Source of the DNA: Orobanche coerulescens
Lineage: Eukaryota; Streptophyta; Magnoliopsida; Lamiales; Orobanchaceae
Length of the DNA stretch: 64,000 nt
Direction: 5' to 3'
Assembly: GCA_033398695.1 (NCBI GenBank)
Contig: CM065814.1
Coordinates: 78,944,358-79,008,357, forward strand
Shown: piece by piece, positions 1 through 64,000 of the stretch
Position numbering within the stretch: the first letter of the stretch is position 1
Layout: every line of letters starts with the position of its first letter
Program-made: the position numbers and the translations under genes
Notes under the pieces: model-generated
The model's input: only the letters and a program-made list of their open reading frames with translations
Databases searched by the model: none
What the model was told of the DNA's origin: nothing

Positions 1-157
1 CTGTGCGAAGAAAGGAAAAGAAGTTACCTGGTGTGCCGGCCGATCGAGTATAAGAAGGATACCTTGGATGTTGAACTTCTGAACAGGGGCCGCCGCCAAC
101 TTAAGTGAGCCGCGACCCAGAGTACAGCTTGCCCGGGCTTGTTTGTGCTTTCGCCTT

Positions 158-421
158 GTGCCGCGGCTCAGCGTACTGGTGCCGCGGCTCATCATGTTAG
201 TGTGCCGCGGCTCATTTGGTCCGTGCCGCGGCATGGAGTACAGGTGCCTGGGCATATCTAGTGCATTTGGTGTGCCGCGGCTCAGCGCATATATGCCGCG
301 GCTCAGAGATCGAGTGTGCCGCGGCTCAGTAAGGTTGTGCCGCGGCATAGAGTACAGGGAGTTTAGCCTCTTTTTTTTTTACTTGTGTGTGCCGCGGCTC
401 ACTCTCCTTGTGCCGTGGCCC
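158..421. repeat. GTGCCGCGGCTC array
   Basis: Ten copies of a 12-base unit GTGCCGCGGC(T/A)(C/T), some with one change, start at 158, 179, 202, 223, 272, 293, 316, 337, 389 and 410, with spacings mostly of 21 bases. The core GCCGCGGC is a perfect palindrome. The same unit occurs a few times in element A's own LTR (around 4376-4535). The array produces a proline/arginine-rich open frame at 143-487 that looks like a by-product. Whether it lies in A's internal region or in another inserted sequence cannot be settled here. Confidence 0.75.
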
Positions 422-633
422 AATGCTGAATTTTCCCTTGGGATAATTTCTGCACAGAATTTTCAACAGAAAACATCAAGAGCGTGAGAGATAAGCATAT
501 CCAAGCTAAAATGACGAAAAATAAAGATCTAAAAATGCAAGAAAATACTGAAAAATAACACATCTACAACTAATACTCGGGTTGCCTCCTGAGAAGTTCT
601 AAGTTTATAGTCTTCAACCGGACTTATTGAAAA
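422..633. other. Non-coding sequence downstream of A gag-protease
   Basis: No coding signal. On the minus strand it contains CTCAGGAGGCAACCCGAG (about 575-592), resembling the GGGAGGCAACCC motif often found after the gag-pro or pol region of plant Athila/Tat-type elements. That fits the 3' internal non-coding part of element A. Confidence 0.45.
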
Positions 634-3243
634 TCAATTCCCATTTCGCAAAGACCATTTGGACTCCGCACAGTCCATCGAACCGTTAATATGTGTTTTA
701 AATTTTTGACCATTGGCCTTTAACAATCCGATTTTCAGTTTGGACACCCAATGTTCTTTGTGAAAAGATTTTAATAAAAACAACTTTCCGAAACACCCAT
801 TTTGCACATGACTTGGCACCTGTTTCACTTCCGGCTTATTCTCCTTTTTCACGAACGACCTTATGACAGCATTAGAATTTTTCGTTGGTGGATGAACGGT
901 TGATGACGACGACATGTCCAAATGCCTAAGATATGCGACTCGTTCTACATTTTTCTTAGACGTCGGAGCATATGGAATGGATTCTGAACACTTTGACCGA
1001 CAACTCTCCCGGTGTGCGTCTCTTGCAAAGATATTTACACTTTCAGTTTGTGAACTCTTTTCGACATTACTTGGACACGGATAGGGTTGAAACACTTGGA
1101 AAGTGACTTGCTCATCTTGAACCCGCAGAGTGAGTTTCCCTTTTTCCACATCAATGAGAGTTCGGCCGGTAGCTAAGAATGGTCTTCCCAAAATAATTGG
1201 GATGTCTTGGTCCTCCTCCATATCGAGCACAATGAAATCAGCCGGAAAGATGAATTTATCTACCTTGACTAAAACATCTTCTATTACCCCCCTCGGGTAC
1301 TTGATAGATCGGTCAGCTAATTGCAGCGAGATTGTCGTCGGCTTGGCTTCCCCAATGCCTAGCTTCTGAAATATGGAAAGGGGCATCAGATTAATGCTGG
1401 CCCCGAGATCACACAACGCTCTATCAAACGACAGATTTCCTATAGTGCACGATATATTAAAACTTCCTGGATCCTTCAATTTTGGCGGGTGCTTCTTCTG
1501 TAGAATAGCGCTGCACTCCTCCGTCAATGCCACTGTCTCATATTCCTCGAGCCTCCATTTGTTAGATAAGATCTCTTTCATGAACTTGACATAGCTCGGC
1601 ATTTGTTCCAAGGCATCAGCAAATGGAATATTTATATGTAGTTTCTTGAAAACGTCGAGAAACTTGGAAAATTGTTTGTCCACCTTTTTCTGTTGTAATC
1701 GCTGTGGAAACAGGACGGGTGGTACATATGCCTTCGGATTGTGAGGAAACAGTTTCGAGGGGATAGAATTCTGTGATTCCTCAGTAGCCAAACTTTTCTT
1801 CTCCTCACCCTCACTTCTCTTATTGTTCCTCTCGGGCTGGTCGCACAATTCCTTCCCGCTTCTCAAACTAATGGCATTAATACTCTATCTGGGGTTTGTC
1901 TCGGTCGTACTTGGCAAAGTACCCTCCGGGCGAGCTGTTAATACATTGGCAATTTGGCCCAATTGGACTTCCAAGTTGCGAATAGAAGCGGAATGGTTTT
2001 GCAAGGCCGCTTCCGTACGGGCCATGAACTGACTCGTATTTGCTGCCAATTTCGCCATTGCTTCATCTAGAGAGATTTTTGGAGCGGGAGGAGGTTGCTG
2101 TTGATGTTGAGCAAACTGAGGTTGGTTTAAGTTTTGTCCGTTCTTCCATGAAAAGTTAGGGTGATTACGCCACCCCGGATTATAAGTGTTGGAGTACGGA
2201 TTGTTTTGCCGATTCCCGTTCCCCACGAACTGAGCTTGTTCCATCGGAGGTTGCTCGAAAGGGTTTCCGACTGGGCATTCCGTGCTAGAATGAGATCCGT
2301 TGCACCAATTGCATGATTCAGTGGTAACGGGGGGAGGAACATGTGAAAAGGCTTGAAGTTGCTGAGTCAAGGCGGCGACTTGAGCTGATAATGTAGAGAT
2401 CGGATCGTTATTGGATATTTCCATAACTCGCTTCGGGTTTACTCATTCGGAAGGCCATTGATAAGCATTTGCAGCCATAGCTTCCAATAAAGAGTGTGCT
2501 TCGGCCATCATTTTTCCCATTAAGGCGCCCCCAACGGCTGCATCAACAAGAGTGCGTGTAGAAGCACTCAATCCGTTATAAAAGGTTTGGATTTGTAGCC
2601 AATCAGGTAAGCCATGGTGTGGGCATTTCCGTAATAAATCCTTGTATCGCTCCCAAGCTTCGTGGAGCGACTCCATATCAAATTGCCCAAAGGTGGTTAT
2701 CTCGTTCCTAAGACTCGCCATCTTTGATGGTGGGAAGAATTTAGCCAGAAAGGCTTGTGCTAATTCTACTCAAGTCGTGATAGAGCCCGGCGGTAAAGAA
2801 TTCAACCAAAATTTGACTTTGTCCCTCAAGGAGAAAGGGAAAATCCGTAGACGAATAGCATCATCGGTGACACCGTTGTTCTTGAAGGTGTCACAAATCT
2901 CGAGAAATGAAGCGATATGAGCGTTGGGGTCATCGTTTGCCAGTCCACAAAACTGGGTTGCTTGCACCATCTGAATAATAGCCGGCTTGATTTCGAAGTT
3001 GTTGGCTTGGATGGTTGGACGCCGGATTCCCGAAAAGTTCGCATTTATTTGAGGCATAGAATAATCGCGGAGTGTTAATGCCGGTTGAGCTTGCTGAATG
3101 GGGTTGTCTGCTTCGTGATTTCCCGTGTTATCGTCCATGATGACTATTGTCGGTAGCTCACGTTTCTCCTTCTTGCTTCTCCGAAGAGTGCGCTCGAGTT
3201 CAGTATCCAAAGGTAGTAAGCCTTCGTTACCGAATTTTCTCAT
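634..3243 (-). pseudogene. Element A gag-protease polyprotein, three in-frame stops
   Basis: One reading frame of about 870 codons runs from ATG at 3243 down to 634. It is broken only by stops at 2770-2772, 2443-2445 and 1885-1887; the pieces on either side are all in the same phase, so there is no frameshift. The N-terminus (MRKFGNEGLLPLDTELERTL) matches the basic start of Athila-type Gag. A retrotransposon gag domain follows, then a CCHC-like knuckle (CNWCNGSHSSTEC, near 2300). The aspartic protease has the CDLGASINLMPLS active-site loop and the ILGRPFLATGR segment near 1180-1420. Gag would form the particle and the protease would mature it. The stop at 2770 replaces a Trp that is present in L Gag (TGG to TGA), a G-to-A transition typical of methylcytosine decay. 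Confidence 0.88.
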
Positions 3244-3363
3244 GCACTAACTGGAAATTCCTGAAAGGAAAAGCAAATAAATAAAATTACACAAAAATAA
3301 ATAAAAAAAATTGTTCAAACTAAGACTAGAAATACTGAAATCGATATTAGTAAAAAAAATCAG

Positions 3364-3381
3364 TCCCCGGAAACGGCGCCA
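3364..3381 (-). other. Element A primer-binding site (tRNA-Asp type)
   Basis: On the minus strand the bases read TGGCGCCGTTTCCGGGGA, complementary to the 3' end of tRNA-Asp apart from small changes. The site sits six bases inside the LTR end, where minus-strand DNA priming would begin. Confidence 0.85.
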
Positions 3382-3387
3382 AAAACT

Positions 3388-4697
3388 TGTTGCGAAATTT
3401 CGGTGAACACAAGTGCACGTTATCATAGACAAGTAATAAAATGATTAGTAAGATATCGTTCCCACGAGGACTGACTTACCAACTACCGATTTATGCGTAT
3501 TCTAATTTTATTTGAACTATCGAAATTTGGGATGCAAGTAATAATTAAAGAAAACCAATAAAAGAATAACAGTAAAAACGATCGCTCGAAGAAAGAAAAT
3601 CAAATAAGAAATTAATCTAGGATTGTGAATCCACCTCGGTTTATCCGAATTTACTCTCGATTATCTGAAGTTAATGATTTCCCAATTTATTTAAGGCGAA
3701 GGTTGCTAAAGTACTCTACTGCCTCTCCCGAGGTCAGTAGATTTTTCTAAGGCGAATAATACACTCTATCCCTAGGTGAATCAATTCGACAATAGGCAAA
3801 AAGCATGGAATCTTCAGAAAGGCCACGTAGTTCCTATGAGTATATTCCTATCTCACAAGATAAAACGGTTCTCACCAATATTTCCTCACCAACTCTCCTC
3901 TCCCGATTCGAGTTGCGTGATTAAAACAATTCAATTATAGGCCACATAATTGAAAGCATTAAAAACAATTGGGAAAACTCAACAGAAAAGGGAATTATAT
4001 AGATAATCAAAAGTAAATTCGTCAAAACCTCGGTTTCATCAAAATCCTAGAACAGGGTTTTAGCCTGACATGCTAAAGAATAAAAATACAGAAGTAATCA
4101 AAGAAAGCATAAAGATCAAACGCAATCGAAGAGCTCGGATTCCTCCGTTCTCTAGCTCCCGCTCTCTGCTCCTTGGTGTTTTCTGCTTCTTTTTGCTTTC
4201 GCGATAATCTACTCCAATCGAATCCCCCTTTTCTCAGACCTTAAAACCTTATTTATAACTTTCATTAGCCTCCAAAATGCATCCGGAAATTGGTTCGAAA
4301 ACAGCTCCAAAAACGGCCCAGAACTGCGGCCAATTCTATCAAAACCGCCTCGTGGGCCGCGACTCACTTAATCTGTGCCGCGACCACTGACCTTCAGCGT
4401 ATACCTGGGCGAGCTAGATTTCCTCATGGGCCGCGGCTCAGTATCAACGTGCCGAGACCCCCGGTATAGTTGGTTCGGCACTTGCTGGTTGCCTTCATGT
4501 GCCGCGGCTCGCCTGGTTCGTGCCGCGGCCCCAGGCCAAAAATTTCCGTTTTCGCCCGTTTTTCATTGTTCGAGCTTCCAGACTCCAATTTCCTGCCAAA
4601 CATAAAATAATAGTGCATTAAAGGCTCATTTAGGCAGGTTTAGACACAAGATGGATAAAGAATAATGATAAATAAGCGTATAAAAATACGCCTAACA
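3388..4697 (-). repeat. Element A 5' LTR
   Basis: 1310 bases, bounded on the minus strand by TGTTAGG (4697) and CAACA (3388), directly next to the PBS. It contains several GCCGCGG(C/A) units at 4350-4535 related to the array at 158-421. No protein-coding signal; the short open frames at 4375-4618 are by-products of GC-rich repeats. The partner LTR is not in the window. Confidence 0.8.
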
Positions 4698-4702
4698 CTT
4701 GC

Positions 4703-5511
4703 CTACTACCCTTTGGTATTAAGGGCAATATTTGTCTGCAATCACCACCAAAGACAACGATAAATCCACCAAATGGCTTGTGATCTTTCATCATATACCT
4801 TATACTGTGATCCAGTGCCTCAAAGCAAAACTTATTATTCATGGGTGCCTCATCACATATGATTAGCTTTGTATTTTTCAAAAGTCTTGTCAGATCGCTA
4901 TTGGGGGTTATCCTACTACACATGGTAGTTTCATCGACCTGCAAAGAAATACTAAACCTAGAATGAGAAGCGCGGCCCCCAGGAATAAGTAGAGAAGCTA
5001 TGCCACTCGATGCAACCGAGAGAACAATATCACGCCTACCACGTAATGCAGAACACAGTGTCTTCCACAAAAATGTCTTTCCTGTGCGACCGTAACCATA
5101 TATAAAGAAAACTCCACCATTACCAGAATCGACTGCATCCATAATAGTATCATACACACTTCTTCGCTCATCCGTGAGACATGGATACAAGCGGCTGTGC
5201 AGCTCAATCATCTCATCAATATCATACGACATTTCTTCAGCAATCAAATTATTCATACCATTATCTGTGACTACATTGTCGGGAATGGGCATACCTTCAA
5301 TCTGAGTCAAGGTAAATCCATTCCTAGAAAGAAACTCTTCTATCTCGGCAAAAGTAAGATTCTTCAATTGTTCTTCATTTAGTTCCAGTCCTATATTGAA
5401 ATATTGTGATATAAAGTCAGCATAGCAAATAACAAATAAACGTTCATATAAAATTTTTGACATAAGAAATCTATTAAAATTTATACCAGGATTATTCAAC
5501 TTCCGTCGCAT
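4703..5511 (-). pseudogene. Helitron PIF1-type helicase, truncated
   Basis: This encodes the N-terminal part of a PIF1-family DNA helicase, the unwinding domain of Helitron transposase. Visible motifs are Walker A (GYGRTGKTFLW; the family usually has GYGGTGKT), an ASSGIASLLIPGGRASHSRF segment (motif Ia), Walker B (IICDEAPM) and FGGDCRQILP (motif III). The homologous frame stops where the LTR of element A begins at 4697; the last residues of the open frame (to 4630) are translated LTR. The C-terminal helicase motifs are absent, so the protein cannot work. It follows the Rep fragments on the same strand, as in intact Helitrons. Confidence 0.9.
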
Positions 5512-5553
5512 AAAATACTGGATGTCGTCCGATAGATACTCCTATGTACTTTC

Positions 5554-6294
5554 CTAAATATGAACGGGTCTGGACATACTGTTAGATTGTATAAGCATGG
5601 AGAACAAATGTCGAAGGAAACGACTAGAACCCCAAAAACTGGCTTCCTTTATAGCATGAATATACTCTTTGTCGTCATCGAGCAATCCCAAATAGTAACA
5701 TGCATCACGGTATGTAGGGTGAGCAACACCATCCACTGTCCGCAAATCCTCAAAGCAAGTGGCACCCCTAATGTGATTTAACATAATCCGCATGAAATAT
5801 AATGGACCAGTCTTAATTGGAACGTGGTAAATTCTTCCAACTTTGTTGTTGAAGTTCTTCCTATCTCTCCACACTTTACCTCTAGGATCCCACACGTAAT
5901 ATCTAGGGAACTCATCATATAGATACTTACGTGCTTTGGGATGATGCTTGCTGAATTCCATCCATTTAAGGAACTTTGTCTCTGCAACAGTATGCTTCTC
6001 CAATAAATCCGTAATCAAGTCACCATCTTTGAATGTGATGGACTGTTCACCCTCCATTTGAAATGGTAAACGCTCTACAAGTGGATCTCTGTAATGGATA
6101 TGATATCCCATAATATGCCACACAATCTCACATGCTGATATGTACCGACAGTCAACATAATCCTTCACCTCGTTCTCCACGGTTATTTTTGCGCTTATCC
6201 TATCAACCCCCTTGTTGACATACTTGAACAGACATTTTACAGAATTTATCTTATTGCACCATTCAACGTTGATGTGTGCCTGATACTTCATCAA
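5554..6294 (-). pseudogene. Helitron Rep, C-terminal part
   Basis: About 240 codons begin MKYQAHINVEWCNK and include KCLFKYVNKGVDR, which corresponds to the Rep tyrosine/lysine motif region of Helitron Rep (family motif YVNKG). It continues with VDCRYISACEIVWHIMGY and the LNHIRGATCFEDLRTVDG segment typical of the Rep-helicase linker. It ends in unrelated residues after about 5600, indicating a frameshift or lost splice site. It lies between the HUH fragment and the helicase. This would be part of the rolling-circle nicking domain; it is non-functional here. Confidence 0.85.
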
Positions 6295-6429
6295 TAGGAA
6301 AGGATTGTACGAAATAATAAACTTATAAATGAATAGTAAAACTTCTTATTATTTTTGAATATAAATGACAATTAAATTTATATCACGGTGAATGTAATAG
6401 AATGTGACAATACACATTAAAAAAATGAT

Positions 6430-6798
6430 TTTAAATTGTACCTGTTATCAATGAGATTGCCATTCTTTTCGACAATGGCACCAGTGTCACGCCTTATGTA
6501 CACCAGGTAGCCATTTCCATCGAAGATAGTACGCTCATTAAAAGACTTTAGAAATTTCTTAGAACATTTCTTGCCATCATGCATGAAAGGTGAAGTCGGA
6601 TTCAATGGTCCGCATGGACCATGCACCATATGCTCAGAGACAGCCTTGTACAACTCCGGATTGAGTTCCTTATCCGGTAGCTCAGCACTGATGAAATCAT
6701 CTATAGAATTTGCAGACATATTTCTATCTGCTCGATCAATCCACAACAATATATATGCATGAGGAAGTCCCTTTTTTGAAATTCAATAGTGTACACAA
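6430..6798 (-). pseudogene. Helitron Rep HUH-motif exon, degenerate
   Basis: After a probable 3' splice site (minus TTTGTAG at about 6799-6805) the frame reads YTIEFQKKGLPHAYILLW, then the DRNMSANSIDDFISAELPDKE and MVHGPCGPLNPTSPFM segments known from Helitron Rep. The HUH motif, normally His-Ala-His in GLPHAHILLW, reads His-Ala-Tyr, so the metal-binding site of the endonuclease is damaged. The exon ends near NGNLIDNR at about 6430, followed by AT-rich, intron-like sequence to 6300. Confidence 0.85.
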
Positions 6799-6884
6799 CT
6801 ACAAAGTAAATAGAATAAAAATCAATCAATTTGGAGTGAAGTTAATAATGAACCGATCAATTGAAATAATAAAGGAACTGAGAT

Positions 6885-7588
6885 TTATAATGTGGCAGCT
6901 CCAATTGCCTTGCCAAAAACATTTTCTATCTTCAAGTCTTTTATAAGTTGGTCCAACTTCATCTTGAAAATGCAACTTATAACATGAGGCATATCCTCTG
7001 GTCGTAAACCCTTGGACTTAACAAAACATGCAATCTCAGGCCATTTGGTATTGCACGTGAATGTGATGAATAGTTACGGATATCCTATACTCTTGCATAT
7101 GGTCATAGTGTCGTGGAAGTTTTGGACCATATATCTAGGACCTCCGACGAAAGAAGATGGCAATACAAAGCGTTTACCAATGTTTTTTGTTGGGTCAACT
7201 GGATCAATATCACCTGTTGAATAGCATCATCAAGTGACTTATACTTATCAGATCTCAATAACGGTTGGTTCCTCATTATAAAAGCAGGCCTCTGCGCTTC
7301 CATCATCATGTAGCCATCTATTATAAACTGCTGGAATAACTTTCTACTGAGTAATATTGTATGAGCCTCATCAATACGGTCAAAAATTCTAAAAGCCAAA
7401 AACTCCTTAATTGTAAGTGTGTGCCTAACACCTTTGGACTTATCAGAGTGAGAAATCTCCGTATGGTGTCCATCCTCACCATATGGGAAAAATAGGGGAT
7501 ACTGCATTGGAAGGTAACTTGGATGCAATTCGAAAATTCTTTGCAAATCACCATTTTTTTGTTCCAATACAATATCGCGGGGATCCAT
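6885..7588 (-). pseudogene. Helitron-like N-terminal domain, frameshifted
   Basis: The frame starts MDPRDIVLEQKNGDLQRI, includes HPSYLPMQYPLFFPYGEDG, and runs to about 7225. Coding similarity then moves to another frame (KRFVLPSSFVGGPRYMVQNF, about 7110-7190), passes a stop near 7077 (GYP*LFITFTCNTKWPEI) and fades near 6885. This is the Helitron_like_N domain upstream of the HUH region. AT-rich sequence between 6799 and 6885 looks like an intron. One frameshift and one stop make it inactive. Confidence 0.85.
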
Positions 7589-7590
7589 CT

Positions 7591-7841
7591 CTTACTCATC
7601 ATCTCCTGATTATTAAGAAATAATACTATTTAGAATATATTAAACTACTTATGGCATGTATATTTATCATGGATAAATAATAGTGATATTCCAACATACC
7701 AAAAATTAATGCAGCAACTTCTGAACATGTTGAGGTAAAATACACGTAAGCTCTTGAGAATCAGGTATAATGTTTGAATTCAGTAAGAACTCAGAGGATG
7801 TTTGTACTAAACTGACCTTCTAGATCGAACAATCATCACTA
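7591..7841. other. AT-rich spacer and Helitron/element H junction
   Basis: 7590-7690 is AT-rich and intron-like. 7690-7820 has weak minus-strand similarity to an upstream Helitron exon. From 7842 plus-strand gypsy gag begins at its ATG. No LTR, PBS or gag leader of element H is present, so the 5' end of H has been lost and the breakpoint lies within about 20-30 bases of its start codon. Confidence 0.6.
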
Positions 7842-8542
7842 ATGGCACGTCGTGGAGCTAGAAGGAACGTAAACGATGCACAGGGTTCCGCTATGAATCA
7901 GCAGGAAGATAGGAACACCGGTGAAACTAATCCAGTCGGAAATCAGCCACCGCCCGTTAATCAGAATGAACAGGAGGCGGAAAACCAGAACAACAGGGGA
8001 TTGGATCCAGCCCTCGTTCAGACCCTCGCCCAAGCCATTGCTATGGGGATCGCTCAGGTCAACCGGGCAGAACAGGTACCGGTCATTAACATAGAAGAGA
8101 ACACCAGGAAGGACCGTTGACTGGGAGAAATGCTGAAGGCCAGACCGCCATTATTCGACGGCTCAGGGGATAAGCACATAGACGATTGGATCTACGAGAT
8201 GGAGACTACCTTAGAAGTGATCGGTTGCCCAGGGAACCAAAAAGTACCGCTCGGAATCAACTAGCTCTGTGACACCGCAGCCCGATGGTGGAGGACCTAT
8301 AAGCCGGAGGACAGAGTAGTTGGATGGACCGAGTTTTTCAAACTATTGATAGATGAGTACTGCCCCCAGTCAGCTCAGACTGCTCGAGCGTGGAGTTTCT
8401 TCAGTGCAGGACCTCAGAACTTTCCGGTACCATAAATCATTCGAGCTTACAGGACCGAACTAAGTTACGTCGCACAGATAGTTCCATCCGCAGATCAACG
8501 AATTTGCCACCTTTCTCAACGATTGCCGGAAGATGTTCAACG
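7842..8542 (+). pseudogene. Element H (Ty3-gypsy) gag, first part
   Basis: The frame starts at ATG 7842 (MARRGARRNVNDAQGS) and continues in a single phase to 8542 despite three stops (8118, about 8262, about 8431). The gag core follows the family pattern: PPLFDGSGDKHIDDWIYEME, TAARWWRTYKPED and GWTEFFKLLIDEYCP. It is cut at 8542 by copia element B. The last five bases, CAACG (8538-8542), recur at 32492-32496, where gag resumes in frame. Inferred role: capsid protein of an old gypsy/chromovirus-type element. No LTR or PBS remains upstream. Confidence 0.88.
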
Positions 8543-10398
8543 TGTTAGGAATATGCCCTCGAATGCCACTCAGGGGATGAGAGAGTAAGGGCATTGTACT
8601 TGTAATTATGGAATAATTAATAAAAAGGCAATACGATTCATTCACTGTTTATTGTATTTCAATTGCATTCTTGACTTGGTAAACATTGAAGTGAAGTCCA
8701 TGTAAATAAATCGAACATTCCATTCTCGTTATGGGATAAGAGAAAATGCACCGGAAGTGTTTAAAGTTTATTTACGTAAATTGTTCGCAAGTCAATAAAC
8801 TTAAAATGGGCATTAAGTTTTAATACGACTTGTATAACTGATGCTAGGACGTGTGCACGTCTTGATAGCATAGTTATAAGTATATTGGTGGGGCCAGTAT
8901 ACTCGAACACGACTCATACTTGATTCAGTCACACGGTATTCACTCTCGGAGAGTCGATGACGAATCGAAAGGTTGTGATAGTATACGTGGACCTTTGACT
9001 TGAGGGTTCGGAGAAGATGTGCCCGTGACGTTTAGTTTGTCATTAGAGTAGTTAGACTCATTTGCTTAATTGCCGAGTCGACCTCGAAGTGCGGACTATA
9101 TGGGCGGTAGCGTCTTTATCAGACGCCAAGAAAGGATTCTATCTCTGTTAGTGAGCAGCGAATGTCCTATACGGTTAATGGCAAATAAGATCATAAGTCT
9201 TTGGCCAAAGCATTACGATATAGTCGTATTAGATACACTATTAATTAGTCGGTCTTGATTTACATTAACACATGTATAGAGTTTGGTCAATGAGGGTTTG
9301 ACTTTACCGTGACCCGAAGACTTGACCGAACATCCGATGAAGGGTCTATACGTATATAGTATTCACGACATAATGGTTACGGAATGATCCCTTCATTCGT
9401 TCTCGATCGGGGTTTACTGATGCGGCCCGCTAGTGGCTAAGTCCGCCCGCACTCATTAGTTCCTCCCAATGCCTACCGAGACGAACCTACGAGTCGCGCA
9501 TTAGGAGCGTTGACGGATAAATGTGAATTTATTATCTCTCTAATTAATTAGATATTGGATATCTAATTATGATTTATTGGATAAATCAAAAGGCGGTCTC
9601 ATGAATTAAAATTAAGTTACCGGGTAATTAATTTAATTCATAAATTATATTTCTTAGAGAAATATATTTGTATTTGATATAATTAATTAATTAGATTAAT
9701 TAATTAATATAAATACATTGATGATTAAAAGGAGTGTATTTAACGGAGTCGTTTGACGAACGTCCGGTACACGAGCCGAGTGACTCGGCTCATTTATAGG
9801 AAGCTTCCTTATAGGCCGCCTCCCACCTCACATGGCCATTACATTTTGCATGTTGTGTTTGTTGTAAAGTCATCTTAATAATGTTTGAGATTCCTCTCAC
9901 ATTATTTTTATTCATTATGATGAGTTGTTATATATTATATATATAACCAACTCTTGATGAAGTAGTGTACAACAAACACACATATTTTCAGCTTGCAAAT
10001 CAGATTCTGGCCGTGAGAGTTTGAGTGAGGAAGAGAATTTTTTTTTAGTTATTTTCATCTTAGAGGTGAAAGAAATTCAAAGAAAAATAGAGAGTAAATT
10101 CCTATAGTAATTCCTAGCCGTGTTCTTGGAGAACGGATTGCTATCGAATTTTTCCGAGCAAATTCCGATGCGTGTGAAGTAGAGGCATCGTATTTTCGGT
10201 GCTTGGAACGAAGGGATTTCGTGTTCGGGACGGGATCGTAATCATCGTCTACTTTTTACGAAGATTTATTTCAAAGGCTTCAAGGGTATGAACCTTTATC
10301 TTTGTATTTTTTTTCGTATATACGTTACTTGATCGATCCTGTTTGGGATTCGTATTTATTTCCACTGCGTATTTCATTTTATTTTCGGAATCCCAACA
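8543..10398 (+). repeat. Element B 5' LTR
   Basis: 1856 bases, TGTTAGG...CCCAACA. A TATATATAA run at about 9935-9950 is a plausible promoter TATA element (inference). Compared with the 3' LTR, most differences fall in one patch (about 9000-9610) and sit mainly on CAG/CTG/CCG triplets. No gene inside; the open frame at 9070-9258 is chance. Confidence 0.95.
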
Positions 10399-10399
10399 G

Positions 10400-10411
10400 T
10401 GGTATCGGAGA
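10400..10411 (+). other. Element B primer-binding site (tRNA-iMet type)
   Basis: TGGTATCGGAGA starts two bases after the LTR end. It is close to the TGGTATCAGAGC consensus complementary to initiator tRNA-Met, the usual primer of plant copia elements. Confidence 0.85.
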
Positions 10412-12124
10412 GAGGTCATTGTTTCCGTATATACGATTATTTGTGCATTTTGAATGCTTTTGGATGATGATTATGATTTAGAATCATATTTGGAATAATC
10501 GTAGATTTTAAATTGTTCGTTATAGCATCACGTTTTTGGAAACGGGCCGAAAAACGAAGAAACGGGGCTGCCGGCAGTGGTCTTTGGCGACCTTGCTGGT
10601 ACTGCCGGTTTGCGAGCATGCTCGCCATGTCTCGCCGCACCGCCGAGAGGCGGCCGATGCCTGCCGATCGGGACTCGGCCAGCCGCTAAGCATGGCTCGG
10701 CCAGCACCCTCGGGTTTTTGGCCCGATTTTGAATCGCCATGGCCGGGCCTAAAACCGGATTGTCCGGGACTCCGTTTTAAGTTTATATTTCGTTGTAATT
10801 ATTTCCCAAAATTTAAATTGGACTTTAATTTGATTAATATTTGGAATATTTTTTGTGTTAAGGGAAATAAATTAAACGAGAATATTATTTTGGCCGGATT
10901 ACTTCGAACGAATTAAAATGGCAATTATTAGTATTAATTGTATTAATACCATTAAAATTGAATAGATTAATTTTATATTGATTGGATTAATATATTAATT
11001 GATTATTTAATTTTAATGCCACTTTATATTAATTGGATTAATATAGTAGAAATTGAATAGATTAATTTATAGATTAATTAGATTAATTTATATTAATATT
11101 AATTGTTTAATTTCGTTGCCATTACATGTTGTATGGAATCCTTATGTGATGGTGATATAGCTCGTGGACTTAGTTTTTGATTTGTTCGATTCGATTGGGT
11201 TGTAAAGGCCGTTTTGATCCTATTTATATTTACTAGAAAAACTTGTATAGGATGCAATTTTTCAATGATGTAATTATTATTTTGGGTATGAAGAAGACCG
11301 AAGACAACCGACCGAGAAGACGAAGAATCGAAGACTGTTTTTTTATTTATTGGGTCATTCGCTTGGCCCAGTACTTAGGAATTAGGTCCATGAGCTATAT
11401 GTTGGTAGTAACTAGGTTACTGTTTTCTATTTTTCATTTTGAATGATTGACGAACCAACAAACGCGCGTATAATTGAATTAATGTGCAAAGTGTAACATT
11501 AATCGCGAAATTCTCCCGACTACAAACAGACTAAGTTTGAAAAAGGTTACGAGGTTTCCTACCCTCCATCAAACTCGTAGAAAATTGATACCCGAGCTGG
11601 TGTGCTATGCTTCCGAGTTATCGGGGTAGTACATTTGGTAGAGGTTGAAAAATTCTTGAGTGCATTAGATGCCTTCGGTTGGTGATAAATTTCGCCCCTA
11701 GAAACCTGATAGGTTGCCGGGTGAGATTCAATAGTCAAACTGATAGACGTTGATGGTCAACAACTTAGATAGTCTGGATTGCCAAGAAACCTGATAGGTT
11801 GAGAGCATGAAGACTAGGGGTAAAAGAAGATCAAATCATCCGTTAGACGGGTTGGTGTTAGACACCACTTTACAGAAATTGATTGGCAAGAAACCTGATA
11901 GGTTGCGTCTGTTAAAATTTGTAAAGAACTTGATCACCACTAAGAAGTCGATCTAACCATGATTTCCGGATTATAACACGGGAGTGTATAATTCCGATAA
12001 AATTAGTGGGAGCCGAGACAAGAATTATACAAGCCCTTAAATTCTATACTCAGTCATAATTAAACAAGTCACTAATTTAATCTTGTCTAAATCTTTGCAG
12101 AAAACGAAATTGAATCTCTCTAAA
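10412..12124 (+). other. Element B 5' leader, non-coding
   Basis: About 1.7 kb between PBS and gag with no conserved protein. 10540-10790 is GC-rich and gives chance open frames on both strands. 10910-11110 is a run of degenerate ATTAATTGGATTAATAT repeats. 11700-11905 holds three hairpin repeats listed separately. A long leader of this kind would carry packaging and dimerisation signals (inference). Confidence 0.7.
11700..11905 (+). repeat. Three AGAAACCTGATAGGTTG hairpin repeats
   Basis: Identical 17-base units lie at 11700-11716, 11785-11801 and 11889-11905. Each can fold as AACCT-GAT-AGGTT, a five-base stem with a three-base loop. They lie 220-425 bases upstream of the gag start, where RNA packaging signals are usually found. 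Confidence 0.7.
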
Positions 12125-13089
12125 ATGGCTAAAAACCCACTTGCAATACTACTTGAAAAGAATCTCCTAACTGGCCCCAACTTTGTTGACTGGTTGCGGA
12201 ATCTGATGATTGTACTCAGTATGGAGTCTCTGGGATACGTCTTGGAGGCGGACATTCCACCGACTCCAATCCGGACTAGGGGTAATCAGGAAGACATTAA
12301 CGTCCATGAAAAAATGGGTCAAGGATGACGTGCTAGTCCGTGGCTTTATGATGGGCTCAATGACTAATGAGCTGTAGAGAGCGCACGAGAAAATTACTTC
12401 TGCTAGGAAGATTCTCGCACACTTGACCGAACTTTATGGAGAGCACAGTAGGACTGCTAGATATGAGATATCGAAGCAGTTGTTCAGTGCTAGGATGAAA
12501 GAAGGGGAGAAAGTGGGAGACCACGTCCTCAAGATGATCTCTATGATTGAGAGGCTCGAGGTGCTTAACTTTAATATGGATTTATCCCTTCAAATTGATC
12601 TCATCCTTCAATCTCTCCCTAACTCTTTCACGCAGTTTGAATGAATTTCAACTGTAATGAAATTACATGCACATTAGCTGGGCTAATGAATAAACTGGTG
12701 ACGGCGCAGTCTAACATGAAGACTAAACCGAGAGAGGCTGCTCTTGTGATTTCTTCTGGGCCTAGGAGGTCCAAGAACAAGAAGAAAAAGACCTACGAGC
12801 AGTACAAACCCAAGAAAGGGGTGCAAAAAGGAAAGGGCAAGGCCCGAAAGGTTCAAAAGGTAGGCGGTCCAAAACCTACAGATAAATGCCTTGAATGCGG
12901 TGAGCTGGGCCACTGGCGAAGGACTTGTCCCAAGATTAATGGCGCATCAGGTATGGAACTTTTTGTTTTTGAAACTAATTGTTCCGCTCGTATATTCTCG
13001 CTTCATGGATTCTCGGATTCGTGCCACTTCTCACATTTGTACTATGAATCGGGATCGGAACGAAGTAGAAAACTTGAAGTCGGGAAATA
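12125..13089 (+). pseudogene. Element B gag, frameshifted
   Basis: The start is ATG 12125 (MAKNPLAILLEKNLLTGPNF), matching the conserved copia Gag opening in which a LxGxNFxxW segment follows. The frame changes near 12310, has a stop near 12375, and changes again near 12640. The C-terminal part is lysine-rich and carries one zinc knuckle, CLECGELGHWRRTC (about 12888-12930). The protease active site that should follow is scrambled (DSRIRATSHIC near 13010 in another frame). Gag would form the particle; this copy cannot make a full-length protein. Confidence 0.88.
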
Positions 13090-14339
13090 ATGAACACTGT
13101 TGGAAGCGGACAAAGTGTCGAGGCAACCGATATTGGATCAATCCTTCTGGGTTTAGAATCCGGTTTTATTTTGACATTAGATGAAGTACTTGTTTTGCCC
13201 AAGGGGCATAAAAACATTGTATCCATTCCAGTCTTGGACCGGAAAGGATTTTGTTTCTTCATTGGCAATGGCAGTTGTAAAATTTATTTTCGAAATAAAT
13301 TGGTTGGAACAGCTACATTGTTGAATGGTTTATATCATCTGAACATGCAAAATAAAACAGCAGTGAACACTATAACTAGGAAATGTGGTAGGCAAGATAC
13401 TAATCAAGCTCTTAAATGGCACCTTAGACTTGGTCATGTTGGTCAGACCAAGGTTCATAAAATGGAGAAATATGGACTTTTAAGTCCATTGGGTGTAGAA
13501 TCCTATCCAACTTGTGAATCTTGCCTTAGAGGCAAAATGACTAAGTTCCCCTTCACAGGGACTTTTGAAAGGGCTGCCGATAAACTTGGATTGGTGCATA
13601 CCAATGTTTGTGGTGCTTTAGAAGTAGCCCGAGACGGATATCAATATTTCATAACGTTCACAGATGTTCATACTAGGTATGGATTGTGTACTTAATGAAA
13701 CATAAATCCGAAGCCTTTGCTAAATTCAAAGAATTTAAGGCCCTAGTTGAAAAACAAACTGGATGTCATATCAAAGCACTTCGGTCGGACCGAGGTGGCG
13801 AATATATGAGCACTGAGTTTGATGAGTTCCTTAAGGAATATGGAATAGTTTCACAATTCACGCCTCCAGGAACCCCACAGTTAAATGGTGTTTCAGAAAG
13901 GAGAAATCGGACTTTGTTGGACATGGTTCGCTCCATGTTAAATTATACTGATTTACCTATTTACCTGTGGGGGTATGCCTTACTAACCGCTGCCTATATC
14001 CTTAATAGATGTCATTCCAAATCCGTTCCTATCACTCCGCATGAGATGTGGAATGGTAAGAAACCAAGCCTTAATCACATAAGGATTTGGGGATATCCAG
14101 CCTATATGAAAAAGGCTAAGTTGGACAAAATGGAAGCGAGGTCCATCAAAGGACATTTCATTGGATACCCAGAGGACTCGATGGGTTATCTATTCTACAT
14201 GCCAGAAGACCATAGGGTCGTTGTGGCATTACAAGCGCACTTCCTTGAGGATGAATTCATTCAGGAAGGTGGCTCGGGTAGAAATATCTCTTTGGAAGAG
14301 CATAATGAAGGTCCTAAGGAGACATCTGATCAGGGATAA
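13090..14339 (+). pseudogene. Element B pol: pre-integrase and integrase
   Basis: The frame 13090-13695 carries the end of the protease region and the GAG-pre-integrase zinc-binding segment (WHLRLGHVGQTKVHKM, then CESCLRGKM), followed by the start of the integrase core (YQYFITFTDVHTRYG). A frameshift near 13690 moves into 13686-14339, which has RSDRGGEYMSTEFDEF, FTPPGTPQLNGVSERRNRTL and YLWGYALLTAAYILNR. The D,D(35)E acidic residues appear to be present (D of FTDVH, D of SDRGGEY, E of SERRNRT). It would insert cDNA into the genome. One frameshift disables it. Confidence 0.9.
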
Positions 14340-14387
14340 GGAACCGAACCTATTGTAAAACAAACTCTACTTCGAAGGTCTGATAAG

Positions 14388-15045
14388 GTGAATAAGCTTC
14401 AACGAGCCATTTATGGGCTGAAGCAAGCTTCTTGGAGTTGGAACCTTCGATTTGACGAAGCAGTCAAGGACTATGACTTCGTACGAAATGAGGAGGAACC
14501 GTGTGTTTACAAAAAGGTCAGTGGGAGCAACATTGCGTTCTTAGTACTATATGTAGATGATATTCTACTTATAGGAAATGACGTAGCAATGCTCAGCACT
14601 GTGAAAGCTTGGCTTTCTAAAACATTCTCCATGAAAGATTTGGGAGAAGCTTCCTATATTATAGGGATCCGTCTTTACAGAGATAGACCGCGAAGAATGA
14701 TAGGACTTTCCCAAGCCCTCTATATAGATAAAATCCTGAGAAGATTCAAGATGGATGAATCTAAAAGAGGGTTCCTTCCCATGCGACATGGAATTCATCT
14801 CACCACGAAAATGTGTCCTTAAAGTGAGGATGACAAGAGAGATGAGTAAGGTACCCTATGCCTCGACAGTGGGTAGCCTCATGTACGCTATGTTGTGAAT
14901 GAGACCGAACTTAGCCTACGCTGTGAGTATGGTAAGCCGATTTCAAGCAAACCCGGGTAGAGAACACTGGACTGCCGTAAAGAACATTCTTAAGTACTTA
15001 AGAAGAACTAGAGATTTGGTTCTTACTTACGGTGGTGGAGAACCG
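14388..15045 (+). pseudogene. Element B reverse transcriptase, N-terminus deleted
   Basis: After LRRSDK at about 14385 the sequence jumps directly to KLQRAIYGLKQASWSWN, so the N-terminal half of copia RT is missing. The catalytic LYVDDILLIGND box is present (about 14545-14580), followed by SKTFSMKDLGEASYIIGI and LAYAVSMVSRFQANPG. Stops occur at 14820 and near 14896. Sequence is cut at 15045 by gypsy element C; AACCG (15041-15045) recurs at 29134-29138, where the RNase H part resumes. Confidence 0.9.
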
Positions 15046-15367
15046 TGTAATATCCGCATTTTCTTTCCCTTGTATTTTTATTTCCGGTGTATTTTCTTCG
15101 ACTGTAGTAGCCCTCGTGTATCTTTCAGTGTATCTTTCCTGTCATCTATTGATCTAATTCTCATTGTTGTTGTGCGGAACTGCCGTTTCGGGGTTGCCGT
15201 GGATCCATTTCGTGTTATTGTTTCCCAAATATTGATTCCGATCACTTTTATTCTCTTTCCGGATCATTTTTATCATTTTGGGACCCAAAGGGGGGTTTGG
15301 GGCACAAGACAAGATGTGCGCGCGGCACACACATTTCTCCAGTTGTTGGTCGAGCGGACTGTACTGG

Positions 15368-15579
15368 GTGCCGCGGCACACCCATCCGGTGCCGCGGCAC
15401 ATTGCCGAGTCAGTGCCGCGGCACACCCGTCCGATGCCGTGGCACACTCATGTGACATCTGCGACCAAAACCCGATCAGACGGTGCCGCGGCACACGCAG
15501 CCGTGCCGCGGCACACCGCCGAACCACAGGGAGCGATTTTGGGCTTGTGCCGCGGCACACTTCGGCTGTGCCGCGGCAC
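15368..15579. repeat. GTGCCGCGGCAC palindrome array in C 5' LTR
   Basis: Seven perfect copies of the 12-base palindrome GTGCCGCGGCAC start at 15368, 15389, 15413, 15483, 15503, 15547 and 15568. One changed copy (ATGCCGTGGCAC) starts at 15434. Spacing is about 20-24 bases, with two longer gaps. Confidence 0.9.
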
Positions 15580-16234
15580 ACCATGCGGCCAACTGTATAA
15601 TCTTGTTCTTATTAGACGAGATCGGCCATTCCCCTCACTTCTTCACCTGCGCGCGAGAGAGAGAGGATTAAGAGGGAGAACTTCTCAATCATTCATCAAT
15701 TGGGGGTTGATTTTCATCATTCTCCTTCAGTTGTGAGGCCCGGATAATCAATCTAACGCGTGTTCTACGGATCATAGCACTTGAATCTCCAAAGGTAATA
15801 TCTCTTAGAACCATATTTTCGATTAATTTGGGGGTTTTGGGATTTTCTTCCGATTCGTTCCGTTTTGTTGGTGGATTCATGATGAATACGATTAATATTG
15901 TTAGTGTCTTTAGCTTTCCTACGGATTCATGGATATTTTGTGGGTTTTTACGGAATCGAGAGGGTTTGGTTGTGGTCCGCCCTCGTTGTTATTTTGGTAC
16001 GAATATACATGAATCGTAGGCGGGTTTCCGGGTGTATTCCATTTCCGTATTCGTCTAGAGTTGGTTGTGATTGTGTTATTCGAATCGTTAGGTTCATTTC
16101 CGCCGGTTCCTCGCGGTCGTGTTCGATTCTTCCCTTTCGTTCGTATCACCGTCTATTAACCGAGGCAAGTACCCTTATGAACTTACAATCTTAATGTATT
16201 AGTATTGCATGAGAATTGTGTGTGTGTGTATGCT

Positions 16235-16366
16235 CACTATGGGTTAGACCCGACGGGGTCTCGGTAGGGGTCCACGGAGGGGTGGATCCGCGAGCTTGCT
16301 TTTAACCACTATGGGTTAGATCCGACGGGGTCTCGGTAGGGGTCCACGGAGGGGTGGATCCACGGT
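16235..16366. repeat. 72-base tandem duplication in C LTR
   Basis: Two units begin CACTATGGGTTAGA(C/T)CCGA at 16235 and 16307, each followed by a GGTCTCGGTAGGGGTCCACGG segment. The same pair is present in the 3' LTR from about 28431. Confidence 0.85.
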
Positions 16367-16941
16367 TAATTGTGGTGCATTTTTACAAATGTGACTTGAT
16401 TATGGCATTTCCGGAAATGAGTGATTTGGAACTATGTTTTCTCGAATTGCATGCATTACTATATGTGTAAGATGTAAGTCGTTCATTTGGTTACTTGTAC
16501 TAGCGTAATTGCTAACCCCTCTGGGGACCCGTTTTGGGGAAATTCGTTTTATGAATTTCAGGTCAGGTTCATCGAGACGAGCGGGTAGTGGACCAGTATG
16601 CGGATGATGGCCGTGCGTGATGATTGTGCACGAATGGTGTCTTATTGCTTTCTATCTTTTTATCTTTTGTGGTCTTTAAACTAATAGAAGTACTCGAGTA
16701 CTTAAGAGTTTTTTTTACTTGTCAGGATTGTATTGTCGTTTGTTATGTTTGTGACGGATTATGGTGTTATGTTTGACCGGTTGAACCGGGTGGATTATTT
16801 TGTTGGGCGTCTTTATGACGAGGTATTTTTCTGTTGTTTCAGTGAGTCTATGAGTGTGATGCTTGTTCATCCTGGTGGGTCCCATATAGGGATTCACGAC
16901 ACTGTAATATACCTCGGATATCCTGGGGGTGTTACAGAAAA

Positions 16942-16953
16942 TGGTATCGAAGC
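16942..16953 (+). other. Element C primer-binding site
   Basis: TGGTATCGAAGC lies five bases after the LTR end. It is a two-mismatch version of the initiator-tRNA-Met complement seen intact in element E (62723-62734). The rest of 16937-17171 is a short leader without genes. Confidence 0.8.
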
Positions 16954-17114
16954 ACTAGGTTTATGGATACCTAGGCTTGTCGGTTTATTGGGTCTTGTTG
17001 TATTTTGCTTTGCACATCATCATCACGCTGCCATGATTCCGGTACTACCAGTGCCCGTAAGTTTCCCTTCCTCTGTTCCTTATATCCTCGTATCGTACCT
17101 TTGATTCTCGATTT

Positions 17115-19110
17115 GTGATTGTTCTTTTCTTGTACTTACCATCGTATGGCTTTTGCTACTTAATTAACTCCGATGGATCTTTGGAAGAGGTCGTGGTCGT
17201 GGTCGCGGTCGTGGTCGTGGACGCGGCCGGGGACGTGGGGCGGCCGGTGGCGGCCACATCGCGATCTTGGGAGCCGGCGACTGGCGACCGTCACAGTCAT
17301 GCTTCTTCTCAGGAGCGCGCCGACCTTGGTATTGCGGCTGTTATGCAACAAATGGTGAATCAAATGGCGGCGATAGCTCAGGCGGTTCAGAACCTGGATC
17401 CGGCCCATGCTAATCGGGGCGGAGCGGATCGTTGGCTTCAGGATGTCATCAAGATGCATCCTCCTCAGTTTTCGGGAGCTTCAGACCCGATCGGCTGGGA
17501 GGGGTGGATCAAGGAGATATCTAAGGTCTTCGTTGCCACTAACTGTCCCGAGGACCGTAAAGTCCCTATTTCTCAATACTTTCTCACAGGGGACGCTACG
17601 GATTGGTGGGAGGCCGTTGGGCCCAAAGACCATGTGGCTTCGTGGGCCGAATTTCAAGAATTGATGGAGACCGAATATTGCCCGTGGCTGGTCAGACAGG
17701 CTCGAGTACATGCTTTCTATGATGCTCAACCACGGGATATCCCCATATCTCAGGCTATTGCCGATTTTAACAAGGAACTGGGTTATGTAAAGACCCAAGT
17801 TGTCGAGGAGAGCGACAAAATTTTCCATTTTTCTAGGCGGATGAAACTGTCTATTCGGGACTATATGTCGGGGCTCGTCTGTACTACCTTGAAGGATTAC
17901 CAGAGTAGGGCCCTTGCTTATGATATGTCTGTTACGGCGAGTGAGGCGGCCCGCGAGAGCAAGAAGCAGAAGTCCACGGAATTTTTCGGCCACAAGGTGG
18001 AGGTCACAGAAATTCAGTCTGCTAACTTTTCACGGCGGTGGCCCACTCGATCTCTGGTTTCCCACAGGCGCCCAAAGGCCCCTTCTCGAGAGGTGAAGTG
18101 TTTTAACTGTGGCCAGCCAGGCCACATCAGTCGTAATTGTCCGAGTCCTTTGCTGACATGTAATCAGTGTGGCCATCCGGGCAACAAGGCGGCTTTCTGT
18201 GCTGAGAGGGAGAGAATCGTGGGTGCCCGAACTTCCATTCCAGTGCCTAGGGAACCAAGTGTGAATCAAGGATCGTTTGCTCCTCAATCTCCGCCGGGTG
18301 CTAGTCGGGGGAGAGGTCGGGGTCAGCCCTCTAAGGGGGGAGCTTCCAGCGTCGGCTCAGCCCACCCGCGTATCTATGAGATGCGGAGATCTGATGATCC
18401 AGCGGCTACCGTGGCGACAGGTACCGTTCATATTCTTTCTCATCCTGTCAGTGTGCTTTTCGATTATGGTGCTACGCATTCGTTCATATCTCTGGATTGT
18501 ATGCGCCGTTTGAGTCTCGACTGTTTGACGCCTTGTGAGCCCTTCATCGTTAAGCTTCCTAGCGGTGATCGGATCGTTGGTGATCAGGAGGTTCGAGACT
18601 GTTCTGTATTTATTTGTGAGAGGGCTTGGCCCTCTAATCTTATTGTTCTGGGTATTGAGGGTGAGGACTTAATTCTCGGGGATGATTGGCTCGAGCGTCA
18701 TGGTGCAATCATGAACTACCGCACGAGGATCATCACCATGTTAGCCGATGACGGCACCGAGCACTCTTTCGCCGGGCGAAAGAGGGGGAACCAGAAATTC
18801 GTTATTAACGCCTTGAAGGCGATGAGACTCCTGCGAAAGGGGTGTATTGGCTATTGGTGCTACGCCTTGAAAGCGGAGAGTGGTGGAGTCGAGCTTTTGT
18901 CAATTCCAATCGTTAATGAGTTTTCTGATGTATTTCCTGACGAGTTACTGGGATTACCACCGGATCGTGAGGTCGAGTTCGCTATAGAGTTAGAGCCGGG
19001 TGCAGCTCCTATTTCGAAGGCGCCCTATCGCATGGCACCTTCAGAGATGTCCGAGTTGAAGAAGCAGTTGATGAGCTTCTTGAGTCGGGGTACGTTCGAC
19101 CGAGCGCCTC
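17115..19110 (+). pseudogene. Element C gag-protease-RT N-terminus
   Basis: A long frame of nearly 700 codons. The first residues are in the wrong frame: the valine-rich run at 17190-17250 corresponds to a Gly-Arg repeat (FGRGRGRG) in another phase, so a small indel lies near 17255. Gag follows (PPQFSGASDPIGWEGWIKEI, ATDWWEAVGPKD), with knuckles CFNCGQPGHISRNC and CNQCGHPGNKAAFC, the second having Asn for His. The protease loop reads FDYGATHSF, with Tyr in place of Ser/Thr in the D-S/T-G triad, so it should be inactive. The RT start (FPDELLGLPPDREVEF) is lost by frameshift near 19080. Confidence 0.9.
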
Positions 19111-19140
19111 GCCTTGGGGCGCACCGGTCCTGTTTGTGCG

Positions 19141-20236
19141 GAAGAAGTGTGTATCGACTATCACAAACTAAACAAGGTGACCATCAAAAACAAGTATCCT
19201 TTGCCGAGAATTGATGACTTGTTCGATCAGTTGCAGGGAGCTGCGGTATTCTCGAAGATTGATTTGAAATCGGGGTACTACCAGCTCCGAGTGAGAGAGT
19301 CCGATGTGCCGAAAACAGCTTTTCGGACGAGATACGGACATTATGCGTTCGTAGTTATGCCTTTCGGGTTAACTAATGCGCCGGCGGTGTTCATGCAGTT
19401 GATGAACAAAGTCTTTATCGAGTATTTGGATAAGTGTGTCGTCGTCTTCATTGACGATATTCTTATTTATTGGAGGAACGAGGAAGAGCATGCCCATCAT
19501 TTGCGGATAGTGTTAGATATTTTGAGGACCAAGCAACTCTATGCGAAGTTCTCGAAATGTGAGTTCTGGCTGAAGGAAGTGATGTTTCTAGTCACGTGAT
19601 TTCAGCCGAGGGGGTTCGTGTAGATCCGCAGAAGATCGAGGCAGTGTTGGATTGGGCACCGCCCAAGAATGTGAGAGAGCTCCGTAGTTTCTTGGGTTTA
19701 GCTGGTTACTATCGTAGGTTCGTCGAGGGTTTCTCGAAACTAGCTCGGCCACTTACGCAGTTGCTCCAGAAATCCGAGAAGTTCGTCTGGAATGACGAGA
19801 GGCAGTCGAGTTTTGAGGAACTGAAGAAGCGTTTGACTTCAGCCCCGGTTTTGGCGTTGCCATGTGGCAACGAGGGTTTTGCCGTTTATAGCGATGCTTC
19901 GGGTCAGGGTCTTGGGTGCGTATTGATGCAGCACGGCAAGACCATTGCCTATGCATCGAGACAGTTGAGGCCGTATGAGCTGAACTACCCTACTCATGAT
20001 TTAGAGTTAGCGGCAGTCGTTTTTGCGCTAAAGATTTGGCGCCACTATCTTTTCGGCTCTGCATGTCAGATTTTTACTGATCATAAAAGTCTGAAATACA
20101 TATTTACTCAGCGGGAGTTAAATATGAGGCAGAGGAGGTGGTTAGAGCTGATTAAGGATTATGACCTCGAAATCCTTTATCATCCAGGCAAGGCGAACGT
20201 CGTGGCCGACGCCTTGAGTCGGAAACCGGTCGCATT
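19141..20236 (+). pseudogene. Element C reverse transcriptase and RNase H
   Basis: Resumes at [22 protein letters not shown] motifs are [35 protein letters not shown] and the catalytic FIDDILIY. A frameshift near 19590 (MFLVT* to [10 protein letters not shown]) leads to the thumb and RNase H region: [34 protein letters not shown] and TDHKSLKYI. It ends at [12 protein letters not shown], where element D is inserted after GCATT (20232-20236). RT copies element RNA into DNA; RNase H removes the RNA strand. Confidence 0.92.
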
Positions 20237-22633
20237 TGTAATATCCTGAATTTTAGTAATACATACTGACTAAATACGGGACTTGTAAATTTATTTGAAT
20301 GTATTGGAGATACATTTCTGGTCTTGGAACATTTAAAATAAGAAAGGGATACCAGAAATGTTAGTAGAGACAAGATTGGACATTTTCTCGGAGGTGTCGT
20401 GGACAAGTATCAATTTTGAAAAATCACCACGAATTTTTGGGATGTTCAAAAATTCTGAAAATTTACAGTATTATGTATATTTGAATTAGCTTTCCAATGG
20501 TTCAAACGACGAGCCAATCGGAGTTCGGACGAAGAAGTTATGATCGAATTAGTGGAAGGCGCCGGTGTCGGGCACCGTGCGTCATCACAGGCGCGCCGAC
20601 AAAGGCCCGAGAATCCCGCGCGACCGAGGCATGGGTCGTCACTCATAATGCCTAGTCATGATGCTGTCTTGACCAACTAGGCGACTTTGAACCCGGAAAG
20701 AGTGGCCTTACCTTTAAGCCTGTACCATAAAACTTATCTATACCTCTAGAAAATTTACATGACTTAAAGGACATACTTTTTTTATCCTATATTGGAGATG
20801 TTTATGTCCTCCAAAATTCTCAAACACTCAGCGAATCAGAGCAGCCTTTCCAGGAGACGCCAGGTAGATGTTTGATGAAATTCCCCAGAGAATCTGTGAA
20901 TTCCAGTCTGGGTTGCCTTCTTTGAACTCGATTACCTCTCAATCCGTAAGTTGTTTTACGAATACATCTCGAAGCATTATAAAGAAAATTCATATAAGTA
21001 AAAATCTTATTTGGACTGTAGGTATTGAGTCGAATACCTGCTTAATATGAACTGCTTTATAGTGAGTCAGTCCTGATATTTTCAGTCACTTCCAGCAACA
21101 TTTCTTTTGAAGTTGATCGAGTTGTCTAGTTTGAACACGTATATCTTTGAACCTGCAAGTCTATTTTTGATAAAGTTTCATGAAATTTGTACCAGAGATA
21201 CATGTTATCACAAATCAGTTTTTATTTTGATTTTTATGAAAGGTTTAGACACCTGTATTTATCAATACATTACCGAGTCAGCTCTATATTTTTCGTTTGT
21301 ATCGAACGGGTTGAATACCTTATATTTGTGTTTACGGATGGAAAATTTAATACTATGATTATTAATATTTTTCCATATGAAAATCATGAGTTTTCAAAAT
21401 TGATGACTTTGGAATATTTTTCGTATTTAAATAGTACGAAGTTTTTATTGGATCAAATAATGGTTATATCATAAATACAACTGAAAATATTGAATATTAT
21501 TTTTTATATTTAAAATAATATTCTGGAGTTTTAGTAATGAACTTGTTAAAGTTCGGATCGTCACTTTTGAGAAAGAGGAAAACAAAATTATAAAATTGGG
21601 ATAGCCGTTGATCGTGGAAATCGAATGTCGTAGTATACTGTTATTGATATCGGGATATAAATATTTTGTCAAGGTGTGGGAATCGAACCTCGGGACTGAT
21701 TTGCTTTACCGACCCGGCTATTTGAGGCAAGTGTTTACTTGTTCGGTTGTAATGTTTTGATGAGTAATTCCATTTACATTTCATAAGTATTTTATGTTGT
21801 ATTGCATATTGACGAATATTCAGTGATGTTCTAAAAGGATTAGAATGCACAGTTGATGATTATTGAGATACTTGGACAATCTTGGGAAGATTGTAGTATT
21901 CGGATATTGTTGATGTCATTTCTGATATTCTTGGTCTGTGGTATGCATTTCGGAAGGACGTCCGGATAAAGGTATATTTTATGGTAATCGTACATAGAGG
22001 ATTATGTACGAGAAAGTATTCGGTATTAAGGTATTATATGGTATTGTTGTGATACTGGGATTTTTATGGTATTATCGTGATATTGGGATTTTGACGAGAA
22101 TCGTTGGATTACCGGAGGTGGTAAGGTTATCGTTGAGGTTATTATTCTCATGATGCATGGCATGTGAATATTTATGTTTATGTACTTGCGGTTATTTGTC
22201 AGACATTATTGCTGACTCCGTTGTGGGACTTGTTTTTCAGGTATTGAGGACTTTGATGGTTGCGGTCGTGAGGCGAGGATTCCGGACGATACTGGCTATG
22301 GCATATTGTTGGGGAATCATGTATTTTGTTGTGTATATCATTATTGATGTATATGTATCTTGGACTGTATTTCTATCCGCTGCGTGAGTTCTTTCAAATG
22401 GCTTTCGGCTTTTTGCCAACTGAGTTTCATTTCGAAAACCGATTCCCTTAACCGAGTTTTTGGCCTTGATTGTCTTGACGGTAGTAGGTGTTTTCAAATG
22501 ATTTTGTGAGTTTTGGAAAATACTACCGTCATCGGCCTTTTTTTGTCGTTCTTGTATTCGGTTTTTAGCCAGGTGGGTTCCGGCGCGGGGCCCACGGCGT
22601 GTAATACTCCCAGTTGGTTTTGAGGGTGTTACA
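20237..22633 (+). repeat. Element D 5' LTR
   Basis: Begins TGTAATATCCTGAATTTTAG and ends TGAGGGTGTTACA. No coding potential; short open frames are AT-rich chance. It includes a tRNA-like segment on the minus strand (21679-21720). Confidence 0.93.
21679..21720 (-). other. tRNA-like segment (A-box and B-box) in D LTR
   Basis: On the minus strand TAGCCGGGTCGGTAAAGC resembles a tRNA D-arm/A-box. After 13 bases comes GGTTCGATTCC, a perfect B-box/T-loop. The anticodon arm is missing. Repeated in the 3' LTR at 24722-24763. Not a functional tRNA gene. Confidence 0.5.
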
Positions 22634-22637
22634 AATA

Positions 22638-22649
22638 TGGTATCGGAGC
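22638..22649 (+). other. Element D primer-binding site
   Basis: TGGTATCGGAGC, one mismatch from the initiator-tRNA-Met complement, five bases after the LTR end. Confidence 0.88.
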
Positions 22650-23230
22650 CCAAGGTTTTGTGATAACCGGGCATGTGTGTTATGTGGCTCTACCGGTGTG
22701 GTAGTAGCGTGATGTTTGTGATGTTTTGGAACTGTATGATTTTTGAGTACTGTCGTGGTGATGTGTGGGTTTGGGGATTGTTGGTGTTCCCGAGACCGAC
22801 GAGGCAGGGAGTGAACGCCGGTGCCGTGGTCATGTGCAATGTGCGGCTCCAATCGGGAAGTGAACGCCGGTGCGAGGCACGTGCAATGTGCGGCTTTCGA
22901 TGTGGAGTGGAACGCCGGTGATACGTGCATGTGACAAGGAGCGGCTCATGCGCTTTAGGTGAGGAGACACACACACAGATCTCACAAAACTCGGCAGCTT
23001 CTCTAAACTTATTGTAGTCTGGCGGAGACCAATTGTTTTCAAATTGTGATTGATTACATTTTGCACTCTTTTTGTGTCGAGATTTTTGAAATGGTGTCAT
23101 ATGCTAGTATCACGGGAGATCATCGACTTCACAGACCTGTAAGTATATTGTTCCAATTGTTCGATAATGATTGTTTACTTTTGGTGATGTTGGATTTTTT
23201 TGATTAAACGGTTGTTTGTAAGAGGATTGC

Positions 23231-23269
23231 AAGTTTCGAGGACGAAACTTATTTTTAAGGGGGGTAGTA
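23231..23269 (+). promoter_or_regulatory. Hairpin and polypurine tract of element D
   Basis: AAGTTTCG-AGGA-CGAAACTT forms a perfect eight-base stem, followed by ATTTTT and AAGGGGGGTAGTA, the probable plus-strand primer. Related sequence sits at the same place in C (27222), G (48895) and F (52954, minus). Confidence 0.75.
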
Positions 23270-25687
23270 TGTAATATCCTGAATTTTAGGAATACATACC
23301 GACTAAATACGGGACTTGTAAATTTATTTGAATGTATTGGAGATACATTTCTGGTCTTGGAACATTTAAAATAAGAAAGGGATACCAGAAATGTTAGTAG
23401 AGACAAGATTGGACATTTTCTCGGAGGTGTCGTGGACAAGTATCAATTTTGAAAAATCACCACGAATTTTTGGGATGTTCAAAAATTCTGAAAATTTACA
23501 GTATTATGTATATTTGAATTAGCTTTCCAACGGTTCAAACGACGAGCCAATCGGAGTTCGGACGAAGAAGTTATGATCGAATTAGTAGAAGACTGTCAGC
23601 TGTCGGGCACCGTGCGTCACTGCGTGCGTCAGCGCCCGACAGGCGTCCGAGAATCCCGCGCGACCGAGGCATGGGTCGTCACTCATAATGCCTAGTCATG
23701 ATGCTGTCTTGACCAACTAGGCGACTTTGAACCCGGAAAGAGTGGCCTTACCTTTAAGCCTGTACAATAAAACTTATCTATACCTGTAGAAAATTTACAT
23801 TACTTAAAGGACATACTTTTTTATCCTATATTGGAGATGTTTATGTCCTCCAAAATGCTCAAACACTCAGCGAATCAGAGCAGCCTTTCCAGGAGACGCC
23901 AGGTAGATATTTGATGAAATTCCCCAGAGAATCTGTGAATTCCAGTCTGGGTTGCCTTCTTTGAACTCGATTACCTCTCAATCCGTAAGTTGTTTTACGA
24001 ATGCATCTCGAGCAGATTATAAAGAAAATTCATATAAGTAAAAATCTTATTTGGAATGTAGGTATTGAGTCAGAATACCTGCTTAATATGAACTGCTTTA
24101 TAGTGAGTCGATCTGATATTTTGATCACTTCCAGCAACATTTCTTTTGAAGTTGATCGAGTTGTCTAGTTTGAACACGTATATCTTTGAACCTGCAAGTC
24201 TATTTTTGATAAAGTTTCATGAAATTTGTACCAGAGATACATGTTATCACAAATCAGTTTTTATTTTGATTTTTATGAAAGGTTTAGACACCTGTATTTA
24301 TCAGTACATTACTGAGTCAGCTCTATATTTTTCGTTTGTATCGAACGGGTTGAATACCTTATATTTGTGTTTACGGATGGAAAATTTAATACTATGATTA
24401 TTAATATTTTTCCATATGAAAATCATGAGTTTTCAAAATTGATGACTTTGGAATATTTTTCGTATTTAAATAGTACGAAGTTTTTATTGGATCAAATAAT
24501 GGTTATATCATAAATACAACCGAAAAATATTGAATATTATTTTTTATATTTAAAATAATATTCTGGAGTTTTAGTAATGAACTTGTTAAAGTTCGGATCG
24601 TCACTTTTGAGAAAGAGGAAAACAAAATTATAAAATTGGGATAGCCATTGATCGTGGAAATCAAATGTCGTAGTATACTGTTATTGATATCGGGATATAA
24701 ATATTTTGCTGTCAAGGTGTGGGAATCGAACCTCGGGACTGATTTGCTTTACCGACCCGGCTATTTGAGGCAAGTGTTTACTTGTTCGGTTGTAATGTTT
24801 TGATGAGTAATTCCATTTACATTTCATAAGTATTTTATGTTGTATTGCATATTGACGAATGTTCAGTGATGTTCTAAAAGGATTAGAATGCACAGTTGAT
24901 GATTATTGAGATACTTGGACAATCTTGGGAAGATTGTAGTATTCGGATATTGTTGATGTCATTTCTGATATTCTTGGTCTATGGTATGCATTTCGGAAGG
25001 ACGTCCGGATAGAGGTATATTTTATGGTAATCGTACATAGAGGATTATGTACGAGAAAGTATTCGGTATTGAGGTATTATATGGTATTGTTGTGATACTG
25101 GGATTTTTATGGTATTATCGTGATATTGGGATTTTGACGAGAATCGTTGGATTACCGGAGGTGGTAAGGTTATCGTTGAGGTTATTATTCTCATGATGCA
25201 TGGCATGTGAATATTTATGTTTATGTACTTGCGGTTATTTGTCAGACATTATTGCTGACTCCGTTGTGGGACTTGTTTTTCAGGTATTGAGGACTTTGAT
25301 GGTTGCGGTCGTGAGGCGAGGATTCCGGACGATACTGGGACGATACTGGCTATGGCATATTGTTGGGGAATCGTGTATTTTGTTGTGTATATCATTATTA
25401 ATGTATATGTATCTTGGACTGTATTTCTATCCGCTGCGTGAGTTCTTTCAAATGGCTTTCGGCTTTTTGCCAACTGAGTTTCATTTCGAAAACCGATTCC
25501 CTTAACCGAGTTTTTGGCCTTGATTGTCTTGACGGTAGTTGGTGTTTTCAAATGATTTTGTGAGTTTTGGAAAATACTACCGTCATCGGCCTTTTTTTGT
25601 CGTTCTTGTATTCGGTTTTTAGCCTGGTGGGTTCCGGTGCGGGGCCCACGGCGTGTAATACTCCCAGTTGGTTTTGAGGGTGTTACA
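23270..25687 (+). repeat. Element D 3' LTR
   Basis: 2418 bases. The partner LTR 20237-22633 differs by scattered substitutions and a few small indels. It ends TGAGGGTGTTACA directly before GCATT. Confidence 0.93.
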
Positions 25688-27224
25688 GCATTGCGAATGC
25701 TTGAGATCCTTACATCTCAGTCTGAGCTTCGGCGGGCTTTGATCGAGTTAGGTGTTGAGGTTTTGTTGCCTGGAGCTGTCGGGCAACTTTGTGCTTTAGA
25801 GATTTCGTCATCCTTAATCGATGAAATTAAACTGAAGCAGTTAGAGGATCCGATGATTGCTCAAATCCGAGAGAACGTTCTTAAGGGAAAGTCTCCTGGG
25901 TTTGTGATTCACGAGGATGGTGCTTTGAGATTCCAGAGTCGGCTTTGTGTGCCGAACGACTCAGAGTTGAGACAGAGTATTTTGCGGGAGGCCCATGCTA
26001 CACCTTACTCCGTTCATCCTGGTTCGAGTAAGATGTACAAGGACTTGAGAAGGAACTTCTGGTGGAATGATATGAAGAGGGAGGTCGCACAGTTTGTAGC
26101 GAGATGTTTGACTTGTCGTGAGTCAAAATCGAGCATCAGCGACCGGCTGGGTTGTTGCAGTCACTTCCCATTCCGGAATGGAAATGGGAAGATATATCAA
26201 TGGATTTCATTACGAGTTTGCCGAGAACGAGGTCGGGCATGAATATGGTATGGGTGATTGTTGATCGTCTGACCAAGTCGGCACATTTTCTGGGCATCAA
26301 GGACACTTGGGGCCCGGAGAAGTTAGCCCGTGTGTTTATCGCGCAGATTGTGAGGCTTCACGGTACTCCGAAGTCTATTGTTTCGGATCGTGATGGCCGT
26401 TTTGTTTCGCGCTTCTGGCAGGCGGTGCATAAGGCGTTGGGTACCCATTTGCGTTTGAGTACCTCTTTTCATCCCCAGTCAGATGGACAGTCGGAACGCA
26501 CTATCCAGACATTCGAGGATTTGTTGCGTGCTTGTGCTCTCGATTGGAGCAGTGACTGGGAGGAGCATTTGCCGTTGATCGAATTCACGTACAACAACAG
26601 TTGGCACGCGTCGATTCAGATGGCACCGTATGAGGCACTTTATGGGCGGCGATGTCGATCACCAATTTGTTGGAATGAGGCGTCCGATTTGGTCGGGACT
26701 GAGCCGGATGTCGTTTTAGAGACGAGACGGAAGATAGAATTAATTCGGGAACAGATGTTGACTGCCCAGAGTCGACAAAAGTCGTATGCCGACGTCCGTC
26801 TTCGACCTTTGGAATTCGAGGTGGGAGACCACGTTCTACTAAAGGTGTCGCCGACGAAGGGAGTTTTTCGTTTCGGGAAGAAAGGAAAGTTGAGTCCGAG
26901 ATTTATTAGACCCTTTGAGATCCTCGAGCGAGTCGGTGGGTTGGCATACCGTTTGGCGTTACCTCCGGCCTTGAGTCATGTTCATAGTGTTTTTCACGGT
27001 CCCGGATCCTAGTCACGTCATCGATTATGGCGAGATTGATGTCGCTGAAGATATTACTTTTGAGGAGCGTCCTTTGAAGATTTTGGAGCATCGTGAGAAA
27101 CGACTGAGGAATAAGACCATACCTTTGGTCAAAGTGCAGTGGTCGAGACACGGTGTCGAGGAGGCAACTTGGGAGACCGAGGATAGCATGCGTGCTAGGT
27201 ACCCTGAGTTGTTTGTTTCTTAAG
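25688..27224 (+). pseudogene. Element C integrase and chromodomain-like tail
   Basis: Pol resumes after element D. The zinc-binding part has [18 protein letters not shown] and CLTCRESK (HHCC). After a frameshift near 26140 the core has WVIVDRLTKSAHF, IVSDRDGRFVSRF and DGQSERTIQTFEDLL, which supply D, D and E. GPFEILER-type residues (here RPFEILERVGG) mark the C-terminal domain. A deletion or frameshift near 26995 removes the usual SQLRKY segment. The last part (27000-27224), FEERPLKILEHREKRLRNKTIPLVKVQW and EEATWETEDSMRARYPELF, is the chromodomain-like tail thought to guide chromovirus insertion into heterochromatin. Confidence 0.92.
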
Positions 27225-27258
27225 TTTCGGGACGAAACTTATTTTTAGAGGGGTAGAA
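27222..27258 (+). promoter_or_regulatory. Hairpin and polypurine tract of element C
   Basis: AAGTTTCG-GGA-CGAAACTT overlaps the pol stop codon. AGAGGGGTAGAA then leads directly into the 3' LTR at 27259. Confidence 0.78.
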
Positions 27259-29133
27259 TGTAATATCCGCATTTTCTTTCCCTTGTATTTTTATTTCCGG
27301 TGTATTTTCTTCGACTGTAGTAGCCCTCGTGTATCTTTCAGTGTATCTTTCCTGTCATCTATTGATCTAATTCTCGTTGTTGTTGTGCGGAACCGCCGTT
27401 TCGGGGTTGTCGTGGATCCATTTCGTGTTATTGTTTCCCAAATATTGATTCCGATCACTTTTATTCTCTTTCGGATCATTTTTATCATTTTGGGACCCAA
27501 AGGGGGTTTGGGCCGCGGCACAAGGTGTGTGCGCCGCAGCACACACATTTCTCCAGTTGTTGGTCGAGCGGACTGTACTGGGTGCCGCGGCACATTGCCG
27601 AGTCAGTGCCGCGGCACACCCGTCCGATGCCGCGGCACACTCGTGTGACATCTGCGACCAAAACCCGACTGTACCGGGTGCCGCGGCACACGCAGGCCGT
27701 GCCGCGGCACACTGCCGAACCCTGGGAGCAATTTTTGGGCTTGTGTCGCGGCACATTTCGGCTGTGCCGCGGCACACCATGCGGTCAACTGTATAATCTT
27801 GTTCTTATTAGACGAGATCGGCCATTCCCCTCACTTCTTCACCTGCGCGAGAGAGAGAGAGGATTAAGAGGGAGAACTTCTCAATCATTCATCAATTGGG
27901 GGTTGATTTTCATCATTATCCTTCGGTTGTGAGGCCCGGATAATCAATCTAACGTATGTTCTACGGATCATAGCACTTGAATCTCCAAAGGTAATATCTC
28001 TTAGAACCCTATTTTCGATTAATTTGGGGGTTTTGGGATTTTCTTCCGATTCGTTCCGTTTTGTTGGTGGATTCATGATGAATACGATTAATATTGTTAG
28101 TGTCTTTAGCTTTCCTACGTATTCATGGATATTTTGTGGGTTTTTACGGAATCGAGAGGGTTTGGTTGTGGTCCGCCCTCGTTGTTATTTTGGTACGAAT
28201 ATACATGAATCGTAGGCGGGTTTCCGGGTGTATTCCATTTCCGTATTCATCTAGAGTTGGTTGTGATTGTGTTATTCGAATCGTTAGGTTCATTTCCGCC
28301 GGTTCCTCGCGGTCGTGTTCGATTCTTCCCTTCCGTTCGTATCACCGTCTATTAACCGAGGCAAGTACCCTTATGAACTTACAATCTTAATGTATTAGTA
28401 TTGCATGAGAATTGTGTGTGTGTGTATGCTCACTATGGGTTAGACCCGACGGGGTCTCGGTAGGGGTCCACGGAGGGGTGGATCCGCGAGCTTGCTTTTA
28501 ACCACTATGGGTTAGATCCGACGGGGTCTCGGTAGGGGGTCCACGGAGGGGTGGATCCACGGTTAATTGTGGTGCATTTTTACAAATGTGACTTGATTAT
28601 GGCATTTCCGGAAATGAGTGATTTGGAACTATGTTTTCTCGAATTGCATGCATTACTATATGTGTAAGATGTAAGTCGTTCATTTGGTTACTTGTACTAG
28701 CGTAATTGCTAACCCCTCTGGGGACCCGTTTTGGGGAAATTCGTTTTATGAATTTCAGGTCAGGTTCATCGAGACGAGCGGGTACTGGACCAGTATGCGG
28801 ATGATGGCCGTGCGTGATGATTGTGCACGAATGATGTCTTATTGCTTTCTATCTTTTTATCTTTTGTGGTCTTTAAACTAATAGAAGTACTCGAGTACTT
28901 AAGAGTTTCTTTTACTTGTCAGGATTGTATTGTCGTTTGTTATGTTTGTGACGGATTATGGTGTTATGTTTGACCGGTTGAACCGGGTGGATTATTTTGT
29001 TGGGCGTCTTTATGACGAGGTATTTTTCTGTTGTTTCAGTGAGTCTATGAGTGTGATGCTTGTTCAGCCTGGTGGGTCCCATATAGGGATTCACGGCACT
29101 GTAATATACCTCGGATATCCTGGGGGTGTTACA
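27259..29133 (+). repeat. Element C 3' LTR
   Basis: 1875 bases. The GTGCCGCGGCAC array here (27510-27775) has five perfect copies plus changed ones, and lacks one 21-base unit present in the 5' LTR, so the array has changed length since insertion or in assembly. Confidence 0.95.
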
Positions 29134-29138
29134 AACCG

Positions 29139-29492
29139 AGGGTGATTGGATTCACCGATTCTGATTTTCAAGGAGACAATGACGGCTCTAAAGTCGACAT
29201 CTGGGTATTTGTTTACTCTCAATGGAGCAGCAGTATCTTGGAGAAGCTCCAAGCAAACTGCTACCGCATATTTCACCTGCCAAGCACAGTATCAAGCTGC
29301 CTCAGAGGCTAGCAAAGAAGCATTTTGGATGCAGAAGTTTATGCAAGAACTTCAAGTGGTGCCTAATGCGGAGCTGCCTATATCACTATTCTGTGATAAT
29401 GATGGAGCTGTTGCCCAAGCCAAGGAGCCTATGGCTTACCACAACACCAAGCATATAGAGAGAAAATACCACATCGTTTGAGAGATGGTGGA
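29139..29492 (+). pseudogene. Element B RNase H, middle part
   Basis: Copia pol resumes after C. VIGFTDSDF starts the RNase H core, then a frameshift near 29160-29200 leads to STSGYLFTLNGAAVSW, EASKEAFWMQKFMQEL, LFCDNDGAVAQAKEP and HNTKHIERKYHIV. The catalytic acidic residues (D of TDSD, E of ASKEA, D of CDND) are recognisable. The frame ends at 29492, where the Cassandra element is inserted (GTGGA at 29488-29492). Confidence 0.9.
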
Positions 29493-29578
29493 TGTTGGTC
29501 TCCAGAATGATGAAGACTGTCCTCACTATACCAACACGAGTCTTTTCTAGCGCGCTTTGTCCTCACTCACGCGCACCT

Positions 29579-29692
29579 GAGAAACTTCCCAGGGGGTCAC
29601 CCATCCCATAACTACTCCAGGCCAAGCACGCTTAAATTTGGAGTTTCTATGAGATGGCTACCAGAAAAGAAGATGCATCTTGTTGGTATGAG
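29579..29692 (-). repeat. 5S rRNA-like segment in Cassandra left LTR
   Basis: On the minus strand it follows 5S rRNA from the ATACCA start region through the A-box-like TTAAGCGTGCTTGGCC and the C-box-like GGGATGGGTGACCCCCTGGG. The body between them has diverged. Not a true 5S gene. Confidence 0.88.
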
Positions 29693-30148
29693 TAGTCCAA
29701 ATCAATTCATTTAACCACTATCTAGTGCAGATCTCACAGGTCGAATCGCAAGCCGCGCCTCGTGCATTTTTAAGACCATGCAGGCAGGATGCTGGACCAA
29801 AGCCCAACAATCCCCCTCCCAGTACCTGCCAGCATCTCGCTCCAGAGTCTGGAAACCTCCGCGAACTAGATTTGATCACACATCCCTCTAGTGGCTGGAT
29901 TCATTCACACAGTCCTCCAACACTTGACATCAGCATCTGTTCGAGCTCCGTTTACTTCTGCTGCGCCAGTATCTCAGTTCCAGCATACTAGATTTGATCA
30001 CATAGCCCTCCAGCACCTGACAACCTCCACCGTGCCAACACCTTAGTTCCGGCCAACTCGCAACATTTGCTGCATGCCCGCCTCTCAGTTCCAACACTCT
30101 GGCAGCCTCCACTGTAGCATACTCCAAGGGAATTCGTACCTGTGACTT

Positions 30149-30160
30149 GCTCCGATACCA
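30149..30160 (-). other. Cassandra primer-binding site
   Basis: Minus strand TGGTATCGGAGC, two bases inside the right (5') LTR; initiator-tRNA-Met type. Confidence 0.88.
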
Positions 30161-30248
30161 ATTGTTGGTCCCCAGAATGATGAAGACTGTCCTCACTATA
30201 CCAACACGAGTCTTTTCTAGCGCGCTTTGTCCTCACTCACGCGCACCT

Positions 30249-30362
30249 GAGAAACTTCCCAGGGGGTCACCCATCCCATAACTACTCCAGGCCAAACACG
30301 CTTAACTTTGGAGTTTCTATGAGATGGCTACCAGAAAAGAAGATGCATCTTGTTGGTATGAG
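30249..30362 (-). repeat. 5S rRNA-like segment in Cassandra right LTR
   Basis: Same 114 bases as the left LTR with a few differences (GTTAAGCGTGTTTGGCC here). It retains the box A and box C regions of the 5S internal promoter. Confidence 0.88.
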
Positions 30363-30479
30363 TAGTCCAAATCAATTCATTTAACCACTATCTAGTGAAG
30401 ATCTCACAGGTCGAATCGCAAGCCGCGCCTCGTGCATTTTTAAGCCCATGCAGGCAGGATGCTGGACCAAAGCCCAACA

Positions 30480-30635
30480 GTGGAAAAAGGATATGTTTCA
30501 TTGCAAAGAGTAGACTCAGAAGACAATGTCTCTGACCCGATGACTAAGCCATTATCTCAGGCCGTCTTAGAAAGACATCTGAATAACATGGGTATTGGAT
30601 ACCATGATGTGTGGCATAGAGTGCAAGTGAGAGAT
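30480..30635 (+). pseudogene. Element B RNase H C-terminus and polypurine tract
   Basis: The reading resumes after the Cassandra element with KGYVSLQRVDSEDNVSDPMTKP, then ERHLNNMGIGY, the usual end of copia pol. It stops just before the 3' LTR. AGTGAGAGAT at the boundary is the probable polypurine primer. Confidence 0.88.
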
Positions 30636-32491
30636 TGTTAGGAATATGCCCTCGAATGCCACTCAGGGGATGAGAGAGTAAGGGCATTGTACTTGTAATT
30701 ATGCAATAATTAATAAAAAGACAATACGATTCATTCACTGTTTATTGTATTTCAATTGCATTCTTGACTTGGTAAACATTGAAGTGAAGTCCATGTAAAT
30801 AAATCGAACATTCCATTCTCGTTATGGGATAAGAGAAAATGCACTGGAAGTGTTTAAAGTTTATTTACGTAAATTGTTCGCAAGTCAATAAACTTAAAAT
30901 GGGCATTAAGTTTTAATACGACTTGTATAACTGATGCTAGGACGTGTGCACGTCTTGATAGCATAGTTATAAGTATATTGGTGGGGCCAGTATACTCGAA
31001 CACGACTCATACTTGATTCAGTCACACGGTATTCACTCTCGGAGAGTCGATGACGAATCGAAAGGTTGTGATAGTATACGTGGACCTTTGACTTGAGGGT
31101 TCAGTAGAAGATGTGCTTGTGACGTTTAGTTTGTCATTAGAGTAGTTAGACTCATTTGCTTAATTGCTGAGTCGACCTCGAAGTGCGGACTATACGGGCA
31201 GGTAGCAGTCTTTACTATACGCCAAGAAAGGATTCTATCTCCTGTTAGTGAGCAGGCGAATGTCCTATACGGTTAATGGCAAATAAGATCATAAGTCTTT
31301 GGCCAAAGCATTCTGATATAGTCGTATTAGATACACTATTAATCAGTCGGTCTTGATTTGCATTAACACATGTATAGAGTTTAGTCAACAGTAGGGTTTG
31401 ACTTTACCGTGACCCGAAGACTTGACCGGGATATCTGATGAAGGGTCTATACGTATATAGTATTCACGACATAATGGTTCTGGAATGATCCCTTCATTCG
31501 TTCTAGATCGGGGTTTACAGTGCGGCCCGCTAGTGGCTAAGTGCTACCCGCACTCATTGGTTCCTCCCAATGCCTTTGAGACGGACCTCTGAGTCGCGCA
31601 TTAGGAGCGTTGACGGATAAATGTGAATTTATTATCTCTCTAATTAATTAGATATTGGATATCTAATTATGATTTATTGGATAAATCAAAGGCGGTCTCA
31701 TGAATTAAAATTAAGTTAGGGTAATTAATTTAATTCATAAATTATATTTCTTAGAGAAATATATTTGTATTTGATATAATTAATTAATTAGATTAATTAA
31801 TTAATATAAATACATTGATGATTAAAAGGAGTGTATTTAACGGAGTAGTTTGACGAACGTTCGGTACACGAGCCGAGTGACTCGGCTCGTTTATAGGAAG
31901 CTTCCTTATAGGCCGCCCCCCACCTCACATGGCCATTACATTTTGCATGTTGTGTTTGTTGTAAAGTCATCTTAATAATGTTTGAGATTCCTCTCACATT
32001 ATTTTTATTCATTATGATGAGTTGTTATATTATATATATAACCAACTCCTGATGAAGTAGTGTACAACAAACACACATATTTCAGCTTGCAAATCAGATT
32101 CTGGCCGTGAGAGTTTGAGTGAGGAAGAGAATTTTTTTTAGTTATTTTCATCTTAGAGGTGAAAGAAATTCAAAGAAAAATAGAGAGTAAATTCCTATAG
32201 TAATTCCTAGCCGTGTTCTTGGAGAACGGATTGCTATCGAATTTTTCCGGGCAAATTCCGATGCGTGTAAAGTAGAGGCATCGTATTTTCGGTGCTTGGA
32301 ACGAAGAGATTTCGTGTTCGGGATGGGATCGTAATCATCGTATACTTTTTACGAAGATTTATTTCAAAGGCTTCAAGGGTATGAACCTTTATCTTTGTAT
32401 TTTTTTTCGTATATACGTTACTTGATCGATCCTGTTTGGGATTCGTATTTATTTCCGCTGCGTATTTCGTTTTATTTTCGGAATCCCAACA
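30636..32491 (+). repeat. Element B 3' LTR
   Basis: 1856 bases matching 8543-10398. It is followed by CAACG (32492-32496), the second copy of the B target-site duplication. Confidence 0.95.
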
Positions 32492-32660
32492 CAACGTTAT
32501 GCGGATGGATTTCACTGCACCACTCTGAGGGAATATGACGATGTAGTCACAGCATACGCCAGTACGATTGTCAGTTCGGATACCGGGTTTAACCAAAAGA
32601 AGCAGAAGACATCTAATCAGTCCGGGAGCACCAGTAGAATGAACTCGGGAATTGGGTTCT
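32492..32660 (+). pseudogene. Element H gag, second part
   Basis: H gag resumes in frame after B: YADGFHCTTLREYDDVVTAY, then NQKKQKTSNQSGS. It is cut at 32660 by element L; GTTCT (32656-32660) recurs at 40943-40947, where the zinc-knuckle part follows. This fragment is only ~55 codons. Confidence 0.88.
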
Positions 32661-34297
32661 TGATAAGTGTCAGTTTTATACACTTATCCATGATTTGTAT
32701 CGATAAATTTCACCCATAATTGAGCTAGTCTACTCGTTTTTTGCTTTTAATTAATTAGTTTTTTAAAATTTTATTTTTATCGGATAAAGATGTAAATCTA
32801 GTCTTAATCGGATTGAATTACTGATTTACTCAAGAAATAACATGTTTATAAAATATTCTCTTTGTTGAATTTTTATGTATTCATGTTGTAGGGCTTTCCG
32901 AGACGAGTTCGGCAGTCTTTCCGGATTCAAAATCTGAGTTATATATCAAAAGTTATCATCTGAAGAAGATTTGGGGCTAAAACGCAAAGTCAGAAATTTC
33001 TAGGCTGAAAATGAAGTCTGAAACTCCATACGGGCGTAACATCATAACATACGGGCGTAACTCACAAATGCAGAAAAATGTAGCCATGTTACGGCCGTAA
33101 CTACTCAATGTTACGGTCGTAAGTCATCCAAGTTACGGCCGTAACTCCTCAATGTTACGGCCGTAACTCTTGGCAGATTTTTGATCATTGTATAATTTTT
33201 TATACTTTTGGTCTATTATTGAGGGGATGGCTGGCATTGATCCGATCTATTGTAATAATGCTGGAATTTTGGAGCTATTAGATGACTTTAGGTGTATAAA
33301 TAGACCCCTTAGATCCATCATCATTCATCATTCATCTTATAATTTTCCATTTTTTTTGTAAACTTTTCTTTTTGTGTGAAGAACACACTTGTGTTCTTGA
33401 GTGATCTTTGTAGTGTGGTATAACATATGTTGTTCAGAGAGTTTATTGTTTCTATCTCCTTTATCTACTAAGGGAGTTAGGATCAATTCTTTCTCTTGAT
33501 TCAACTAATAATGACCACACAAGCTTGTAATATGTGTAATAAACCCTTCATGGGCTAAGTAATCTTTAGTTGGGATTATAAACAAGGTCAGTCATGTTAT
33601 TTATGTTTGTATAAAGATCTATTGTGAATTACTTATTATTGTGTGTGATTTTCATTGTTTTAACAATCTTTATTTATTTGGCCAATAAATGACGATATTT
33701 ATGGTCTTCATATGTTTCGAAAGAAAATATGTTTGATTAGATCAAAGGATCTTCACTCTAAGTTATTCTAGGGGATAGAAATATACCTCTAGTCCTTAGA
33801 TGATTCTTTGAGTTATTTTCATAAATCCTAATGCTATGTATTGAAGCCAATCAACATAGAAATATAGTGGATTGATTCAATATGTAAGGGGCGTTTTATA
33901 GTTCGAAAGAGAAACCGTCTTTTTAAGGAAAATCGAATCTACACAACATAATAAGTAAAATTCATCTTATGATCTCCTATACATCTTTTATAACTAATGA
34001 CGAACTAAGTTTGTAATCCCAACTATTTCATTTTATCGTTAATCAATCTATTATTATTGCTATCTTATTATTTCCTTATAATATTAAAACTAATATTGCA
34101 TTTTCTTTGCAATTATTAAACCAAACTTTTTAATTGTGTGTTTCACTTATCTTTGTATCTATAAAAATAGACTAATAGTGTATAATTCAAATTATAACAA
34201 AACTTCCTTTTGGGATCGATAAACCGGACTCAAAAAGTCCACTTTACTACTTGATACGATATCGTGCACTTGCGATAGTTACACTAAAAGCGTGTCA
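32661..34297 (+). repeat. Element L 5' LTR
   Basis: Contains the GTTACGGCCGTAAC palindrome array (33028-33167). A TATAAATAGACCCCTTAG segment near 33294 is a good candidate for the LTR promoter TATA box, about 1 kb before the LTR end. No genes inside. Confidence 0.95.
33028..33167. repeat. GTTACGGCCGTAAC palindrome array in L LTR
   Basis: Perfect 14-base palindromes lie at 33088-33101, 33132-33145 and 33154-33167. One changed copy is at 33110-33123 and two shorter relatives (ATACGGGCGTAAC) are near 33029 and 33050. The 22-base period between the last four units is exact. In the 3' LTR (about 39682-39826) most copies are altered. Confidence 0.88.
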
Positions 34298-34303
34298 AGT
34301 TTT

Positions 34304-34321
34304 TGGCACCGTTGCCGGGGA
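34304..34321 (+). other. Element L primer-binding site (tRNA-Asp type)
   Basis: TGGCACCGTTGCCGGGGA, six bases after the LTR end, near-complementary to the tRNA-Asp 3' end and the same type as in element A. Confidence 0.88.
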
Positions 34322-34403
34322 AGTATAAGAGTTATTTTGAAGTATTACATTATTAACTATTGTTATAAATACAACTTTTTCTTTGTTGTTACTTCTCTTG
34401 TCT

Positions 34404-36017
34404 ATGCGAAGGACGTATAATCGCGATTTAGTTTCACTAGATCCCGAAATTGAAGCCACATTTAGAAGAAGGCGAAGAGAACAAAAAACAAGCCGTATTT
34501 CTTCACCATCAATGGCGGACGAAGCAAACCCACCGCTTCTCCAAGAAAATGATAACGAAATAATTCCTCCGGTAGGGGGAATACCCAATGCTCAAAACAT
34601 GCAACATCAACAACATCCTATTGTGCCGGAAATAGATGAAGACAACATGCTCTTTGGGGAATTCATGAACCCCCCATCTTTGAGCGTGCAATCAAGTGTG
34701 ATCTATCCACCATTTGGAGTGGATAATTTTCAAATTCGCCCCGATGTCATCAATCTCTTCTCCAACAACAACTCATTCTATGGAAGAACCGATGAGAATC
34801 CATATCTCCATATTAACCGTTTTGTGGAGATTTGTGGAAATTTCAAATATCCAAATGTAAATGACGAGGCGATAAAAATGAGACTTTTCGTGCACACTTT
34901 GAAGGACAGAGCAAGAGAGTGGCTAGATACTTTGCCACCACGAAGCATAACAAATTGGCCTGAATTTGTTCAAAAATTCACCACTAAATACTTTCCACCA
35001 ATAAAAGTGGCGAAACTCAAATACGAAATCTCTACATTTTGTCAACAAGATTCGGAGTCATTTCACGAAGCATGGGAGAGATACAAAGATATGCTACGAA
35101 AATGTCCTAACCATGGTTTCAATTTGGGAGCACAAGTCAATTACTTCTATTCTGGACTCTTACCTACATGCCGAGCCAATGTCGATTCATCATCAAATGG
35201 TTCACTTGGAAACAAAATTATGAGAGAGGCTTATAATCTTTTTGAGGTTATAAGTGAACAAAGTGCAAGATGTCCAGACAGAAATATCCAAAAAAAACCA
35301 AATGGCGTTTTTGAAGTGGATTCTTATTCACTTATGTTGGCAAAAATTGAAGCTTTATCAAAGAAAGTCGAGGACATGTATTTTTCAACTCCTCAATCTG
35401 TGAAGACAGTGCAAACTCCACAAGTTTCAACTCTTTCATGTGAAATTTGTGGAGCAACTCACAACAGCACTATGTGTCCCTTAGCGCAACAGGAGCAGTC
35501 ATTCCCACCACCAGAACAAGTGACCTATGCTCAGAATTTCCAAAGGCAAGCATACAATCCTTACGGGCCAACATACAATACAGGGTACAAAAATCATCCA
35601 AATTTTTCTTATGCAAACAACAACAATGTGTTGAATCCAACGCATCAAGAAAAGAAGCCCGGATGGGAAGAAGCAATCACAAAGCTAGCTGAACAACAAC
35701 TGAAGTATCAACAACGAAATGATGCTTCAATTAAAAATCTGGAGACACAAGTTGGCCAAATGGCCAAAATACTTTCAGAAAGATCTCATGGCATGTTACC
35801 TAGCAATACCGAGGTAAATCCAAGGGAAAATGTACAAGCTATCACAACAAGAAGTGGAGTGCAGTTGCCCGAAATTTCTATGGAAAACCATCTGGAAAAA
35901 CAAAAAATTAAACAAAATCAGAATCAGAAAACGAATCTGATACAGGACCTTCATCTCAAAAAGGTTCAATTGCTACAAAATCTTATGTTCCACCTATCCC
36001 ATTTCCTCAACGGTTGA
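34404..36017 (+). CDS. Element L Gag
   Basis: Uninterrupted 537-codon frame. The start is ATG 34404 (MRRTYNRDLVSLDPEIEATF), the typical Athila-type Gag opening; the open frame extends upstream only through non-ATG codons. The retrotransposon gag domain lies at about residues 125-290 (LHINRFVEICGNFK, REWLDTLPPRSITNWPEF, SFHEAWERYKDMLRKCPNHG). A CCHC-like knuckle (CEICGATHNSTMC) follows near residue 350. The C-terminus has NLETQVGQMAKILSE and PSNTEVNPRENVQAITTRSG. The protease lies in another phase, with the two frames overlapping at 35912-36017. Gag forms the particle; an intact Gag fits a young element able to package its own RNA. Confidence 0.9.
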   Translation: MRRTYNRDLVSLDPEIEATFRRRRREQKTSRISSPSMADEANPPLLQENDNEIIPPVGGIPNAQNMQHQQHPIVPEIDEDNMLFGEFMNPPSLSVQSSVIYPPFGVDNFQIRPDVINLFSNNNSFYGRTDENPYLHINRFVEICGNFKYPNVNDEAIKMRLFVHTLKDRAREWLDTLPPRSITNWPEFVQKFTTKYFPPIKVAKLKYEISTFCQQDSESFHEAWERYKDMLRKCPNHGFNLGAQVNYFYSGLLPTCRANVDSSSNGSLGNKIMREAYNLFEVISEQSARCPDRNIQKKPNGVFEVDSYSLMLAKIEALSKKVEDMYFSTPQSVKTVQTPQVSTLSCEICGATHNSTMCPLAQQEQSFPPPEQVTYAQNFQRQAYNPYGPTYNTGYKNHPNFSYANNNNVLNPTHQEKKPGWEEAITKLAEQQLKYQQRNDASIKNLETQVGQMAKILSERSHGMLPSNTEVNPRENVQAITTRSGVQLPEISMENHLEKQKIKQNQNQKTNLIQDLHLKKVQLLQNLMFHLSHFLNG

Positions 36018-36691
36018 AGAATCACAAGCTCGATGCTCAATTCGGGAAATTCTTGGAAATCTTCAAAAAGCTACACATCAACATTCCTTTTGCCGATGCT
36101 CTAGCACAAATGCCAAGCTATGCCAAATTTATGAAAGATATTCTTTCCAACAAACGAAGGCTTGAAGAATACGAAACTGTCATGCTAACAGAGGAATGTA
36201 GCGCAATACTACAAAAGAAGTTACCACCCAAGCTAAAAGATCCGGGAACTTTCACAATCCCGTGTACAATTGGTGAAGTGAATTTTGGCAAAGCTCTTTG
36301 TGATTTAGGGGCAAGTATCAACTTGATGCCCCTGTCAATTTTCAACAAATTGAACTTGGGAGAAGCAAAAGCAACAACAGTTTCACTACAATTAGCCGAT
36401 CGGTCAATCAAATATCCACATGGGATAGTTGAAGATGTGCTCGTCAAAGTTGATAAATTCATATTTCCAGCAGATTTTATCATCCTCGACATGGAAGAAG
36501 ATCAGGATATTCCCATTATTTTGGGACGACCATTTCTCGCAACCGGACGTGTTCTTATTGACGTCTATGAAGGAAAGCTAATTCTCAGAGTGGAAGACGA
36601 ACATGTCATCTTCGATGTCCTAAAAACTTTGAATCATCCCTCCACAGATGATTACTATCTAAAAATTGATGCAATTGATGCCAGAATATGA
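35912..36691 (+). CDS. Element L aspartic protease region (frame -1 to gag)
   Basis: The frame is open from 35912 to the stop at 36691. It continues the Gag homology in the -1 phase (SYVPPIPFPQRL, FGKFLEIFKKLHINIPFADAL) and then carries the protease: KALCDLGASINLMPLSIF with the D-L-G loop usual for this group, PADFIILDMEEDQDI, and ILGRPFLATGRVLIDV. In element A the same regions lie in one frame, so the phase change here is most simply a small indel in the A-rich stretch 35897-35930. No good slippery heptamer was seen in the overlap. The frame ends with no sign of RT beyond. Confidence 0.85.
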   Translation, partial: TKSESENESDTGPSSQKGSIATKSYVPPIPFPQRLKNHKLDAQFGKFLEIFKKLHINIPFADALAQMPSYAKFMKDILSNKRRLEEYETVMLTEECSAILQKKLPPKLKDPGTFTIPCTIGEVNFGKALCDLGASINLMPLSIFNKLNLGEAKATTVSLQLADRSIKYPHGIVEDVLVKVDKFIFPADFIILDMEEDQDIPIILGRPFLATGRVLIDVYEGKLILRVEDEHVIFDVLKTLNHPSTDDYYLKIDAIDARI

Positions 36692-36998
36692 ACAACGTCT
36701 TGGGAATCTGACGTTAAAAGACCCAGTTTGCCAATTTATAAGAAAATTGGATGGGAAGCTTCTCCCCAACTCTTAGAAGGTGTTTAAGCCGTTTCTGAAC
36801 GTAAAATCAGAGGAAGATGTGAGCCACAATCACAACTACTGTACATACACGTAAGTATCTTTTATTTTTGTCGTAAGGTGAGATTTTCTGAATAAAAAAT
36901 GTGATACGCGATAAATGCTTTCATTATTCTATTGAGTAGTTGAAGCGCAATCAACGCAATCATAAACTTGTTAAACAATTTTTACCTTCTTTTTCTTC
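36692..36998 (+). other. Spacer between protease and LOG
   Basis: About 300 bases with no coding signal. It contains a splice-donor-like ACGTAAGTAT at about 36849-36858, which could serve splicing of a LOG message from the LTR promoter. That role is inference only. Confidence 0.5.
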
Positions 36999-37007
36999 TA
37001 TAAATAA
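36999..37007 (+). promoter_or_regulatory. TATA-like box upstream of LOG
   Basis: TATAAATAA lies 87 bases before the LOG ATG and is followed by a pyrimidine-rich, ATG-free leader (TTCTTTCATTCATCCCTC, CTCTGTTTCTCTC), the pattern of a plant core promoter with 5' UTR. A transcription start around 37030-37040 would fit. This suggests LOG was captured with its own leader or has gained a promoter; it is not proof of activity. Confidence 0.55.
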
Positions 37008-37085
37008 ACATTGTTCTTGTTTCTTTCATTCATCCCTCAAACTTGCACTTTTCTCTGTTTCTCTCTAAATAATTGCTTTTCAAAA

Positions 37086-37712
37086 ATGGAGTCATCATCT
37101 TCCACAAAAAAATTTAACACAGTCTGCATTTTTGGTGGAGCTAGTTCTGGAAAAGAGGCATGCTTTCAAGCGACCCACAACTTGGGTCGTACCTTAGGAG
37201 AAAAATGCATTCATGTAGTTTATGGAGGAGGAAGTCTAGGATTAATGGGACGAGCTGCTGCTTCTGCCTATATGGAAGGAGTAAGAGTGTTGGGAATAAT
37301 CCCAAAACCTCTGGCTGAAAGTAAAATCACCGGGTCAACTATTGGAGATGAGTTTAGATCTGTAAATATGCAAGATAGCATAACTCAAATGATAAATAAT
37401 TCTGGTGCCTTTATCACCCTTCCCGGTGGTTTTGGCACCCTTGAGGAACTTTTTCATGTGGTTACCAGAGCCCAGCTAAATGTTCATCAAAAACCAATAG
37501 GTGTGCTTAATGTCAATGGTTTCTTTGATGGTTTACTGTCTTTCATCGACTACTCTGCTGAAAAGGGCTTTATTTCCGAGCGTGCAAAACGAATCATAGT
37601 CGTTGCAACAACACCAGAAGAACTAATCAAAAAACTCAATGAGTTTGTTCCTCAACCAGATCCAGCTCTAGCTAAAATTGTCTGGGTAGAAGATTTTACC
37701 GTGACAAAATGA
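37086..37712 (+). CDS. LOG: LOG-family cytokinin riboside 5'-monophosphate phosphoribohydrolase
   Basis: An intact, intronless 208-codon gene from ATG 37086 (MESSSSTKKF); the length equals that of plant LOG proteins (about 200-220). LOG enzymes hydrolyse cytokinin riboside monophosphates to free active cytokinin plus ribose 5-phosphate in the cytosol or nucleus. Visible motifs: FGGASSGK (16-23), VYGGGSLGLMG (45-55), PGGFGTLEE (113-121, containing catalytic Glu121), then RAQLNVHQKPIGVLNVNGFF and LLSFIDYSAEKGFI. Positions 98-99, Arg-Lys in active LOGs, are Ser-Ile here, so the canonical activity may be lost or altered. Host LOG genes have several introns, so capture through RNA is likely (inference). 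It sits inside LTR element L, after protease and in the same direction. Confidence 0.93.
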   Translation: MESSSSTKKFNTVCIFGGASSGKEACFQATHNLGRTLGEKCIHVVYGGGSLGLMGRAAASAYMEGVRVLGIIPKPLAESKITGSTIGDEFRSVNMQDSITQMINNSGAFITLPGGFGTLEELFHVVTRAQLNVHQKPIGVLNVNGFFDGLLSFIDYSAEKGFISERAKRIIVVATTPEELIKKLNEFVPQPDPALAKIVWVEDFTVTK

Positions 37713-38203
37713 AAAGTGGATTCATTCCTCTCCCTTTGATAACCCATGTCGGACCTCTTGTATTTTTACTTTCTGTCGTGTGTAATAATCGTGCTAAATG
37801 ATGGCAGCTTAAGGAGTTTCTTCTTGATCTCTTGACGCGCATCTATTCGCGATTTATGTATTGTTATTTTATTACTGTAATGTTTATTGTGTTTTTTTTA
37901 TAAAAACTTTGATGGCAGCGTAAGGCGACTCTTCGGACTTTCTTGATGCGCATCTTAAAAATTGTGTTATACTTACGAGTATATTTTATTTTATTTTCTT
38001 TCGTTGTGTGCCTCGTATATTTATTCTCTTGCAGATTCTAAAAGGCGTTAGCTCAGACATCAACTTTCTTAACAGGGAGTATTCTGCTTTTCTGCATTGA
38101 TTTTTATTTTTTTTATTTTTAAACTGAGGACAGTTTTATTTTCAAGTTTGGGGGTGGTTTGTTTAATTATTTTAGTGTGTTTTGATTGATTTGGTTATTT
38201 GGC

Positions 38204-38234
<31 letters not shown>

Positions 38235-38550
38235 GTATTTTGATTTTTGAGATTTCTAGATCTGGCCAAAACACCAATAAAATAGCTATATACAAGTTTC
38301 TAAAAATCGTTTTAACCGGTTAAAAAATTGTATATTCCAAAATTTTTGAGCCTTAATCTCTCTTTCCAAGCCTTGTAATTATCATATAAAATCGAGTCAT
38401 TCGTTACCTTGAGAAAAGAAGAATCAATTGGTTGATGAAAAATAAAACTGAAATTTACTTAATTTGTGGAGTTTTTGATTTTTCATGCTTAACTAAATGA
38501 TTTTCTGCAAAAATTCTATTCCCTAAAAAAAAGGAGTCATTGGTGAAAAG

Positions 38551-38840
38551 AGCTACACGTTAGCAAATAACGGTGTGAAAGCTATCACCTAAAAAATAAA
38601 TGATGAAAAGGAGAAGTGTTGAGCAAAGAATAATGCCTAATTTTGGAAGTCTTAAATTTTGCGAAAAATAAAGGACTAACCATTGTTGGTGCGTAACTGC
38701 CGTCTCAGAAAAATTGGTGAAAAGAGCTACACGTTAGCAAATAACGGTGTGAAAGCTATCACCTTTTTACGAAAAAAATAATGAGATAGAAATTGTGTTA
38801 GTGAAAAGAGCTACTCGTTAGCAAATAACGGTGTGAAGCT
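38551..38840 (+). repeat. Three hairpin repeats in element L
   Basis: Near-identical units of about 45 bases are centred on hairpins at 38551-38583, 38725-38757 and 38809-38840. Each can pair AGCT/AGCT, ACAC/GTGT and GTTA/TAAC around a small GCAAA loop. Each is preceded by GTGAAAAG and followed by ATCAC. In the third copy ACAC reads ACTC, weakening the stem. Confidence 0.75.
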
Positions 38841-39305
38841 ATCACTGAAAGGGATGTAGTTTATGAGCAGATTTGAATTAATTAGCAGTCGAATTTCAAT
38901 ACACTCAATTTTGTGAAAATCACAATATTTGATGACGCCAATAAAATTCTTCTTCATATTGAGTCGAAAAATAAACGAGTGATCGAGAGCAACCATTGAA
39001 GGGAGTCGTGTGTATCACGAGTGGGAAAGTAATAATCAGCCTTTTGGGGGGAAAACCTTGCATTTTGGAATTATAAAATAAAAACCGTGTTTTAACTTCA
39101 AAATCATTTGTAGATTTATTTTGAATCTTGATTCATTTATATCTACTGTATAAGCTGGTTGTTGTGTATTAATGGCATTTTGATCTCCTTTTCTCTTTTT
39201 ATATTTTAATTTTTGTGTGTATTATTAGTTTTGTGTCTTATTTTTATTTTTATTTTTATTTGGAGTGTGATTAATAAAGAGTCTTGCTCGGGACTAGCAA
39301 GAATT

Positions 39306-39319
39306 CAAGTTTGAGGGTG
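39306..39319 (+). promoter_or_regulatory. Element L polypurine tract
   Basis: CAAGTTTGAGGGTG directly precedes the 3' LTR start (TGATAAG at 39320), the position of the plus-strand primer in Athila-type elements. Confidence 0.7.
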
Positions 39320-40942
39320 TGATAAGTGTCAGTTTTATACACTTATCCATGATTTGTATCGATAAATTTCACCCATAATTGAGCTAGTCTACTCGTTTTT
39401 TGCTTTTAATTAATTAGTTTTTTAAAATTTTATTTTTATCGGATAAAGATGTAAATCTAGTCTTAATCGGATTGAATTACTGATTTACTCAAGAAATAAC
39501 ATGTTTATAAAATATTCTCTTTGTTGAATTTTTATGTATTCATGTTGTAGGGCTTTCCGAGACGAGTTCGGCGGTCTTCGATTCAAAATCTGAGTTATAT
39601 ATCAAAAGTTATCATCTCAAGAAGATTCGGGCTAAAACGCAAAAGTCAAAAATTTCTCAATGAAAATAAAGTCCAAACTCCATACGGGCGTAACATGATA
39701 ACATACGGGCGTAACTCACAAATGCGTAAAACGTAGCCATGTTACGGCCAGAACTACTCAATGTTACTAGTAAGTCATCCAAGTTACGGCCATAACTCCT
39801 CAATGTTACAGTAGTAACTCTTGTGATTTTTGATCATTGTATAATTTTTATACTTTTGGTCTATTATTGAGGGGATGGGCATTGATCCGATCTATTGTAA
39901 TAATCTTTGGAATTTTGGAGCTATTAGATGACTTTAGGTGTATAAATAGACCCTTAGATCCATCATCATTCATCATTCATCTTATAATTTTCCATTTTTT
40001 TTGTAAACTTTTCTTTTTGTGTGAAGAACACACTTGTGTTCTTGAGTGATCTTTGTAGTGTGGTATAACATATGGTGTTCAGAGAGTTTATTGTTTCTAT
40101 CTCCTTTATCTACTAAGGGAGTTAGGATCAATTCTTTCTCTTGATTCAACTAATAATGACCACACAAGCTTGTAATATGTGTAATAAACCCTTCATGGGC
40201 TAAGTAATCTTTAGTTGGGATTATAAACAAGGTCAGTCATGTTATTTATGTTTGTATAAAGATCTATTGTGAATTACTTATTATTGTGTGTGATTTTCAT
40301 TGTTTTAACAATCTTTATTTATTTGGCCAATAAATGACGATATTTATGGTCTTCATATGTTTTGAAAGAAAATATGTTTGATTAGATCAAATGATCTTCA
40401 CTCTAAGTTATTCTAGGGGATAGAAATATACCTCTAGTCCTTAGATGATTCTTTGAGTTATTTTCATAAATCCTAATGCTATGTATTGAAGCCAATCAAC
40501 ATAGAAATATAGTGGATTGATTCAATATGTAAGGGGCGTTTTATAGTTCGAAAGAGAAACCGTCTTTTTAAGGAAAATCGAATCTACACAACATAATAAG
40601 TAAAATTCATCTTATGATCTCCTATACATCTTTTATAACTAATGACGAACTAAGTTTGTAATCCCAACTATTTCATTTTATCGTTAATCAATCTATTATT
40701 ATTGCTATCTTGTTATTTCCTTATAATATTAAAACTAATATTGCATTTTCTTTGCAATTATTAAACCAAACTTTTTAATTGTGTGTTTCACTTATCTTTG
40801 TATCTATAAAAATAGACTAATAGTGTATAATTCAAATTATAACAAAACTTCCTTGTGGGATCGATAAACCGGACTCAAAAAGTCCACTTTACTACTTGAT
40901 ACGATATCGTGCACTTGCGATAGTTACACTAAAAGCGTGTCA
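39320..40942 (+). repeat. Element L 3' LTR
   Basis: 1623 bases matching 32661-34297. Outside 39565-39900 only a handful of single changes are seen. Inside that patch nearly every CAG, CTG and CCGG/GGCC site of the 5' LTR is altered or deleted. The LTR ends at GCGTGTCA before GTTCT. Confidence 0.95.
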
Positions 40943-41516
40943 GTTCTCCTCTAAATCAGCAGCTTCGTTCCAACAGAAAGGGGCATCTGATGGGTCCCCT
41001 CGTCGGAACTGTTTCAATTGTGGCATAGCGGGGCATACCATGAGTCAGTGTCGTAAGGCGGCTACAAAGTGTTTTTCATGCGGAAGGGGTGGGCACATGT
41101 CTCGCTACTGTTCACGGGTCAATCCTACACCAAATTCAGCTCCTCAGAGTCAGCAAGGCTCGGTACAGACGTCCAGAGCATCCGCCATGTCCGATTATCG
41201 ATCTCCACCTTACCAAACTCCTCCATACAGTGCGGGAAGAGGACGTGGGTGCGGGGCAGGCACTGCACCCTCCTTGGGAACACTGCTATCCCACGTATTC
41301 GAACTGAGAGCTACTGATGACGGGACTACACCTGCTGTCTCACGTACACTTCTTATTAAATCCCGGCCTATTCATGTACTGTTTGATACTGGAGCGACCC
41401 ACTCGTTTATATCCGTGGAATGTGTTAACCGTTTGAATATTCCTTGTGTACCTTGTGAATCTTTTACTGTTAAGCTACCCGGGGGCAGCAGGGTGGGGGG
41501 TAATTTGGAAGTTTGA
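40943..41516 (+). pseudogene. Element H gag C-terminus and protease
   Basis: H gag resumes in frame after L (SSKSAASFQQKGASDG). Two zinc knuckles follow: CFNCGIAGHTMSQC and CFSCGRGGHMSRYC. After a linker the protease begins, with an intact active-site loop LFDTGATHSFIS and FTVKLPGG. A stop at 41514-41516 ends the frame. Of the four gypsy proteases here (C, E, G, H) this is the only one with the normal D-T-G triad. Confidence 0.9.
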
Positions 41517-41519
41517 AAC

Positions 41520-42170
41520 TGCCCGATTCGCATCGATGATCAGGGCTGGATAGCAAATCTCATGGTTTTTCCACTCCATAACGAAGATGTTATTTTGGGA
41601 CTGGATGACAATGCACATGAAGGTATTAGACACCTATCACCTGACCATTTCCATTACAACTCGTGACGGTGCCACTCACATAATCAGAGGCCGAGAACAC
41701 TTTAGTACTAAGGGTTCCCTCAGTCTGCTTATAGCAGGAGTATCTTGTGACGATCGAGGAATGTATTATTGGTGTTATATTCTTCAGGAGGACACATCAC
41801 ATCCGTCGGTTGATAATATTTCCGCGGTGAGCGAATTTCCGGACATTTTTCCCAATGAATTACCAGGGTTGCCACCACGACGGGAGGTCGATCTCTCGAT
41901 TGAACTTGAGCGAGGAATGACCCCTACCTCCAAGGCACCATACAGGATAGCACCAGCCGAGATGAAGGAATTAAAGTTACAACTCGAAGAATTGCTAAGG
42001 AAGGGGCTCATTCGTCCGAGTACTTCGCCATGGGGTGTGTCGGTCCTTTTTATAAAGAAAAAGGACAACTCCCTGCACCTGTGTATCGATTACAGAGAAC
42101 TAAATAAAGTCACTATTAAGAACCGTTACCCACTTCCGAGGATTGATGATTTGCTGGATCAACTATAGGG
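41520..42170 (+). pseudogene. Element H protease end and RT N-terminus
   Basis: After a frameshift the homology continues ([81 protein letters not shown]). It ends at DDLLDQL followed by a stop and GATV, in the RT fingers. From about 42175 the sequence becomes gag leader of element G. The catalytic RT box, RNase H, integrase and 3' LTR of H are absent. Confidence 0.88.
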
Positions 42171-42222
42171 AGCGACTGTTGAAGAAGCTGTTTGAACTGT
42201 ACTCACTCGTTACTTCTTCAGA

Positions 42223-43440
42223 ATACCTGCTGGTAGAGGACGCGGACGCGGTCGCGGACACGGTAGGGGACGTGGCGCAGCCAGTGGGGCGGCCATGTCC
42301 GATAAATCAGGAACTGATTCGGAGATGCCTTCCTTGTCGAACAGTGTTCCACCCAGTGCTGGGGCCCAGCAGGATCAGTCTGCTAGCTTCGGTAATGCTC
42401 ATGAGAATATCGACGTAGCGAATATTCTACAGCAAGTAGCGAACCAGATGACGCTACTGACTCAGGCCGTCTTGGTCGGCCAAGCTAATGCTAACCCGGT
42501 TTCGCCTACTGGATCCGGCACTGATAAGTTACTTCAGGACGTGATTCGTATGTGTCCTCCGCAGTTTGATGGCACTTCCGACCCTTCCGGTTGGGAGAGT
42601 TGGTTATTTGAGATGGAGAAGATGTTTTAGGCGGCTAACTGCTCCGAGGAGAGGAAGGTACCCATTGCTCGGTACTTCCTCGCCAAGGAGGCAGTAACGT
42701 GGTGGCAAGCAGTGAAACCACGAGACCGAGCGGCCACTTGGGCAGAGTTCCGAGAGTTGATGGAGGACGAATTTTGTCCATGGTCAGTAAAAGAGGGGAG
42801 GATCCGAGCCTTCTTTGTGGATAAGACCCAGAATGTTCCTATTTCTCAGGCGATCAAGGACTACAATCAGCAACTCCATTATGTGAGAAATCAGGTCCGA
42901 GATGAGCTAGATAAGATCTGCCACTTTGACATGCGGATGAAACCGAGGGTTCATCACTACATCTCTAGCCTCGGGTGCACAACTTTGAAGGATTATCAGA
43001 ACAAAGCAATAGCTTATGATATGTCATTTTCTGCGACAGAGACGACAACCGAGGGTAAGAAACAGAAGACCTCCTGTCAGTTTTCGGGAAGTAAGTCTGG
43101 CGGGCATCAGAAGGCCCAGTCTGGTTCGCGAGTCTTCGAGAATCAGTCCCCGTCTTTTGGGTGAGGAAATGGTTCTAAGTCTGCTCCTATTATTTCTATT
43201 CGTGGTCCTACCTGCTTTAACTGTGGTCGTCCCGGACACATGATGAGTGAGTGTAACAGACCTCCGATTCAGTGTCTTACTTGCGGTCGGATGGGGCATT
43301 ATGCTAAATATTGTATAGATGCGGGTCGGGCACTAGTTACTCAGGTGTCATCCCCGGCTATGGGGGAACTGAGCGTGAATCAGTCACCGATAGCTTCTCA
43401 GCCTCAGCAGAGTTTTGGTAGAGGTCTAGGTCATGGGATC
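42223..43440 (+). pseudogene. Element G gag
   Basis: The frame begins with a Gly-Arg repeat (PAGRGRGRGRGHGRGRG), followed by MSDKSGTDSEMPSL at 42295. The gag core is CPPQFDGTSDPSGWESWLFEME, a stop at 42628-42630, AVTWWQAVKPRDRAATWAEF and EDEFCPWSVKEGRIRAFF. Knuckles are CFNCGRPGHMMSEC and CLTCGRMGHYAKYC. Further stops occur at 43162 and 43441. The original start codon was not found, in line with loss of the 5' end. Confidence 0.88.
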
Positions 43441-44257
43441 TAGAGGGGGAGCTTCTAGTGCGGGATCTGTTCCGCCCCGTGTATATGAGATGAGCCGAGC
43501 AGGAGATCCTGACGCGACGGTGGCTCAGGTCCCGTTCACATCCTTGACCATCCTGTTTCCATGTTATTCGATTGTGGTGCTACACATTCTTTCATATCTC
43601 TGGATTGTGTGCGTCGTCTGCATGTTGATTGTCTAGTTGCATGTGAACCATTTGTTGTTAAACTGCCTAGTGGGGATAGTATCATGGGGGATCGTGAGAT
43701 TAGAGATTTTCCGATGAGTATTGCCGACAGGGATTGGTCTTCTAATTTGATTGTGGTAGATATTAGGAATGAGGACTTGATTCTTGGTGAGGATTGGCTA
43801 GACCGACATGGGGCGATCATGAATTATAGAACGAGAACCATTTCGATGTTAGCCTCTGACGGTACCGAGCATTCTTTTATGGGGCGTAAGCGGAGTACTC
43901 AGAAATTACTGATCAGCGCCATGAAAGCAGTGAAACTCCTTCGAGGGGGTTGAACTGGTTACTGGTGTTATTCTTTGAGATCAGAAGAAGGGGGAGTCGA
44001 GCTCTCGTCTATTCCGATAGTGAGTGAGTATCCTGATGTATTTCCAGATGAGTTGCCGGGTTTGCCACCAGATCATGAGGTTGTGTTCACTGTTGATTTA
44101 GAGCTGGGTGCGGCACCGATTTCTAAGACGTCATACCACATGGCGCCTGCCGAGATACTTGAGTCTAAGAAGCAGTTGGGAGAGTTGCTAGACATGGGTT
44201 ATATTGGACTGAGCGCTTCGCCTTGGGGCGCACTGGTCTTGTTTTTAAAGAAGAAGG
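43441..44257 (+). pseudogene. Element G protease and RT N-terminus
   Basis: Protease-like sequence with VPPRVYEMSRAGDPDATVA, then LFDCGATHSFISLDC, in which Cys replaces the Ser/Thr of the catalytic D-S/T-G. A stop follows at 43951 (LLRGG*). RT starts with SEYPDVFPDELPGLPPDHEV and runs to LSASPWGALVLFLKKK, where solo LTR S is inserted after GAAGG (44253-44257). Confidence 0.88.
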
Positions 44258-46269
44258 TGTTGGGATTCGGTGCCTAAAATGAAGGCCCAGCGGAAGCGGT
44301 AAAACGAAAATTAATTCGATCTGAATCCCTATGAGGATTGATCGAGCTACGTATATACGAATATCAAAACGAATTCACATGAGATATAGAAACTCACCCT
44401 TGTAGTTCGTTGATTAGATGGATTCCTTCTCTTGAGCTATTCTCCAAACTTTAGTTGAATTCTCTACGATCCGAAGCACTCCAAGCACTTGAATGATCCA
44501 ACGCCGAAAAAATCGCGTCTCTACTTGCCACGCGCCAGAGAAAACAAACGGAATGACAACACTCGATTAACCTCTAAGGTTACGGATAGAATAAAGTGAT
44601 GAAGCTTTGATTATAACACTCTAAGTGTTTTAATGTTTGATCTCTCAATATTTCTTGATGTTTCTCTAAGAACAATCAAGAACAAAATGAAGAAAAGGAA
44701 GAAGAAGACTTGAGTATTATGAAAAAGGAATTCAAAGTTCTTTTTCTCTCTCTTACAATACAACTCACGTATGATGCACGCATAAGGAGTCAAAAGGTTA
44801 GTTGTAATGATAAGTCTTCCATCATATATACAACTCACACCCACAAGATACAAATCATGCCACATGATTTCTAACCCCACAAAGTCATGATCATGCATTA
44901 AAGAATGGAAGAAAAGACAATGGGAAGGTGGGTGGAAGCAAGATGGGGCAGCCATCATGAAAAAATGGACGAGTTCGGTTCGTTTCGGACTCCCGTGAGT
45001 CCAAACAGATAAACTACGATTCCGTTCCGATGTATTTATATCGATTAATTAATCCAATTAATTTTATCATATCAAATACATTATGACATAATTAATTTCT
45101 CCAAGAAATAATTATATCCATGAATTAAATTAATCACCCAGTAATTTATTTAATTCATTAGGCCGTAAATCAATTTATCCAATAAATAGATTTAGACATC
45201 TAATGTCCCAAATTAGATATCCAATATCTAATATTTATAATGAGAGAATAAACTTGATTCATTTCGTCGCCAATCCTATTGCGCGACTAGGTAGGTCCGT
45301 CTAAGTCAGCAATGGGAGGAACCAAAGAGTAGTAGCACCACCTAACCAGCCTGGTGGCCTACACTGTACCCCAACTGAGAACGAATGATTGAGATCATTC
45401 AAGAACCATCCTGTCGTGAATACCAGTATACGTATAAAACCCTTCTTTCAAATGTCCAGATCAAGTTATAGGGTCACAGTCAGTCAAACCCTATCTGTAC
45501 TTGACGCTATGCTTGCGTTGATGCAAATCGAGATCATCGAGATCTCGTGTATCCAATACAACTAGCTCCAATGCTTTGGCCAAAGACTTATGATCTCATC
45601 TGCCAATAACCGCATAGGACATATAACCCGCTCACTAACGGGAGAAAAAATTCTATCTTGGTATTCAGTAGGACCTGCTACTTGCCCGTTAAGATGCACA
45701 TCGAGGTTGACCCCCACCTCCCCGTTTATAGGGTCGAACTACTCTAATGAAAATCTTGACGTCACAAGCACATCCCTACTAAATCCTCAAGTCGAAGGTT
45801 CACGAATACCTATCACAACCTTTCGATTCCGTCATTGACTATCCCGAAGTGAAATCCGTGTGACGAATCGAGGGTGAGTCGGTTCGAGTATTCTAATCCA
45901 ATTAGAATACCTATAACGTGTTCTCCCACTAACCATTAGTGTTCGACAGGCACTCTCCATGTCAAAGAACACGTCATACAAATCTTCACATAAACTTAAC
46001 GCCCAGTCAAGTTTCATTGACTTGCGAACGATTAAGTATTTGAGCTATAAACCTCTCTAGTGCCGACCCCCTTATCCAATAAGGAGTGGAACGTTTTGCT
46101 CTCAAATATACGGACTAGTTTCTATATGTATATTTATGAGTTAGGAATGCTAGTAACTCCCAGTAAATAAAGAAACGTTCATTGCCTTATATCAATAGTT
46201 TACATAATTACAAGTACAATGCTCTCACTCAACATCCTCTGAGTGGCATTCGAGGGCATACTCCTAACA
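44258..46269 (-). mobile_element. Solo copia LTR S
   Basis: 2012 bases flanked by GAAGG (44253-44257 and 46270-46274). Read on the minus strand it starts TGTTAGGAGTATGCCCTCG, as element B's LTR does, and ends GGAATCCCAACA. The two share the TTAGATATTGGATATCTAATT region. No second LTR and no internal region are present, so this is a solo LTR left by LTR-LTR recombination. The open frame at 44611-44958 has no recognisable similarity. Confidence 0.93.
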
Positions 46270-46800
46270 GAAGGATGGGTCACTTCGTCTATGTATCGAC
46301 TATCGAGAGTTGAACAAAGTGACTATAAAAAACAAATATCTACTCCCGAGGATTGATGACTTGTTTGACCAATTGAAAGGAGCGACCGTGTTTTCGAAGA
46401 TTGATTTGAGATCGGGATATTACCAGCTTCGAGTGAAGGATTCTGATATTCCAAAGACAGATTTTCGGACGAGATACGGTCACTACGAGTTTGTGGTTAT
46501 GCCTTTTGGGCTAACCAATGCCCCAGCCGTGTTCATGCAGCTTATGAACAAAGTCTTTATCGAATAACTCGATAGGTGTGTAGTTGTCTTTATCGATGAT
46601 ATCCTGATTTACTCGAGGAGCGAGGAGGAGCATGCCCGTCATTTGTATTCGTGTTGGGAATCTTGAGAACTCAGCGTCTTTATGCGAAGGTTATGTTTGT
46701 TGGTCACGTGATCTCGGTCGAGGGTGTTCGTGTGGACCCACATAAGATAGAGGCAGTGTTGGATTAGGCGCCGCCCAAGAACGTGAAGGAGATCCGTAGT
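46270..46800 (+). pseudogene. Element G reverse transcriptase, second part
   Basis: Resumes after S with [16 protein letters not shown] in frame with the part before it. It has [29 protein letters not shown], a stop at 46565, then [16 protein letters not shown] with the catalytic Asp pair, and a deletion/frameshift near 46640-46690 (the [13 protein letters not shown] region is mostly gone). [19 protein letters not shown] continues with a stop (TGG to TAG) at 46767. Confidence 0.88.
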
Positions 46801-47591
46801 TTTCTGGGTTGGCCGGGTATCATCATAGATTTGTCGAGGTGTTCTCTAAGCTCGCTCGACCACTTACTCAGTTGTTGCAGAAATCAGAGAAGTTTGCGTG
46901 GACCGACGAGAGGTATAAGAGTTTCGAGGAGTTGAAGAAGTGGTTGACGACCGCTCCCGTCTTAGCCTTACCGAATGGTAATGCGGGTTTCTCAGTTTAT
47001 AGCGATGCTTCAGGCCAATGGCTTGGATGTGTACTCATGCAGCATGGGAAGACGATTGCCTATGCTTCCCATCAGTTGAAGCCGTACGAGTTGAATTATC
47101 CTACCCACGATCTTGAGTTGGCCGCAGTTGTATTTTCATTGAAGATTTGGCGTCATTACTTGTATGGCTCGTCGTGTCAGATTTTCACCGATCACAAGAG
47201 CCTAAAGTATATTTTCACGCAGAAAGAACTAAATATGAGACAGAGAAGGTGGTTGGAGCTAATTAAGGATTACGACCTCGAGATCCTTTATCATCCGGGC
47301 AAGGCAAATGTGGTGGCAGATGCCTTGAGCCAGAAATCGGTATCGCTTCGGGCACTTGAGTTACTTACGGCCCAGCCAGGGCTCCAGAGAGAGTTGATGA
47401 GGTTGAGTATTGAGGTTGTGCTACCAGGGAGTGTCAGGCAGTTGCGCACTCTTGAGATCTCTTCGTCTATAGTCGACGACATTAAATCGAGGCAGTTAGA
47501 AGATCCGATGTGTATTCAGCTCCGCGAGAATGTGGTGAAGGGGAAAGCCCCAGGATTCGTGGTACATGAGGATGGTGTGTTGAGATTCTAA
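46801..47591 (+). pseudogene. Element G RNase H and start of integrase
   Basis: A clean stretch of 260 codons: [64 protein letters not shown] and [13 protein letters not shown]. The RNase H acidic residues are visible. The linker to integrase follows ([16 protein letters not shown]), stopping at 47589. Confidence 0.9.
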
Positions 47592-48896
47592 GGTCGGCTG
47601 TGTGTTCCGAACGACTTGGAGTTGAGACAGAATATTATGCGAGAGGCTCATCCATCACCTTACTCAGTCCATCCGGGCTTGAGTAAAATGTATAAGGATC
47701 TTAGGAAGAGTTTCTGGTGGAATGACATGAAGAATGAGGTAGTTCAGTTTGTGGCTAAGTGTTTGACTTGCCAACAAGTTAAAATCGAGCATCAGCGGAC
47801 AGCCGGGTTGTTAAAACCACTTCTCGTCCCAGAATAGAAGTGGGAGGATATCTAGATGGATTTTGTCACGAATTTGCCGAGGACGAAGACCAGAATGAAT
47901 ATGGTGTGGGTGATCGTGGACCGACTGACTAAGTCGGCACATTTTCTGGGCATCAAGGGCACTTGGGGTCCAGAAAAATTGGCTCGTATTTTTATCGCAC
48001 AGATCGTGAGACTTCATGGGACGTCGAAGACTATTATTTCGGACATAGATGGCCGGTTTTTATCGCATTTTTAGCAGGTGGTACATAAGGCATTGGGAAC
48101 ACGGTTGCGTTTGAGCACATCTTTCCATCCTCAGACCGATGGACAGTCCGAGCGTACCATTCAGACATTCGAGGATATGTTATGTGCGTGTGCGTTAGAC
48201 TGGAGTAATGACTGAGAGGAGCATCTGGCCCTGATAGAGTTTACTTATAATAGCTAGCATGCGTTGATTAAGATGGCACCGTATGAGGCGCTTTATGGCC
48301 GATGATGTCGATCACCGGTATGTTGGGATGAGCCATCCGATTTAGTTGGCACCGAGCCGGATCTTGTGTTAGAGGCAAGGGACAAAGTTGAGTTGATTAG
48401 AGAAAGGATGCTGGCGGCTCAGAGCCGACAAAAGTCTTATGCGGATGTGAGGCGTCGACCATTGGAGTTCGATGTGGGGGATCACGTTTTGTTGAGAGTG
48501 TCTCCGTCGAAGGTAGTTTTCCGTTTTGGGGAAAAGGGGAAGCTCACTCCAAGGTATATTGGACCTTTCGAGATATTATAGAGAGTTGGCGAGTTAGCGT
48601 ACCGTTTGGCATTGCTTCCGTCGTTGATTCATGTGCATAGTGTATTTCAAGTCTCTCAGTTGAGGAAGTATGTTCCAGACCCGACTCACGTTATTGACTT
48701 TGGGGACGTAGAGATCGAGAAGAACGTTATGTTTGAGGAAAGGCCCGTTAGAATTTTGGAACATCGAGACAAACAGTTAAGGTATAAAACCATTCCCTTG
48801 GTTAAAGTGCAATGGTCGAAGCACGAAGTGGAAAAAGCAACGTGGGAATTGGAGGAGGATATGCGTGCAAGACACCCCGAACTTTTTGATTCTTAA
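47592..48896 (+). pseudogene. Element G integrase and chromodomain-like tail
   Basis: HHCC zinc-binding part (EAHPSPYSVHPGLSKMYKDL, CLTCQQVK), core with WVIVDRLTKSAHF, IISDIDGRFLSHF and DGQSERTIQTFEDM, then VGDHVLLRVSPSK and GPFEIL, and the tail FEERPVRILEHRDKQL and PLVKVQWSKHEVEKATWE, ending PELFDS. Stops at about 47835, 47853, 48072, 48213, 48255, 48303 and 48579 interrupt it. Where element C has Trp, G often has TAG or TGA, and one Arg codon CGA reads TGA. The copy is dead. Confidence 0.9.
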
Positions 48897-48931
48897 GTTT
48901 CGGGACAAAACTTCTTTTTAGAGGGGGAGAA
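48895..48931 (+). promoter_or_regulatory. Hairpin and polypurine tract of element G
   Basis: AAGTTTCG-GGA-CAAAACTT, the same hairpin as in C with one mismatched pair, then TTTTTAGAGGGGGAGAA next to the LTR. Confidence 0.72.
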
Positions 48932-49210
48932 TGTAATATCCGTACCTTTCTATTTTTAGCAGTTTCCATTTTTGGTGTATGTCTATTTTTATCGACTCGC
49001 TTGTAACCGTTTCGAAGTTTTGAATCTACTTTGTTCTTGGAATTTTTCCATTTGGACAAGTTTCGGAGATGTTTTTACGTAATTCCATTTTATGTTATGT
49101 CTTGCCGTATCTACATTCGATTCTTGCAAAACTTGCAAAATTACATAGTGACAATTACCGAATGAAATTACTGAATGATAATGACTGAATTACAACTCGG
49201 TATTACACAT
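48932..49210 (+). repeat. Element G 3' LTR, truncated, with irregular junction
   Basis: It starts TGTAATATCCGTACC and resembles the C LTR start. The recognisable LTR fades by about 49140. 49140-49218 holds short slipped repeats of GAAT/ACTGAAT type and then joins minus-strand integrase of element E at about 49219. The exact end cannot be placed. Confidence 0.6.
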
Positions 49211-49218
49211 TCCAGAAC

Positions 49219-49298
49219 GGGGATTGACTGCAATAACCTGACCGGTCGCTGATGCTCGATTTTGACCTGCTGACAAGTCAAACATCTCGCAACAAACT
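49219..49298 (-). pseudogene. Element E integrase fragment
   Basis: Minus-strand fragment FVARCLTCQQVKIEHQRP, then LLQSIPVLE: the CxxC end of the integrase zinc finger and the linker. It continues the frame broken off at 59035 on the other side of element F; AAACT (49294-49298) recurs at 59030-59034. Integrase downstream of PVLE is missing. Confidence 0.88.
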
Positions 49299-50289
49299 TG
49301 TAACACCCCCAGATTTGACCGGAAATATTACAGCGCCGTGGGCCCCGAGATGGAACCCACAAGGCTAAAAAGAAATTTTCACAAACATTTACAAATGCCC
49401 AAGAGGCCAACGACGGTACTATCTTTAAAAATTCACAAAGACTTATAAAATCCATTTATCAAAAACCGTCGTAAAAACTCATTTGAAATCGCAAGGCCAA
49501 ACAAATAGACACTCAAAAGTTTAGAAAACGATTTTCAAAGTAACCTCGTTACGAGATACCAAAAGTGCGTCTTAAAATACTCACGCAATGAAAAGACCAA
49601 CCAAAACGATACTCTAGCAAATGAAAACAAGAACCAAACAAGAAACTCAATGTACGTAACATGTCCTAGCCAAGATCCTCAGGAAGCTCATCTCTTCACG
49701 ACCGCTACAAGCTCGATTCTCCAAGAACCTAAAAAGAAATCCCACGACGGGGTTAGCCATAATATCCAACAATGATAACCGTCACAAAACATCAATAATT
49801 ACATACCAACGAGAATACAACATAAGAATACGACCAACGTAATCTTACCGCCATAACTTTACTTACTCAAGTAATTCTCATCAGAATAACCATTATCACA
49901 ATTTCACAACCTGTACTCGATTAACCAATAAACTCGAACATAATATCTGTATTGTACCTCAAACAATACTCAAGATCCTCAAACTATCAGAACCAACTCA
50001 CGATACGGAAATCTACCATATCTGACCAATACGATCCATCGAATAATATCATCAAATCTCAAGACGATAACCGATTGTCCACCAAAGACAAGACCAAAGA
50101 AAATATGGAACATACCTCGAGATATGATGTGCCACGATAATCATATCAGTCTAATCCGATATCAGAACAATGCAATGCGGACAAGGTCCTAACACAAGAC
50201 CTACAAATGCATACTCATATGACAACGTCAATATGCTCAAAAACAATAACAACTATGTATACCCAATGGAAATCTCATGATCCAAAGCG

Positions 50290-50575
50290 CCTCGGATAGA
50301 TCCCAAGATGATCCTACAAGATCAACACGAGGTGGATAACCAACAATATACATATGCACAACAATAACACAATCTGGGTAATCCAACGATCCAAGCCCTC
50401 AAGATAGATCCCAAGATCATCCCGTCGGAAAAACACGTGGTGGAAAACCCGTCCAATGATCAGCGCCCTCAAGATAGATCCCAAGATGATCCGTCGGACC
50501 AACACGAGGTGGACATCCGATCCAGCCCTCAAGATAGATCGCGCGATCCCATCGGATCAACTCAACATAAACAAC
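50290..50575. repeat. Tandem GATCC...CCTC..ATAGATC units, left F LTR
   Basis: Four units of a diverged repeat of about 60 bases. In the right LTR the four units (about 56354-56640) share an identical GATCCAGCGCCCTCAGCATAG core. Here the CAGC and CTCAGC parts are changed in all four. Confidence 0.8.
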
Positions 50576-52161
50576 ACAATATGCATACACATATGCAAAA
50601 CAATATGTTCATCATCATGAACAACGCAACATGAACGACAATATGACAAATCAATTAAGACGACCTCATGTTCGACAACATGAATGATAATACGCATGAT
50701 CAAATCACTAACTCTAACTGAATCGATATAAGATACTTGCCCGAGTCCTTCGGGAGAAATCTCGATGTCCAATCATCACCGACGATTATCCTCAATGCTC
50801 GGCGATCCAAACGAACAATGAACTATAGATACTCATATCCTCGTCTTTACCATAATGTAACCTTGATACTCGAACATACCAATAACTGAGATAATCATAT
50901 ACATTATGATTTATCTCCCAGAATCGAAAGAACGATATGCGATCCGAATACCCAGAGTTCACAATAATAATCATCGCTATATGCATTATAAACGAAATGA
51001 AACTGAAACCATTCATTAAATATTATAACTGAGCAAGTAATAACTTGCCTCGATATCGATACCACGAAGCCGCCGAACACATCGCTTTGTCTACGAGCTC
51101 CTCAAATTTCGATCAAAAGCAATACAATGGACATACTCGAACACGACCGCAATATCCGGTTATACTCACCGACCAACAATCTCAACCTATCGAAGAAATC
51201 AAATAACACATATCCGATAACAATCAACAACTGACAAAACTAACCAATCGAACTCAACGGTTCAACACAACCTCGAATAAACACAATCGGAACCAACCAA
51301 ATCAAACCATCACGAATTCCTAATCAAAACACAAAAATACCGCACTGTCGCCTACTTAGCGCACGTTAATCACCTAACGTAGCGTGCGCTAAGTTGCTCC
51401 CGTTAGCGCGCGCTAGGCGAACGTAGCGTGCGCTAATGTGCGGTGGCATGCATTTCAAGCATCGTCTAACACTTCCATCATGACAATGATCAACTCATCT
51501 CGAGATTAAGGATTTCATAACAATCATGACATATAATTTAATAGCTCTTCAAGAACACGAATTATCCAAATTCACGTTCATGATCCATAAAATGATAAAA
51601 TCCGATGCGTTATAACATCTAAAAATCCTTATTCATCATGTTCTTCGACATACAATTCATATAACTTCAAGAATCACAATAGCATCACCATAATCGTTAC
51701 CATACGAAGTAACCAACGACAAAACATCAAAAATCCGAATTGAAGAAGGGAATTACATCAACATATATCTTGAATTCCATCCAAAACCATACGAAACATA
51801 TCAATACTCATATATTGATAACAACACTAACTTAGTACGGTAATCCAACTCGTTGTCATGCTCATCAACTTGTTTATATGATAATCATCAACTCAAGAAC
51901 ATCATATACAATCCAAAACGAAATCTCAAAGTGAAGAGTAATTACCTTTTTTGAAGGAAAGGATTGATTTCAAGAATCACCAATGATTTCAAGAACAAAG
52001 CTTTACTCCATGATTTCCATCTTTAATCTTGTTAAAGAGGATCATCCTCGAGGTTTAGAAACTCCAAATGTTCTCACAAGGTTGTCTCTATCGGGTGAAA
52101 GGAAAGAAATGGACGAAATGTTTCATGAAACCCGTTTGTCCCTTTATATAGAATGCACCAC

Positions 52162-52622
52162 TAGCGTGCGCTAAACCCTTATGTTTAGCGTGCGCTAACT
52201 GACTTTGTTAGCGTGCGCTATCGCAGTCCAGAGGCTACTGTCTTGCTTCGTAAACTATCTTACGTACGTAATGCCCATGCATTAACGTACGTAAATCATC
52301 ATGTCTAGCGTACGCAAGTCCTTACTCTTAGCGTGCGCTATCCGGTTGACTTACTACCGTGTTCACCTACCACTCGCCCCACATTCCGACAAAGATCGCA
52401 AGGATAAGATTCCTTGTTGATCGATACATAGTTAGCGTGCGCTAAGCCTAATATTTTAGCGTGCGCTAATACTTCAGGACAACAACCGTTGACTTACCGA
52501 ACGTGCGCCAAAGCAATGTCCACACGCAGATTCCTTCCGACCGTGCTCGCACTGGCGACGCTAACCTATAAACGTAGCGTGTGCTAATCACGCACGATAG
52601 CGTGCGTTATGCATGAATATCG
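52162..52622. repeat. TTAGCGTGCGCTAA palindrome cluster in F LTR
   Basis: Repeated near-palindromes with six-base arms TTAGCG and CGCTAA around TG, seen for example near 52162, 52184, 52208, 52328, 52434 and 52457, plus weaker relatives to 52622. GTACGTAA-type palindromes lie near 52262 and 52293. A second cluster is at 51355-51445. Confidence 0.85.
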
Positions 52623-52935
52623 CGCGCTAGTAAGGCTATACTTAGCCATTTTCCGCAGCTTCTTGTCCAACGTCTCGACATACCAAAAACGAACATAAGA
52701 CACACCGAACACAAACACCGAATCCAATAATATCATCATACAATATACCCAATATCAAAAGTACGACAACCCGATACACAATATCCTCAAATGTAATCAC
52801 GACCAAATACGACAATTATACCGATATCGATATCTCGGTCCTTTATTTATTTTATCCCTATCATGCATTTCACGCTGCATAATATAACTCGGATAAAATA
52901 ATATTAAACAACATAATAGAAATTAGGATATTACA

Positions 52936-52973
52936 TTCTACACCCCTTAAAATAAGTTTCGTCCTCGAAACTT
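52936..52973 (-). promoter_or_regulatory. Polypurine tract and hairpin of element F
   Basis: On the minus strand AAGTTTCG-AGGA-CGAAACTT (52954-52973), then TATTTTAAGGGGTGTAGAA, directly before the 3' LTR. Identical in its hairpin to element D (23231-23250). Confidence 0.75.
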
Positions 52974-55352
52974 GCAATCCATCATAAAACGAACAACCAT
53001 ACTGTTCAACCCAAAATATCCCAAAACCATCACGACACTGATCAATCATCATTATTCTGAATAACCAAAACCGCATACTTACAAATACGCAGGTCGACGA
53101 TCTCCGGAGATACTAGCCAGCGTTCTCACGGTACAGTCTCAATACGCTTACGATCACAATTCCCTGATTCTCAACAAAATATATCATCTTCGGATCAAAC
53201 AATCTGCCCGAATCAAATCCTGTCTGCCTGATTACATAATCAAGTCTCAATTCTGATAAAACGAATAATATCCGATGTATCTGTGAAACAACTGCTCAAT
53301 ACAATGGCAACGAATCCCGAAACATCGATAGACAATCTGAACGCTCACATGATCACCAAAAATGATCAACTAATAAATCAACCGAATTTATCATCAACAT
53401 GATAAATTTCCAATATGACCAACCAGAGGTCAAAACACAATCGAGAATATCATCAACGTGATAAACTCCAATATTACCAACGAACGATCAACGAAAATCG
53501 AGAATACCTTCACACGGTAAACTCCAACACGATCAACACAGAACCACAGAAACAGATATATGAAAGAATAACATTCTCAAAACGTCAAATCAATCACGTA
53601 CATTAGATCTCAATAAACATACCCAACTGGCGAACATTTCCCTCGGCATACGAACAACGAGTCGCAAATCGACGAACATACCAATTCATACAAGGAGTGG
53701 GAACGACCACTCAATATCCAAAACAACCAGCATGGGGTCACCATCCCCATATTTACACTTACAAAGAAATCATTCAAAGATCACTATGGTAAGATTACGC
53801 TACTACCGCACCAATGGAATCACGTAGCACCTATGTCCCGGTTTCACAAAATCCCAAGTTTCCAAAATAATATTATGTGCATGAATCTACAACACGCAAC
53901 ATATTTCTATTATCTGATAACTCAAACGATCATCACCGGATAATCAAACTAACATACTGAAGTTCGAATTCCTTTTCCATCGTACCATCAATATGATATG
54001 CACTATGCACTAAATGCGTATGTATATCAATCACATTTTCAAAACTAGTTTGAAATCATATATTCTTGTCACGAAGACAATTTTCGAAAGTTCTTTCAAG
54101 GGTTTGAAAACTCAAAACATAAATTTTGGTAAGACCACGAAATAAATTTTAAAAATTAAATCGGCTCGCTGGTGCCAAGTTCTCGATAAAAATTCTTTTC
54201 GAATACCTACGTTTAAATAAAAATGGAATCATGCAAATGATTGACCACAACCATACTCCTGTATACCAATTCGGCTCGTCACAATCCACTTGACATTCCA
54301 ACGGAAACCACACGATCGAGTTCCAAAACCTCAATATATAGACTCCGATAAAAACTCCTTTTCCACACATGACTCGTATCGTCAACCATTTACCCATCCT
54401 GGATCACCTCCAATATGATATGACAAAACGTTGAAACAAATCAAGCAAATCAAACACGGCGAAAGACTTCCCGAGAGGTTCCATTTGAACAAGTAAACCA
54501 AAGCCTCGATAGGCGGAAATAACATAGGTAAACGATTGGTAAAGTGTTTTACAGATCTCGGGTGTTTTAGAAAACAAAAGTCTTTGAAACATTAGGTCTC
54601 GGCGTATCTCGTTCCACATTACAAGAAGTTTAAAAAAGTAGAAAACTCTTTTCGGACCCCAAGTCGTGGGTTATAAAACCATTTCAAAATCGATTGGGTC
54701 TCGACCCAAAATCATTTTCCATAAAACATCCGTAAAACATTCATTTTGAAAGGTATCATTTTCAAATGCTCAAAATCAGTTCATATATATCACAAAATGA
54801 ACTAACATGACTACATGTTCTTCTCGACAATCCATAGTCCTTCTCCCGAATACACAATTTCGTTCCAGAATCTAACCAACATACTGATTCTCGAAATCAT
54901 AACTCCTTAAGATCATCAATCCTGTTCCAACTCACACCTTATACCGTAACGCATAATATTCAAATTGAATCTCAAAACGTATCAACTTAGAACGGCAATA
55001 AATCTCAATGAAATTCAAAAATCCAAATACTTACAGATCGTGAAGCCGACGATTCCCCGTGATACTGGCACATGTCTAGACTCAAGAAAATACTCGACAC
55101 ATGTATTTTCAAAACACACGTTTGCCAAATCGGTTTGACTCAAGAACACAATACATCTCATTCCAAAGAATCTCATTAACACCATTTGGAAAAGTTATAA
55201 CAAGCCCAGTACGATACTGGCAAATCCGATAACGCACAAGCCTGAGTGAACAACAAAGACTCACGGCTCTAATATTTGTCAATCGACAACTCGAATGACG
55301 CAACAAAAACACGACCCAACTCGACCCAAATGCCTAGGTTTTCTCAACCTAA
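52974..55352 (-). other. Element F internal region, non-coding
   Basis: About 2.4 kb without any open frame over 82 codons and no recognisable similarity to retrotransposon proteins. A 42-44-base segment occurs twice (53076-53119 and 55028-55069, minus strand), ends in TGTAAGTA, and is shared with element D (23103-23145). Confidence 0.75.
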
Positions 55353-55364
55353 GCTCCGATACCA
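55353..55364 (-). other. Element F primer-binding site
   Basis: Minus strand TGGTATCGGAGC, five bases from the LTR end at 55370; one mismatch from the initiator-tRNA-Met complement. Confidence 0.88.
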
Positions 55365-55369
55365 TATTC

Positions 55370-58300
55370 TGTAACACCCCCAGATTTGACCGGAAATATT
55401 ACAGCGCCGTGGGCCCCGAGATGGAACCCACAAGGCTAAAAAGAAATTTTCACAAACATTTACAAATGCCCAAGAGGCCAACGACGGTACTATCTTTAAA
55501 AATTCACAAAGACTTATAAAATCCATTTATCAAAAACCGTCGTAAAAACTCATTTGAAATCGCAAGGCCAAACAGCCGACACTCAAAAGTTTAGAAAATG
55601 ATTTCCAAAGTAACCTCAGTTACCAGATACCAAAAGTGCGTCTTAAAATACTCACGCAGCGGAAAAAGACCAACCAAAACGATACTCTAGCAGCGGAAAA
55701 CAAGAACCAAACAAGAAACTCAATGTACAGAACATGTCCTAGCCAGTATCCTCCGGGAAGCTCATCTCTTCACGACCGCTACAAGCTCGATTCTCCAAGA
55801 ACCTAAAAAGAAATCCCAAGACGGGGTTAGCCATAATATCCAACAATGATAACCGTCACAAAACATCAATAATTACATACCAACGAGAATACAACATAAG
55901 AATACGACCAACGTAATCTTACCGCCATAACTTTACTTACTCAAGTAATTCTCATCAGAATAACCATTATCACAATTTCACAACCTGTACTCGATTAACC
56001 AATAAACTCGAACATAATATCTGTATTGTACCTCAAACAATACTCAAGATCCTCAAACTATCAGAACCAACTCACGATACGGAAATCTACCATATCTGAC
56101 CAATACGATCCAACGAATAATATCATCAAATCCCAAGACGATAACCGATTGTCCACCAAAGACAAGACCAAAGAAAATATGGAACATACCTCGAGATATG
56201 ATGTGCCACGATAATCATATCAGTCTAATCCGATATCAGAACAATGCAATGCGGACAAGGTCCTAACACAAGACCTACAAATGCATACTCATATGACAAC
56301 GTCAATATGCTCAAAAACAATAACAACTATGTATACCCAATGGAAATCTCATGATCCAGCGCCCTCAGCATAGATCCCAAGATGATCCTACAAGATCAAC
56401 ACGAGGTGGATAACCAACAATATACATATGCACAACAATAACACAATACTGGGTAATCCAACGATCCAGCGCCCTCAGCATAGATCCCAAGATGATCCCG
56501 TCGGACCAACACGAGGTGGAAAAACCCGTCCAATGATCCAGCGCCCTCAGCATAGATCCCAAGATGATCCCGTCGGACCAACACGAGGTGGACATCCGAT
56601 CCAGCGCCCTCAGCATAGATCGCGCGATCCCATCGGATCAACTCAACATAAACAACACAATATGCATACACATATGCAAAACAATATGTTCATCATCATG
56701 AACAACGCAACATGAACGACAATATGACAAATCAATTAAGACGACCTCATGTTCGACAACATGAATGATAATACGCATGATCAAATCACTAACTCTAACT
56801 GAATCGATATAAGATGCTTGCCCGAGTCCTTCGGGAGAAATCTCGATGTCCAATCATCACCGACGATTATCCTCAATGCTCGGCGATCCAAACGAACAAT
56901 GAACTATAGATACTCATATCCTCGTCTTTACCATAATGTAACCTTGATACTCGAACATACCAATGACTGAGATAATCATATACATTATGATTTATCTCCC
57001 AGAATCGAAAGAACGATATGCGATCCGAATACCCAGAGTTCACAATAATAATCATCGCTATATGCATTATAAACGAAATGAAACTGAAACCATTCATTAA
57101 ATATTATAACTGAGCAAGTAATAACTTGCCTCGATACCGATACCACGAAGCTGCTGCCGAACACATCGCCTTTGTCTACGAGCTCCTCAGCCTCGATCAA
57201 AAGCAATACAATGGACATACTCGAACACGACCGCAATATCCGGTTATACTCACCGACCAACAATCTCAACCTATCGAAGAAATCAAATAACACATATCCG
57301 ATAACAATCAACAACTGACAAAACTAACCAATCGAACTCAACGGTTCAACACAACCTCGAATAAACACAGTCGGAACCAACCAAATCAAACCATCACGAA
57401 TTCCTAATAAAAACACAAAAATATCGCCTTTATCGCCTACTTAGCGCACGTTAATCACCTAACGTAGCGTGCGCTAAGTTGCTCCCGTTAGCGCGCTAGG
57501 CAAGAACGTAGCGTGCGCTAATGCTGTGCAGTGGCATGCATTTCAAGCATCGTCTAACACTTCCATCATGACAATGATCAACTCATCTCGAGATTAAGGA
57601 TTTCATAACAATCATGACATATAATTTAATAGCTCTTCAAGAACACGAATTATCCAAATTCACGTTCATGATCCATAAAATGATAAAATCCGATGCGTTC
57701 TAACATCTAAAAATCCTTATTCATCATGTTCTTCGACATACAATTCATATAACTTCAAGAATCACAGTATCATCACCATAATCGTTACCATACGAAGTAA
57801 CCAATGACAAAACATCAAAAATCTGAATTGAAGAAGGGAATTACATCAACATATATCTTGAATTCCATCCAAAACCATACGAAACATATCAATACTCATA
57901 TATTGGTAACAACACTAACTTAGTACGGTAATCCAACTCGTTGTCATGCTCATCAACTTGTTTATATGATAATCATCAACTCAAGAACATCATATACAAT
58001 CCAAAACGAAATCTCAAAGTGAAGAGTAATTACCTTTTTTGAAGGAAAGGATTGATTTCCAAGAATCACCAATGATTTCAAGAACAAAGCTTTACTCCAT
58101 GATTTCCATCTTTAATCTTGTTAAAGAGGATCATCCCTCAGTGTTTAGAAACTCCAAATGTTCTCACAAGGTTGTCTCTATCGGGTGAAAGGAAAGAAAT
58201 GGACGAAATGTTTCATGAAACCCGTTTGTCCCTTTATATAGAATGCACCACTAGCGTGCGCTAAACCCTTATGTTTAGCGTGCGCTAACTGACTTTGTTA

Positions 58301-59029
58301 GCGTGCGCTATCGCAGTCCAGAGGCTACTGTCTTGCTTCGTAAACTACCTTACGTACGTAATGCCCATGCATTAACGTACGTAAATCATCATGTCTAGCG
58401 TACGCAAGTCCTTACTCTTAGCGTGCGCTATCCGAAGTTGACTTACTACCGTGTTCACCTACCACTCGCCCCCACATTCCGACAGCATCTGGCAAGGATA
58501 AGATTCCTTGTTGACTGATACATAGTTAGCGTGCGCTAAGCCTAATATTTTAGCGTGCGCTAATACTTCAGGACAACAACCGTTGACTTACTGAACGTGC
58601 GCCAAAGCAATGTCCACACGCAGATTCCTTCCGACCATGCGCACTAGCGTCGCTAACCTATAAACGTAGCGTCGCTAATCACGCACGATAGCGTCGTTAT
58701 GCATGAATATCGCGGCGCTAGTAAGGCTATACTTAGCCATTTTCCGCAGATTCTTGTCCAACGTCTCGACATACCAAAACGAACATAAGACACACCGAAC
58801 ACAAACACCGAATCCGATAATATCATCATACGATATACCCGATATCAAAAGTACGACAACCCGATACACAATATCCTCAAATGTAATCACGACCAAATAC
58901 GACAATTATACCGATACTGATATCTCAGTCCTTTATTTATTTTATCCCTACTGTACAGATTTCACGCTGTACAATATAACTCGGATAAAATAATATTAAA
59001 CAACAGTAATAGAAATTCCGGATATTACA
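55370..59029 (-). repeat. Element F 5' LTR (right copy)
   Basis: 3660 bases. It carries the homogeneous tandem units at 56354-56640 and palindrome clusters at 57440-57525 and 58252-58730. No genes. Minus-strand reading ends GGGGGTGTTACA at 55370. Confidence 0.92.
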
Positions 59030-59034
59030 AAACT

Positions 59035-60619
59035 ATGCGACCTCCTCGTTCATATCATTCCACCAGAAATTCCTTCTCAAGTCCTTGTACATCTTACTCG
59101 AACCAGGATGAACAGAGTACGGCGTAGCATGGGCCTCACGTAAAATACTCTGCCTCAATTCCGAGTCGTTCAGCACACACAGATGACTCTGAAATCTTAA
59201 TACCCCATCTTCATGAATCACAAACCCAGAAGACTTTCCCTTAAAAACATTCTCTCGGATTTGAATAATCATCGGATCCTCCAACTGCTTCAGTTTAATT
59301 TCATCGATCAGAGACGACGAAATCTCTAAAGCACAAAGTTGCCCTACGGCTCCAGGCAACGAAATCTCAACACTCAACTCAATCAAATCCCACTGAAGCT
59401 CAGATTGACACGTAAGGATCTCAAGCGTCCGCAACGCAACCGGTTTCCGACTCAAGGCGTCGGCCGCGACGTTCGCCTTGACCGGATGATAAAGGATTTC
59501 GAGGTCATAATCCTTAATCAACTCTAACCACCTCCTCTGCCTCATGTTCAACTCCCGCTGAGTAAATATGTACTTCAGACTTTTATGATCGGTATAAATC
59601 TAACATGCAGAGCCAAAAAGATAATGATGCCAAATCTTGAGCACTAAAACAACTGTCGCTAACTCCAAATCATGAGTAGGGTAGTTAAGCTCATACGGCC
59701 TCAACTGTCTCGACGCAAACACGATAGTCTTGCCGTGCTGCATCAACACGCACCCAAGACCCTTACCCGAAGCATCGCTATAAATGGCAAAACCCTCGTT
59801 GCCACATGGTAAAGCCAAAATCGGGGCTGAAGTCAAATGCCTCTTCAGCTCTTCAAAACTTGACTGCCTCTCATCATTCCAGACGAACTTCTCGGACTTC
59901 TGGAGCAACTGTGTAAGTGGCTGAGCTAGTTTCGAGAAACCATCGATGAACCTACGGTAGTATCCAGCTAGGACCAAGAAACTACGGACCTCCTTCACCC
60001 TCTGAGGCGGTGCCCAGTCCAACACTGCCTCAACCTTTTGCGGATCCACACGAACCCCCTCGGCTGAAATCACGTGACCTAGAAACATCACTTCCTTCAG
60101 CCAAAACTCACATTTCGAGAACGTTACATAGAGTTGCTCAGTCCTCAAAACGTCTAACACTACTCGCAGATGATGCGCGTGTTCCTCCTCGTTCCTCGAA
60201 TAAATAAGGATATCGTCAATGAAGACGACGACACATTTATCCAAATAATCGATAAAGACTTTGTTCCTCAACTGCATGAACACCTCCGGCGCATTAGTTA
60301 ACCCGAAAGGCATAACTAAAAACTCATAGTGTCCGTATCTCATCCGAAAAGCTGTACTCGGAACGTCGGACTCCTTCACCGGAAGCTGATAGTACCCCAA
60401 TCTCAAGTCAATCTTCAAGAATACCGCAGCTCCCTGCAACTGATCGAACAAGTCATCAATCCTCGGCAAAGGATACTTGTTCTTGATGGTCACCTTGTTT
60501 AGCTCGCGGTAGTCGATACACAAACGCAGTGAACCATCCTTTTTCTGAACAAACAGAACCGGTGCGCCCCAAGGCGAAGCGCTCGGTTGAATATACCCCG
60601 ACTCAAGAAGCTCACTCAA
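59035..60619 (-). pseudogene. Element E reverse transcriptase, RNase H, integrase N-terminus
   Basis: RT is almost intact: [45 protein letters not shown], the catalytic [11 protein letters not shown], then [20 protein letters not shown]. RNase H has [18 protein letters not shown] and [16 protein letters not shown]. An in-frame TAG at 59600-59602 follows GSAC, after which [10 protein letters not shown] and [14 protein letters not shown] continue in the same phase. Integrase begins ([28 protein letters not shown]) and is cut by element F. Confidence 0.92.
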
Positions 60620-61534
60620 CTACTTGTTCAACTCGGCCATCTCTGAACGTGACATGCGATACGGCGCCTTCGAAATCGGAGCCGCGCCCGGCTCTAACTC
60701 TATAGCAAACTCTACCTCACGGTCCGGTGGCAACCCCGGTAACTCGTCAGGAAAGAAGTCAGGAAACTCATTAACAACTGGAATCGATGAAAGCTCGACT
60801 CCACCACTCTCTGCCTTCAAGGCATAGCACCAATAGCCAGTACACCCCTTTCGCAGGAGTCTCATCGCCTTCAAGGCGTTAATAAAGAACTTCTGGGTTC
60901 CCCTCTTTCGCCCTGCGAAAGAGTGCTCGGTGCTGTCCTCGGCTAACATAGTGATGATTCTAGTGTGGTAGTTCATGATCGCACCATGCCGCTCGAGCCA
61001 ATCATCCCTGAGAATTAAATCCTCACCCTTAATTCCCACAACAATAATTTTATAGGGCCAAGCCCTCTCACAAATAAGCACAGAACAGTCTCGAACCTCC
61101 TGATCACCAACGATCCTATCACCGCTAGGAAGCTTAACAATGAAAGGCTCACAAGGCATCAAACAGTCGAGACTCAAACTGTGCACACACTTCAGAGATA
61201 TGAACAAATGCGTAGCACTAGAATCGAAAAGCACACTGACAGGATGAGAATGAATATGAACGGTACCTGTTGCCACAGTAGCCTCTGGATAATCGGCCCT
61301 CCTCATCTCATAGACACGCGGGTGGGCGGAGCCGACACTAGAATCTCCTCCTCTAGCGGGCTGACCTCGACCTCTCCCTCGGCTGGCACTCGGTGGAGAC
61401 TGCGGAGCAAACGAGCCCTGGTTCACACTCGGCTCCCTAGGTGCTGGATGAGAAGAACGGGCACCGCAAATCTCTCTGATATGTTCATAAAAGGAAGCCT
61501 TGTGGCCTGTCTGACCACAAGTATGACAAGTCAA
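60620..61534 (-). pseudogene. Element E second zinc knuckle, protease, RT start
   Basis: Starts just after a stop with CHTCGQTGHKASFY, a knuckle whose last Cys is Tyr. The protease loop reads LFDSSATHLFIS; the Gly of D-S-G is Ser, so activity is unlikely. LPSGDRIVGDQEVRDCSV and ILRDDWLERHGAIMNY follow, then FPDFFPDELPGLPPDREVEF and APYRMSRSEMAELNK, ending at a stop before [10 protein letters not shown]. All pieces lie in the order seen in C. Confidence 0.9.
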
Positions 61535-62520
61535 CTACAGACGAGGACACTCCCGATTCTTATGGCCCGACAAGCCACAGTTAAAGCATATGAGTTCACA
61601 AATGGAGGTTCTAGCAGCACCTCGAGAACTCCCAGAAAAATGAGCCGAACCGCCTGCAGGAACATTCGCAGACTGAGATTTATGATGGCCTCCGTCCTTG
61701 TGACCAGAAAAATTTCCGACGGACTTCTGCTTCTTGCTCTCACGAGCCGCTTCGTTGGCCGTCACAGACATATCATATGCAAGAGCCCTACTCTGATAAT
61801 CCTTCAAAGTGGTGCAGACGAGCCCAGACATATAATCTCGAATTGACAGTTTCATCCGTCTGGAAAAGTGAAAAAATTTGTCACTCTCCTCGACAACTTG
61901 GTCTTCACGTAGCCCAACTCCTTGTTGAAATCGGCAATAGTTTGGGAAAAAGGAATATCCTGAGGCTGAGCATCATAAAAGGCATGAACTCGAGCCTGTC
62001 TAACCGGCCATGGGCAATACTCAGTCTCCATCAGGTCCTTGAATTCGGGCCACGAAGCAACGCGATCCTTAGGCCCAACGGCCTCCCACCAATCAGTAGC
62101 GTCCCTAGTGAGAAAATACTGGGAAATAGGGACCTTACGGTCCTCGGGACAGTTGGTTTCAACAAATACTTTGGATATCTCCTTGATCCACCCTTCCCAG
62201 CCAATTAGGTCCGAGGCTCCCGTAAACTAAGGAGGATGCATCTGGATGACATCCTGAAGCCAACGGTCAGCTCCGTCCTGAGCAGCATGGGCCGGATTCG
62301 GATTCTGAACCGCTTGGGCTATCGCCGCCCTTTGATTAACCATTTGTTGCATAACAGCCGCAACACCAAGGTCGGCGCCATCTTGAGAAGAAGCATGGCT
62401 ATGTCGGTCACCGGTGCTGCCGGCTCCCGAAGAATGCGACGTGGCCGCCCCACCGGCTGCCCCACGTCCCCGGCCGCATCCACGGCCATGACCACGACCA
62501 CGGCCTCTTTCAGCATCCAT
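61535..62520 (-). pseudogene. Element E gag
   Basis: Starts at ATG 62520 (MDAERGRGRGHGRGCGRGRG), the Gly-Arg-rich Gag opening whose original start is lost or frameshifted in C and G. A stop lies at 62227-62229 and a frameshift near 61860-61875. The gag core has GWEGWIKEISKVFVETNCPED and DWWEAVGPKDRVASWPEF. The last part, MKLSIRDYMSGLVCTTLKDYQ, leads to the knuckle CFNCGLSGHKNREC and a stop at 61535. Confidence 0.9.
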
Positions 62521-62722
62521 ACTGGTGTTAAAAGGTGGCAAAAAGCAACCCGATGATAACTAAGAGAGGAAAACGGTACGAGAAAACAAAGAATCGAGTA
62601 AGGAAAACTTATGAGCACTGGAAGTACTGAGATGATGGTAGCGGTGTGATGATGTGCAAAACAAAAGTCAACTAGACCCAAATAACCGACAAGCCTAGGT
62701 ATCCATAAACCTAGAACCTTGC

Positions 62723-62734
62723 GCTCTGATACCA
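62723..62734 (-). other. Element E primer-binding site
   Basis: Minus strand TGGTATCAGAGC, a perfect match to the usual initiator-tRNA-Met complement, five bases from the LTR end at 62740. Confidence 0.92.
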
Positions 62735-62739
62735 TTTTC

Positions 62740-64000
62740 TGTAACACCCTTGAGATATTCAAGGTATATTACAGTGCCGTGGACCCCTATATGGGACCCA
62801 CCAGGCTAGACACGAATTACCATAGTAAAAATCACACATCCTCCAGATGAAAATCAAATAACATGCCCGGTACAACTGGCGGAATAATCAACATCGACAA
62901 CCACAAATAACTTCAACGAATACAAATCACATTCTGGAGAGAAAATCCTAAGTACCTGCGAGTACAATCTATAAGTTTAAAAGTAAACGACAACCATATC
63001 GAAGGGAACAACGGAAATAAAAGGACTCAAATGCACATGTCAACGACTCTGTCCAACATCCTCGTACTGTCCCAGTGCCCGCTCGTCCGCCTGAACGTAA
63101 CCTGAAATTCATAACAAGAATTTCCCCAAAACGGGTCCCCAAAGAGATTAACAATTACGCTAGTTCGAGTAATCAAGCCAAACCATTCGCTTACACGTTT
63201 CATAGTACAATGCACCAAATTCATTTCAAAACCAAAACTAGACATGTCTTTTCCGGAAACAAACAGTCAATCAATTTACCTTGGGAACAGGGCTATACCA
63301 TTGATCCCACTCGAGGCCTCTAAGGACCGTCCCGAGCTGGCCATATCATAAAACAAATCATGCACGCGCATCGCCTTGGGAACAGGGCTATACCATTGAT
63401 CCCGCTCGAGGCCTCTAAGGACCCTCCCGAGCTGGCTAGCGAAACAAACTCGTGAATCCAGGGCTATACCATTGGATTCCCTCGAGGCCCCGTCGAACCC
63501 TCCCGAGGTGAGCAAAGCACACACAATATACATCACCATTTCATGTTAAGCATAAAGGTTTCCAAAAATACTTGCCTTGAGTAATTGACGATGCAACGAA
63601 CGAAAAGGAAAAATCACCGACGAACGCTAGGAACCGACAACCACGAACCTAACGATTCGAAAGAACACAATTACAATCAACTCTAAACGAGTATGAAACA
63701 GAATACACCCGAAAACCCTCTTACGATTCATGTTTATTCGTATAAAAACAACAATGAGGGCAGACCACAACCAAACCCTCTCGAACACGCAACAACTACG
63801 AAATATACCATGAATCCGTAGGGAAACTAAGAATACTAACAAGATTAATCATATTCGTCATAAATTTGTTGACAATACGGAACAAATTGGACAAAAACTC
63901 AAAAAAACCCCAAATTACCCCAAAGTAGGGTTCTAAGAGATTTACCTTGGATTAAGGATGAAGAACACAAGTAGGTGTTGTTAATACACTCCAAAAACTC
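62740..64000 (-). repeat. Element E 5' LTR (runs off the window)
   Basis: The plus strand starts TGTAACACCCTTGAGATATTC, the complement of an LTR end like that of C. It contains tandem units at 63279-63515. No genes; the remaining open frames are chance. Confidence 0.88.
63279..63515. repeat. Tandem repeat in E LTR
   Basis: Units begin CCTTGGGAACAGGGCTATAC at 63279 and 63374, with a shorter third unit (CAGGGCTATACCATTGGAT) at about 63459. Each is followed by a CTCGAGGCC...CTCCCGAG segment. It occupies the LTR position of the 72-base duplication in C but has a different sequence. Confidence 0.8.

What the first reader, a model, noticed from the sequence alone, without database searches (positions are those of the whole stretch)
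32661..40942. LTR retrotransposon that carries a cytokinin-activating LOG gene in place of pol
Seen: exact GTTCT duplications, paired LTRs, PBS, gag, protease and polypurine tract enclose an intact LOG gene; no RT or integrase is present. Known: LTR elements occasionally capture host gene pieces (maize Bs1), and LOG enzymes release active cytokinin, which drives meristem cell division. Inference: an element that makes a cytokinin enzyme in dividing tissue could raise the number of cells passing its copies to the germ line. An intact captured hormone gene in a gag-only element is unusual and may be undescribed.
Basis: partly seen in the sequence, partly recalled or inferred. Interest (0 to 1): 0.95.

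Follow-up and report, generated by a model that had tools for sequence, protein, structure and literature searches.

The report
Jumping element carrying hormone-enzyme, virus-type genes
In what looks like a broomrape genome, a jumping DNA element without its own copying machinery is present in thousands of copies, most of the sampled ones carrying a plant hormone-activating gene next to a gene of a plant-virus family, which suggests that it keeps these passenger genes because they help it spread.

Summary
Window 32661-40942 is an LTR element with GTTCT duplications, gag, protease and an open LOG frame, without RT or integrase. It is one of thousands: a LOG active-site 59-mer has 4386 genome matches, the LTR/PBS junction 3640, reversed controls 0. 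Of 20 junctions taken in chromosome order, 13 show LOG without gag, 6 gag-pro, 1 neither. An Athila-like relative has 97% identical gag-pro and continues into RT, a likely helper. NABP and LOG are neighbours in Orobanche minor too. Listed database relatives of LOG keep catalytic residues in 87-100% per site. Variants shared by copies show less amino-acid change than singletons: clear for NABP, borderline for LOG. The window's own LOG is damaged. LOG domains in Ty3/gypsy elements of Citrus and Populus are published; the viral-type partner and gag-less form I did not find in ten paper searches. A germ-line benefit is untested.

The parts
32656..32660 (.). target-site duplication GTTCT, left
32661..34297 (+). 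5' LTR, 1637 bp
34304..34320 (+). primer-binding-site-like TGGCACCGTTGCCGGGG (tRNA-Asp type by recall)
   Evidence: sequence read; LTR/PBS junction pattern found 3640 times in the genome at <=2 mismatches
34404..36017 (+). gag open frame (537 aa)
36014..36691 (+). retroelement aspartic protease frame
   Evidence: 74% identical to the protease of the second Athila-like copy at 634-1866 (-)
36673..36776 (+). 3' remnant of the NABP gene (last ~34 codons, TAG at 36774-36776)
   Evidence: blastn of the full NABP gene from L009 matches its bases 443-543 in the same-layout copies L016 and L022; a NABP copy covers 19% of the gene in the window; in-frame translation
37086..37712 (+). LOG (cytokinin riboside 5'-monophosphate phosphoribohydrolase) frame, 208 aa, no intron; Arg->Ser, one codon missing, tail cut
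37713..39319 (+). 3' non-coding spacer with purine-rich stretch (39306-39319) before the 3' LTR; bases 38211-38565 shared at 94% with L053, downstream of an RT-type copy
39320..40942 (+). 3' LTR, 1623 bp
40943..40947 (.). target-site duplication GTTCT, right

Best explanation
This is a member of a high-copy, non-autonomous LTR retrotransposon family that lives off full-length Athila-type (Ty3/gypsy) elements sharing its gag-protease and 3' spacer. Its cargo is a two-gene cassette: a virus-type nucleic-acid-binding protein (NABP) followed by a LOG enzyme. Most sampled LOG copies have dropped gag and pol and keep the cassette; the window copy is a form with gag-pro and LOG but only the 3' end of NABP. 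Shown: structure, copy number, independent insertions, NABP-LOG pairing in this genome and in Orobanche minor, conservation of catalytic residues in listed relatives, and an RT-bearing relative with nearly the same gag-pro. Inferred: its RNA is packaged and copied by Athila proteins through shared packaging and priming signals; NABP protects or carries the RNA or dampens silencing; LOG releases active cytokinin in cells where the element is transcribed, favouring proliferation of the cells that carry new copies. Selection acts on the source copies; most inserted copies then decay, as the window's LOG has begun to do.
For: Copy number: 4386 LOG 59-mer matches at <=3 mismatches and 3640 LTR/PBS matches at <=2, reversed controls 0. 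Layout: 16 of 19 fetched LOG copies have LTR pieces on both sides; 16 of 19 carry NABP, 2 of 19 gag-pro, 1 (L017) neither. These 19 are top DNA matches; of 20 junctions in chromosome order on C1, 13 have NABP and LOG (LOG partial in some), 6 gag-pro, 1 neither. TSDs: 9 of 11 read are exact 5-mers, 2 of 11 four of five, all different. NABP: PF05515 24.2 bits (cut-off 23) and PF01623 23.9 (20.9); of 8 relatives tested, 8 pass Carla_C4 and 6 also Viral_NABP. Selection: catalytic Arg in 59 of 67 Orobanche and 112 of 121 other cluster proteins; N(+stop):S singleton vs shared by >=3 is 95:26 vs 18:15 for NABP (p 0.008) and 67:31 vs 18:17 for LOG (p 0.10; 0.044 without C>T/G>A). Helper: L052 reads gag-pro into RT with one stop, its gag 3' part and protease 97% identical to the window's over 1482 bases; L053, downstream of a second such gag-pro copy, has a Transposase_32-like frame, the family's 3' spacer, and no NABP/LOG hit.
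Against: LOG alone is only borderline in the selection test, and its singletons (2.16) already lie under the neutral expectation from their spectrum (3.3), so the contrast is weak; the Fisher tests treat variants as independent. In the chromosome-order sample only 2 of 13 LOG copies look full-length and open. No expression, enzyme or mobilisation data. The RT-bearing copies' own LTRs were not read, so sharing of LTR and PBS with the helper is inferred. RT was seen in one copy and the helper 3' end in one other. That Rehmannia, Paulownia, Reevesia or Populus LOGs lie in elements is not shown (proteins only), and no protein named from Rehmannia, Paulownia or Reevesia is among the 120 of 228 NABP hits listed.
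Confidence: 0.6

Rival explanations
1. Passive hitch-hiking: LOG and NABP were caught by an LTR element by chance and amplified without any benefit; open frames only reflect youth.
For: Young copies (LTR K 0.0066 in the window, 0.0085-0.021 in the 12 other copies with two full LTR segments); many broken LOG copies (6 of 19 selected copies by internal stop or frameshift, 3 of 19 with the window's truncation; 11 of 13 in the chromosome-order sample); window copy has lost the catalytic Arg; LOG selection test borderline.
Against: The cassette outlived loss of gag and pol; NABP and LOG relatives are kept at full length at about 50-70% identity in other plants with catalytic LOG residues kept; the LOG tree follows plant groups; deficit of shared amino-acid changes, clear for NABP.
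Confidence: 0.2
2. The LOG copies serve the plant: an intronless LOG expansion carried by elements, domesticated for parasitic or tissue-specific cytokinin production.
For: Thousands of copies; Orobanche clusters of 244 and 328 member proteins.
Against: NABP relatives (Populus, Xanthoceras, Acer) and LOG relatives (Populus, Xanthoceras, Reevesia) also occur in plants that are not parasites; many copies are broken. No search for a fixed host copy was made.
Confidence: 0.08
3. NABP is the selected gene (RNA binding, silencing suppression or packaging) and LOG is tolerated or acts only as a nucleotide hydrolase in the particle.
For: Selection signal stronger for NABP than LOG; the Lys of MHxRK is kept in 0 of 67 Orobanche and 4 of 121 other representatives.
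Against: LOG's catalytic Arg and PGGxGTxxE residues are kept in most listed relatives.
Confidence: 0.12

Closest known systems
Athila lineage of plant Ty3/gypsy elements (PMC6317226, passages read)
   Same: gag and protease type and PBS type (by recall), and extra frames, which the passages report for most OTA elements
   Different: no RT, RNase H or integrase; NABP+LOG where pol and the 3' frame would be
LOG/YgdH-bearing Ty3/gypsy elements of Citrus sinensis, C. clementina, Populus trichocarpa (PMC9289625, section 12 read; Steinbauerova 2011 not held, recalled as two Athila-like elements similar to LOGL4)
   Same: LOG domain inside Ty3/gypsy elements
   Different: that screen used RT as marker, so RT-less elements like these would be missed; no NABP partner is mentioned in the section read
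ALKBH-type demethylase in Phalaenopsis Ty3/gypsy elements (PMC9289625, section 12 and passages)
   Same: extra enzyme domain kept by an LTR family
   Different: other enzyme; elements found through their RT
Maize Bs1, LARD, TR-GAG elements (recalled)
   Same: gene capture or loss of pol with LTRs kept
   Different: Bs1 is low copy with gene fragments; LARD lack coding capacity; TR-GAG keep gag
Carlavirus and related nucleic-acid-binding proteins (Pfam PF01623, PF05515)
   Same: scores above Pfam cut-offs over the basic and CxxC..C part
   Different: encoded in a chromosomal LTR element; conserved N and C parts lie outside the best-matched stretches

Membership tests
LTR retrotransposon | paired LTRs, TG..CA ends, target duplications, PBS and purine tract | tested here: met
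Athila lineage | RT/INT phylogeny | not tested
   window element has no RT; RT-bearing relative L052 seen but no RT tree was built
Athila lineage | gag-protease close to RT-bearing copies with a 3' plant-transposon frame | tested here: inconclusive
   97% identity over 1482 bases, RT in frame in L052; Transposase_32 pieces in L053 26.7 and 41.6 bits, each under the cut-off of 45
Autonomous element | own RT and integrase | tested here: not met
Plant LOG enzyme | PGGxGTxxE and the Arg of MHxRK | tested here: met
   for the family: Arg 59 of 67 and 112 of 121. For the window copy the Arg is Ser: not met there
Plant LOG enzyme | phosphoribohydrolase activity | not testable with these tools
   needs an assay
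Viral_NABP / Carla_C4 | Pfam gathering score | tested here: met
   8 of 8 relatives for Carla_C4, 6 of 8 for Viral_NABP; margins small
Viral_NABP / Carla_C4 | shared fold | tested here: inconclusive
   model pLDDT 64, pTM 0.29, not searched
LARD / TR-GAG | no coding capacity, or gag only | tested here: not met
   NABP and LOG frames present

The most novel reading that the evidence does not exclude
A 'retro-satellite' lineage that has persisted across eudicots not by encoding replication proteins but by carrying a conserved two-gene toolkit, a plant-virus-type nucleic-acid-binding protein and a cytokinin-releasing enzyme, that alters the host cell (silencing and division) in favour of its own copying by Athila helpers; in broomrapes it has reached thousands of copies.
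Probability: 0.4. Interest if true: 0.92.

Novelty: new variant of a known kind. Interest (0 to 1): 0.76.

Why it matters
It would show a mobile element surviving by host manipulation rather than by its own enzymes, and would link an RNA-virus gene family to a chromosomal retroelement. It also warns annotators: such copies inflate LOG counts in broomrape genomes, and screens keyed on RT miss them. It makes testable whether hormone genes in elements affect germ-line or meristem spread.

Tried and rejected
Searching IMG/VR for LOG, protease, NABP and a NABP alignment gave no relative in 4 of 4 scans. Solved structures gave nothing for NABP (0; profile: 3 weak, E 0.36-0.57, unconvincing). The AlphaFold model of NABP was too weak to search. 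Host LOG genes were not found: a 101-residue Arabidopsis LOG3 query returned 150 scored places, all at 50-60% identity, which I take for element copies; a shorter query did not complete, nor was a search for the helper's 3' frame. A regex count of catalytic residues was out of register and was replaced by an alignment. A first regex for the stretch after the NABP stop missed most copies and was replaced. Contig-length pairing first used all short contigs (9 of 52, shift mean 2.0); I dropped contigs under 1500 bases as too short for both genes and kept 4 of 26. The junction pattern count of 2763 cannot separate window-type from NABP-type copies, because the NABP type also fits at 3 mismatches; only the exact listed places (about 100, list cut at C13) are window-type. 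Idea that LOG sits in the helper: not seen in the one helper 3' end read. Three NABP rows under 30% coverage (window, L016, L022) were left out.
Full report
What is there. The element at 32661-40942 is real: LTRs of 1637 and 1623 bp, GTTCT duplications, PBS, gag, protease, LOG, purine tract. Removing it in a script and joining the flanks leaves an open frame of 267 codons across the site. Most LTR differences lie between about bases 250 and 610 of the LTR; over 1064 sites of the rest there are 7 (K 0.0066, about 0.25 My at the recalled rate 1.3e-8).

The genome. The window lies in an unnamed 3.65-Gb genome. The nearest proteins to its LOG are from Orobanche hederae and O. minor, 83-85% identical for the five best, with clusters standing for 244 and 328 sequences. 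That the plant is a broomrape or close relative is inference.

Copy number. First look: 3153 DNA candidates for LOG, of which 40 were scored: the window itself and 39 at 97%. A 59-base LOG active-site pattern has 4386 matches at <=3 mismatches; the LTR/PBS junction 3640 at <=2. The pattern read backwards gave 0 in both.

Layout. I fetched 19 of the 39 other scored LOG places with flanks. 16 of 19 show LTR pieces on both sides; 2 of 19 (L016, L022) have gag-pro like the window; 16 of 19 have instead a 180-codon gene between PBS and LOG; L017, without a 5' LTR match, has neither. Of 11 with both ends read, 9 have exact and 2 near-exact 5-bp duplications, all different. These 19 are the best matches to the window, so I also took the first 20 exact LTR/PBS matches on C1 in order: 13 have NABP and LOG (LOG only in part in some), 6 gag-pro, 1 neither. 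The 2.5-kb stretches are too short to say whether the 6 gag-pro copies bear LOG or RT.

The second gene. It scores above the Pfam cut-offs for Viral_NABP (24.2 against 23) and Carla_C4 (23.9 against 20.9). 228 relatives were found at E <= 10; among the 120 listed are proteins named from O. minor, O. gracilis, O. hederae, Xanthoceras, Acer and Populus x canadensis, and 114 of 120 have a CxxC..C finger by regular expression. The margin over the cut-offs is small, but 8 of 8 relatives tested pass at least one. In the window only its last ~34 codons remain. An O. minor protein fuses protease to NABP, and an O. hederae protein fuses NABP to LOG.

Pairing in other plants. Of 11 named Orobanche NABP proteins listed, two have a LOG protein as next locus tag: O. 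minor 020768/020769 and 009435/009434. Among contigs of at least 1500 bases from unnamed sources, 4 of 26 LOG contig lengths equal a NABP contig length; shifted controls average 0.475 and never reach 4 in 400. For two of the four (2425 and 4511 bases) the NABP and LOG fall in matching places in the two trees, with Orobanche and with Populus; for the other two (2128, 8723) the placement is poorly supported. This pairing rests on equal lengths, not on reading the contigs.

The helper. Of the 40 gag-pro places scored, 20 end at base 1483 of the query, 8 bases short, 16 (the window included) run to its end at 1491 as expected for the window's layout, and 4 end elsewhere. One of the 20, L052, continues in frame into reverse transcriptase (read by eye, with one stop); the other 19 were not read there. 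Downstream of another of the 20, L053 shows a frame matching Transposase_32 in two pieces, each below the cut-off, then the window's 3' spacer at 94%, and no NABP or LOG hit. Relatives with the same gag-pro and an RT therefore exist; that they mobilise this family is inference.

Selection. Copies were compared column by column. Changes seen once stand for decay after insertion; changes shared by three or more copies mostly for source lineages. Non-synonymous (with stops) to synonymous: NABP (29 rows) 95:26 once, 18:15 shared (p 0.008); LOG (33 rows) 67:31 once, 18:17 shared (p 0.10; without C>T and G>A 39:16 and 11:13, p 0.044). The singleton spectrum would predict 3.8 and 3.3 without selection; LOG singletons are already at 2.2. 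The LOG result is borderline, and 20 of the 33 LOG rows are the window and the close matches chosen by similarity to it. Across plants the catalytic Arg is kept in 59 of 67 Orobanche and 112 of 121 other representatives, PGGxGT and the two Glu in 87-100% per site, while the Lys after the Arg is kept in 0 of 67 and 4 of 121. Proteins outside 195-230 aa were left out of that count, only listed hits were seen, and annotation favours open frames. The LOG tree separates these proteins from Arabidopsis LOG3 and LOG8 (support 0.98) and orders Paulownia, then Rehmannia with Orobanche; the taxonomy puts Rehmannieae inside Orobanchaceae. It holds only two canonical plant LOGs.

The window copy. Its LOG has AGC (Ser) at the Arg codon, lacks a codon near residue 28, and ends at TGA where most fetched copies read on for about ten residues. 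10 of 19 fetched copies are open to the natural end, 3 share the early stop, 6 have an internal stop or frameshift. In the chromosome-order sample 2 of 13 span the whole frame without a stop at 95% or more.

Mechanism. Most likely the RNA is packaged and reverse-transcribed by Athila proteins. NABP may bind that RNA or weaken silencing, and LOG may raise active cytokinin where the element is expressed. I recall, but could not read, a report that a carlavirus zinc-finger protein acts as a plant transcription factor inducing cell proliferation; if so both genes could push the same way. All of this is inference.

Known or not. LOG-type (YgdH) domains in Ty3/gypsy consensus sequences of two Citrus species and, unfiltered, P. 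trichocarpa are in print (PMC9289625, section 12), from a screen anchored on RT. A review of additional ORFs in plant LTR elements holds no word starting with LOG, cytokinin or Citrus (PMC7264820, term search). The ten paper searches were: LONELY GUY with retrotransposon and captured, Orobanche with retrotransposon and cytokinin riboside, YgdH with retrotransposon, Orobanche with LONELY GUY, extra open reading frames with retrotransposon and Athila, LOGL4 with retrotransposon, Carla_C4 with retrotransposon, carlavirus with LTR retrotransposon and nucleic acid binding protein, endogenous viral element, Betaflexiviridae, retrotransposon and plant genome, three of four (88), LONELY GUY with transposable element and parasitic plant. 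No listing or passage that I saw showed the NABP-LOG pair; most listed papers I did not open. Subscription papers are mostly not held.

Noticed in passing
window 36777-36851 and NABP-bearing loci: The NABP stop codon (TAG) is followed in frame by a conserved ~25-residue stretch (KAFRPFLNVKSEEDVSHNHNYCTYA) in most of the 31 copies printed, and protein P0194 from an unnamed source has the like stretch with a sense codon at the stop: possible stop-codon readthrough or a conserved RNA signal.
   Followed up: partly
window 32900-33260 against 39559-39900: Most differences between the two LTRs lie in one ~360-bp segment with 22-bp repeats around TTACGGCCGTAA; template switching, local conversion or poor base calling could explain it.
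   Followed up: no
window 634-3243 (-): A second Athila-like gag-protease, protease 74% and gag 36% identical to the element's.
   Followed up: no
window 4630-7588 (-), continuing in L028: Broken frames that look like a Helitron helicase (by eye).
   Followed up: no
G000 C4:150101732-150108395, C7:150198240-150236936, C3:104613267-104663624: Exact junction matches spaced about 2.2 kb (C4) or clustered (C7, C3): local tandem or segmental amplification of the element.
   Followed up: no
L024: Two element copies appear to share an LTR in tandem.
   Followed up: no
protein P0067 (Xanthoceras): Annotated protein with two LOG domains separated by a stretch resembling the gag-protease linker (by eye).
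   Followed up: partly
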